DNA from: Lithospermum erythrorhizon
Lineage: Eukaryota > Streptophyta > Magnoliopsida > Boraginales > Boraginaceae
Reading direction: 5' to 3'
Length of the DNA: 64,000 nt
NCBI GenBank assembly: GCA_019722365.1
Contig: JADFUC010000804.1
Location: forward strand, 85,185-149,184
Shown: positions 1 through 64,000 of the stretch, one piece after another
How positions within the stretch are numbered: position 1 is the stretch's first letter
Layout: each line of letters starts with the position of its first letter
Notes under the pieces: model-generated
What the model was told of the DNA's origin: nothing
Databases searched by the model: none
The model's input: only the letters and a program-made list of their open reading frames with translations
Program-made: the position numbers and the translations under genes

Positions 1-1590
1 TGGCTCGAGTCAAAAGCGATACTCGAGCGTAATCTATAAAGATAAATTACATGCCATTCTCGGAATATCCGTGCTTCACATTGCGTATTTGCATTGATTT
101 ATACTCTTGCGGTACCAACTCCACTCATCTTCTTTAACTTTTGCCCTTTAGGCCAGTCTACGCTGATCACCGTACGACTCTGTCGTCCTCAGGCCGTCCA
201 CCTCGGCACTAAGATCCGCTCTCCCGGTACATGCTCCCAGAGCTAAAGTGAGCACATGCCATCTGAGAAGGACACGCATTCATGAAAATGTCACACTTTG
301 ACATTCAGGCTCACGTTACTCTAGTACTGACAATTTCTTGCCTTGTGCCCACTCTGTCCACAATGGTAACATTGAATATACACATCTGCCGGAACACCAG
401 AAATACCACCGTGAAAACCACTCATTCTAGGGGTGCGAGATCTTTGAAAAGCTCTTGAAAATACAGATTCGGACCCAGTAGGTGTGCTGGATACGCCATG
501 GGCGTGCTGCTAAAATTCCTCCCAAAACCCATGCATGTGCCCCTCCCGGCTCCGATTCACATCGAGGATCTCCCTCTCTTTCCACTCTGAGTGCACTGTA
601 ATCTCTCTCCACATGTGCTACATTCCTCAAGCTGGTAAAAGCTGACATAAGCAAAAAACAAAAACCAGTCTCTCACGAATCTATAACCCGGCCCTTAGTG
701 AAGCTTGCGATCCTCTGTAGCTTAGTGGGGTACACTTCGGGAATCAAACGGCACGTCGCTAAACCTCTCTTCATACCCATCAACTGTCCTCTCTCCATGT
801 TGCATCTGGATCAACTCTCTCCGTAGCGTACATGAGTCTCAAGCAGAAATTTTGTTTAAAGAGTTCCACGAATCGAACCCAAATTGTCGGCATCTCTCCC
901 TAGCAGCAAATCTTTGTGGACATGGTTCCACCAACTCCTAGCTCATCCCGACAACTGGTACACCACATATTTCATTTTTAACTCATCCTCCAAACCCATC
1001 GGTTCAAACTTATTCTCTAATGCTTCCAGGAATTCAATCGCAACCTCTGGTGTCGCGGCTACTTGAAATTAATTAGTCCACTTAACTGAAAGCATCTAGC
1101 AATTTAAGTACGAATCTCCGCCTCTCGGAGTGCCACTGCTGGGTCAGGTACTGGGGCCTGCGCCACTCCCACTGCCTCTCCAAAATCCTCATACTCTTGC
1201 TCTGCGAAATTCACGTCCTCTGGGAAACCCGGTTGAGTACGCTTGGGGAAACCATCCACCATGTCTTCTTCTCTAGCTCCACGAGCTCTGCCTCTAGCAC
1301 CCCTTCCTCTAGGTCTACCCGGGCTCTTCGGCGTCACCCCTACCAGCAGCTTGTCTCAGCCACTACCTAGAAGCACCTCTACCTAGCGGATAGCGATTCA
1401 CGTCTGCGCCTTTCGATTCTCGGTGGCATCCTCGAGGCGGTCTAGGAAAGAAGATAAAAAATAATTTAGACTCATGAAAAGACTCAAGCCACAAAATTTA
1501 ACAAAACCTTAGGCATTAGGCACACACGCCCGCAGGCCAGGTTAAAGCGGAACCTGCGCTCACGATGCCATAATTGCCAACGACCGCGTC
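1..1590 (-). mobile_element. Ty3/gypsy internal region, gag remnant (copy A)
   Basis: Read on the minus strand this is the 5' internal part of a gypsy element whose 5' LTR lies to the right. Around 1104-1376 the minus strand encodes a short basic, Arg/Gly-rich leader (RPRGRGARGRARG), typical of the start of Tekay/Del-type Gag. Around 840-1070 it encodes a capsid-like stretch in shifted frames, with signs such as LSG-ARSWW. The frame is broken several times, so no Gag can be made. A PBS-like stretch near 1560-1578 resembles the initiator-Met tRNA complement in degraded form. The same gag text recurs at about 27600-28480, so both copies belong to one family. The element continues beyond the left edge of the window. 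Confidence 0.7.
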
Positions 1591-2454
1591 GGAGTCGACA
1601 CCACCGAGTTAGAGTCGTTGCTCCGGCATATGTCTCCCCGAGTCACCATAGATGGTTGACACAAAAATAACTTTGTTTGAAAATCAATAGCGATAGTTTG
1701 ATAAAAAGTGAAATAGTTCGAAAGTTCAAAATGTCTCATCTGAGTTTAACCATCATTGGCATCACCTAATCAAATCAAAGTGCAAATTTCATAACGTTAC
1801 CAAGTCCAAAATACTCCATAAAACAGTTTATAAATTTTCAACACAAAATATGAGTCTGAGTACACCAAAAATAATTGAGTAGAAAAGAAGAAAAAGAAAG
1901 TATTTATCGAGGATCCTATCCTGTCTGTCATCTAAGCAGATAGCGGTCACTCACAGAACTCAAGTAGCTTCTCAAATGGCACCCTCAATGCGGAGGTTGG
2001 AAGGGGTATTCGGCGACTTAGTGGAAGCGAATCACCCGGGTGGTAACTTATCCACATCAAAGCGAGGTACACAACAAAGCGATATATGGGCGTAGCAATA
2101 GAGTATATGTATCTACAATAAAAGAATATACCAAAAACTATCCATAGCATCAAAATAATGTAATCATCATCCAACATATATACGTTTTAGAGGACTCAAC
2201 ATGTTAACCACATGTTATATCCGGAGATAGCATGTCACATAGTGCTTGAGCAAAACATCATAAATTCTCAAACACAACGGTTTATACCACAATAACAATA
2301 TAAGCAAACTCAAACAAGACGAGGACATTATCAACATTTGAGGCAGGTGACATCCTCGATGTCAACCTGATACTGAAGCCAATGCACACAATGTAATACC
2401 CGACCGCAAAAATATGTGTGTGTGGTGTGTGATATGTTTTGATAAGATTTGATT

Positions 2455-2584
2455 GGTACTACTCATACCACCAAGATGCATCTTGCCCCGGAGGTATTCG
2501 TCCTATAAATTCCCAATGTTAAGGCGTGCTTGACTTTGAGGCCAATTTTTAGGATGGGTGACCCTTTGAGAAGTTTCTCGGTGG
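2455..2584 (+). repeat. 5S rRNA-like segment, Cassandra LTR 1
   Basis: Resembles plant 5S rRNA across its length: CATACCACCA near the start, an AATGTTAAGGCGTGCTTGAC block matching the A-box/intermediate element region, and AGGATGGGTGACC matching the C box. Several substitutions and a changed middle make it unlikely to be a working 5S gene. Confidence 0.75.
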
Positions 2585-2945
2585 CGGCGTGAGTGGCGAC
2601 AAAGCGTCTTTGGAAAGGCCGTGGTGAAGTTTGTGAGGCCCGATCCACATCAAATCTAATAACGCCGCAGAACCGGTAGGCGGGCGGGCGTTACAAATGT
2701 GTCGAGCAAGCCGTCCGGAGCTGTGGGATCTAAGTGCTATCTGGCGCGCCAAAGTCACGGAACACCTCTTGAGGCACATTAGAGACCACCTCTAGAATCT
2801 CACCTGGATATAGTGCAGTCTGGATGTGTTGTGGCTGCGGGGCGTTGAGTATTTAAGTGGGGGAGTTGTAATATCAGGACACTTAAAAATAATGATATTG
2901 TGTGTGTGTGTGTGTGGTGTGTGATATGTTTGATAAGATTTGATT

Positions 2946-3072
2946 GGTACTACTCATACCACCAGATGCATCTTCTTTTACCGGAAGCTCATCCTATAAG
3001 AACTCCAATGTTAAGTATTGTGACTTTGAGCTAATTCTAGGATGGGTGACCCGGCTGGGGAGTTTCGGTGAA
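2946..3072 (+). repeat. 5S rRNA-like segment, Cassandra LTR 2
   Basis: Same layout as the copy at 2455. The C-box block AGGATGGGTGACCC is intact, while the A-box region reads AATGTTAAGTATTGTGACTT and is more diverged. Confidence 0.75.
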
Positions 3073-3431
3073 GAGCACGTGAGTGAGGACAAAGCGTCTT
3101 TGGAAAGACCACGTGGTGGTTTGTGAGCCCGATCCATCAAATCTAATAGCAGCACCCGACCCGGTGGGGCCGGGCAGGCGTTACAAATGGTATCGAGCGG
3201 GCGATCCGGGCCTTGAGAACTAAGTCTTGCGGTAGCAAAGTCGCGCGGCACTCTTAGCGAGGCCGTAGGAGCCGCCTCTAAGTCTCACACGGATGAGTGC
3301 GATCTGGATGTGTTAATGTCTCACTTGAGGCGTTGAGTATTTAAGTGGGGGAGGTTGTAATCTTAGGCCCAGGTAAAAATATGTGTGTGTGTGTGTGTGT
3401 GGTGTGTGATATGTTTTGATAAAGATTTGAT

Positions 3432-3558
3432 TAGTCTTCTTCGTACACTTTGAAGATGGATCTTCTTTTTCGGAAGCTCGTATAAGAACTCCAATGTTAG
3501 CGTGCTTGACTGGGGTAATTCTAGGATGGATGACCCACATTTAGGAAGTTTCTCGGTG
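3432..3558 (+). repeat. 5S rRNA-like segment, Cassandra LTR 3 (degraded)
   Basis: The 5' third is heavily altered (CGTACACTTTGAAGATGG), but AACTCCAATGTTAGCGTGCT and AGGATGGATGACCC are still recognisable. It lies in the truncated LTR. Confidence 0.65.
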
Positions 3559-3615
3559 AAACACGTAGAGTGAGGGGACAAAATGGAAAGGCATTTGTAA
3601 TACCCGACCCAAAAA

Positions 3616-3646
<31 letters not shown>

Positions 3647-3668
3647 ATATGTTTGATATGATTTGATT

Positions 3669-3798
3669 GGTACTACTCATACCACCAAGATGCATCTTCT
3701 TTTCGGAAGCTCATCCTATAAGAACTCCAATGTTAAGCGTGATGGCGACTTCCAGAATGATCCCAGGATGGGTGGCCCGTTGGGAGGATTTACCGGTG
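3669..3798 (+). repeat. 5S rRNA-like segment, Cassandra LTR 4
   Basis: GGTACTACTCATACCACCA, then AACTCCAATGTTAAGCGTG and AGGATGGGTGGCCC. The middle is rearranged relative to LTR 2 and 5. Confidence 0.75.
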
Positions 3799-4155
3799 AG
3801 CCGTGAGTAAGGACAAAGCGTCTTTGAAGGCCGGTAAGTGGTTTGTGAGGCCGATCCATCAAATCTAATATAGCAGCGCCCGACCAGTGGGCGGGCGGCC
3901 GTCCCTGCAAATGGTATCGGAAACAAAGCCGTCCGGGCGTAAGGATCAGAACTATGCGTATGAGTGAAATAGGACACACCTCTTGAGGCCGTGGAGCCAC
4001 CTCTAGAATCACACGGATGGTACGTCTGGATGTGTTAATGGGCTCAACGAGGGCGTTGAGTATTTAAGTGGGGGAGGTTGTAATGCGGAGCCACGCAAAA
4101 TGTGTGTGTGTGTGTGTGTGTGGTGTGTTATATGTTTTGATAAGATTTGATTTAA

Positions 4156-4278
4156 GTGCTACTCATACCACCAGATGCATCTTCTTTTAGGAGCTCATCC
4201 TATAGAACTCGATGTTAAGCGTGCTTGACTGGGGGAGTAATTCTAGGATGGGGACCCCGGTAGGAAGTTTCTCGATGA
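4156..4278 (+). repeat. 5S rRNA-like segment, Cassandra LTR 5
   Basis: ACTCATACCACCAGATGCAT, then GATGTTAAGCGTGCTTGACT and TAGGATGGGGACCCC. The A-box/intermediate element region is the best kept of the five. Confidence 0.75.
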
Positions 4279-5940
4279 GCACGTGAGTGAGGAAAGACCC
4301 GGTGGTGGTTTGTGAGACCAGTCCATCAAATCTAATAACGCACCCGACCCGGTGGGCGGGCCGGGCGTTACCCTGCTTGTATCCGACATTTATATAATGC
4401 AGATTGCCGCTTTTCGGCGAGGGCTCGCTATATAACCTGACATAATATAAGTATCCCTTTTTCCCCTTGAGCTCACCGCCAGCTCACCCATAAAGATATC
4501 ATGTCCTTTTCGGCGGGCTCAATCATAACAATCTCGATATGGCACCCACCAATATACATAATACACCAATCTCATATAAACTCATTACCATAATATACAT
4601 AACACAACCATCCATCTGATTCAACATTTCGCTTCACAAGTGCGCTATCATATCGAGATTCAAAAGCAATTGCTTATAGTCACGTATCTATTTATCAAGT
4701 ACTTCACTCAAACGTAAATAATATTATCATACGAGTGATAAATCCCCACATTTGGCTAGTACCACTAGCGCAGAAATCAATCGATCCATGACGCCGGCGT
4801 TCCGAGTCTAAACAAAACACCGAAAGTACGATTACTACAAACTTCGTTATAAATTCTCTTTTTAACAACTTTTAGTACCCATTAGCCACTTTAGGTGAAA
4901 TATTACTAGTTAAGCTCAAACGATAAACTAAACGTAATGAGACAACCCCTTAACCATTTGACCCTACTACAACGCCATTGCTAACACACTTTAAACAATT
5001 TTTAACCAATCAAAATATCAACTCTTCAACCAACTAAACCCATTTTCTAACAACCTTTAACCTCACAGCCCGAACACTAACCAAATCTAATAAACTAATT
5101 TCAACATATATTCATCCGACAACTTATAGAGCTAATTCCACACCTCGAACAACTATAATAAAGGTCCAGAACATGCTTATACCATTAAAAGCGGTTTTGG
5201 AAAAAGTGGCCGAAGTCAACTTGAAGATCAACACAAACTACGCAATATTTTCAACCCAAAAAAATCACCCCATTATTTTCATCTCCTATACTATAATCTA
5301 AGTCTAGATAATAATCATATGCAATATTAAACCTCAAAAAGCAGTCAAACTAAATCCCAAAAGTCCGCGTCCCTAAAGCGTCTGAATTACTCATCCAAAT
5401 GCTAACTTTAAATCAAGAACAAATAAGTTAAGGCCTAAGAATCGGTGTAAGCAATAATGAAATACAAAAAATCCAACAAAAGTCAACCCATTGAAACTCA
5501 TAAAATATCCAAAATATTCGGCCTTTTTCATCTTGAATCGAAGAAGAGGATGATGAAACTCTCCAAGAAATTTGAGGGCCAAAGCTCGCGAGATGGAGGA
5601 GAAATCGAAGAAAGAAATTCAAGGGGGAGAGGGGAGGGGTTCGGCGGTTGGGGGGAAAGAAGGGAGATGGGATTTTCTTTTTTTTTTTTTTATCCTCTCT
5701 TAAGGGCTTGTTTGGTATGTGGGAAGGATGAGGGAAAAACGAGTTTATCTGAGATGAAAAGAAATCAACCGTTTTAGTTCAAGCAATACCTCTCGATTCA
5801 ACTTACCTCGACTATTAATTTCCAACATCAACATTTACAGTACATGAAATATAAAGTGGGTCCAATTTTACGTTAATTAAATTAATAACTTCACATTTTA
5901 ATTTATTCATTGACGAGTCGTTACCGGTTATTAAATTTCC

Positions 5941-6235
5941 ATGTGTCAAAAAAGTATTGTGACATTTGATTTCTTACAGCCCTTTCAAATTGATTATTCT
6001 TTATGTAGCGAAATGGTCGATTCCACGGTTATAATCGAAAGAAGAGTTACAGAGGTTTTTCAAACCAAAACTAAAAAGTCTTTATTCTCGAGATAAATAT
6101 TTTTTGATTAAGTATTTTGAATTTTTTAAATTTTACGGATTTCCATGAAAATGCTTATACGAATCTTCGCTATTGTTATAACACCATCTACATAGTGTCG
6201 TCGGCAGTGATGGAAAGCGAAGAACTAGGCCAAGT
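5941..6235. other. Spacer, nothing recognised
   Basis: AT-rich sequence between the right end of gypsy LTR copy A and the env-like remnant. I see no coding signal, repeat end or RNA gene in it. Confidence 0.5.
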
Positions 6236-7836
6236 GCTATTGACTTAGAGAATAAGAAGGCTGCATTAGATTTAGGGGAGATTCTGATGAATCTATGGAA
6301 CCTAGTAAGGCTGTTGATTTGGAAGACATGGAGATGAAAACTGAGGAGAGAAAGAGGAGTAGTAAAGGAAAAGGCAAGGAAAAAAGGGCTAGTGATGTTG
6401 TTGTTAGGATCGAGTGCTGGCTGCCAAAGGAGAAAGGAGTAGTGATATCTGAACCTATGAGTTTAGGAAAGGGTGATAGGTTTGTGGTTGATGATGTTCG
6501 CGAGTACGATGAAGGGGATAGGATACTGAGGAGAGGGGTCAAGGGGCAGAGCTAAATGTCAATGATAGTAGAAATAGAATCAATAACAGGTGGATTGCCA
6601 AGGATGTGGAAGAAGTATCTACGGATGGAGTAGACTTTTGTGGTTAAGAACACGAAGCTAAGTGGAAGTATGTGTGTGCCAGGAACATCTTGTCAGAGAG
6701 ATATCTATCTGAGGTCACCTATAATAACCGGACTACGTTGGCGTACTTGGGTGGTGCTAGGAATTATGTCGACATTAGACTTAGCTCGACTAGTCGGAGA
6801 GTTTATATGCAAGATTAACGGAGAATTACAGACCACGCAAGTCCCATGTTTAAAGGTGAAGCCCGGAGAACATGTCTTCAAATTCAACCTGGGTGATCAA
6901 CCAAACACTATGGGTTTAGGGATGAAGGAGCTACACTGAAATTAGGGGATATCATTGAGGTTAGTGGAAAGACAGCGGCCGGCTTGGCCTACGAGGAGCA
7001 ATTCTGGGCTTCACATCTGAGTTTGAGGTATCACGATCCTCCCTTTGAGGCTTCCATTGCCAACCTTGTGCCTACCTCAAATAATACAGTGAAACTAGGT
7101 AGGATCTTTACATTTGTGATGGGGACTGAGCATGTGCTAAATGTGGGAAAGATCATTTTCTATCAGATTGTGGATCATGCCAAAACTGGAGCCAGAAGAT
7201 TAGAAGCGATTGAAACTTTCCTAGCCTCATCTGCGGCTGCTTGCTCTTCGGCGTCAAACTGTTCTAAAGAAAGAAAATGGACTTGGGAAATATGTCAAGC
7301 CCCTGACTATAAGTGACAAGCTGATGAAAGGGAAGTATGTCATTGATGTCAATTCAATCGATAGTCGGCTGAACTGTTCTGAAGGGAGGAAATTTGTTAG
7401 TATGTTGCTCGAGGTTTATGAGAGAATTTGCTTAGGGTCGGCGAGATTCGAGGCCAAGACTATCGTAGCATCAGGCCAAAATCCATGCTACGAAGTCAAG
7501 AGTCCCTCAATGATCCAATGCCTCGCTATCTTGAGCTTTATTCGCACCCACACACATGCCTTTAATCCTCCGATGATCTTGAAGGCTGTTGATCTTGTTG
7601 CTGCGGTGATGAGACATGTGCGTCTCGTCAGCCAGCAATATGTTTTGTTTTCTCTTGCTTTGTGCATGTTTTTTAGATAAATGGGGAGTAGAGTTTTTGA
7701 TTTTGCGGTGATGTGGATTTGTGTGTTCTTTTGCTGTGTTTTATTGACTAATGTTTTAACACTTGTTTTTTTGTTGGTTTTCTCATCTTGTGAAGTTTGG
7801 GGATTTGTCATGAAAAACTTATCCAAAGGGGGAGTT
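6236..7836 (+). pseudogene. Env-like 'plant transposon protein' region of an LTR element, frameshifted
   Basis: Three frames together resemble the 'putative plant transposon protein' domain (the PF20167 type) found near the 3' end of large gypsy and some Copia elements. The start is Lys-rich (KGKGKEK near 6365). Next come an ERYLSEVTYNNRT-like stretch in one frame (about 6690) and LVGEFICKINGELQ (about 6790). Around 7060 is LVPTSNNTVKLGRI, then HVLNVGKIIFYQI (about 7130). In another frame at about 7213-7260 is FPSLICGCLLFGVKLF, the usual closing motif. At least three frame changes and internal stops prevent expression. No gag, pol or 5' LTR is visible upstream, so the element is 5'-truncated. 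The region ends in a purine tract AAAGGGGGAG just before an LTR start. Confidence 0.6.
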
Positions 7837-8620
7837 TGTTAATGCGAGGTGTTGAGGATGAGATTTTTAGCAGGAGTCTTCTTGTTATAACTATTGGATG
7901 GTCATATCCCCAAAGAGTACTCGATAGTTTGTTTTCGTCCGAGTGTTAAAACAATGAGGCTTCGAGACGTGTTTCACTTGCGAAAGGACTGTGCCTATAT
8001 ATTCGACCTTATCCGAATAATGAGTTTTGAAGATGTGATAAATGATGCATGATGGATAAAGATAGATAGCAAGTGTTGAAGTTCGGGTGGGAGTCTCCTT
8101 ATTCCGGTGTCCTTGTTTGTTTGAAGACCGAAGTCTTTGCATTGCCTACGATATATAAAGATCTCAAGACCAAGAATTGGAGACCACCGCAATTATCATT
8201 TATTCATCCATAGAGAATTCACAAGTGTTTAGAGTAGGTGAGTTTGTGTTAGGAGAAATCTGCAATTTTCTAGCCTTGTATACGTTATTAATAGCAGCAT
8301 TATTACTTAGCAGGTCTAACAGGAGCACTAAGTTGTGAAACATATTGTAACTTAGCAGAGTGTTGACAAAGGGAGAATTATAAAATAGGTGGATCACAGA
8401 TGCAGAAGAAAGGTGAAGGTTAGTTAAGGTGTAGTAGATGTGGAAAATTTGTGTAAGTCACTCTTTTGTAATTGCTTAATTGTTTAGTGGAATGCTCACA
8501 CAGACCAATTTCTTTTTTGGGGGCTCAGGTGTAATGACACCCGAGCTGGATATCGTGTGTGTGATGCTGTTTTCTCGTATTTAGTTATTGTTCCTGCACT
8601 TATTGATTGTTGGTTTGACA
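7837..8620 (+). mobile_element. 3' LTR of the env-like element
   Basis: Starts TGTTAATGCGAGG directly after the polypurine tract AAAGGGGGAGT (7826-7835) and plausibly ends at TTTGACA (8614-8620), about 785 bp. A TATA-like ATATATAAAG lies at about 8150. The LTR ends only about 115 bp beyond the PP2C stop codon, so it adjoins the 3' end of that gene in convergent orientation. No target duplication was confirmed because the 5' end of the element is missing. Confidence 0.55.
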
Positions 8621-8735
8621 ACTGGTCGTTGGTAGAATAGTTCACTGTTTCAAATACAAATATAACTTAAATTAATTTTGTTTCATTACACAGAAACATA
8701 ATTTTAAGCCTTCTCACTTCTAAAGCTCAATTTGA

Positions 8736-11270
8736 TTAATGAAACCTTACAACTATGCAAGATATATCATCCTTGCTTTTCCTAGAGAGAGCTTCTTCTG
8801 TAAGATGTTTTGCTGCTGCCTGTGCATCCTTTATATTCTTTATCGAGTCGACTGCTTCTTGATTCGACATCACCTGAATGAGAATATAATATCAGAAGTT
8901 GGAGTATAACATCAGAATTGAAATAATAGAATAACATCTTCAGGAAATAGTAACTTCAGCTTCATATGATGGATTCATATTTGCATAGAACCCACCTTCC
9001 ACAGACCATCACTTGCCAAAATGATCAAATCTATACCATCATCTATACCCTCTATTGCAACATCAGGTTCTGAACTAAGATGTATCTTTAAGCTCTTATC
9101 ACCAAATGCTCGAGCCACAGCCAGCTGCCCATCGACTCGAGGAACATCACCTACAAAGGAACAACTAAATAATGAGATGGGGAACATAGCTCAATTGTAA
9201 GAAGTTGGTCCGAATTCCAAGGTTTCCAAATAATGAGGAGCGATTCAAGATTAGCTATTACACGACATAGCAAAGCAAGTGAAGAAAATTACTCAGTATT
9301 CAAAATATAGATACTTTCTTCACAAATAGCACACATCTGAATCTATAAATTTCTTTAAATTGGATGATTAAGACATTAAGAAAATGTGGAAGCCGTGAGA
9401 TAAGGATTGAAAAGCAGACAACTTAAGATTTATGGAATCTCATAAACTTGAGAAGGTCGCTCATTAAATCATTTATCAGAATACCTGGAAGATTTGAAAC
9501 AAAACCGCCCTTGCTTTCAATAATCTTCTTCTCCTTGCTCGGCTCGTGATCAACAGATAGCTGCTCAGCCTCACCTTTTTTGCTTATAACAGCACGAGAA
9601 TCTCCTAAATTTGCAACTAAAAGTTTCTGACCATTGATAAGAATTGCAGTGACTGCAGTGGACCCTCCATTCCCCAAGTGAAGAGATGGTTCAAGTATAT
9701 TATTATCAGTTGTGCGATAAGCCCTCTTGATTGCACTCTCAGTATCAGTCCAAAAGTCCGGCTGCTTCAGGTGAAATTATACAGAGTAAAAGGATGACAA
9801 ATGACTTCAGAAAACGTTCCAATAAAAAATGTTGTGCAACAAACAGTCATTTTAGCATATGAAATCTTGAAAAAAATTAAAGGGGCACGCTACCTCTTTC
9901 AAGATGTTGCTGAATAAGTGCTTTTGTAAATAACTGGCAACATCATGACCCAAATGTCCATCAAAGATTGCAAATAGACCCAACTCATTGTCATCCTGTC
10001 GCTTGAACTCGGAAACCAAATAATCCTCCATTGCATGATTTGATTTTCCCTTCACTAGGTGAAATCCATGAGTTATGTGCTTGGACACCTTGCTTTTACC
10101 TTTTCCAGTATCAGGTGAGGATGCGGAAAAGCATGCCTTTTCCTGGGAAGTACTTCAAAAAAAATCAAAAACAGAAAGGCGACTAATGTGTTCAACAGGT
10201 CAAATCATAATCCCCTTAAGTGAAGTTAAACATATACACGGATTACTAACAAAAAGAGCATGCTCCTCAAATAACGAATAGGAGGAAATCAAACACTTGC
10301 ACCTTCTAAAGATTATAAGAATGCCAAAACTGAAACTAAACCTGTGAAAAAGAAACTAAATACAGAGGAATAAGGAGACGGGCAATACAAGTCTAACAAA
10401 AACGAAACCAATATCTGGAAGGGTTAGTTGATTAAGAGTAATTGACGATCAACTTGTACAGTTAATTGTACCATCTCAAATGATTAACTTCAAGCAAAAA
10501 AGATGACTATATCTATCTGGAACAAACCACGTAATCACATTCCATTAATCTTAAAATCTTAAAACTCTAAACATCGAATATCTTATTTATAAGATGTATG
10601 CTACGCCTAGTCTTGTATAGAGAAAATAGAACAATTCAATGATGAAAGTGTGTCAGCAGATATGCACCAATTCCTCTTCTGTCGTAGTACCTTCATTTGA
10701 TGTAAGTGGGCTCATTACATTCTTGACATGGACAACAGAATTATATATGACACTAACTTAAGAATATATAATCCTATAGTAATCTATGCGACACATCATT
10801 TTTCGCCTTGATTATCATGTTTTTCAAAAGTATGATAAGCTAAAGTAAAATGGTGACATTTCTTTGTTAAGTAAGGGTTCTATTGGATAGGTGCAAAAAA
10901 TATTGGTTAAAAAGCGATCAACTTGTTTGTGTAATAAAGTCAAATCTAGCTAATCAAAACGGATGCTCTCTTCCCTTTCCTATCTGTTTGTTCAAAGCTC
11001 TTGCACAATGATCAATCAAGCTCACCCCCAAAAAAAATAAAATATATAATATTCTTGCATCATCTGAGGCATTCTTAATCATGACTATAAAGCAAAACTA
11101 GCTCAAATTCATTTTTTAAGGATGCAATATTATTTAGATTTACAACAAAAGAAAAAATATAAGCACGTAAATACCAAAAGCAAACAAGAAAAGGCAAAAA
11201 AGGTGCAATTAAGTAGTAGAAAGATTGAAGAAGTTACCTTCATTTTATGCAAGATTTCTCTTCCTGTCAT
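8736..11270 (-). CDS. Protein phosphatase 2C, small plant clade (PIA1/At1g34750-like)
   Basis: Mg2+/Mn2+-dependent Ser/Thr phosphatase, likely in stress or defence signalling by family. Five exons on the minus strand: 11270-11238, 10142-9894, 9761-9485, 9150-8996 and 8873-8736, all with GT-AG borders and consistent phase, giving 283 residues, the usual length for this clade. The start MTGREILHKMK is the conserved tiny first exon; intron 1 is about 1.1 kb. PP2C motifs in order: MEDY (residue ~45), FAIFDGHLGHD with metal-binding Asp/Gly (~61), GGSTAV (~120), VANLGDSRAV (~135), DGQLAVARAFGD (~195), ASDGLWKV (~228) and KSKDDISCIVVRF with the C-terminal metal Asp (~268). No signal peptide or membrane segment. 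All key residues are present, so the gene looks functional. Which paralogue it is cannot be settled by eye. Confidence 0.93.
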
Positions 11271-12268
11271 GATTGATGGATTTCCTTGACTCTTCAAAAC
11301 CTTAATAAATTCTCACAAATCTACAAACAAAATATATTAAAACTTTTGGTAATTGATAGATCCTTAATGTTCATATGGGAGCCAATAATCATGTGCGACC
11401 GCGTTTCTTTTAAAAAATGATTACTTAGACTTTTGACTTTTTAAAACATGTGATGTTACTGCTCCAAAGACTTTCCAGTCATGGCTGCTATAACCACACT
11501 CCAAACAGTAAATTACTTGGTATTAGTATTAGACAACTCAAGCTAAAGTCACACTGACACACTACGATAAAAGAGGATGAAATAATTATTTTACCCCCTA
11601 TTTATTAATTTAGTATTTGAGAAAGTTTCATTTAAAGATAAAATAGTTATTTTAAATAATTTTAATATTGTTTGTGTGGATTTAGTCCAACTCGTATTAG
11701 ACGTGAAATTATTATTTTAGTTCTTATATTTATAAGGCAAAATAGGCATTTCACATATTTTTCACTCTGTAACACTGTTTGGGTATGTTTTTAGCATGAC
11801 TCCTTTTCAGTCTTAACGAGTTTCTTCCACAAACACACCCAACACTTCGACAAAATAGACTTGTCCCGGTTGATGCAATGATAGTTTCATTGCACAATTA
11901 GTTTTAAAATTTTATATTTGTGTAATGATAGTTAAGTCTCGAATTTTACAAAATTTCGAGTAATGTATATACAACAATTATTTAAACGTTTAAACACTTT
12001 TTTTGGGAAGAAAAGTTGTACTTCGAAATAGTATTTTCGACATACTTTATTATTAAGTTGGTAGTTTTGATTGATAAAGTATCTTTCTTATTAAGCACAC
12101 TGTAGTACAGTTAATCGAGAGATTTTGAATGTCGTCGAGATTGTAAAATTTATTGTCTTTAGCAATAAAAATCCAGGTGCTGTCTTTTTAGAAATAGATG
12201 GGTATTATTTGTAAGACCACAGATGCTACTATTGATTTTCAAAAATTTAATAATGACTTAGATCCATA
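11271..12268. other. PP2C upstream region
   Basis: About 1 kb of AT-rich sequence between the PP2C start and the solo LTR. It should hold the PP2C promoter and 5' UTR. A possible 5' UTR intron acceptor (minus strand TTTGTTTGTAG) lies near 11315. I see no clear TATA box or transposon end. Confidence 0.4.
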
Positions 12269-14693
12269 TGTAACTACCACGTATTATAAATTAAATGCGC
12301 CCATAGAGTTGGAGTAAATCGTCAGCACTGTATATCCCAGTCATGTCTGACAGTTGTGCGAAAATCTTGTTTTGAAAACTAGTAGAACTGTGATTTGATA
12401 AAAATGGAAATAGTTAATGAAAACATTCCGTACATAGATTTAACCATAAATGGCATCGTAAGCCAAACCAAAATGCAACTTCATAAAGAAGTTCCAAAAC
12501 GAAGATACTCCACATGAAGCAGTTAATTTTTCAACAAAGGAATCAAATCTGAAATTTTGAGTACATAAAAATGAGCGAGAACAAATAATGGCGGGATCAC
12601 TGCTTCCCGCCTGCTTTCATAAATAAAATCCAGGATACTCTCGACTCATTTTTGGCTTGAAAGGGCCTTGTCGATCGAAGGTGCAGAGGAAGAGGTAAGT
12701 ACCGGCGAACTGATGAAGCTTGAATCACGGATGGTAACACCCGTATCCGAGATAGTATACAGCAAGGAATAAGCGTATCACATTATGTAAATAGCGATAG
12801 GATGAATAATTACATTTATACATATATAATACGAAACATACTAACTACCCGGCATGCCAGCAGGATCAACCGTAAATCAGCAACAAATCGCATTCTGAAG
12901 AATTCAACCGTTAACTTTCATGAGGTCATATTCGCGTCACATGGCAAGCAGTAACGGCAAAATTTCTGACACGTTAATCACATAACCCATGATAAAACAA
13001 CACAAAGTAAATTGATCGTCATATATAACAATTCATCATTTTTAAAATGAAATTCAGGCATGACAAATACATATCCTTTTCCGTGAGGCTATTGAACACC
13101 GCGTCGTCTAAACATCCTCCCGAATCAAGAGCAATTCACAAATCGCATACAGTGTCAAGCGTACAACTTGACCTTTTGTAGATGCAGTAGCATCCATATC
13201 ATGCTGATACAACAAATTGAACAAACCTATCTCCACCGAGCATAGATATACTCCGGATACGTCCATAACACCAAATGTAAACATGAATAAACTTACGACA
13301 TAAACATGCACAAAATTACGCTTAAGCAGCAAATATGCTTTCGAACATAGATTCCTCAATAACCACACATGGCCATCTAATGGAACTTACGAAAACAAGT
13401 GACATTTCTTGATCTTAACTATACACATAGATAAGTTCATATACTGATACACATTTATGGCGTAATTTACCCATTCTGTCAAACATAAATAGGTAACAAG
13501 CAGTGATGCTAAATCCCCACTTATGGCTAGTACCTTTTCTGGCCAATGATCAATAAATCTCCTTTGACATTTCGCGTCGATGCGAGCGAAACATTTAATA
13601 TAATGCTAACCGTAATCATTTGACACTTTTATCTAATTTTAAATACCAGACTTTTTAACCCATTTCAGTTATAAATTGACAACTTACGTAAAATTACTAA
13701 CTATGTTTCAATAACAATTTTGATGACAACCACAAAACCTCACGGACTAAATTCGATAATCGGCCTATATCCTATTCAAATTTCCAACATTTCCAAATAT
13801 TTTCAATCAATCACATTTCAAACATCGATTAATTTAGCCATTCTGATTGACCTCTAATCCCAATCAGGCACCTCACAAATCACTAAGATTAATTCAAACG
13901 ATTTCTTCAACCTTGTAGTTCTTATCCCCAGAAAACTTAATCACGCTTTCAACAGTCCAACTAACTTATTCATTAACTTGCATTTTAGCGAAATCGACCG
14001 ATCACAGAAAGTCAATTCAACTATAACAACACTTTCTGAATATCGATCATTATCAATTCTATGCTATAATTTAAGCCTGAACAATAATTCTATTCAATAA
14101 TATGTCCAAAAATCCAAAATCGACCCAAAGTTCCAAAAGTCAGCAGCCTAAAACATCCAAGAAATTTCATATCAAACACAATATTTAGGCCAATAATAAC
14201 TAATTTACAACCCAAGAATCAATTGGAACAATAAAATTCAAAATCTAAAAAAGTCAACAAAAGTCAAAGTTTGGAGATTTCACAAAATACTCAAAAATAT
14301 CGCACCTTTTTTACCTTGAAACGACGGGGATGATGAGGAGAAACTCTCCCGAAAATTTTAGGTCCAAAGCTTGAGGGTGGGGAGAGAATTGAAGAAAAAT
14401 AAAAAAAGTAGAGACTTCTGCTGGTGGAAGCAGCGAGGAAAGGAAGAGAAGAAAGAAATGGTTTTAGGCTTGTTGGGCTATTAGATAGGTTAGTAGTGGA
14501 GTTTGGGCCCAAAAAGCCCAGCAGTGAAAATCCGAGCGCTGGTCGATCGTCATCTCGTTTTTAAGCTTTATTTTAGACAACTAACTTGAAACATTCACGA
14601 ACATAAAATGTTTAGTAGGTTTCCAATTCCGCGATAAATTAAAATCTCATATTTTGAATTTATTTTGTGCTTGAAATCGCTACGGTTTTTACA
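12269..14693 (-). mobile_element. Solo gypsy LTR (copy B)
   Basis: About 2.4 kb of the same LTR family as 22010-24420 and 28607-31049, in minus orientation. The minus strand starts TGTAAAAACC at 14693 and ends GTTACA near 12269. Landmarks include a 'gagttggagtaaat' block at about 12307, 'aaatccccacttatggctagtac' at about 13511 and the shared 'attcgataatcggcctatat' block near 13750. No gag or pol lies on either side, so it is probably a solo LTR left by recombination. Flanking bases do not give a convincing target duplication. Confidence 0.65.
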
Positions 14694-15449
14694 TATAGTA
14701 AATACTGCATTCCAGCTTTAAAGTATATTAAATTGCTAATACTCGAGTCTCGTTCATGTGTGTCATTTATTGCCTAATGTATGCTTTCAATCTACTACGC
14801 AAGTGATGAAGAGTTCGAACATGAGAGATAATGTTAAGCCCTTGAAGTTGCGATAGTAAAAAGCAGAGAGCACTGAAAATACTGCAGGCGAAGCCCCTAC
14901 GATCGAGATGTGATCTTTTTTATTAGTACCTAATGTAGCCTCAGTGGTATGCTTGATAACCGTATGTAGAAGAACATAAATAATAATTTGACAATAAAAG
15001 CAATAAAAAATTCAATATATAATACAAATATTATTTTTAAATCACATGATACGACTTATCAGTTGATGTTTCAAAATTTAATATTGGCTCGTTAGTTAAA
15101 TAATTACATTTATTGTTCAACTAAAGTATACTAGATTCCTAATATCCGGGTCTTAGTCATGTGTGAGTCCTAAAATCCTAGTTGAATTGCAATTAAGAAA
15201 ATTATTATATTTTGTATAAAATAAGATTGGGAGTGGTTTTATTCAATATAATGAAAATTAAAGACCAGCTTAAAGCTGAATTATAAATGAATCTAAATCT
15301 TAAAAGAAAATGTTTAGTTGTTTGTCTTGATTCAAGAAAATATTTAAATTGGATTGTATTAGCAGAACACCTGCATTTCATTTTTATATATAAAACATAT
15401 TTAATAGAAATAATACTCTGATAGATATATAAATAATAAATATTATTAA
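14694..15449. repeat. Spacer with a diverged direct repeat
   Basis: Two related ~45 bp stretches lie about 400 bp apart (about 14715-14762 and 15120-15168). Both share the pattern 'aaagtata.ta.att.ctaata' followed by 'tcatgtgtg'. No coding potential is seen. This could be a small tandem duplication or repeat ends of an old element. Confidence 0.35.
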
Positions 15450-15943
15450 TATAAAGACAGAATAAATATGATTACTAAAATATATTATTAATTATTATTA
15501 TTATTAATTATGATAGTAATTATTATCATTAATTATTATAATATAATAATAATAATATTAAGTAATTATTATTATTATAATTATTAATATAATTTTTATT
15601 ATAATTTTTATAATTATTATTATTAGTATTTTACATTATTATTTTTATTATTATTTTGTTTATTATTATTATTATTATTATATTTTATTCTTTGTTATTA
15701 TTATTATTATTTCATTTATTTTTATTATCATTTTTATTTTAATAATATTTAAGCAATATTATTTTATTTTTATTTTTATTTGATTATTACTATTTTAGTT
15801 TTACTTATTCTCTTCATTTCTATTATTATTATTTTTATTATTATAATAAATTATTATTATTATTCTTATTATTATTATTATTATATTATTTTTATTTTTT
15901 ATTTTTATTATTCTTATTATTAATATATTACTATTATTATTAT

Positions 15944-16041
<98 letters not shown>

Positions 16042-16270
16042 TGGAGGATAAAGTGAGATAAAGAATAATTTTAAATTTATCACATCGATTTTTTTCAAGG
16101 AGGAAAAAGTAGAGAATTTTAACTTAAAATTTTGGTAAGTTTGATAGAAGTACTTCATAAATTAAATCTTAAGAATAATTCATTAACCATAAATAAACTT
16201 AATAAACTAAGTACCGAATTAATTAATTTAAGTGTTTAATGAGTTTAACAAACACCCCCTTAGTGTCTAA
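15450..16270. repeat. AT-rich tract with trinucleotide microsatellite
   Basis: Nearly pure A+T sequence built of ATT/AAT and related words. It holds (ATT)n blocks followed by an uninterrupted (AAT)n run at about 15944-16039. The ATT-then-AAT order makes an inverted repeat that could fold back. The right border (AACAAACACCCCCTTAG near 16248) looks like a MITE end, but no matching left end was found. Confidence 0.7.
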
Positions 16271-16386
16271 TGTGTCAATTTTGAGAGATCATATATATTT
16301 ATCTTACCTAATAATTTTGATAATTTAAATTCAAAGAAATTAAGTATAAATTGATGATATTGTCCGAATATTTTTGTTCCCAAAGA

Positions 16387-18968
16387 TGAAATAACCGTTA
16401 AGCACCAATATTATATTTGATAGTATATAAAGTTTTCTGGGGTGGAGTATTTAAGGTGATTAAAAATTTCGAGATTGAGTAGTGGAAAATTCGACAAATC
16501 GGTCGGTTGGTAGTATATTTAGGTTTGTAAGTGGAACCGGAGATAGTATAAAATTTTGAATAATATAAATATGCTCAGAGGCAAATATGAGATGATAGTA
16601 ATATATGCCACAGGGGAATAACACGTTTAAATCGGTTTTCGTTGCTGAGATTTAGAAATACGGAAGGTGTAGAATTAAGCCAGAGCGGAACTTAAATTCT
16701 TCCCGCTAAATATCACTTCTCATAAATCAATTCCCTCTTTGGCTGAAAATTTCCTCTCCCCATGAATTTTTTCTTGAATTTCTCTAAATCGATTGTAAGC
16801 TTAAACTCGAGGACAATAAGTGGTGTATTTTTCTTCTCCTGGAAATCATCCTCATCATATCTAGGTAAGAAAGATCCAAATCTGTTGAGATATTTCTTGA
16901 GTTTTGAAGAGTTGACTTTTATGGATTTTGTTGTCATGATTTGGGACTTGAGAGTAGTACGTATGGATAAATGCAGGGAGCATATTACATGATTGGGGAG
17001 TTATAATGATGATTTTGGAGGTTGAAATGTGTAGAAATTGATAGGTTGACTTTTGTTGATTTGAGGTGAGTTTTTTAAAGGTTGAAATGTTATAGAAGTA
17101 TCCACTAAACTTGAAATATAGCAGGAGTGGTTTGTAATTATCATGATTTGGGGGTTGAAGTGTATTGATTGGATCGGTTGATTTTTCTAAGTTTTCTTTA
17201 AATTATACGATGATGTTGTGGAACCTTAATATAGTTATTTAGAATATAATTTGGATGTTTTAAAGGTGGATTGGTGGAGATATTGTTGGAGTTAAGGTTA
17301 TTCCAGAGTTGAGTAGTAATTGGGCTTTTGAACTAAATGTTGATTATAATGGAGTTAATTAGTGGGCGATTGATTATTAAATTGATTGAAGGTGACCTAG
17401 CGTGTTATTGTTGGGATAATAAAAGCGATGGCCAGAATATTGGGAGTTATGAAGTCGGTAGGTCAGATAACAGTTAAGTTAGATTTTAGAGTATACTAAT
17501 TTTGGGGATAAGATGATTACTAAAAGGTTAAATTGAGTTGTGATCGTGGTACAATACTTTCAAAGGGATTTAAATAGATGTTAGAGAGGTTATTCTACGG
17601 AATGTGTTACTTGATATTACTTCTTTGAATAGGAATTGAGCTTTAGACCCTGCCCTTGAGGCACTTTAGAGATTAGCATTCATACTTTTGGAGATTCGAG
17701 GTAGTACAAATCTCACGATAGGAACACTTTCATATATATTATATTATATATTTGCATGTATTTGTCTTGAGACTATTTTGACATATGTATTGTGTGATTA
17801 TAATTGATAATATATGAACATTATGAGTATAATTCATATTATAGAAATAGTAGAATTTTGAATTGATATTATAGAATAGTATGATTACCAAATTATATTA
17901 AATTATGATTCATATTGTAGAGATTGTCGTATACGCGTGTCTTTGTAATGTACTTGTGTTGTGTGGCAAACGTATGCGAGATATGTTTTGATTACTTTTG
18001 TAATGTTTATTAGCGGGCCGTGGTGACCAATGGGAGTTTGGTGTGTAGTGCATATTGTGGGTAGCCAGTGGATTGGAGGTTTGGTGTGATATAAGTGAGG
18101 GTGTAGCCTCGGTGGGAGGATGAGTGGATACATAAATGCGATTGTTGGAGGTGGATTCCTCGTAATGTATGTATTATTTGAAATTGAATTATAAATATGT
18201 GTATTATTTGGAGGAGTGAATTCCTCGTGTGTTATTTGGAGGTGAATTCTTCATTATATTTTACTATTTGTGGAAGTAGATTTCTCGTTTGGTAACTGAT
18301 TATCTTGTGTGTTGCGGCCGATTTCCACATAAATGAATATGCATTATTTATGATTATAGCTTCAATGTGCTTAATAGTATTATGTGTAACATCGTATAAG
18401 AGGATTCTATATGTATTGAGTTGTGAGGAATGTTATTAATTGTATTAGCTTTGGTTAATGTATATGCATTATGTTATATATATAAGTATGAATATGTATG
18501 ATAGGATCAATCTTATTGGTATTTGTATTCACTTTCGACTTAATAAACTCACAATCTATAAGTAGGCGTTTTATGCCCTAGGTTTCTAAGGGGTTGAAGT
18601 TTGTCGAAGGCTGCATTGATAAATTTAGTTGAAGATTTAGGTGACGGCTTGATTGGCAAGATCCTCGACAATCATTTTCCTCTTGTTATATTTTCTAGCA
18701 TTCAAACTTGTATATTGAGAGGTAAATTGTAATATGTTGTATTGTGAAATTATGTGTATTATGCCATTAGTATTTTTGAGGTTGATGTAAGTTTAGTTGG
18801 TGATACGTTAGCATGTGATGTATTGTTAGTTCACCACGATGGACAAAAGTGTGTGTGTATCAAATGAACTCTTTTTTATGTTGTAAAATCCGTGATCGGT
18901 ATTTCTGGTATCTGATTGTTGATGACATAACCTCAGGCGGCCGACGCTTTTGAAATTTGATCGTTACA
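16387..18968 (+). mobile_element. Solo gypsy LTR (copy E), plus orientation
   Basis: About 2.6 kb. It starts TGAAATAACCG and shares 'ggtggagtattta' and the following text with the LTR at 59255. It contains the family's pyrimidine-rich leader ending in a 'gagtttt-gaagagttgactttta' block (about 16895-16920) and ends TCGTTACA at 18968. No internal gypsy coding sequence follows, so it is a solo or end-truncated LTR. The five bases on each side (aaaga/aaatg) are similar but not identical. Confidence 0.6.
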
Positions 18969-19692
18969 AAATGTGTTATGATTCTTGCTCCAAGCAGAGA
19001 CCAGGCGTTCGAGTTATTTTCTCATCCAAGACACAGAGTTTTAGAAATAATGATGCAAGAAGTACATGACCGTTATAAATATAAACTGAAAACAATGGAA
19101 ATAGTTAGAGATAATAAGAGATACGGAGGAGAATATCTTTATTGCTTTTGTAGTTGAGTTGAATATTAATAGTGCATGAAAATTGACTCAGTGTTTCGTT
19201 GTGTGAGACCAAATGTTGGTAGCTTGTGGTTCTAGCAACATGAAGTAGGCAAGACTCAATCTTGAAGATATCTTGCATTTTATATTGGAGATCTTAATCG
19301 ATATGCGGTATTTATTTCAAGCTTTTAAAAGGAAAACAATCGAGACAACATTGAGAAGATTCACATGCTTTGTTTACAAATGAACGATTATGGAGTTTTA
19401 ATTGCATGTATATGGTATGGAAAATATTGTTGATTGGTGCACTTTTCATACGTGGAGGATTGTGTTCATTGTGCCTACACCTTATAAGTGTCTCATGCAG
19501 ACCGAGATGATTGTCACTTTAGTATTATATTTTCTGCATTGTAATAGTGAGGAAAAAGACTTGAGAGAAAATAGTGTGTAGTAGGTTGAATGTGCAGACT
19601 ATTTGTAAAAAGCTCACTTTTGGGTGTACAACTTTTGTTAACAATTTATTACAACAATCTTACTCTTTATAATTTACCTTTGTAGAAGTCAT
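18969..19692. other. TE-like spacer, unclassified
   Basis: AT-rich sequence with no long coding frame. A stretch at about 19060-19190 (TTATAAATATA, then AATATCTTTATTGC, then GAGTTGAATATTAATA) resembles one at about 31635-31740, suggesting pieces of one old LTR. Nothing else is recognisable. Confidence 0.3.
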
Positions 19693-20449
19693 TGTTGCAA
19701 AAGTACCTTTAATCTGGTTTACTACTATTTATTGTTGAATGCAGGAGATCGGAACTTGAATCAGGAGTCACTATCCGAGTCGATGTGATACGTGGGAGTT
19801 GGCAAGGGAGATCGGGACTTCCATTCGATCCGGCGGAAGCAGGCGACCTCATGAAGAGTTCGGGACTTGGGTCTGGAAGCTTCGCCCAGGGATTAGGACA
19901 ATTCGCTGACTTGGCAAGGTCACACCGAAGTCCACGACTTACGTGTTTTAGGCGGTTTTGAGGCCTATAAATGCCCCTCACAGTTTTGAGTCATTAACCT
20001 AAAATCGGTGTATGGGGCTATTAGATAGAGAGTGAGAGTTCTTGAATAGTTTTAAGTCTTGTTATTATATTTCCTCTAAATAGTGTGAAAATTTGGGTTG
20101 TATTAAATGCATTTTCTCTATTCTTACGAGAAAGGAGTTGTTGAATTATACAAGTCACATTGGTAGAATAGTGTATCTGGTAATTATTAGGAATAATTAT
20201 GATCGATAATTCTATTTAATGCAGGTGTAATGATCTATACGAGGAGCTAGTTTTAGCTCGAGTACATAATTTGTTCATAAATTTATGGTGAAATGCATTT
20301 TGTACAGATTACATAGTGGATGAATCTATTAACACAATGTTAGGAGGATACTTGAGATTAAAATATCATCTCTTTCTATTTGTAGTACTATACTTAATTC
20401 GCTTGTCTTAGAAGCTGTCTATTATATCAAATTTGCTTCGTCGTTATAC
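19693..20449 (+). mobile_element. Lone Copia LTR, same family as 44239-46890
   Basis: Starts TGTTGCAAAAG, then AATCTGGTTTACT, and carries 'cgggactt' motifs, a TATA-like CTATAAATGCCCC near 19964 and 'gagctagttttagctcgag' at about 20251. It ends near TTCGTCGTTATA. All of these recur in order in the LTRs at 44239 and 46259. No internal coding region is recognisable on either side, and I found no target duplication. Confidence 0.6.
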
Positions 20450-22009
20450 TTGATCACGTCTGCGAGAGTAGGTGTGGCGTGAAGAAAGAAGTATCTTGAA
20501 GTCGAAGTGCGGACTTATTCACCAAGATAGAGTCGAATAGGGCGAAGAGAATGGAGAGCATTCGTATAAGTGCTTATTTATATATCTCAAGATCTAGTAC
20601 AATGCTAGATTGGTGCACATTTAATATATTTCGGTTTTCATGTGGTTGTGTTATTTAAGCATGTGCATTTTCGTTCTTTATTAGTCTATGTGTTTGTGTT
20701 ATTACAAGAGTTGTTCAAAAGTGGATTAACAATTGGTAATCCCACTTTATTATGATATAACTTTTCAAATATAATCTGATAGTGTCTATTTTATAAACTT
20801 ACAAGATAAAGTAAAAAATGACCCGATAATTAGCTCCTCATTTCTCGCTAGGTGATAAACATCCACCAAAGGGATAATGACATATCCCTACTTCTTTGTT
20901 TGATAGTAAACATAAATAAGCGAATAAAAAGATTCCCATGCGCTCACTCTGGATGTGTCGCCGAAACGTGTCTCGTTAAAACTTTACTAGGAAATAAAAA
21001 TTCAGTGAAGGAAAAAACGTTCATTATTCTTAACATACACATATAATGTTCATTAAAACCTTAAAAGGAAACACATTGGACAAAACTTTGGTTATGGCAA
21101 AAAAGTACAAGGCGTATTAACTCCCGTAACTGACGCGTCATGGCGTGTTCCTAAACATCCAATTTGACTTAGTGAAAATATTTGCTAGAGTATTACATGA
21201 ACAAATTTTTTGAACATCAATTTCACCATTCTTTTGAAGATCATGTGAGAAAATTTTTGGTGAAATATGTTTTGTTCTATCTCCCTCGATATATTCTTCC
21301 TTTAAGCTTTATCTGATGTAGAAGAATTATGTCTTGTCTAGTCATAAGAACCAATTTTCATATTATAAATGTATGAAATAGCCATAGATGTGTTAGATCA
21401 TATTTCTCAACCAAACGTATTCACAACTTTCTTAGATTTGTTGATATATATATATAGAGTATATTAGGTCGGATAACGATTGCATATAAATTGAATATGT
21501 TCTCTTTTTGGAGACGATATAAATATTAATTTGTACATCTAACTTCAATCCAATGCCTTCTTGTTGGTAGATTAGTAGTAAATAATATATAGGTTATATG
21601 AGTATGAATTTGCTCTTATATATGGTACTTCAGGACCAAATAATCTTTTTTTATTTGTTCTTGGCATTAGTGGGTATTTTTTCATGCGATATTATATTTG
21701 TTGGAGTCATAGTAATGACTTATCCATATAGAATGCCATGAAGACTTTCACATAAGTTTGTTGTCATATATTATATATCATATATCAAGGTTAAATTTGA
21801 AGCCAAAGGCAAGACTTTGTTTGTCGAGGGTATGCGTCTAGAATTCGTTCTTGAGGATTCTGACTTTTGAGCTTAGTTCCAATAATGTTTAAGTTATAAG
21901 CATAACTTATCATTATCACAAACTATTTTCCAGATATTTACATTTAAATACAAAATTTACATGTAAATACAAAGAGACATGTAAAAGATCGCTCTTGTAA
22001 CCTGCATTT
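20450..22009. other. Degenerate TE-like DNA, unclassified
   Basis: No coding frame of note. Two 'cattaaaacctt..aaggaaa'-like phrases (about 20975 and 21050), typical of some plant LTR elements, suggest an old LTR remnant. The rest is AT-rich and unrecognised. Confidence 0.3.
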
Positions 22010-24420
22010 ATGTGACCACGAGGTTATGCATACCGAGGTTGGAGTAAGTAAATCAACCCGGTATATAGTCACCAATTGATGGTTGACACGAAAACACACA
22101 TTTAAAGCAATTAGAACACGACGATTTGATAAAAATAAAATGGTTAGAAGAAAGCGAAAACATTGACATACAAAAACTTAACCATCATTATTTACAACAA
22201 TAAACCAAAACATAAGATACACTTGTGACGAGTCACAAAATATGCCTGAAATATCTTACAATCTCGACTTCCAAAACCAAAAGTAAGCTATTTTACATCA
22301 AAGAATGAAAAAAAGGGCGCGAGGATCTGGCCACCCGTCTCTCGCTTTCTATTCAAAGTCACGAACACTTTTCATGAGCTTCAGCTGGCAAAATGGCTGT
22401 CGACTGGAGGTAGGAAAGGTAGCTTCGGCGACTTAATTGAAGCGGATCGCGGATGGTAACACCGCATCCGATGGAAATTATACGGTAAGGGATAAATACA
22501 TATATATATATATGAGAGTTTCTTAGCAATGAGATGAGTAAATCTGATTTATACAAATATAATCTGAAAATGCTAACTATTGAACATCATAGCGAGAATA
22601 CCAATGAAATAAATCTCTTTGCTTGTAGGAAACTGCGACTTCGTAACACCGCAGACCATATTTCCGTCACATAACCAAAAGCAATCTCACTGACGCTGAT
22701 AACATCACAATCACAAATAAATGATTTGCAAAAATTGCAAAACCACCGCTGACATAATATAACAATTCATCGCTTTTCATGTTCCTTACGCTGACATATG
22801 TATATAACAATTCATCGCTTTCAGCAGACTACTTGCCAGACACCCAATAAATCTAAACATCCTCAGAATCACACAATTCTGGAAATCTGCGCGCCTGATA
22901 TCGAGCAGCCACAACCAACAGCGATAGTCTCAGTAGCATCCATTATCGCTGTCTGACAAATTGAACAAAACCTATGCACAAAGGCATATATACAGAGATA
23001 AACATACTCGGAAATTACGTTTAAACATAAATATACTCAAGCAATGGAATACCTCGATAACCACACCATAATGCATCCAAATGCGACTACCCAGAAACAA
23101 ATGACATTTCGTAGTCTACCGGCTATACACACGGATAAGTTTATAACACGGAATGCAACATCGCGGCCAATTTAAATACCTACGCTCAAACATAAATAAG
23201 ATATCAAACATTGATAAATCCCTTGCTTCGTACGGCTGGGTCAGCTTGATCAATCGATCCTGCTTTATTTGTTCCCGTCGAGTACGAGCAGAACTGGCAT
23301 TACAAAAAATAAAATCACAACTCATAACCATTTGACCGCTTTATCTAATTTAAATGCCGGGCTTTTAAACTTCATTTCCGTTATAAATTACAACTTACGT
23401 AAAAAGATTACGGTTATGTTTTAATAACAATCTCGATGATAAACACCATTTCGGACTAAATTACGATAATCGGCCTATATGCTTATTGACCTGACATTTC
23501 CAAATAATTTCAAAGAATTCCAATTTCAACCTTTTCCCGATCAATTTAACTATAACTTTCTCGGCCTAATCTAAGTTCGTTTACTACCCCGAAATCCTCT
23601 GATTAATTCCGCTATTTGTTCCCCAGCTTATGAATCATATACGTATCCCCAGAAACAATCATGATAATGATCAAGTAACTTATTTACATTAACACTTTGT
23701 TTAGCAGTCAACTTCGTCACACAGAAAGTCAGTTATTTAAGCGGCACTCTACCCCAAATATCGATCGTTGCTCCCGATCAAGTATAATACAAATTTAGGC
23801 CTGAAGCAGTAATTATATTCAATAATTTATCCAAAATCAAGTCAGCAAAAGTTCAAAAGTCAATTGCTTACAAACATCCAAAATTTCCCGTAAACATTAT
23901 TTCAATTCCAAGAACAACTAATCTACAACTCAAGAATCAATTGGAGGTAAAATTCAAAATATCAAAGTCAATAAAGTCAAAGTTTGGAGATTTACTTAAA
24001 ATCTCAAAATATCGCATCTTTTTTGCAGCCGAAGCAGCAGGGGGATGATGAGGGGGGAGAAACTATAGAAATTTTTGGCCTCAAAGCTTGAGGAATTGAG
24101 GGACAAAATTGAGAAGAAAGATCAAAGCCTTCTGAGGGTGTGTCTCTAGAATTTGTTCTAGGTGAGGAAGAAGAAAAAATGGGTTGGGTTTGAGTTTTGG
24201 GCTTAAAATAGTGTCTCTTAAGTGGTTTGGTAATTTGGAGTTTGGGCTTTTCCGGGCACTGTTCATTTCCGTCTATAGATTTAGCAATCCGACCTTTAAC
24301 TTCCAGACATAGCATTTCACGAACACAAAATATATTTAGTGGGTCCCAATTTCTGAGAAAATAAATTAAATATCTCATATTTTGGTTTATTAATTAGCAG
24401 TGAATTCACAGGTTTTTACA
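22010..24420 (-). mobile_element. 3' LTR of the 22-31 kb gypsy element (copy C)
   Basis: Right end GGTTTTTACA at 24420 is the reverse complement of LTR start TGTAAAAACC and is followed by the reversed PPT (TTCTACCCGCC). It contains a short (AT)n run at about 22500. Confidence 0.7.
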
Positions 24421-27400
24421 TTCTACCCGCCTAACAAAATTTGATCTTGAAATTCTCAACCCCAAAAGTCCTGACGGTAAGAATCAAAACAACGAGATGT
24501 CATGTTAACCATCGGGCAATTGCGGGTGTGATTTTTGCATATCCTCCTAAGCGCTCCTGCGTGGCTTCTACTAGATGATTCCTCCATAAAACTTTTTACC
24601 AATTTTTACTTCTGTTCCTCGTGCTTCTGCTACGATCAAGATTCTCGAGTCCTCATAAGCCAGAGTCAAATCTACTTGGTCGTAGTAAAACTCAAGATGT
24701 GCGACTCATCAAGCACGTACTTCCTCGGAGAACCACATGGAACACATCATGAATCCTCTCAATTCTCTAGCGAGGGCTAAGCGGTAGCTCACTGTCAAAG
24801 ATTTGAGCGGCCCCAATGTGAGGACTCAGCTTTACTCTTACTCCCCGAACCTCATCCTTCATGGAGATATCTTGAGAAATACCCGATCTACCTCGAATGA
24901 CAAGTCATTCGGCGTCGATGTCGGCGTACTTCTTTGTTTATCACGTCTTTGTCCCTCTCAGATATTTATTTATCAATTTTACCCTCTCTATGAACTCTCG
25001 CTGGCTCGGACCCGTAAATCTTTCTCCCACCACCATTTCAGTATGTAGTCACTCGCCTCGGCCATACAAAACTTGACAATTGCCATCCCGGTCACTGGTT
25101 ATTTGTTATTATAAGCGAACTCATTTTAAAGCAACTCCTCGTCGACTCTTAGGAAACTCAGCATGGTTGAGAATGAAGCCTTGATGCCTGATTGGACATA
25201 GGTCTGACGCCTCTGAATCCTCCCCCAAAACACCTCGAAATGAACCTTGCGTCCTATCCGAAACAATACTCTACGGCACTTACGTATGATCTGCTTGACA
25301 ATTACAAATGTCTTGGCAGGAATTTTCCGATATTGATTTGCTTTAATAGGTGAAAATGAAAGGTCTTAGATAGTCTATCCATGATTATCAAATCCCATCG
25401 TTTCTTTTAGGAGTTCTCGGAAGCCCAAACACAAAGTCCATGAGTGATCTTCTCGGCGTCACTCGGTATATAGGTAGCGTTCGCAATGACACTTGCGGAA
25501 GGCTTATAGTCAATCTTGACCTGACAAATCAAACACTTTTACCAAAAATTTGCAATTTCTTCTTGCGTCCATTACGATAGTTCTCCCTTAAATTTGATAC
25601 ATTTTTGCTTGCTCTTTGATTACTTTATATGAGGCATTGTGAGCTTTCATCCGAGATCTCCACTTTTTAGGTACGAAGTAGGCGCGACCACTAAATCCCC
25701 TAGCCATGAGAATACCATCATCCTTTGTTTGTAAACTCCGATTTACCTCTGAATTGCCTCACGAACTAGGCCTACTTTCTCATCTTCCTTTGCATCTCCC
25801 TTTATCTACTTATTTGATGCATACATATAAGCCAGCAGACCAGCCTCCGACCTCAAAGTCTACCCCAATGCTTCTCCCTCTTTGGCTCCTTGACTTTCCT
25901 TTTTGACTCGAGGCATCACTTACATTACCATTTCTTTCCCGGATGATATTCAATTTATGGATCGTAGTCACTCGGAAACTTCATCCCACGTGTACGTTGT
26001 CTCAGGGTTAGCTCCACTACGGGTGGTGATATACTTCAAACTCTTGTGGTCTATAAATATAAAACATTTAACCCATTACAAGTAGTGTCTCCCAATTTTC
26101 AAGCGAAAACAATTCTGCAGTAACTCAGTCATGGTAGGATAGTGCTGCGTAGTTGATTGTAAGAGATGCATATGCGATCACGCTTTCCGTCTGCTGTCGC
26201 GGCTAACCCACGATGTGAAGCATCGTTGTACCTGCACGTACCCTGCGTTTCCACGGCCGGTAGTGTCAGCAATTTTGATGCTTGTGATCAATCGCCTCTT
26301 CAACTCGTTGAAGCTTGTGCATGTGACTCATAGCGAACAAATGCATTTTCTTAAGCTACTCAGCAGTCATGGAGGCGGCGATCAACGAAAGTCTTGTATG
26401 AACCTTATTATTATGACTAAACCAACCAAACTTCTGCTTTCGATTAAACTTGAAGGCCTCTCCCGATTAAATCACGACTTCCCGTTTTTGTGGAGTCGCT
26501 TTCTTCCCCGCCGAGATAACATGACCCAGTGCTGACAAAATTCACATAAAACTTTGCGTTAATGATTTACCCGTAAGATTTCCAATACTTTCTCAAATGA
26601 TCTTACGTATTGTTCAGCTCGCTCTTAGAATAAGTAAAGATGTCATCAATAAACCACGATACGAAGACATCGAGAACTCTCGAAAAACACGATTCATCGG
26701 AGTCCGTGAGAAGTTAACAGTGCGTTTATTAAATGACGGCATCACCAAAGAACTTATAGTGTATCTTTATGCAAGCAGCTGATTTTGATATCGTCCTCAT
26801 GATTCTCTCATTTGGTGATATCGGACCTCGAATCAATTTTTTAGAAACACCTCGCATCACTTGGTGGTAAAAGTCATCGATCATGGCAGTGCCGGTTCTT
26901 GATAAATACTTTGTTCTTGATGATACAAAGCCTCGTACGTTCAAATGCTTTTCTTGTGAACATCTTGGAGAACCCCAGGAATAGCACAGTAAACCCTTCT
27001 CAGCTGACTCACATAGCTAAAGTATTCCTTATTTCTTTGGGCCCGTTATTATGGTGCCATAGATATCGAACCCGTTCCGGTACTTTATTCGAAATTGATC
27101 TACTGCATTGGGAGGCCAATTCTGTGAATCAGCCGGGAAACAAGTCCTCAATTCTCTGCATGATCGGACGTTACCAATTTGAGGGCTCATCTTTCTTGAG
27201 TCCGTTCGTAGCAGATACCCGATCGTCATAAGCCGGTAACTTACGAGGCTTAACACGAGATCACCGCAGGCGATAAAACTCTCACATCACAACTGACTGC
27301 GTAACTCGGACCTCTAGGGGCTAGTAAACCTGATCTCCTTACGATGACAATTTATTCTGACATGGTGTTTTGACGATCCGTTTCCCAGTCAATCAATCCA

Positions 27401-28606
27401 CTGACTCGAGAAAATTACTTGGTCTACTTCTAATACGCAGTTATATCGACAGCAGGGACAATTACTATAAGCTTGATTACACCAAACCGGCCTCCCGCGG
27501 GTATCATTATAGTAAAGAGTACTCTCGGATGTATTACGTAACTTCGAAAACTGACCTTTTTAGCAAAATTGAAGATATAAAAAGTGGCTCAAATAAAACA
27601 ATACTTGTAGTATAAAGACCATGTAAAGATAAGTAAACGCGCGTTCTGGAATATCCGTGCCTCTATTTAATATTTGCATTAATACTTGCCGTACGACTCA
27701 CTTTAAATACTTTACCGCTGCACCGTCGATCTACGCCCGAATCCTCGTACGACTGCATGCGTCCTCGAACGGCCGCCCGACTACCACAGAGATCCGCTTT
27801 CTCCCAATGGCGTGGCGGAAGGGCTCACTGCACGAACCAGCAAGAAGGACATACGTTGTGAAATGCTTGTTGTTGACATAGGCTCGTCACCCTCTGGTGT
27901 TGACAATCCCTGCTTGTGCCATTTCACGCTTGATGCTTGTTGAACATGCACATATTTGGGCATGAAAATGCCCAGTGAAAATGGTTCCATGACTCCAGCT
28001 CCTCCCGGGCAAATTTGGTACAGAAACTTTGCATGGCTCGTCCCTAAGCCGGCCAGTTTCAAACTTATTCTACAATGCACTCCAACAGTTCGATCATGAC
28101 CTCGGTGTCGAGGCGCTCTGACTTCAGGTGGTCACTTCTTGAGCTGTCTAACAATCAAGTGAATCTCGCCTCTCGGAGTGCCTTCTTTGGGTCTCGAATC
28201 TTTGAGGCACAACGTCACTCCGGCATTGCCTCTCCGAAATCCTCGGCCTGCGGCTCCTGCGGGGTGCCCCCTCACAGGAACTGGATTTGATCACGCTCGG
28301 CTCGCCGCGCCCCTTCCTGCAGCTCCCCGGCTACGCACTGGCATGCCCTGCGAATTACGCGACCTCTTCCGGCGTTACCCCTACCCGGCCTTTAGTCTCA
28401 CTTTCTGCTCTAAAGCACACCCTAGCAGTGCGATTCGTCTGTGACTCAACTCTGCAGTGGCATCCTCGGACGATCTGGAAGAAAATAAAATGATTTAGTT
28501 TCATAAAGACTCGCGGCACAAAATTTTTCAAAACTTTGAAGCGTAAACCGCCTTTCCACAGGCAATTAAAAGAAAAGGCAGAGCCTCGCTCACGATGCCA
28601 TAATTC
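24421..28606 (-). pseudogene. gag-pol internal region of the gypsy element, broken frames
   Basis: Minus-strand translations in changing frames give gag and pol pieces. An RT catalytic segment (FIDDIFTYS, about 26621-26655) is preserved. An integrase core piece near 25170-25380 retains MDRLSK, GRIQRR and ASFSTML in separated frames. The gag leader near 28250-28450 matches the copy at 1104-1376. Internal length is about 4.2 kb, shorter than an intact Tekay-type gag-pol of about 4.5-5 kb, so some sequence is missing as well as frameshifted. Confidence 0.65.
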
Positions 28607-31049
28607 CTAACGACCCATAAATTACCGTATGTGCCCTCGAGGTTGGAGTAAATTAAATCTGACTTGATACTCAGTCGCAGATCGATGGTTGACACGAAAC
28701 ACTGTTTAAAATCGATTAGAACTGGCAGGTTTGATAAAAAATAAAATGGTTGGCGAAAGCGTTGACGTCTGAAACTTAGCAGTACGTGGCATTTCTGGCC
28801 AAACCAAACATAAAGATACTTGTAAACTGACATTGAGTCATGAAAATGTACCACAAAATATCTTACAATCTGTCTCCAAAACCAAAAGTAATGTTTTACA
28901 TCAAAGAATGAAAAAAGGTGCGAGGATCACAGCCACCGTCTCACTAAATAAAGTCTGCGAGAACAACTCAGCTGGCTTCCAAAATGCTTTTTGTCAACTG
29001 GAGGTGGGAAAAGAGGAGTAAAATTTCGGCAGAGGCTTAGTGGAAGCGGATGCTTTGGATGGTAACTTACCCACGTCGAATATGAAGTATATACGGTAAA
29101 GAATGAAAATACATATATATATATATATACATATACCTTATATATATATATTAACATGGCCGGATGGTAAATACGGTTGTAAATATAATACGAGAAAATA
29201 CTTGCTAACTATTGAACATCATGCGAGATACTCGCCGAAATAAATCACAGCGCCTTGTAGGAAACTTCGACTTACGTAACACACAGACCATATTTCACGT
29301 CACACTTAACCAAACAGAAATCTACTTGACACGGTAACATCCGCAATCACAAATAAATGAATTGCAAAGAGTGAAACCACATGACATAATGTATAACAAT
29401 TCATCCTTGCTTTTCGGCGAGGCTCGCCTTGAACCTGGCAGCAACATATGTATATAACAAATTTATCATTTCCGGGCTCACCGCCCGAACACCCAGCAAC
29501 AACATATCCTTTTCCCGGTAAATACTTTATGAGCACTTGCGTCGTACCGGCATCCCTCGAATCACCACGATTCACAAATCGCATACAATGTCGAAACACT
29601 CTGACCAACACTGATAGTCTCAATGGCATCCACTTATCACACCTGATAACAAATTCGGGAACCGAAAACCTATGCTCGAAACGCTATACTCTAGATAAAC
29701 GTACTTTCGGAAATTACGTTTAAACATAATATACTCGAAACATAGATACCCTCCGATAACCTTTAATGCATCAAATCGACCTTCTGAAACAAATTGACAT
29801 TTCATGATCTACTTTAACTATACTTGCGGATAAGTTTATAACGGATACCAACATGCTGACCAATTTACCGTACCTAAGCTCAACATAAATGAATTCAACC
29901 AGTGATAAATCATTAACGTCAATGATCAATCGATCTCGCTGTTTGTTCCAGCGTCGATACGAGCAGACACATTACAAAAATAAAATGCAGCTCATAGCGA
30001 ATTTGACCCACTATCCTAATTTAAATACCGAACTTTTTAAACTCATTTAATTTATAAATTACAACTACGTAAAGATTACACGGTTATGTTTCAATAACAA
30101 TCGATGATAAACCTGTTACCGGACTAAATTCGATAATCGGCCTATATCTTTATTATTGACATTTCCAAATAATTCAAAATTCAATTTCAACACTACGATC
30201 AATTTAACTTTATAACTCACCATTTTTATTAATCTAAGTTGCGTTTTACTACCCCGAAATCCACTACGACTAATTCCCACCTATTTGTTCCCCGACACTT
30301 GCATAATTCGTATATGTATCCCCAAAACAATCCTGATAATGATCATTAGCAATGCATTAACGCACGTTTTAGCGGTCAACTCACGATCACCCGAAAGTCA
30401 GTTAAGCTAAAACAGCACTCTGCAAAATATCGATGGAATTTAATATTCAAGTATATTACAATTTGGAGGCCTAGACAATAATTATATTCAATAATTTATC
30501 CAAAAATCAGAAATCGACCCAAAAGTTCAAAAGTCAACTGCTAAAAACATCCAAATTTCACATCCAAACACCATATTTCAATCCAGAACAACTAATCTAC
30601 AACTAAGAATCGATTGGAGAATTAAAATTCAAAATATCAAAAGTCAACAAAAGTCAAAGTTTGGAATTTCACAAAATACTCAAAATATACATCTTTTTTT
30701 ACCTTGAAGCCTGACGGGGATGATGAGGAGAAACTTCTCGAAAATTTTAATTTCCAGCTTGAGGTGAGGGAGAAAATTGAGAAAAGATAAAAACTCTGAG
30801 GTATTGTCTCTGCTTTGTTTTTAAAATAGTGTCTCTTAAGTGGTTTAGTAGTGGAGTTGGGCTAGCGTATTAGAGTGAGTCCACTAATTACATTTCGTCA
30901 TAGATTTTAAGCTTGTCAAATAGTAGCTTAGAGGCATAACGTTCTGAACACAAAATATATTTAGTAGGTCCCAAAATTTCACGGAAAATAAATTAAATAT
31001 CTCATATTTTAGTTTATTGAATTAACTTGAGTCGTTAGATTTTTTTATA
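28607..31049 (-). mobile_element. 5' LTR of the 22-31 kb gypsy element (copy D)
   Basis: Aligns with copy C throughout: 'gatcgatggttgacac' near 28680, 'aattcgataatcggcctatat' near 30127 and 'tctcatattttagtttatt' near 31000. It contains an (AT)n run at about 29103-29130. Confidence 0.7.
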
Positions 31050-31050
31050 G

Positions 31051-31855
31051 CAACAGTTATACATCTTAGAAAGCTTTATAGAATAGCTTCGTACGTTCAA
31101 CTTACTACAAAAGTTTTTCTTTCCTCTTTTTACCTTGCCTTCACACCTACAGAGAACATTAAATTATTATTCAGTGATCGTTCTCCTCATCTACAAAAAG
31201 GCGTATAAATAGATGTAGGCACAAAACACAATCCTTCACACATGGAAGGTAGAACAATTAACAAAACTTTCTACCTCAGACAAACTACAATTAAGCACAT
31301 AATCTTCCATTTGAAACAACCGAGTGAATCTTCGAATATCCTATTCATCAACTCTTTTTTCTTGTAAACAAACCGTATAATCACAAAATCATCCGCACGT
31401 ATACAAGTTAAGGAAGCTTCTAGAATCATCTCCACCTCATGCTACTAGGACACACAACTTCCCACCGTTGGAGCTACAATTGGATAACTCACCAAAACAC
31501 TCGGATAATTCCAAGTATTAACAAAATAGGAGGCATCTCGACAAATTAAGACCATTCTCGATTCTACCGATGAATAAGCGAATTATATAACTTTCATTGA
31601 TTAGAGAATGGAAGTTGGGTGAAAACGTGTTATAAATATAGCCAAAAACGATATAAATATCTGAGAATAAAGAGATAAGGGCGAAATATCTTTATTACTT
31701 TGTGAATTGTGTTGAATATAATAATAGAATTGAGTGGTTTATTTATGAGAACTTTACAGAGATAAAGTAGATAACGACTAGATAATTAACTTCTCCCCAA
31801 TTTCTTCTTTAGTTGATTAAATCATGGATAAAGATTAATATGATTACATTTATTT
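31051..31855. other. LTR-like AT-rich spacer
   Basis: Contains a TATA-like GCGTATAAATAG at about 31201 and a stretch at about 31635-31740 related to 19060-19190. It is probably an old LTR fragment. No coding frame is seen. Confidence 0.3.
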
Positions 31856-32038
31856 GTCCCTCTATCATTTTTGATAGAGAAATTTCATTTGACACAAAGA
31901 TTTATGAAATTTTAAATTCAACTCAAAAATTAATTTTTTTCCTTCTATATTTTCAAACTAAATAGGAAATAATTTAGGAATTTTTGTAAAACTAAAATAA
32001 CCCTAATTAAGTAATTATCAATTAGGAATGGAGGGAGC
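31856..32038 (+). mobile_element. Stowaway-like MITE upstream of BUB1
   Basis: About 180 bp, AT-rich. Left end GTCCCTCTATCATTTTTGAT and right end AATTAGGAATGGAGGGAGC are imperfect inverted repeats of the CTCCCTCC(A/G)T type that marks Stowaway/Tc1-mariner MITEs. A TA target duplication is not clean. It ends about 75 bp before the BUB1 start codon and therefore probably overlaps its core promoter or 5' UTR. Confidence 0.55.
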
Positions 32039-32114
32039 ATATGTTTTTGAAAATGAATTGAAATTGAAATGTGATTTCCCGCCTACAATTTGAGTTGCCC
32101 ACTTTCCTGAAGCA

Positions 32115-35100
32115 ATGGTCGCCGAATTTCCTTTGACCAACCAAGATCCTCTCTTACCTTTTCTCCACTCAATTTTTTTTTTCAATTTTTATTCAACCAA
32201 TTATGCATACTAACTACAATTGACATAACTGTTTTAAGCTCAATTGCAAAAGCGATTTCCGACGGTTTCAGATAATATATAGTAATTAAAACATCGATAA
32301 ATTCAAAGGCGACACGCGTTACAGAAACGATGCCAGATTTCTTAAAGTCTGGTTTCTCTATGTATGTATAAATTCAATATTTTGTTCAAAATATGTCGAT
32401 TAATTGGAATTTTGTTGTGATGAATTGGTTGGTGTTGCTATTATTGTTATTGCAGATGGACAGTTGCTCTGACTATCAAGCGGTTTTTAAGGAAATCATG
32501 CGTTTTAAGATTTGCTTGTTTAATTCGTCGTTGTACGAATCCTATGCTCTAACTCTTGAGATGAAGGAGAAGTTAATTGATGCGTTTATGGTTTATCACC
32601 TAGGAATTTCAAGGTCATTCAATTCACCTCTCTTCGATTAAGTTTAGTATTGGAAGTATTAATGTCTTTTTTTTTAATCGATATGAAGTTGAGTTTGTCT
32701 GCTATGTGGCTTATAGGAAAGCTCAGCCTCTTGCGAGGTTAAAGAAGGCGCAAGTGTTGTTTCTTGAGAGGTGCTCGGATAGACTGACTTCAGCATCGGT
32801 AAAGAAGGTATATTTTGAAGTGTCTACGTCTAAAGTGTCATGAATGTTTTCAGTTGCGGCTTGTCTGATGTTAGTCGTTTGATGTGATTTTATAGATGCA
32901 TCATTGTATAGTGGTTCCGTAGGCAATCTTTCTTATAATGAATAGGCAAAATAAATTTTTTAAACTCAATGGATTTGGAAACCTTTCATACTTCTCAAAT
33001 AGAAGTGCAAAGCACAGATTGAAGAAATCCGTTTTGCGAAAAGATACAAGAAAATGTTGCAAAATACAGTGTACAATGTTTAGCATAAATGACAGATAGC
33101 TAAATTCTGTTAGGGATCTATACAACTCAAAATAAGTGAAAAACCTTAAAGATTATTCAATTCTTTAGGTGTTTGTAATGCCATCCATCTTGTCACACTC
33201 ACTTATCCTCTTTCTCTTTAAATACATATTTTAACAAATCTGACTATTGCTTTCATTGTCGTGTTGGCTTGTTGAATGAAGTAGTTCTCACTCTCATATA
33301 TTGTGTACTGTAAGAAGTGACAAGAGCCCACCTTTTAGTATCATAGGCTTATCTATTGATAATGGCTTCTTAGAAGTTAATTTTGACTCATTTTTTTATT
33401 GCAATTTCTTGTGCGTTTCTTTCTGCTGAAGATGGAGCCGAAAGAGAACAATGAATTTGTCAATCCGTGGTTGGTCTCTACCACCAAAAGCCTTTTAGAA
33501 AAGATGAATGCTGATATCATCAAGTATGATGTAAGATGTACTATTCACCTTTAAGCTTATATTCAGAATGTTTGAGTAGTATTTCTGAATAATTCATTTG
33601 GCATTATCTGATGTGGGCATTTCTTCAAATCAACAAACCTTATCAGGAAAGTGATTTTTATCGTCTACTGCATAAATACAGTAGAAATAAAAGAAATTGA
33701 GATAGGTACCATATTCTTTCTCAACCTATTTCACTTTTGGGCTTCTTTGCACTCTAAGCATGTTTGGCATGTCAAAAGAGATTACACTAGCTAATGCTTT
33801 CAAAGCGATTGAAGTTTTTTGTTAATGCGATGTCATGTAGCTATTAACTTCCCAGGAATCAGATTTCTGATTAGATTAGTCAAAGAAATCCATGAATGTT
33901 TAAATAATGACAACTCAGTGGTTGGAGTAATTAATGTCATCGGGACTAACTTAATCTAACTTAAATTAATGTTGATTCTTCTTTTAATTGTACAGGCAGT
34001 TTATATTATACTACATGCAATCACATACTAATCAATATACTGCTAAACTCCAGTTTCAGCCTTGCTAACTTTTTTGTTGCACACTTGTCATACTACAGGT
34101 AGAAATAAGTACCAGATCAAAGGCTGTGCTGGTCAGGGAGGATTTGCCCAAGTACTTAAGGCACATAGCACTAGTAATCCTGAAGATGGTGTTGTTGCTC
34201 TTAAGGTAATTATGATATGTTTTCTTCACTGTGAGTTCGTTGTGCTTCATCTCCTGATGCACTGCTTTTTCAATTTGCACATTTCTATCAGATACAAAAG
34301 CCGCCATTTCCTTGGGAATTCTATATGTACCGTCAGCTTGATCGTAGAATTCCACAAGCAGAGGTATGTGTTGATGTTGAGTCTCTTATGGTGTTTAGCT
34401 TTACAGATTCCCCTTTCTTTCACATTTCTTTCTCATATTCTATATTTATTTTGTATGTCCATTTTTTTAATTTACTACTGTTTGTGACAGAGAATGAGTT
34501 TTGGCTTTGCACATGAAATGCATCTTTTTGCTGATTATAGCATTATCATTTCTGAATATTTTGGAGATGGGACACTTCAGGTAGGCTTCAGCATTCTTAT
34601 GTGCTTTAGTTACTTGTTATGTATCCCGGTTCATAAGAATCCCTTTTTACTTCTGTGTATAGGATGCCATCAATCTATATCTATGCAAAAATACATTTAT
34701 GGATGAAGTTTTGTGTATGTACTACACTATTGAACTGCTCCACATGTTGGAGATTCTGCATGATGCTGATATTATACATGGAGACCTCAAACCTGATAAT
34801 CTACTTCTTCGAAACTCCAGGTAAATTAGACCATCTCAAGCACTAGTGCTGTAGGAGTCCATAAGCATACATGGCCTTGCATAATTAACTATTAGTTATT
34901 TTCTAAAAGCATATTGTTTGGTTTGATATAAAGTGAAGTGGAGAAATAAAATTCTCATTTTTCTCGTATGGTTGGTTTTTACCCCGCTTGGTGGAATAAG
35001 GCGTAGTTTTGTTTGGTTTTTCTGGTTCCCATTACTATATTAGAGATATGAGCAGTTGGTTAAGCTTCCTATGAAACTTTTTGAGGATGGTAAGTTGATT

Positions 35101-36240
35101 AGGGAACATTCCGATTTTAACACTCAGAAACTGCTTAATTGTCACTTGGAGTTATCCAGTCCTTCCGCCATGTTACTAAATTATAATGTGTCCGCTAATC
35201 TTCCTATTGCAAGCATTTTCACCAACTAATTGTTATATATAATAAGATATGCTTTAAAGCAATAAAATACACCACAAAAGACATGTTCATCCTCGAACCA
35301 ATTTTCAGGAGTAGCAAATGACCTTATCAACACTCTCAATAGCCTCTGTATGAATTACATATCGACGTTTACATGTAAGACCGACTAATGAGCTAACGTT
35401 GACCAGGGATGATTTGACAGTTGACGGAGATGCTTTCCTTGACCGAACTGGTTCTTGGAATGCTCAGGTAACTAGCATTTCAATGTCGACTATTTGTTAC
35501 AAGTTTCTTATCATTGTCGTAAATCAGAAAACTTTTATTGCACAGGGACTTTGCCTCATTGACTGGGGGAGAGGAATTGATCTGAGTCTCTTCCCTCCCG
35601 AAACAAAGTTCATAGGAGACAGTCGAACCTCAGGATTTCGTTGCATTGAAATGCAAGAAAAAAAGGCTTGGACATTTGAGGTTAGTCTTCATCTTAGGAT
35701 AAGTTGTATTTCTAGTAGCCTTTAAAAACCATCAATTTCTTATTTCCCTCTGCAGGTAGATGCATATGGTCTTTGTGCTATTGCTCACACAATGCTCCAC
35801 GGAAAATACATGGAGATCGACCATAGAATATCCCCAAATGATTTCTATGATTATCAACCAAAATTAGCTTTCAAGAGGTGAGTCCAATCTCACAAAACTG
35901 TCTTTTCATTTAAATTATCATATCTCCTTTCGTTTCAAATGTTTTGAAAAGTTGCACAGCCAGACAAAATACTCTTCTTAACTCATCATATGTTTGAAGA
36001 TACTGCTTTTTATGAAAGTTCTTCCCTCAATTCTCTTACATTTTCAGATACTGGAAAGGTGAACTGTGGAAAGAACTGTTCTCAAAGTTACTTAACATGA
36101 AACCTAGTGAGGATTACAAGAAAACTTTACAGGCCTTGAGGAAGAAATTCCAGGACTATCTATGCACAGATCCTACACTGGTTGGAAAACTCAAGCAGTT
36201 ATTACTGAATCAAAAAGCCTCAATAATATGTTCTACTTAG
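32115..36240 (+). CDS. BUB1: BUB1 mitotic checkpoint serine/threonine kinase
   Basis: Spindle-assembly checkpoint kinase acting at kinetochores. Start MVAEFPLTNQDPLLPFLHSI at 32115; BUB1-type TPR residues follow (RYRNDARFLKVWFLY to 32361). Exons with GT-AG ends: 32456-32613, 32717-32807, 33432-33530 (or 33523), probably 33647-33705, 34099-34205, 34292-34363, 34491-34580, 34663-34820, 35407-35467, 35546-35680, 35756-35877 and 36048-36240 (TAG). TPR part: VYHLGISR joined to KAQPLARLKK. Kinase part: Gly loop GCAGQGGFAQV, VALKI lysine, catalytic loop HGDLKPDN (HGD instead of HRD), IDWG in place of DFG, SGFRCIEM, WTFEVDAYG. The kinase exons are intact. Between 32160 and 32293 the frame does not close: a noncanonical gap flanked by CTCAATT repeats, then a TAA before IDKFK. 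The gene is therefore either misread there or damaged. Predicted total is about 500 residues. Confidence 0.9.
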
Positions 36241-37292
36241 GTATTTTGCTGCTTCCCGAATATCTGGCCTTATTAGCGCTGTTCCGTTATACATCGACCA
36301 TGGTGAACGCATTACCGATATAGCAGATTAAGCAGACCTGGCCGATGCCTAATTATATTTAAGGAGTATCATATCATGTTCTTAGTCTCTGTTATGCTCT
36401 TCATATTGGTTCTGCATTACTTATGTTAGCTTAGTAATGTGGCTTGTACCAAGTTAAACAACATAAGCCATGCACTATGCCGAGTGTATTTGGAAAATAA
36501 TCATGTGATTAAGCCCAAATACAACTATTTATCAGTTTGTGTAACCTGTAAACATATACGGAGTATGTACGATCAAAGTATATAACTAACTAGTTTTATG
36601 GCTAAATTTCATACATGGACTTGAATTAAGAAAAAGATTTTAAATAAACACTTTAACCTTTCAACTTTTCAAATAGACACTTGGAGATGATTTTTGTCAC
36701 TTGAACTTTTGAAAAAAATCCAATTAATTGAAATTGATTATTAAAATTGATCCAGTTAATTAAAATTGATCCAGTTAATTAATTAAAATTGATTATTAAA
36801 AATTTGATCTAGTTAAGTGTTTGTTATTTTAAAGTAGATTTCAGATGTTAAAAGGATTTTTTCATAAGTTCAAGTAGTAAAATGCTCCATATATGTCTAT
36901 TTAAAAGATTTAAATGTTTATTTGAAATATTATACTTTAAATTGATTATTAAAAGTAGATTCCCAGGATCATTAAGGATTTTTTAAATAGGATTCGAGTG
37001 TCGAAAAATCAGTACCCATATATGTCTATTTAAAAGATTTAAATGTTTATTTGATATTAGCATAGTTTTATCAGAATTGTGAATCATACAAAATACTGTT
37101 ATGAATTATTATTTATACATGTACTTCATTTATTATGTCGATGCCTAAAACACGTGTCTAACCTCTTCTTAACCGAGGTACATAATTCTTCAATGGCGTC
37201 GTTTCCAGTAAGTCTAGGTGGTGTTGAAACAGAGCTTTTTTTATAATAAAGCCCCAACAAAATAAGCTTGGACTTTGACTCTTTTTTTCGAT
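36241..37292. repeat. BUB1 3' flank with an AT-rich tandem duplication
   Basis: Contains the BUB1 3' UTR. Two ~120 bp imperfect direct copies lie at about 36805-36930 and 36940-37056. Both contain TATGTCTATTTAAAAGATTT followed by AAATGTTTATTTGA. Short 'ttgatccagttaatt' repeats lie at about 36739-36790. No gene is seen. Confidence 0.5.
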
Positions 37293-37297
37293 TACCT

Positions 37298-37718
37298 TGT
37301 TAGAATAATGGGTATTGGTAATATGTATTATATTATGTGTATAAAAGCTATCTTAAAGGATTAGCCCGTAAAGTGATTGGTTTATTTATATTTAAGTTTA
37401 TTGGGCTTATTATTAGGTGACATAGTAGTATGAGTTAATATGTGTAGAAAGCAGGGTTATGATTACATTAGATGATGGGCGCAATAGTAATCATAGAACC
37501 CTATATTTGCATATATATAGGTCTTTGGGGTTAAGGTCACAATTCGTATGGTTTCTATTCTTTTACATCCATTCTTGAAATAACACGAGGAAGCTAGTAT
37601 AGAATTGGAGAATCCCGAAATCCCTTGATTCTTCCAATCACGATGGAACAAGGTAAACCGATATTATGTTTTATCAATTAATCTAGTATGAAGTATTGGG
37701 CATAAATTAAATTTAACA
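37298..37718 (+). repeat. 5' LTR of the TACCT Copia element
   Basis: Starts TGTTAGAATAATGGG and ends AAATTTAACA; PBS follows after two bases. A TATA-like CATATATATAGG is at about 37510. Confidence 0.9.
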
Positions 37719-40700
37719 ATTGGTATCATGAGCCACCTTCATATTGGATTGGTGATCAGCTGATACTTAACAGCTAGAACGAAGAATAAATATATGTTGT
37801 TTGAACTCTTAGTTTCTACAGAAGTATAAAATTGATGCGTTTTACTTCTGAACTTATTCATAATGTGTTCGATCTATACTTATGGGTTATTATTATTCCG
37901 TTGTTTCCGCTGCGAATTACATACAAATTATGATTTATTTTATTGGCTTATATATATTTATATATATTTGGTATTGTATGTTATTATGATTATAGTGAAT
38001 TTTTTTTTTCATGTTTATTTTACTTGCGTAATTAACATTATGTGAGCCAAAATAAATATGAAGTTATAAATTAAGGTTAATAATCATATTTAATTCTTGG
38101 CAATTATTATTAATATTGGAATTAATTTGTTGAAACAATAAGTTGCCAAAGTAACCTCTTTATTATTAAGTGAATTAATTCTCATATTGAGCTTCGGTTT
38201 GTGTTTGAATTCCATGCGATTACTAATCAACCCAAAGGAGGATTATTAATTTGGCCGGATTTTAAGCATACCTGTGGTAATAAATATGTAACAATTATAA
38301 ATTTTTCCATGTGAATGTTAAGTCGGTCCAAAGAAAGACTTAATATTTGACAGGATATTATTGTTAATATTTGATTACTACATCAAGAGTACCACTTACA
38401 AGTTAATTTTTTAAATCGAAAGACTAAAAATTAATAAGTCTTAGGCCAGTATCTTGTCATGGGATTAAGCCACTTATTGAATTTGATTATTATATTCTCA
38501 TCATATAAATTTTAATGTGAGCTTTATTATATTTAGAGTTAATACTTACATACATTATATGTCTGCCCGATATCAACTACATCCTATTACTAAATGGGAC
38601 CAAGCTTTAAAGGTGCGGAAAAATATTAATGTCTTGGTATGGATGAAACTTGCTTTAAGAGCGGATAAACCCAATTCTCTTACGGTGAAAGTACCGTTGA
38701 TCAAAAGCGGGACTTTGAGAAGTGGGATCGTTCTAATCGTATGTGTCTAATGATCATGAGGCGTGGAATTCCAGAATCATTTAGGGGTTATTGCGGTGAG
38801 GCATTTGCGAAGAGTTCCTTGAATAAATTGAGCAACGTTTTGTTAAAAGCGATAAAGGCGAAAGTTGAACTTAATTTCTACATGGTATAAAGGTACAAGG
38901 AACATAAGAGTACATCGTAGGATGTCTCGTCTTAGCCCCGAAACTAAGGCATAAGTTGGGCACAATGCGATGACTTCTTTGGTGCATTTAGTTTTGATCT
39001 CTTCTTGCACAATTTAGTCGGGTTTAAGGTTAGCTACAAGCCAGAAATGGTCTCTTGCTGAGCTCATATCGTTGTGTGCAAGAGAGGAAAGACAACGAGA
39101 GAAAGGCGAAAAGTGCTCATTTGGTAAGTGCCTTTAAAGGCAAGCAAAACAAAAGGAAAATTGATAAGGAAGCTGCAAGTGCTCCAGCACAAAAGAAACA
39201 ACAACACAATAAGCCTGAAGGTGTTAGTTGTTACTTTTGTAAGGCTGCTGGACACGTAAAGAAGGATTGTACCAAATATCACGCTTGGCGTGCAAAGAAA
39301 ATGCCAGCATCTGATTTTGGTTTGTTAAAGGTGGTAGCTTGATGCCCCAGCCATACTTGGTGGAGTAGATTACGTGCTACTACTGTATAAGTGTGTCTAT
39401 GCGAGGGGTTGCACGTTAATAAGCATCAAGTAAAGAAAGATTCATTTATGTGGGTGATGTAAATCGAGTTAAGGTTGAAGCAATAGGAACATTTAGATTG
39501 TTACTAAGGCGGATTGCTTTATTTGGATTTGAAAGATACTTTTCGTTGTGCGTCTTTTAGGCGAATTTAGTTCTATTTCTGTGGACAAATCTTGCTATTC
39601 TTGTTCATTTAGAAATAATCAGGGTCTATCTTTAAATTCGAGATATTATTAGTCTTTGGTTCTTTGTCTTACTATGACAATCTATATTTATTTGAACACT
39701 GGCCTTCTTATAATCTTGCATACAAGTTTAAGAGGTACAAGCGAAAATTAGCCCAATGAAATTACGCTACATTATGGCACAACGTTTAGGAATATATCTG
39801 ACAAAGAAGAATTGAAAGGTTTGTGTCAAATAAAATTCTTGATCCCACTTGATTTTTAATTTTCAAACATGTGATGAATAGTAAGGAAGCAGACAAACAC
39901 AAGGAGATTTGAAGCCAATCGAGCTATGGGTGTCTTAGAACTTATTCATCTGGGCATATGGACCATTTTCCCTACGCTGACTAGAAATGGTCAGCATTGA
40001 CCTATAACGTTCATAGATGATTTTTTCTCGATATGGCTATCTTTATCTCGTTCATGAAAAGTCTCAATCAATGTCCCAAAAATGATTTTGAAAGAAACCA
40101 AATGCAAGAGGTTCCATATGCTTCACCAGTGGGGAGCCTTATGTATGCGCTCCCGAGTTTATGCAGCGTCCGGATATTGCGTACATTGTTGGCATGTTAG
40201 GCAGATACTTATGCAATCCGGGTTTGAATCCTTTGGAAGGCCGATCGAAAGAGGTAATGCGATATCTTGAAAGAACAAAGCATTACATGCTCGCTATATA
40301 AGAGATAAAGTCGAGATAGAGATCATTGGGTACTCGACTCGGATTATCTTTGGATGCGAGAGACGGTTCGAGATCCACCTCGAGGGGTATGTTTATTTGG
40401 TTCTTTGGAGGAGCTATATCCACGGAAGAGTGCCATGAGGAACTTATAGCAGCCTAACATAGAGCGAGTTTATAGCATGTTTGAGGCATCAATCATGCTT
40501 TATGGTAATGGAATTTAGTCCTTTGAATTCACGAATAGTAGATGGTATTGAAAGACTACTAAAGATTTTTTGTGACAATAGGTCTGCAGTGTTGTATTCT
40601 AATAACAACAAAAGTTCGTCAAAGTCAAAGCACATTGACATTAAGTTTCGAGTTGTTAAAGCGGGTTCAGAGTGGAAAAATGTCTATTAGACATATTGAA

Positions 40701-41221
40701 CAAACTCTATAGTTATGAATCCGCTTGCAGGGATTACCACCCAATGTCTTTCATGAGCATCTTTTCGTATAGATTAATGATGTCGTTTGATGATATTCGA
40801 GTTTAGTGGGAGTTTGTGTTAGAATGTTCATTTTGTTAAAGACAAATTTTGGTTTGGGATTTTATGTTTCTTGAGAAATAAAAAGTTCGGAGTCTATGGT
40901 TCACTACGTGCTTATGTTTTTGTATGATCTCACTCCGGAGAATTTAGTAGGACTAATTGGAAATAGATATGTTAAGATCACATTACATGTAATTTTCATG
41001 CTACACATCCATACTTGATCTATGTCATTTGGTTATGTCCATATACGTGATCATTGAGGACATAGTCACGATAGAGATGACAAAAGTTTCAATGGTTCTA
41101 TGTTGGCATAATTAATGGACGGGATTGTTTAGTGATACCTTTGGTTATGATAGCAAAGTTTCTTTGAGCTCCTAAGGTTATACATATTTCATAAGGAAAT
41201 ACATGTGCCCAAGTGGGAGAT

Positions 41222-41636
41222 TGTTAGAATAATCGTGTGGGCTAACATGTATTATAGTATGTGTATAAAAGCTATCTTAAAGTTAGCCCGTAAAAGTGAT
41301 TGGTTTATTTATATTTAAGTTTATTGGGCTTATTAGGTATTGTAATTAGTATGGGTTAATATGTGTAGAAACCCGGTTATGATTCTATTAGATGATGGGC
41401 CTAATAGTAATCATAGAAACCCTATATTTTCCTATATATAGGTGCTAAGTTAAGGAGTCCCAGATTAAATATGGTTTTTGTTCTTTTGCATCCATTCTTG
41501 AAGAACACAGAGGAAGCCATATAGAATTGGAAGATCAAATCAACGGTTCTTCAATCCCGATGGAACAGGTAAACCCCGATATTATGTTTTATCCATTAAT
41601 CTAGTATGAAGTATTGGGTATAAATTAAATTTAACA
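41222..41636 (+). repeat. 3' LTR of the TACCT Copia element
   Basis: Starts TGTTAGAATAATCGTG after the PPT AAGTGGGAGAT and ends AAATTTAACA, followed by TACCT. Confidence 0.9.
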
Positions 41637-41641
41637 TACCT

Positions 41642-42537
41642 TACAAACTTTAAGATATAAATAGTTGTTTCAATGTTAATGGTTAAGTTTACTTGATCAT
41701 AAAGTACTACCATCTCTTGTCGCTGACTTAGAAACGAGACCTTGTCGAATCAAGAAGGCTTCTTTTTAAGCTTTATTTGTTCCAGCTGAGCATGCCTGAG
41801 AATGATAGATCGTGCTTCAACTTCTTCCTCGATGAATTTTGGTGGAAATATTCTGATATATTACAAAATAATAGATTGTATTTTAATTATATGATTCAAA
41901 TTGTTATTTAATATTGAATATTCTTAAATGTATATGGATAGAGCATGAGGTATTTATATAATGATAAATAATATCCTCCTATTTATAAAAGTGTGAGTTG
42001 TATTTCTTTCATTTTTACATTACTAATTATTATATTACCCTTATTATAATAATTTCTATTGATGGAAAAATATATTTCTAAGATTTAAAGACTCGCATAA
42101 CAATTGATAATTAATAAGTTAAAAGTTGGCGCCGAAATTACATAATAACGAATATAGTTGGAGTTATCTCTTTCTTTTATAATATGTGCTAGATTTACCA
42201 CTTTCATACTTATGCTAATTACCATATGTTTATTATCAACATCTTCATTCAATTATATAAAAAATATTCAACATATTTATCAACAGATAAAAGTGTTTGA
42301 TATAATACTGCCTTTGATTTTTAATTTTATAAAAATAAGTAAATTTTATTTTAATGCAATGAATTAGTCTACTCATACTAAATTTTTTGTATGATAATTA
42401 TTCAATTATAAATTGAAAAATAATTTTCTAATTCAAAAAATTACTATTAAAGAATATATATCTAAATTATTATGTGATATTTTGTATTACATTTCAACAA
42501 TTGAAATAAAAAAAAGTGTCAAGTTACATATCTAATA
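41642..42537. other. AT-rich spacer, nothing recognised
   Basis: It continues the DNA interrupted by the Copia insertion at 37293. Strongly AT-rich, with no coding frame or element end. Confidence 0.4.
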
Positions 42538-42758
42538 CTCCCTCCATCCCTAATAGATTGTCAAAGGTTTAAATTTAGATTTTTCACATATTAAATATTA
42601 AATTCAAATATTTTTATTTCTGTTGTATAATATTTGGTACAAATTATCAAATAATAATATTTTCAAATCAAAATTATGTTTATTGATGAAATCGTAAAAT
42701 TTTGTTACTTTAGACACTTAAAATCAAGCATGACAATCATTTAGTATGAAAAAAGTAA
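42538..42758 (+). mobile_element. Stowaway-like MITE
   Basis: Left end CTCCCTCCATCCCTAATAGA follows a TA dinucleotide (42536-42537). The right end is a degraded inverted copy (GACAATCATTTAGTATG, about 42732-42748) followed by TA. About 220 bp and AT-rich, with the size and terminus of Stowaway MITEs. Confidence 0.55.
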
Positions 42759-44238
42759 TAGATTTGGATATTTTATTTCAAAAATTTAATTTTTTATTAT
42801 ATATATAACATGTTAGTTTTATGCTTAATAAAAATATCTTTATCTAAAAATTTTTTATGCTTAATTAAAAATATCTTTATCTATAAACTATAGATGCAAT
42901 AATTAATTAGAGTTGAATTCAATATGAAAAGAAATTTTTAAAAATCAATCTTCCTTATTTAATATTGATTACTTATTAGTAAACTAAATAAGAGTATATT
43001 GTCATATTAATGCTTATATTAGTTTTCACTCTATATGAAATATAATTCATTGATATTATGATTAAAAATCATTGCATGAATATGTATATTATAGGTATAT
43101 AATCAACTTTTTATTGATGAGCATTCGATGTACAAATCGGGTACCCACATCACCGATTTGAGATGATTTAACATCTTTTACGTAGAAGTTGTTATTTATG
43201 TTTGGACATTTTTAAAAGTTTCCATATCAAGTAATTAATCACATATATACTATTAGAAGTTCTTTTAATTAAAAAAATTATTGCGCAATATATAGATTTT
43301 AAAATAGGTATGTCATCTTTATTTCCATTGATTTCGATATAATTAATTTAGATATTTCACATTCGAGCAAAAGGACATCTAATGTAACCTCTTTGGTACA
43401 TTTTAACGTGGCTAAAATTTAGAGAATTTCATAAAAAAACTTGATATTATTTAGTTTTGTGCAAATATTAGTCAATTATTAATTAAAATATGTTAAAATG
43501 AATGCATAAAATAAAATTGAATAGTAGAAATATGAATAATTTATCTTTCGTAAAGAAGACATAAATACTTACGTCGCAGCCTTACATATATTTAAGTATG
43601 AATAAAAGCATTAGATGTATCCAATATATTATTTAAATAATTGAATATTTTATTATTTAAAGAGAATAATATGTTAATGTAATTGTACTTTTATCAATAT
43701 TTTGTAAGGAAAATATAACATTAAACGCTTGTATAATATGTTTAAATAAATTAAAATAATTTACATACAATCTTATTACTTTGTTATATAACTTGACAAA
43801 TATTATTAGTTAAATGATATATTATTTAACTCAAAACATTATCGATGATAACATTCCAAATTATAATATGCAAAATAAATTATATTTAAGTATATGATAA
43901 GTTTAATAAGTATAACATATAACACTAATTGGTAAGTTGGTTGATATTGGTGGTTGTGAGTTGAACTTTGGACCTCGAGTTAGAAGAGTAAGGCGAATGT
44001 TGGCTGCGATAATGACCATGTGCCAGCTGTCATATGCTTAAAAAGCAATTTATTGTGCATATTATAATTTGGAATATCATCGATAAAGTTTTGAGGATTA
44101 AATCTGAATTCAAGCAGACTTACTATCAAATTGATCTAAAATTGTTGCTAAACTACAAGTTCATTATGATTTAACTGATAAATCAATTATGTTGAGTCGA
44201 GATATAAGTAAATTTGTTGGGGAATCGAGTAAACCATT
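42759..44238. other. AT-rich intergenic DNA
   Basis: Very AT-rich with no long coding frames. Only 43930-44030 is of normal composition, and I could not assign it. No RNA gene or repeat end is convincing. Confidence 0.4.
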
Positions 44239-46890
44239 TGTTGGAAAAGTGCTATTAAATGCAGTTTCTTGTTGTTGTTTCGAAGTTGAACTTGGGTCGG
44301 GACAGCGAGTCCTACCGAGAATCGAGCGGTATGTTGTTTAGCGAGGCTTTCGGGAGAATGGTTCGGGACTTAGTTGGGACATGGACGAGTCTGGAGTATA
44401 GAAGTAGAGATGCGGTTCGAGAGAGTTTAGGGACTTGACGAGTCGATGCGTAGTCTTTATGCGGATAGGTTTACGTTTAGGTGGGTTTGAGCTTTACATA
44501 AATATCCCACTCCACTTGGTTTTGAATAATGTAGGTTGAGTTTGTTCTTTACAGGTTTCTCTGTTCATCACAGTATTGTTTTACGGGTTTCTCTGTTAAA
44601 TGCAGTGTTGCGATATCTGTAATACGTTGGTATAGTCTAAGTTATTCTATATACGAGGCATAGTTTGCTCAAATCGAGAGCTAGTTTTAGCTCGAGTCTA
44701 TAATCGTTCCTCCCGTTATAGTGAAATACGTTACGTAGCTCTTCCGTGGATTATTCCTAACAACACATTGTTAGGATACCACGATTAAATCCCATGTCTC
44801 TTTATTTTCGATTAACTTTACTTAATTTCTTGTCTTAGAATTCACAATTGTCTATTATAAAAAATTCGCTTCGGCAGATTTACTAACAAACTAGTATCGA
44901 GAGCTTGAATTGGTCAGCCGAAGAAGATGAGTGGTGAAAGTATTATTAAAATTGAGAGGAGAAAGCTTGATTTCGGTCTACGGCAAATCAAGGCAAGAGG
45001 CGCTCTTTGAAGCGAGAGGGGCTATGGGTTCCTCACGATGAAAGGTCTGCCGGCACCGTTACCTTATAACATGGCTAGTCACAGAGGCCACATTTGACAT
45101 TGATTCTACCGGTTTTGGATGATGAGGTTATCCTGAGAGGTTGCGGGAGGAAGATGCATTGCGGTGTGGTTGAAGCTTGAGAGTACGTATATGACGAAAG
45201 CTTGACCAATAAGTTGTTATTGAAACACGTCCATTTGGGCTAAGAATGCGAGGAAGGTACGTCACTTAATATACTATGGGATTAGCTCGGTTAGGATTAG
45301 GATGATATATTACACATTGGACAGGTTAGACAATTGCCTCGTGACTACAAATTTGTTATCTACGAGGTTTGTTAGACGAAGGGTTCCTTTCTTAAGAGAA
45401 GGTGAATGGTTGATTGTCTACAAAATTTTGAATGTGATTCTAAAGGTGTGAAAGCGTGGAACTTTGTATGTTTTGCAAGGTTCAACGTTTTTAGATCTAA
45501 TGGTGTTGGGAAGCAGTGGACGATCAGAATTTTGGAGTCGATGGTAAGTCGGAGGGGCACTTCTCGATCACTTTCGGTGGAAAATACTCCGGTGGCTTCA
45601 AGGATTTTGGTTGAACATCACGAGGGTAGCTCGAAGGATGGCCTCAAAGAACTATCGTCACAGTACCTTCGAGAGGAGTGCACGACAATGGGGAGGATTA
45701 GCTCGTGCTTTCACAGTTCTTGAGAGGAACTTCGGTTCTCGTGTGTCATCATTCTTTGAGTATTGAGACTATTCAATGGTAGCTTGTCATTAGAGAGGAA
45801 ATTTCATCACTTCGAGAGTCGATGATCAAAGGAAGGGAGGCGCTTTCAATCTGACGTCTAGGAAAATTTGTATGACTTGCATTTCTTATGTTAGTGGGAT
45901 AGAAAGTAGGCATACTTTGGTATACTAGTTCTGATTCTGGTTCTTCACACATGATTGATGTTGTTAGTAGTGGAATATCAATAGGTAGTGGTGAGGATTC
46001 TGCAGGGGGTGTTCTAACGATGGTTGGACTTGCCAATTGATATGTTCTGGTAATTGTCCGGTGATAGGGCAATATGTGAGGAGTTGCTGACTAAGCATTG
46101 TCTATCTACGTGTGTTCATCTTGACACGTCACGGTACTTTTTAGGTACATCATTTCCTTTATCACGGAGCACGTGCGGTACTTTGGGTACATCCCCGGTG
46201 CCTTATGGGAGTTCTAGTTTTCGATATATGTGGAGGATTTAGGTACGAGGTGGAGATTTGTTTGAAAAGAGTCTTGAATCTGGTTTACTTTTATTGTTTT
46301 AAAGAGTTCGGGACTTGGCAAGTCATACAGAATCAGTCAGTGGTATCTTTGTTTAGAGTAGGCTTTCGAGAGAGATGGTTCGGGACTTAGTCGGGACATG
46401 GATCAAGTCCCGATAAAAACATGATGCGGTTCAGAGAGTTTAGGGACTCGAGTCGGGACTTGACCAAGTCACAGAGACCAAGAATCCGATGCGAGAATTA
46501 CGATGCGGATTAGAGTTTCTATTTAGAAGCGATTTAGTGCTTTATAAATATCATGTAGCTTGGTTTTGAGTCGCCCAATCATAAATTAAAGGTGTATTAG
46601 CGATAGAATAGAGAATTAGTGTTCTTGTAAGCAGATCTTGTTATTGATAGCGAGAGGCATAGTTTGCTCAAATTGATAGCTAGTTTTTAGCTCGAGAGAG
46701 TCTGCATGTCATTCCTCCGTTATAGTGAAGGCACGTTGCGTGGCGTGCTTGTGTGGATTAGTCTTCAGCATTTGTTAGGGATCTGCTTTACGTTAAATCT
46801 CTGTCTTTTTATTTTCAGTACTTTACTTAATTCCTCGTCTTAGAATTCGCAATTGTCTGTTATAGCAAATTCGCTTCCGCCGTTATAACA
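44239..46890 (+). mobile_element. Short Copia derivative with target duplication CCATT
   Basis: LTRs of about 650 bp (44239-44888, start TGTTGGAAAAG) and 632 bp (46259-46890, start TGTTTGAAAAG, end TTATAACA) share 'cgggacttagt.gggacatgga' and 'gctagttttagctcgag' motifs. The flanking 5 bp duplication CCATT is exact (44234-44238, 46891-46895). A degraded PBS TAGTATCGAGAGCT is at 44892, followed by a Copia-like Gag start (about 44926, SGESIIKIERRKLDFG). The internal part is only about 1.37 kb, with a possible RT-like piece near 45780. A purine-rich GGTGGAGATT precedes the 3' LTR. It is a non-autonomous deletion derivative of the family that also left the lone LTR at 19693. Confidence 0.85.
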
Positions 46891-47458
46891 CCATTAATAC
46901 CTCGTTTAACTTTCGTCTTAACACCTTTTACGAGTCGAATTGTATCGTTAAATAGGAAAAAGGCCGGTTCGTTAATTGAATTGCATAAAATAGGAAAAAG
47001 ACAGGCTCGTTAATCGGACGTTAATAAAATCGCATAAAATTGCAAATCGTTTCGATTCCACTCTCAAAAGGTGCTTGGACTAAAGTTAGGCCATGTTTGG
47101 TATCTATTTAGTATTAGATTAGGTGTTAGAACATGTTTGTTATATACTTTAGTAGAAGGAATTAATCGGTTTTAGCAGCCGAATCTGAAGCGAATAGCAG
47201 TCGCGTGTAATTGTGACCGGTTAATTCTGAGCCGAATAAGTGCACGAGCCGGTTTTAACAAGCCATAAACGGTTTACTCGGTTTTCTAACAACTATTGGT
47301 ATAGGAACCAAGTGGTTGAGCTCGAGCATATATAGAGCAACCTGTAGCTCAATTGATGGATCAAATTACGACGCATCATTTTGTTCATATCGCTTTCCCA
47401 CATTACATTCCATTTCTTTGTCAAGAATTCAAGATAAACCAGGGCCTCATATTTATTC
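46891..47458 (+). promoter_or_regulatory. Upstream region of the formiminotransferase gene, TATA box at 47328
   Basis: 570 bp lie between the Copia element and the start codon. A TATA-box-like CATATATAGAGC is at 47327-47338, about 120 bp before the ATG, predicting a 5' UTR of roughly 90-95 nt. No other transposon end is clear, so the Copia insertion sits just outside the core promoter. Confidence 0.45.
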
Positions 47459-49155
47459 ATGTCTCTAATTGAATCAAATTTTACAGATCCATCTTCACCT
47501 TTTGCAGCAAAACTTGCTGAAACAACTCCAAAATTGAACACAACCAAACAGGTAAAAAATTGTTACAAAACAATGATAAAACCTCTTCTTTTAGCATGCT
47601 GCAAAGTCTACATATCAGAAAGCAGAAACAAGGCAGCCTTAGCATCAATAGAGAAAGCAGCCAAACTGTTCCCAGAAGCACCAATTATCAACAAATTTGA
47701 AGATGATTCTTACAACAGAATTGGTTACACACTTGTGTCCAAAATGGTACCAGAGGAGCCATCTCCACTTAAAAATGCAGTGTTTGAAATGGTGAAAGCT
47801 GCTTTTGATACCATTAATCTTGAATTGCATTGTGGGACACATCCTAGGCTTGGTGTTATAGACCATATTTGTTTCCATCCACTTGCTGGGGCTTGTTTGG
47901 AAGATGTTGCAGGCTGTGCCAAATCTTTAGCTGCTCATGTTGGCTCTACTCTTCAAGGTTTGTTTATCACATTCGATATTTAAATATTGAATTTTTATTT
48001 TAAAATTGTTTGAGTGGATTCTGTATTTTGGGTTACTATAATTCGTTGTTACATCTACCTTAACATGTTTCAATGCTTTTAAGAGAGCCTCGTCTGAGTG
48101 GGCTAAGGACGCAGCCTTAACCCTTGTGATAATAAGGACAGTAGGTTGAATTCCAAATTGACCTAAGAGTAAAGTGCTAGCACCATCTTTAATTCCTTGT
48201 TAGAAAACCATTTTTACTTGTGTTTGTGCGAGTGTTCTTAATTTGGATTACGAAAATCTTATCCATTCATTACTCCTTGCTGTGAGAAAATTCAACATTT
48301 GGATAATAAAAATGGATATTTTTTTTTCTGCAATAATATCTAAATTACCTAATGGAGGAATTAAGACCAGCCTTGCATTAATGTTTACTGCAATTCAGCA
48401 GGTAATGTCCTATTTGAAGGGAATAAAACTGTTTATTAATCCTAGTATGTTGTTATGAGAAGCTTGGTCATAGTTTCGTAAATTGACGTATGTTCTCCTT
48501 TTACATATGAGATCAGGATTTAGCAAGTTCTTTAATTGAAACTCTACTTACATATAGTGAAGTGACAACTCTATAATAATTATACCACAAACTTCTTTCC
48601 AATTATATGTACTTATCAAGAATGCTAATGATATAAAAATAGCCTGCAGTTCCTACCTTTCTGTACGGAGAAGCACATCAGGAGAGAATGTCTCTCGATT
48701 CCATAAGAAGAGAACTTGGTTACTTCAAGCCTAATTCAGATGGGAACCGGTGGGTAGGTGGACCAAATTCAGAGGCTCTACAACTGAAACCAAACGAGGG
48801 CCCTGGACAAGCGTTTCATCAGAAAGGTGTTATAGTGATTGGAGCAACAAGATGGGTTGATAACTACAATATTCCTGTCTTTGCAAATGATGTATCAGCT
48901 GTTCGCAAAATTGCAAAGAGGGTCAGTGGAAGGGGAGGTGGCCTCCCCACTGTGCAATCTATGGCACTTGCTCATGGTGAGGGAATATTTGAGGTTGCTT
49001 GCAACTTGCTGGATCCAAGCAAAGTTGGAGGTGACCTTGTACAACTAGAAGTTGAGCGGCTAGCTGCAGAACAAGGTTTCACTGTAGGGCAAGGATATTA
49101 TACTGATCTTTCACAGGAGAATGTTATTGAAGCTTACTTGAAGTCACTCAAATGA
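47459..49155 (+). CDS. Formiminotransferase-domain protein (plant FTCD-like)
   Basis: Plant relative of the formiminotransferase half of animal FTCD, a folate-dependent formimino-transfer enzyme. The plant substrate is not established by sequence alone. Two exons, 47459-47957 and 48650-49155, joined in phase (CAA G|TT CCT) with GT-AG borders, give 334 residues, close to other plant members. The first ATG follows an in-frame TAA at 47435. Seen: LLLACCKVYISESRN (~residue 41), IINKFEDDSYNR (~77), HCGTHPRLGVIDHICFHPL (~122, the family's HPR(L/M)G active region), PTFLYGEAHQER across the splice (~168), IRRELGYF (~185), NEGPGQAFHQKGVIVIGA (~214), GRGGGLPTVQSMAL (~257) and a C-terminal TDLSQENVIEAYLKSLK. 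No transit peptide is obvious. The gene appears intact; the cyclodeaminase half is absent, as usual in plants. Confidence 0.92.
48083..48155 (+). repeat. Possible tRNA-derived SINE head in the intron
   Basis: The stretch GTCTGAGTGGGCTAAGG (A-box-like) followed about 45 bp later by AGGTTGAATTCC (near the B-box consensus) has the spacing of a Pol III tRNA-type promoter. It does not fold as a tRNA by eye and no tail or target duplication was identified, so this is tentative. Confidence 0.3.
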
Positions 49156-49989
49156 GAAAAAAGTGGCATACTCAAGTTCTGAATGTCAATTTGCTAGTCC
49201 TTTTTGGAATTGACATCATTTGGAGGATTGGGTCTCAATGTCACATACTCAAATGTGACATAAGGAGCCACAAAGCGTATAGGTTTGCTCCTGTTTCCCA
49301 ACATGCAAGGTTTGCACTTCATTTGTATCTGTTTGTATGTTACTCATGTCTACTTTCAGTATGCAGATCAATAATTGAACTAGTAAGCATCAGCATTCAA
49401 TCAACTAAAAGTAAGAAATGTGAATTCACCATGGCATGGATTGTTATTCCAATTTATCCCGACTTAGGAACATATATTCACCAAGAGTCTCTGAGCAAAA
49501 AAACACCTTGCCGAATCAATACAATTTGTAAATAGAATCGTTTACTATGCAAGAGAATTCTGTTCAAGTTGATTATTTGAGTTTTGATTCTATTAACGTG
49601 TTCAACTAGATTAGTTAAGATGTATTTATTTAATTTTTGGTGTTCAGAAGACGAAATCCCTTCAAAAGACCCAATTCTCATACAGGATTTTTGTTCGAGC
49701 CAATATTTTACCTTTTGACTCTTTAGCATGTTGAAGATGAAGTAATGTTTCTAATAAAAGAGAAATCCAAAACTAATTAGAAACAAATGAACTGACGGAA
49801 GCTACTCTAGATTACTAGAACTTAAAAAGTCGTAAGTCTTCGTTTTACATGAAGAAAAAGATAGAATCTGCTCTTGAAATGTGTCAGTTTGAGCAATCCA
49901 AAACAGAAATGGGAATCTAAAAACACAAGTATCAGATTTACAAAATGAAAATAGGGAGCTAAATCTTATACTTGAAAATGTTACTAGGC
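49156..49989. other. 3' flank between the formiminotransferase gene and STA1 fragment 1
   Basis: It should contain the 3' UTR of the upstream gene. No gene, repeat or element end was recognised. Confidence 0.4.
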
Positions 49990-50890
49990 TCACAGCACAG
50001 CCACCTTTTTCAAGATGGATTCTATTGCTAGGTGAGAATTCTCGACAACTTCAGAAATCGATTGCCATTTCTCACCATCCTTGGGTTCTGCACTAATGCA
50101 TCTGTTTAAGACATCCCTTTGTGTATCATCAGTACCATGTAGCTCAAATTTGTAATATTATGCTCAACAGTCTCCAATATCAGGAGCCAAAGTCACTGTC
50201 TTATTGAACCAGCTCCTCGTAGTGTCAACTTTTCTGTCTTGCCATAATAATTTTGTTACAACAGCGATGATATGACGATCATGTTTACCTCTTTTGATAG
50301 GATCGAAACTCTTGAATTTTTTGTTGAGGATGAGGTGCCATCTCGATTGGTAATGCCCATAGAATGCCACGTTTGGGGCATTCAGGCAAAGCTTTCGATA
50401 TCATAGAACCGGCTTCCCTCTTGTAGTCATGTTGAAGCTCAGTCCTAACGGAAGCAAGCCAAAGTTTAAGGTTCTGAGGATTCTTCTTCCTAGACATTGT
50501 AAGTATTGTTCGAGCTCTATTCAACCCACATATCTTTTTATCCAAATTAGCAAGTGAAAGCCGCAATGGGATAAAGTGAAGGGCGGGGCAGTGTTTGAGT
50601 CCTGACTCATACGTCTCTTTTGCTTGCTCCAGATTATCCGATCTTTCCTCCAATTGTCCATGCATCAACCAATGTTTAAAGAATGATGGGAACTGTTTGA
50701 GCCCTTCATCCAGTAATTTTCTTTTTCTTCGCATGTGTTACCTAATTCTCTTTCTACAATTGTTGATTTCATCCATACTCGTTTTGTGTTCCCTCTTTCC
50801 CTTGCCTTTGTTAGAAACATTGTATCCCTGTCCGGCATAGGTTCTCGAACTCAAGCTTGAATACAGAAAGCTAAGTTTCCTCAGAATTAG
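49990..50890 (-). pseudogene. PRP6/STA1 C-terminal pseudogene fragment 1
   Basis: The minus strand encodes the C-terminal HAT/TPR repeats of the U5 snRNP factor PRP6 (plant STA1). In order: KLEFEN (near 50855), KARERGNTKRVWMKS (about 50800), EEGLKQFPSFFKHWLM-like (about 50700), KETYESGLKHCPALHFIPL, LNRARTILTMSRKKNP, LPECPKRGILWALPIEMAPH, then KLLWQDRKV, TLAPDIGD and a C-terminus KWQSISEVVENSHLAIE. It ends at the expected stop (49990-49992). Frame changes lie near 50325 and 50735, and two in-frame stops after GDC (about 50150-50160) replace conserved residues. It covers only the last ~270 of about 1000 residues and has no introns. It is a broken partial duplication. Confidence 0.85.
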
Positions 50891-52523
50891 CATGTTGAAT
50901 AACAAACCTTATCATATTTTTTTATAGTTAAAAGATATATTAATAAACATATTAGTACGTACCATCAGGAGATCGAATCAGGATGAAAATGGAGGGAGAC
51001 AAAGTTTGAAAAAATAGAATAGAGGGGGGCAATTTGGGAGAAAAAAACTGTTAAAAAATTGGAAGCAAAAATAGGCCAAATTTGTTGCCAGCATGGTTTG
51101 AACTTTGAACCCACACAAGTCTAAACAAAGCTACTATACCGTACCCGACTACACTCTAATTTGTTTAGTTTTCAACAATATATATTATATGAACTAATAA
51201 TGAATAATCTAGTGGTGGGGAGGCGGGGGGGAGGGGGCAAGGTCCCGCACTGCGTGGTTCGTCCTTGGATACCGAGAGCTTAAATCTCAACTAGCATGGA
51301 GTAAACCAAAACTACAAATTACTTGTAAAACAATAATGCCTGGATTGATATAGTGAAGTTAGTCGTTGGCACATGATATTTCTTCTAAGGGTTGTAGTTT
51401 GAGGACTAACCAAAACTAGTAATCTCTACTTTGAATATATTTTACCCCAAAGTTTCTACAAACATAATGAAAAAGGATGATGATGAGTGCTTAATAACAT
51501 AACGTAACCACGAATATTCTCATTATTGACATGAGTAGAAGAGAATAAAATCTCTTGTTCGATGTCACATAAAATTCCAATTTTTTGAAGGTTGAGAGAA
51601 CCAGGAAGATAATCATTATTGATATGAACAAAAGAGAACAAAACCGCGGTTAGTCTCCTTAAAAATTCCAAGATCGAAAAAAGTCGAAATAATTTGACTA
51701 CATAAAATAATCCTTAATAGTAAAACTACTAAGGAAGAAAGCATACATCATTATTTGATTTTCAAGGTATTATGCAAACTCAAAAGCAAATATAATAAAA
51801 CATAGTTAAAACTAGATTTGAAAGCGAAGAACAAAAATGTACAGGAATACTTGAGAAGAAGCACTGATTGGTTGAAAACTTCACATCCCAGCGATTAATG
51901 CTCGAAACAAGCTGCAACATCTTCTGAATCCAGGAAAGATACCATGACTTCCAAAAAATAATTATTGAAACAAAAAATAACGTCTATTGAATTAACCATT
52001 GTATCTCAGTAACATGATTGTCTTTAAAATCTTTCAAAAAGATAGCAAAAACCTTGAAAAAACTTTTTCCGTCATGATAACCATTGGATGAAATCGTAAC
52101 ATACATGAAGTATATCCTTACTTTTTGAAGATTCTCCATGAGAATAAAAGCTAACCCCTATGTTTCCCAGAAGACTTGTAGAGGTTAAAAGTATAATTCT
52201 TCCCAATCGTTTCCTTTTCGGCCAAGTGTTATGAAGAAAATTGATTAATCTTGGGGATACTGTTTTTAATCATGACAAAAAGAAAACACCATGATTGTAT
52301 CGCCGTGCGATATAGCCCGACTAGAGGTCATCCTATTGTTAACATTTTTAATCACTGATTTCTTCTCATTTGCCTTATTACTAAAAAATATATCACTCTG
52401 GTATATTTTCATATCTCAAACAAACTTTTCAGATGATGATGTATATAAGAGGCTCCAATATGGCATGTACAAGACCAACTCTCATCCATTTCTTCGGTAT
52501 ATGTAACTTCATGACAAATTCAC
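50891..52523. other. Spacer between the STA1 fragments
   Basis: Mostly AT-rich, without a recognised gene. A minus-strand open stretch at 51456-51671 contains short repeated words (HINN, HVNNEN) but matches no family I know. A G-rich cluster at 51212-51238 is listed separately. Confidence 0.4.
51212..51238 (+). other. G-run cluster (potential G-quadruplex)
   Basis: GTGGTGGGGAGGCGGGGGGG followed by AGGGGG gives at least four runs of three or more G with short loops, isolated in AT-rich DNA. This is the sequence rule for intramolecular quadruplex formation. No function is implied. Confidence 0.6.
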
Positions 52524-52910
52524 TTACTCACGAAGTGGGCCCTTTAATGAATGCGTCAATGTCTTGGGACTCCTCAAGATTCTTTTCGTTCTCTCGAAAT
52601 AAGTTCGAACAAAGACCAATTTATACATAGCAGCGTTAATCCGCTCTTCAATTCTCAGTTTTTTCATTTTAGGGCAGCCAAGATCTTCTAATTGTAAGGT
52701 AAAATTTAACTGTAAGTTCCCCCTTTTACATTTCAAGGCTTTTGAAGACGCATCATATATGAAGTATCTAGAGTCATTAGCAAAACTATTTATAACATCT
52801 TCAGAAATAAATATCCATCATATCAAAGTGAACATCCTTATTCCAAAAGTCTACAGTACTATTATATGAAGCAAAAGGTTGAGTATTATCATTGATATTA
52901 ATAACAAAAG
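52524..52910 (-). other. Coding-like minus-strand stretch, unrecognised
   Basis: Two overlapping minus-strand open segments (about 52524-52736 and 52801-52910), bridged by open sequence in one frame between them. They encode a Lys/Leu-rich polypeptide with pieces such as STVDFWNKDVHFDMMDIYF and LQLEDLGCPKMKKLRIEERI. One frame change near 52805 separates the halves. Codon texture looks like host coding DNA rather than TE. It follows directly on STA1 fragment 2, so it may be another captured or duplicated gene piece. I do not recognise the family. Confidence 0.35.
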
Positions 52911-53402
52911 GTTTACATCTTTCGATAGTATCGAAACTCTTGAATTTTTGCTGAGGATGAGGTGCCATCTCGATTACTAATGCCCATAAAATTCCACTTT
53001 TAGGGCATTCTTGCGAAGCTTTAGATACCATAACACCGGCTTACTTCTTTTAGCCATGTTGAGGCTCAGTCCTAATGGAAGCAAGCCAAAGTTTAAGGTT
53101 CCGAGGATTCTTCTTCCTAGACATTGTATGTATTGCTCGAGCTCTATTCAACCCAGATATCTTTTCCTCCAAATTAGCAAGTGAAATCCCATGATCGGAT
53201 AAAGTAAGAGTGATGTTTAGTCCCTAACTCATGCGTCTTTTTTGCTTGCTCAGTTACCCAATCTCTTTCCTCAATTGTCCATGCATCAACCAAAGTTTAA
53301 AGAATGATGGGAGGCCCCATTTGAGCCGCCGTCAATAATTTTTTTCGCATGTGTTACCTAATTTTTCTCTCTACAATTGCTCATTTCATCCATACTCGTT
53401 CT
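52911..53402 (-). pseudogene. PRP6/STA1 pseudogene fragment 2
   Basis: Close in sequence to fragment 1 from its VWMK region (53395) to FKSFDTIERCKP (52911). It includes RKKNPRNLKLWLAS, ASQECPKSGILWALVIEMAP and HPQQKFKSF. It carries its own frame changes and a stop near 53057. At 52911 it diverges from fragment 1 and loses the C-terminus. At 53402 it is cut by sequence starting TGTTGGAAAATTATG, apparently a transposon end. It lies about 2 kb from fragment 1 in the same orientation, suggesting local duplication or two captures of one locus. Nothing functional is expected. Confidence 0.8.
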
Positions 53403-55757
53403 GTTGGAAAATTATGTGTATAACTTGATATAAAACTTTAATCAAAACATATTTTATACAGGATCTATTAGGTGTTTAAACTATGAACTAAATAAAATTG
53501 GGAAAACTACAATTCGGCGGAAGCCTATAAACAAATCTTTCACAAGCTTATATACATGAATTCCAATTCTTGAGCACTCCCGATTGTAGTGCCTCTGGTT
53601 GAAATCGCACCGAGGAGAGTTGAATCCTGTTGGGTTTGCTAGCACCGGCGTTGGATGAAAAATTAAGAGAAGAATTTTCAATTCTTCCCTTGATATTTTT
53701 CGGCCATTTGAGGAAGAAAGGAGGCTAGGTTTTTCTTTTCACCATCTTTATGAAAACCTAATAAGCTTTGCTTATATAGGGTCAACCTAAAATTCCAACC
53801 GAATAGTTTAATGAGCCGACTCGTTTAATCCAATTAAACCGTTAAGTAAATTAAATATTAACATGTTATTAATATGTAACTAACAAGTTACTAACGAGCT
53901 CAACTAACTATTAAATTAATTAAACTGACTAGTTAATTAATTAGGTTTCATCCAATTTGTATTTTACATTATCAATGTAAAATTCGATTGAGAATATTAG
54001 ATTTACAATCAACTATCAATTAACAAATGCAGTTTAATTTCATACATGAAATATAATTCAACGTCATTGTATGTGTGTGACCTTTTAGGCTCACGTAATA
54101 GCAGTCGTATAATAATATAGATAGACCCTTAATATTATTATAACGATTATGCATGGGATACATGATACGGCATAATCTCGGTATTATCATGAGAACAACT
54201 AGTAATTAAAATAGCTATGATTGGACTAATTTCCGTTTATGTAATCACGTTCACTAAAGTATTAAATGAATTGTTACAACGGTGTCGCGATGAGCATAAT
54301 AAATGAAATCAATAATTATTGATATCCCAGCTTACTCGAACGTCTTGGGCGGGTACTTTCTAAATTCCACTTTGTCTCGCGATCTCTAGTCACGGGCTAA
54401 CCATAAGAAGTGTGTCATGAAACACCCTAACCTTCTTTACCGAACTATAAAACCATGGAAGTAAACCGACAACGTTGAGTGCGCATAATCAACCATGATT
54501 CTCCGAGAGGCTTGAAATCTACCTTGTATATCAAGGATGGACAAATCCTTATAATATATCGACATCTAACTTTGCTATACTTGGGTCACGAACATATTCC
54601 GTTATGATCTGACTTTAAGGTAGACATTTGACACGATTGAAAAAAAACCTGCTGACTTCATATAACATAGATAGTTATATACGCGAGGTCTAAATTGCTA
54701 AACTTGATAGTTCTAAAAGCAAAATTCATAGGACACGGATATACATATCTTACATGATTTGCGGCGGTCAAATCGGCTCCTTAGTTATGCAAGGATTGCA
54801 AGCGACAACCCATAAGATTGATTGGACTTCTGATCCATGATCCAAAGAAAATCCAACCAATCATTTATCTTTGGTCATCGAATGCTAGTTGTCCCCGACA
54901 CCGTCGACATCGACCCGGGGAATATTGGTTATCTTATGTTTATAGACTTGAAGAGGTTTTCTTGTCAACACTTACATGTTGCCTTTCTAGAAACTATAGA
55001 CTTGAACCAACTGTGAAACAATAAATGACTATACGAATGAATTATGCATTCATATATTGTAGTTAACAATCAGATTGTAAAAGCAATTACCTTGTTCAGT
55101 GATTATTTAACTTATTGAAAGTAAATGAACTAGCTCCCTTGAATCTTGCATCATTCGGTTTTCTTCTTAGATTCTCGTGAAATCAAACCTTGATTTAATC
55201 ACATAACAATATATCGCTCCGAGATGCTTGCTCGAGTCGCGCGTGGAACCTTTAAGCTTCGTTAAACTCCCGAGGTCTTTTTAAGACATGTAAAGGCTGG
55301 AAGGGTAATGATCACAATCATGTCATAACCAGTACTACTTACGACAAAGTAGACTTTACATCCATTGCTCGATGCTTTCAACCATGGAAATCGGCGATGG
55401 CTAAGGATTGATACGGTATAGTCTCACATAACTATGTGAGAATGGGTTTTAAGCTTTTTGCCGCGAGCTTTGCTTTGAAGTGTGGGCATTACCATGGGTC
55501 AGGTTTCTCCTCAAATACCCACTAGTTAAGTGTAACAAGGACAAACCTCGTTTGGTATATGTAAAAGACTTATTCGGGTTTTTATAGCGGAGTTAGCCGT
55601 TTCTCGGGGTTAGCCCAATCGGGTAGGTTTGCAATGCTTGGTGAAGTGTGGTAAAAAGCATCATCTTATTAAATGCATATTCTTTAATAACATTACCCGA
55701 TAATACAAGTGAGTGGTAATGGTATCTGATTCAAGTTTCTTTAGTTTACTATAAGTA
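53403..55757 (+). mobile_element. Unclassified TE-like DNA starting TGTTGGAAAA
   Basis: It begins with an LTR-like TGTTGGAAAATTATG exactly where STA1 fragment 2 stops, and shares that start with the Copia LTR at 44239. A second LTR, PBS or coding domain was not found. Sequence up to 55757 is middle-AT and non-coding (for example 54320-54620 and 55230-55560). It could be a 5'-LTR remnant or a large non-coding derivative, followed by other debris. Confidence 0.4.
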
Positions 55758-56325
55758 TGTAACGACCCGCCCAGTCGGCATACGAGGTTAAGGTAAATGA
55801 CGACTTTGTACGCGAGTCACCGATCGATGGATAATGACATAAAAAATTCATTTGACATTAATAATAATAAAAATACACTTTCCGTAGTGGTGAACTATGA
55901 CATATACAATAAAACAACGAAACGACATGTCTGAATCCGCCTTAATGATACAACTCGAATGCACAAAATCCAAAATACAACACTCGATTCAAGCGCTAAA
56001 TGCTATACGACCTTTTCCAAAACTTTCTCAACCAATCTCTACTATCCATGTAAAAACTAATAATTCTATACCCAAAATAACTATATTAAAAGTCCTCGCT
56101 CTCGTATTACAATTTAAGTTAATTTAAAAAGAAAAAGTCAATAAAGTAGAGCCACAAAACTTACACCACTTTCTAGCTTGACTAAATAAAGCTCCAAAAA
56201 TCACCGGTAATCCATATCACGATACTTAGATAATATTTCTATACCATAATAAATTCAAGATCTAAAAAGTCAAAAAAATCCCATAAAAGTGAACTCTTGA
56301 AAACTCAAGAAATATCTCGAAAAGA

Positions 56326-57705
56326 GGGCTAAAGGCGTAACCGTCATGACTTTTCATCCGTGATTCCATTCCATCACTCAACTTTCATAATGACTTTTTC
56401 CATCACCCAACTTCAAATTGATGGAAAAATTAATTTAGAAGTTAATTTTTCCGTTAAACTCTACATTTCGTTGGCGCGCCCGTCGCGTGACTACGTTTAG
56501 GACAGTTAATTTAGTCATTTCATGTAGTAAATATATAGAGTTCAGCCAACATATAAATGTTCTCTTAGGCATTTAGTCGAACGAAGATAAACTCATGTTG
56601 GGTTCCAATGAACTCATTCTCTTATTTATCAATTGAGAGTGCTTGAGCCGTTTTCTTCCGTTGAGCTTGACTTAGTCTTACGTCGTCAATAGCTACTTTC
56701 GTAGGTTGCATAATCATGTCACCATCTTTTCCCATGGATAGCTCGTTAATTCCTCGCGTGGTTTCAACCTCCGTCTTAAACAAGTCAACGTCGTCCTCCG
56801 AATGAATCAACTTGTCGTTGGATGCAAATAAACTTAGCGTCGGAGCGATCTTTGATAAAGAATTAGATTTGGAGCACTTTCCGTGGATTTGGCGATCTTT
56901 TTTAAGCAGAATCTCCATAAATGAATCGCGAGGCGATCTTCAATAAAGAATTAAGCCTTTCTGCCGGTTGGCGAACCGATGCGTCACCGAGTTGCGATAG
57001 ATCCCATTTCTTGAGGAAGCCTATGTGATGTCAGCGGGTTCAGCAGTTGATCTCCGGTAGTCGCGCTTTTGATTGGCCTTCTAGAGGAAGCTGATAGCTA
57101 GGTCAACTTTTGCCAAAAGAAAACAATAGCTAATTATAAAGAGACCAAAGCATGAAAGTATTCAACTCTTGGAAGATCGTGAAGCTAATAAATACCAAAA
57201 GCAAGGCGTTGCGTGTAGCGTATTCGTAGTGACATTGCCAAATATCGTTATCATTCAATTATAATATCCAAATACGGGTTTGAAATGCCATCAATATTGC
57301 CATGGTATCATCTAAAAACATGCATCTATATGTTGTCTGAATCTCATGGATCTTCCGGCAGCGAAGCAATAAGCCAAAAGGAACAATAAGCTTGATAGCT
57401 AGTAGAATGAGTTCATTGAGATGCTAAGAAATAAATACAGTGTTCGACGAAATGCCTAAGAGAACATTTATATGTTGGCTGAGCTCTTATACATTTTACG
57501 ATATGAAATGACTAAATTAACCTTAAACGTAGTCACGTGACGGGCAGGTGCCAACAGAAATGTAGAGTTTAACGGAAAATTAATGCCGGGACTAATTTGC
57601 CATCAATTTGAGAGGGTGGGTGATGGAAAAGTCATTAGGAAAGTTGAGTGATGGAATGGAATCACCTGTGGATGAAATTTGGTGATGGTTGCCGCCTTTA
57701 GCCCC
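56326..57705. mobile_element. Mutator-like (MULE) element with ~300 bp terminal inverted repeats
   Basis: 56326-56620 and 57404-57705 are long inverted repeats. Both outer ends read GGGCTAAAGGCG. Inside each arm are matching blocks such as TGATTCCATTCCATCACTCA, CCGTTAAACTCTACATTTC and ATATAAATGTTCTCTTAGGC. Length is about 1.38 kb with about 780 bp between the arms and no transposase. Flanking 9-mers CTCGAAAAG and CTCAGATTT are similar to each other and to the uninterrupted LTR at that point, compatible with a decayed 9 bp duplication typical of MULEs. It is non-autonomous, and the interior may be captured gene sequence. Confidence 0.7.
56622..56918 (-). CDS. Open frame inside the MULE, possible captured gene fragment
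   Basis: 98 codons on the minus strand starting MEILLKKDRQIHGKCSKSNS and ending KKTAQALSIDK. The product is hydrophilic and acidic/basic mixed, with no signal peptide or membrane segment, and belongs to no family I recognise. It begins in the interior and stops just inside the left inverted repeat. Upstream on the same strand (56919-57130) is further coding-like sequence in other frames. MULEs carrying host exon pieces (Pack-MULEs) are well known, and that is the simplest reading. Expression is not shown. Confidence 0.35.
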   Translation of the reverse strand: MEILLKKDRQIHGKCSKSNSLSKIAPTLSLFASNDKLIHSEDDVDLFKTEVETTRGINELSMGKDGDMIMQPTKVAIDDVRLSQAQRKKTAQALSIDK

Positions 57706-58181
57706 TCAGATTTGATCTTTGCTTACTAGATATGATGAGGAGAAGCAAATCCATGCTTTGATCTTGATTTTAGCGACAAGTAATGAGAGAAATGGAAGAA
57801 AATTTTGGCGGGGAAGTGAAATTTCGGCCAAGGGGGAATGGATGAGGATGAAGATAGTGGTGGTAGATTGGGATATTTAGAGGGGAAGAAATTTAAGTTT
57901 CATTCGGTTTGATTAAGTACCTTCAGCCAAATCTCAGCGAAACCGATTTCCATTGTGTTGCTTCCCGAGGCATATATTACTACTCATCTCCTACTCATGC
58001 CGATATATCCATTATTCCAAAATTATTTGTCTATCTCCGGGTCCCACCACAAGGCAGGAAATATACCACCCGACCGATCGATTTGTTGAATTCTCAGCTA
58101 CTCGACCGATTTAATTCGCGAGATACTCCACCGAAACTTATACTATCAACATAATATTGGTAAGAAAGCGAGTTATTCTGA

Positions 58182-59254
58182 GTCTACCCTCGCCGCAAAA
58201 TTTAAGTCCTCGAAATGTCTTGCTCAAAACCCGGTATGTCGTATCATCACCGATTCACGCTTTATTATGCTCTTGTTGCGAATATCAGCATGCTTTGTCG
58301 CAATCATATTCTCTAATAACATAGTCATTGGAACTTTTTGAGATAGCCTACTAACTAAATAATTACATTCACAACGTACCACGAATATTACTTCTGTGGA
58401 TATTACCTGATCTAATCATATCATAATCATTAAATCATGCGGCCCAACTACGATGTCACGTCCTCTGTATCTCGTAATGCATAAAACCGTAACTCGTATT
58501 TTATCATGTTGTCAATATCATAAATCAACCATCAATAATACCACTCAAATCAATATCCATATCATCGATATCAGCCGTATCCTCATAATTAAATTGTAAA
58601 TGCATATCCTGGGTATTGACTATCAATTCATTAATGTGCAAGTAAATTCTCTTATCAAAACCCCTTTCATCAAATTATTTATTAGTGATTATCTTGTATC
58701 CTATCTGATAAATACACCCAATGTTTCCCGACATACAACTAACATATAATACATCACCGATAACCCCACTATTTAAGTAATGCTCCCACATTTATACCTC
58801 TTAACTATAGTATAGTTATATCCGCCTTAACAAGCTGCACATATAATCTACCGGTATATATATATAGCATCACATCGCCCGTTCGTCGATACATTACCAC
58901 CATACACTTCATATCGTTCATTTACCATTCTCGTACCATCATGATTTCATCGTCGTATGGAATTGACATCGGTAATGCTTTCCCTACTTGTACTTGTCGT
59001 TCGTTGCTCTCGACACCGTGTCTTTGCCATGCGTCTTAACCATAAAGTTATCGTATCTCAATTTCACCATAGCATATATACCCTAGGCTCACTTGTTGAC
59101 ATCATATATTTCTAGTCTTACTATGATTTATCAACATCCGATTTCCCATGATAATTCAGCAACATTCGCAGCATATATATATATATATATATATATATAA
59201 ATCGTGCTACGGCGTCAACGATCATTCGCACCACACAGCAGTAACTATCATACT
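58182..59254. other. TE debris with an (AT)n run
   Basis: The first ~60 bp resemble the 3' internal end of the gypsy element at 24421. The rest is unassigned, mid-AT and non-coding. A pure (AT)n run lies at 59173-59199. Confidence 0.4.
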
Positions 59255-60407
59255 TGTGATAACCCGTTCCATTAATATTATGAAATAGTATACTAGTTGC
59301 TCGGTGGAGTATTTAGGAGAAATCGAGAAATTTTGAGTTGAATCGTTGGAGATATAGCCCAGTCGATCGGGTTGATAGTGCGATTTGGTATTTAAGATTT
59401 TAAAGTTGTAATGTCAGTGGTATAATATTATTTGGGGGATTAGAAGTTAAATTTATATTAGAGTTGTGTTGTTAAATCGAGACGAGAAATTGAGCCGAAA
59501 ACCGAGCAAGTCTTGAGATATTTTTGGTGCGGACTTCTGAAGAGACTTTTTAATCATCGCCTTATCACCTTCAAGATTATCCAAGCACAAACTCATCCTC
59601 TTCTCCCTCCTCTTGGCCAGAATTTTCTCCACCATTTTCCGCGATTTTGTTCTTGATTTTCTTCCAAATTTGGCGAGCTTGGCCCTAAAATTTTACGGAG
59701 ATTCCCCGAGACATTCTCGTTTTTGAGGTAGAAAGTTCAAATATTTTGGAGTATTTCTTGAGTTTTTGAAGAGTTGACTTTATAGTCATTTGATTTGACT
59801 TTTAGATCTTGAAATTATAATGGTATAGAAATGTTATCTGAGTATCGGTTGGGGGATTTAGCGATGATTTTGAGTAGTTATTAGGGTTAGAAAGTGGTGT
59901 AAAGTGTTATGTTGACTTTTATTGACTTTTCTTAAATTGACATTAAATGGTAATATGAGGTTAAGGACTTTGTATAGTTGTTTTTGGGTATAGAATTATT
60001 GGTTTGGATATGGATAGGTAGAATTTTGGATTGAGAAAGTTTGGGAAAGTTAGAGTATAGCTTTTAAGTGATTGAATTGGAGGTTGTATTTAATGGATTA
60101 ATTAGTTGTCCGATTGATTCTTGGGTTGTTTAGAATGTGTTTAGGAGCTTTATTTTGATAATGTGTGGGGTTATGTTGTTATTGTATCCGTCGTTTGTTG
60201 AGGCTACGGTATCTACGGGTTGTTAATGATCTTAGCTTTTCGGGCGGCCTGAGTGAATGGAACCAATTTAATATCGAGCACAGGTTCGGGGTCTTTATGG
60301 TGTCTGTGTGGTTATGTGCTTGGGTTGATAGTTGTTAGAGAGTTGTCCTTATTGAGTTTTCTTGTGATGCGATTTCTTCTTTGTACGTTATTTAAGTAGT
60401 ATTGGGG

Positions 60408-61480
60408 ATGCCGCCCACGTAGGTACGTTCGGTTGGGTCTTTGCGGAGGTGCGGCAAGGGAGTGCGGCCGAGAGGAGGCTGCGAGAGGTGCTAGGGTGGT
60501 AGAGGTGCTAGAGTTCTTTGAGGCCATGGATAGTAATGTAGGCGTTGATGAGCTTTGTGTCGGGGCCACGGGGATGCAGGATAAATGTTGGTGGAGATCG
60601 AGGCAGTAGTTCTAGCTGGCAGGCGGGAGGTGGAATTCTACGAGTAAGCTATTTGGCCAAGCACTACGAGCGGGACCCACAGTTTCTTGGGGAGTGATAT
60701 TATACTATTCGAGGCGTTAGAGTTCATTGAGACTTGGGAGAGTATATTTGAGCTATGGGAGTTGCGGGGAGGCGGGACGGTCGCGGCGTCTGGTGCGGTG
60801 GGCTCGAGGCGGGTGGGAGGCTGAATCTTTGATTGCGGCTGGGCGGACACCGGTGTTGTGGGATCAGTTCGTGGAATTATTTCGAGGGAGCTTTTGTCTT
60901 CAGGTGCATATGTCAGCTCTAGAGAGAGAATTGATCCAGCTCAAGCAAGGGGGCAAGAGTATAAATGACTACGAGAAAAGATTCAGTGATCTCTGCCGTC
61001 TACTTCCGGAGGTGAATCCTACTGAGGGGAAGAGGATCGAGAGGTTCAGGGACGGAATGATATGGGAGATTCGCGCGGGTTATCGCTCAAAAATTATACA
61101 ACTTTCCATGAGCTGGTAATGATGCCTTCACGGTGAGATGGATTTGGTGAGTGTCAGTAGGTGGGGAGAAAAGAGAAGATATGATGCTTCCAAGATGGTG
61201 GTCGGTCGAGTTACGGGTTTCGAGGGGCGTCCGTCGCGGCGTGGCGTTACGGCCAGTCGGTTTAGTGCTCACGTGCCAATTCTCGGTCGGTACTCTTTGT
61301 TTCTATGCGAGTCTTTTAATCGGTGCAGGGAACTTGGAGTATCGAAGGAGGCGAGTGACTATGGGTGTTTCCGTTGTGCTTAGGGTCATAGAGGCTGCGG
61401 AATGCCGAGAACGGGGTGGTGGTTTGTTATCGGTGTCGCCCGGGGAAGGGGCACATTGCGGTGTCCCCGAGGCTGAGTGT
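60408..61480 (+). pseudogene. gypsy gag, frameshifted
   Basis: The core is in one frame at about 60840-61030 (VLWDQFVELFRGSF, ALERELIQLKQGGKSINDYE, RFSDLCRLLP), the retrotransposon Gag signature. At about 61360-61470 are two CCHC-knuckle remnants in shifted frames (CFRC, VVCYRC, GKGHIAV). Multiple stops precede and follow, so no Gag can be made. Confidence 0.75.
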
Positions 61481-61639
61481 TAGTGGGAGTGCTAGCACAT
61501 TTACTCGATACGGCCCCGGCGGGAGGCTATCCACACGAGGCCGTGGAGGTCGATTAGGTGGTAAAAGGCTTTGGGCGTGGAGTTGTAGAGTAGTCGGGGG
61601 TACTTGAGTTGGGACTAGTCGGTGGTCTTGGAACTAGCG

Positions 61640-64000
61640 TGGCGGATATTCTGGAGTTACCTGACGGGAAGCTTCGAGGATTCCCCAGGGCAGTCCTGGG
61701 TAGCAAATCTATGTGGGTTGGAAGCTAAAGTCTTGTTTGATTCGAGGAGCTACTCATTCCTTTATATCTAAAATTCTCGGCGTATTCTAAAACTCGAAAT
61801 TCTTGCTATTCACTTCTAATTCTAACTCGGTGGGGAATGCGGTAAGATTGATAAGGTACTTAGAAATTGTCCCGTAAGTATTGGAAATCAATGTACGGAG
61901 ATAGATTTATTACCTTTGAGATAGACGTTTTGATCTTATTAAGGGAATGGTTGGTTGGGGAAAGCGTCATGCGGTGATAGATTGTCATCTTAAGAAGGTG
62001 AAATATCTAGTCTGGTAAGATCTAAGATCTTCTTTCTAGGTGATAGAAAAATCCTTTCCTCTTTATAAAATTTACGCCTTAGTTGCCCATAAGATGTTGA
62101 GAAGTGGATGTGTTGGTTATCTTGCCCATGTTGTTGACACAAGTAAAGAGAAGGTTGATTTGAAAGAGGTGCATGTTGTGAGAGAGTATGTTGATGTGTT
62201 TCCTGAGGAATTGCCGGGACTTCCTCCTGTGCGGGAGGTGGAGTTTTCTATAGAATTGATTCCTGGTACTACTCCGATTTCTATGGCACCTTATAGAATG
62301 GCTCCTGCGGAGTTGAAGGAGTTGAAAGCACTTAATTGCGAGAGGTGTTGGATAAAGGATTCATTCGACAGTAATTCGCGCAGGAGCTCCGGTGTTATTT
62401 GTCGAAAGAAGGATGGATCTTTGAGGTTGTGTATCGATTATAGGCAATTTGAACAAAGTAACCGTAGAATCGATATCCGTTGCCTTACAAGTTGATGATC
62501 TGTTTGATCAATTGAAGGATGCCGGGTATTTTCTAAGATGACTTGAGGAGTCGGGGCTACCGTGATTGAGGATTAAGGAGGATGATGTATCGAAAGTCGA
62601 CTTTAGAACAAGATATGGGCACTCACAGTTTGGTGATGCCATTTGGGTTGTAGAATGCTTACTGCCGCATTTATGGATCTTATGAATCAGATTGTTCCGC
62701 ATAGATAAATTTGTGGTGGTGTTCATTGTGACATTTTGATATATTCGGTAGTGAGGGAGAGCAAAGAGCAGCTTGAGGATTGTGCTAGAGACTTTGAGGA
62801 AAAATGAATTGTATCTTTAAATTTTCCAAGTGTGAATTTTGGTTGAGAAAAGTGCGGTTGGGCCATGTGATTTCGGGGAGAGAGGTATAAGTGTTGATCC
62901 TCAAAGGTTGGAAATTTGTGATGAATTGGGAGCGACCAGCTAGTGTTCTTGAAATACGGAGGTTTTACGGGTCTAGCGGGATACTACTCGGAGATTTATA
63001 CAAGACTTCTCAATTATTGCCCACGCCCCGTGACCGGGTTGACTAGAAAAGGAGTTCGTTTGTTTGGAATGAGGATTGTGAAGCAGTGCTTGATGAGTTG
63101 AAAGAGAAATTTGACTACCGCGGTATTCGGCTCTTCCGTCGGAGACGAGGATGGGCGTGTATGGTAGTGCGTCGCGTCGGGGTTGGGATGTGTGTTAATG
63201 CAACGTGGTAAGGTGGTAGCGTATGCATCGCGGCAGTGAGAAATCATGAGAAAAAACTATCAACACACGATTTAGACTATTTGCTATTGTGTTCGCACTT
63301 AAGATTTGGAGGCATTATTTGTATGGGAGTGACTTGCAAAATTTTTCTTGATAAAGTTTAGAAATACCTCAGCGAAGATTTGAATCGAGGCGAAGGTGGA
63401 TGGAGTTTATCAGCGATTATGATGTTTCTATTGAGTATCATCCCGGGAAAGCGAATGTAGTGGCTGATGCCTTGAGTCGGAAGGGGAAGATTAAGGAGCC
63501 ATTAAATGAAATGAAGCAACTTGGTGTTAATTTCGGAGTGGGAGTCGATGGTGGTTTGTTGGCACAAATAAGGGTTCGACCGGTTCTTGTTGATCGAATA
63601 CTGGAGGGACAGCAAAAAGATGAGAAATTACAAAAAATAATAGGGGAAGTGAAGAGCGGAAGCAGATCAGACTTTGTGGTGAGAGAGGATGGAGCTCTTA
63701 CAATGCATGGTAGATTATTCGTTCCTTATTCTCAGGAGTTGAAAAAGGAGATTTTGGATGAGGCTCATAATGCTCCATACAGTATGCATCCTGGTGGTAC
63801 AAAGATGTATAGAGACTTAAAAGCAGTGTATTGAGTAGCCCGACATAGAGGGAAATTGCTGAATTTGTATCAAAATGTAGAGCATCGGCCGAGGTAGAGA
63901 TAGAACACCGACATCCGCGGGGCTATTGCGGCCCCTTCTATTCGAGTGGACTTGGGAGCATATTACGATGGACTTTGTTTTGGAAGCAATACGTAACTGG
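61640..64000 (+). pseudogene. gypsy pol (protease, RT, RNase H, integrase start), frameshifted
   Basis: A protease active-site stretch at about 61735-61770 is split by a two-base insertion. RT begins with VVREYVDVFPEELPGLPP (about 62183) and PYRMAPAELKELK (about 62290), then CRKKDGSLRLCIDYRQ (about 62400). The catalytic aspartate motif near 62711-62747 is broken by a one-base loss. RNase H text includes MQRGKVVAYASRQ (about 63197) and the 3' part is open at 63400-63834: YHPGKANVVADALSRKGK, then HNAPYSMHPGGTKMYRDLK, the start of the integrase HHCC zinc region. Integrase text continues in another frame to 64000. DVFPEELPGLPP plus this order is typical of Tekay/Del chromoviruses. Confidence 0.85.

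What the first reader, a model, noticed from the sequence alone, without database searches (positions are those of the whole stretch)
2392..4371. Tandem Cassandra array: five 5S rRNA-bearing LTRs sharing three internal regions
LTR-int-LTR-int-LTR/LTR-int-LTR order is visible from repeated TGTAATACCCGACC starts, GTTACA ends, met-PBS and GGGGGAGG PPTs. Cassandra is normally two LTRs; a five-LTR chain is uncommon and points to unequal or ectopic LTR recombination, or template switching. Five Pol III-type internal promoters in a row could make it transcriptionally unusual.
Basis: partly seen in the sequence, partly recalled or inferred. Interest (0 to 1): 0.8.

Follow-up and report, generated by a model that had tools for sequence, protein, structure and literature searches.

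The report
Ordinary tandem Cassandra retrotransposon array
Five copies of a small plant retrotransposon's end repeat, each carrying a degraded 5S ribosomal RNA gene promoter, sit in a row at one insertion site; such rows are already well documented in plants and this one looks old and ordinary.

Summary
Window 2392-4371 holds five LTRs and three internal regions of a Cassandra-type TRIM: LTR1-I1-LTR2-I2-LTR3(cut)/LTR4-I3-LTR5. All five LTRs align to the genome's own 5S rRNA gene far above shuffled controls. Motifs are weaker than stated: the canonical start is in 2 of 5 LTRs, no PBS is within two mismatches, and no LTR keeps both A and C boxes exact. Copies of the flanking repeat show an empty site, so the array is one insertion footprint, though no target duplication is recognisable. 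In this genome 7 of 61 examined loci have three or more LTRs, all on one strand (slightly biased sample); one other has five (C933), and C933 and C1604 carry 5-bp target duplications. Tandem Cassandra and TRIM arrays are published, up to 13 LTRs. Most likely an L5I4 array lost LTR3's end and one internal region by deletion. Dating is unsafe: LTRs of one locus are hardly more alike than LTRs of different loci, and base errors in repeats are suspected. Verdict: real, known kind, low interest.

The parts
2392..2695 (+). LTR1; starts TGTAATACCCGACC, ends GGCGTTACA; 5S-like part 2455-2585; C box 2551-2563 exact, A box broken by one inserted base
2696..2866 (+). internal region 1, degenerate PBS, PPT GTGGGGGAGT at 2857 (1 mismatch)
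2867..3185 (+). LTR2; ends GGCGTTACA; 5S-like part 2946-3063; C box 3039-3051 exact, A box 3 mismatches
3186..3355 (+). internal region 2, degenerate PBS (TGGTATCGAGCG at 3188), exact PPT at 3345
3356..3595 (+). LTR3, 3' part missing; 5S-like part 3471-3555; C box 1 mismatch, A box lacks one base
3590..3602 (+). junction of cut LTR3 and LTR4 with no internal region between; possible TTGT microhomology
   Evidence: sequence; the microhomology is inference
3596..3909 (+). LTR4; starts TGTAATACCCGACC, degenerate 3' end; 5S-like part 3669-3785; A box 2 mismatches, C box 1
3910..4078 (+). internal region 3, degenerate PBS (TGGTATCGGAAA at 3912), exact PPT at 4068
4079..4371 (+). LTR5; ends GGCGTTAC; 5S-like part 4156-4282; A box 1 mismatch, C box 2
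1892..2391 (.). 5' flank: part of a dispersed repeat (41 matches besides itself listed, 40 of 491 candidates scored); paralogues carry the empty site
4372..5300 (.). 3' flank: continuation of the same dispersed repeat

Best explanation
It is an old tandem array of a Cassandra TRIM (a non-coding LTR retrotransposon whose LTRs carry a 5S rRNA-like Pol III promoter region), sitting at one insertion site inside a copy of another dispersed repeat. Shown: order, 5S homology, single footprint, recurrence of such arrays in this genome. Inferred: it was once a regular five-LTR, four-internal (L5I4) array, arisen from a two-LTR element either by LTR-LTR recombination in place or by integration of a concatenated cDNA, and later lost about 247 bp (the end of LTR3 and the following internal region) by a deletion ending at the start of LTR4. 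It now makes no product that the sequence can vouch for.
For: Order and spacing 475/489/240/483. Copies of the flanking repeat run through the site without Cassandra: L058 and L062 read CAATGCACACAA then TAACTGTATCCGACATTTATATAATG; L056 (one base fewer) and L057 (one base changed) nearly so; the window has the whole array between CAATGCACACAA and TGTATCCGACATTTATATAATG. C933 (L044) also has five LTRs, flanked by TGATG on both sides, with its fourth internal region reduced to about 25 bp: a similar loss. C1604 (L043) is a clean L3I2 array with TATGG on both sides, exact PBS and 287-bp LTRs 91-96% alike. Published tandem TRIMs have the same layout.
Against: The window's array has no recognisable target-site duplication: 3' of LTR5 stands CCTGCT where CACAATAAC would be expected. 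The supposed deletion ends exactly at an LTR start, which a random deletion would do rarely unless the TTGT microhomology guided it; a repeat search of the junction found nothing. Identity gives no clear sign that the units share a recent origin: array LTR pairs average 89.3%, against 87.0% for array versus other loci.
Confidence: 0.7

Rival explanations
1. Two events: a three-LTR array (LTR1-LTR3), and a separate two-LTR element (LTR4-I3-LTR5) that inserted into LTR3, after which the rest of LTR3 was lost by recombination with LTR5.
For: LTR4 starts precisely with the canonical terminus TGTAATACCCGACC shared with LTR1. C950 (L035, L051) has two two-LTR elements back to back with about 7 bp between.
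Against: No remainder of LTR3 and no duplicated target follows LTR5; host flank follows directly.
Confidence: 0.2
2. Integration of a ready-made concatenated cDNA (template switching, or end-joining of two cDNAs with LTR3 as an unfinished end), without later recombination in place. This overlaps the best explanation as to how the array arose.
For: Single footprint for the whole array. 5-bp duplications directly around complete arrays at C1604 and C933. Kalendar et al. report multi-unit Cassandra transcripts (passages).
Against: The same pattern of duplications is left by in-place expansion of a two-LTR element; the data do not separate them.
Confidence: 0.25
3. Assembly artefact: repeats falsely chained by the assembler.
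For: Base-level quality in repeats is doubtful: listed 5S genes of contig C1334 range from 115 to 38 bits, and four lower scorers fetched from it are 86-93% identical to the clean copy with 2-9 indel events each. CpG cells of LTR alignments depart most, mostly not to TG/CA.
Against: The five LTRs and three internals all differ; the flanks join as in other copies of the host repeat; separate arrays elsewhere carry 5-bp duplications.
Confidence: 0.06

Closest known systems
Tandem Cassandra arrays (Kalendar et al. 2020, PMC7215508; Yin et al. 2014 in pear, seen only as cited in PMC4528315)
   Same: Alternating LTRs and internal regions, 5S-like region in the LTR, head-to-tail; truncated terminal units are mentioned in the paper's Discussion
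   Different: Published long arrays are described as nearly identical units; here the units differ and one internal region is missing
Tandemly arrayed TRIMs (TA-TRIMs), Gao et al. 2016, PMC4717578; Wukong in maize, PMC4528315 (passages of both)
   Same: L3I2 most frequent in maize, L5I4 known, TSD around the array, SMART arrays validated by PCR; Wukong elements with three to seven LTRs
   Different: Those examples belong to other TRIM families (SMART, Wukong) without 5S sequence
Array at G000:C933 in the same genome (L044)
   Same: Five LTRs, one internal region almost lost
   Different: It has TGATG on both sides, and its internal remnant of about 25 bp includes the PPT

Membership tests
Cassandra TRIM | 5S rRNA-like region within the LTR | tested here: met
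   All 5 LTRs align to the genome's own 5S gene, scores 72-99 against at most 47 in 300 shuffles each; the Rfam 5S model itself does not ring there
Cassandra TRIM | A box RGTTAAGYRHGY and C box RRRATRGGTRACY (motifs from PMC7215508) | tested here: inconclusive
   C box exact in 2 of 5; A box exact in 0 of 5, best 1 mismatch in LTR5; no LTR has both exact. A-box matches with 2 mismatches are at chance level (45 of 179 control bins)
Cassandra TRIM | PBS TGGTATCAGAGC (met-tRNA) after the 5' LTR | tested here: inconclusive
   Not within 2 mismatches in this array, but exact after LTRs of related copies L002, L005 and L043
Cassandra TRIM | Short LTRs and internal region without coding capacity | tested here: met
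   LTRs 293-319 bp (LTR3 240), internals 169-171 bp; no ATG/GTG/TTG-started ORF of 150 aa or more there; stop-to-stop frames up to 115-116 aa overlap it
Cassandra TRIM | 5-bp target-site duplication (mark of the insertion, lost in old copies) | tested here: inconclusive
   None found at this array; the 3' side is altered against the empty site. Present at L043 and L044 (the LTR end at L044 is degenerate), and by eye at L005 and L009
Tandemly arrayed TRIM | Three or more LTRs alternating with internal regions in one orientation | tested here: met
   L5I3, all on +; alternation is broken once, at LTR3/LTR4
Active Pol III transcription unit | 5S-type transcript from the array | not testable with these tools
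   No RNA data; boxes are degraded

The most novel reading that the evidence does not exclude
Cassandra arrays in this genome were integrated as ready-made concatemers of several units (multi-unit RNA copied and inserted whole), so that array size is set before insertion rather than by later unequal crossing-over; target duplications directly bracketing three- and five-LTR arrays (C1604, C933) would be its trace.
Probability: 0.2. Interest if true: 0.4.

Novelty: new member of a known kind. Interest (0 to 1): 0.12.

Why it matters
Little for this locus alone. It adds a genome in which tandem Cassandra arrays recur, three of them examined here down to the insertion site (the window, C1604, C933). 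It also warns that LTR dating and promoter calls in such assemblies can be misled by base-level noise in repeats.

Tried and rejected
Rfam search for 5S: no hit at gathering threshold in the window, nor at E up to 10 over 2000-4800. The best listed row, SCARNA7 at E 0.004 (24.2 bits, cut-off 65), overlaps the TG repeat and was set aside as a low-complexity match; the genome's own 5S gene was used instead.

Exact PPT-gap-PPT patterns to count arrays genome-wide gave 0 hits in both spacing ranges, although arrays exist; the pattern is too strict, so a census of fetched loci was used. Census limits: the sample is of loci that matched a window LTR or an A-box-centred pattern, with stretches of 2.6-4.5 kb. 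Of 61 loci, 5 (C2043, C1604, C933, C1253, C1464) were fetched only because two hits lay close together, and 2 of the 7 arrays come from these; without them it is 5 of 56, the window included. Before the count I dropped 12 loci that repeat a place already held, and the 12 flank loci L054-L065. L037, with several LTR pieces on + and some on -, was counted as both strands.

The idea that LTR1 and LTR4, sharing the canonical start, mark two original 5' LTRs was not kept: the same start occurs on 3' LTRs elsewhere. Dating by LTR divergence was dropped: 38 same-locus LTR pairs average 86.8%, 1853 pairs between other loci 86.0%, 310 pairs of array against other loci 87.0%, the 10 array pairs 89.3%. 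An empty-site comparison with a distant copy inside the window (12.3-14.4 kb) was too diverged to read; paralogues from the genome settled it. A repeat search over the LTR3/LTR4 junction found nothing.

Full report
What is there. Window 2392-4371 reads LTR1-I1-LTR2-I2-LTR3(cut)/LTR4-I3-LTR5, all on the + strand. LTR starts are 475, 489, 240 and 483 bp apart, so three units keep the regular period and one is about 247 bp short. The short unit is LTR3, which lacks its 3' end and runs directly into LTR4 without an internal region. The supporting motifs are looser than stated: canonical start in LTR1 and LTR4 only, GGCGTTACA end in LTR1 and LTR2 only, no PBS within two mismatches, PPT exact in two of three.

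Is it Cassandra. Rfam's 5S model does not ring in the array, but it finds real 5S genes in the same genome (best 115 bits; 45 matches listed, 47 of 9781 first-look candidates scored). Against that 5S gene (L087, identical to L086) all five LTRs align with scores 72-99, while 300 block shuffles of each LTR reach at most 47. The C box is exact in LTR1 and LTR2, one mismatch off in LTR3 and LTR4, two off in LTR5. The A box is exact in none, best in LTR5 with one mismatch, and carries an insertion in LTR1 and lacks a base in LTR3. As background, of 179 bins of LTR size elsewhere in the window, 3 have an A-box match with one mismatch and 45 with two, and none has a C-box match with fewer than two. 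So the family assignment holds, but no copy here looks like an intact Pol III promoter.

One insertion footprint. The 500 bp upstream of the array belong to a dispersed repeat: 42 matches were listed including the window itself, with 40 of 491 candidates scored. Of the 11 other loci fetched, 11 of 11 also match downstream window sequence. Of the ten shown at base level, L058 and L062 read CAATGCACACAA then TAACTGTATCCGACATTTATATAATG; L056 lacks one base and L057 has one changed; the other six are more diverged at the point itself, and none of the ten shows Cassandra sequence there. The window has ...CAATGCACACAA, the array, then CCTGCTTGTATCCGACATTTATATAATG. Nothing of the host lies between LTR3 and LTR4. 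A target-site duplication is not recognisable.

Other arrays in this genome. A 28-base A-box-centred pattern with up to three mismatches hits 155 times, its reversed control 0 times. Of 61 distinct loci examined, 28 are L2I1 on one strand, 16 single LTRs, 5 L1I1, 1 L2I0, 1 L2I1 on both strands, and 7 have three or more LTRs with all pieces on one strand: four L3I2, one L4I2, two L5I3 including the window. Three more have three or more LTRs on both strands. Five of the 61 were chosen because two hits lay close together, and they contributed C1604 and C933. C1604 is clean: three 287-bp LTRs, 91-96% alike, exact PBS, TATGG on both sides. C933 has five LTRs with TGATG on both sides (its last LTR ends in degenerate GCATA), and its fourth internal region is reduced to about 25 bp. 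It is a parallel for the loss of one internal region in the window.

History. The simplest account is a regular L5I4 array at one site, followed by one deletion. At the junction, LTR3 ...AAGGCATTTGT could have joined through TTGT, which occurs both inside the LTR (GGTTTGTGAGG) and at its start (GGTTGTAAT); this is inference from the sequence. An insertion of a two-LTR element into LTR3, or integration of joined cDNAs, is not excluded. Identities do not help: LTR pairs at one locus (38 pairs, mean 86.8%) are hardly more alike than pairs between other loci (1853 pairs, 86.0%); the ten array pairs average 89.3%, array against other loci 87.0% (310 pairs, 67 LTR pieces of at least 180 bp from 33 loci). 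On a stricter multiple alignment, array pairs are 74-82% and six two-LTR elements 81-87%.

Base-level noise. In 17 aligned LTRs, differences from the column majority are strongest at CpG cells (23.3% of 412), 15.9% at other G/C, 12.9% at A/T near G/C, and weakest in AT-only context (7.5% of 107). Of 205 majority-CG cells, 74 depart, and only 26 of these are TG or CA, the expected products of deamination. Listed 5S genes on contig C1334 range from 115 bits down to 38, and four of the lower scorers fetched are 86-93% identical to the clean copy with 2-9 indel events. Some may be real pseudogenes, and C1604 shows that some Cassandra copies read clean, but base errors in methylated repeats are a fair suspicion, so box damage and age should be read with care. 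No reads were available to test this.

Comparison with print. Kalendar et al. 2020 (PMC7215508; abstract, passages and the Discussion read) describe Cassandra tandem arrays in many plants, about three LTRs in silico and 13 LTRs by PCR, with both recombination and template switching proposed. Passages of Gao et al. 2016 (PMC4717578) report tandem TRIMs in 35 of 43 genomes, L3I2 most frequent in maize (63 of 93), and L5I4. Passages of the Wukong paper (PMC4528315) report elements of three to seven LTRs in maize and cite Yin et al. 2014 for 252 multi-LTR Cassandra elements in pear. Yin 2014 and Kalendar 2008 are not held. Maiwald et al. 2024 (PMC10853983; abstract and passages) also cites tandem Cassandras. 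The finding is therefore a new member of a known kind.

Noticed in passing
window 60000-64000 (+): Looks like a Ty3/gypsy-type retroelement (by eye from RT-like residues; Pfam gave no hit for the 151-aa ORF at 62040-62495) whose frame looks broken in places, possibly base errors.
   Followed up: partly
window 324-509 (-): CCHC zinc knuckle (Pfam PF00098), gag-like, 1.9 kb upstream of the array.
   Followed up: partly
window 47459-49155 (+): Formiminotransferase-domain gene: PF07837 on the ORF at 47459-47983; the ORF at 48688-49155 gave no Pfam hit and is joined to it only by eye.
   Followed up: partly
window 9426-9776 (-): Protein phosphatase 2C exon (PF00481).
   Followed up: no
window 15483-16039: About 550 bp of AT-rich TAT/ATA microsatellite, the last 95 bp perfect.
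   Followed up: no
G000:C1334 (L087-L091): Listed 5S genes of one contig differ widely in score (115 to 38 bits) and the weaker ones fetched carry indels; assembly noise or pseudogenes.
   Followed up: partly
L026, L037, L075, L077: Cassandra LTRs in opposite orientations side by side.
   Followed up: no
L043 (G000:C1604): Clean Cassandra variant with a different LTR start (TGTAAAACCCCAGCC) and no TG repeat.
   Followed up: partly
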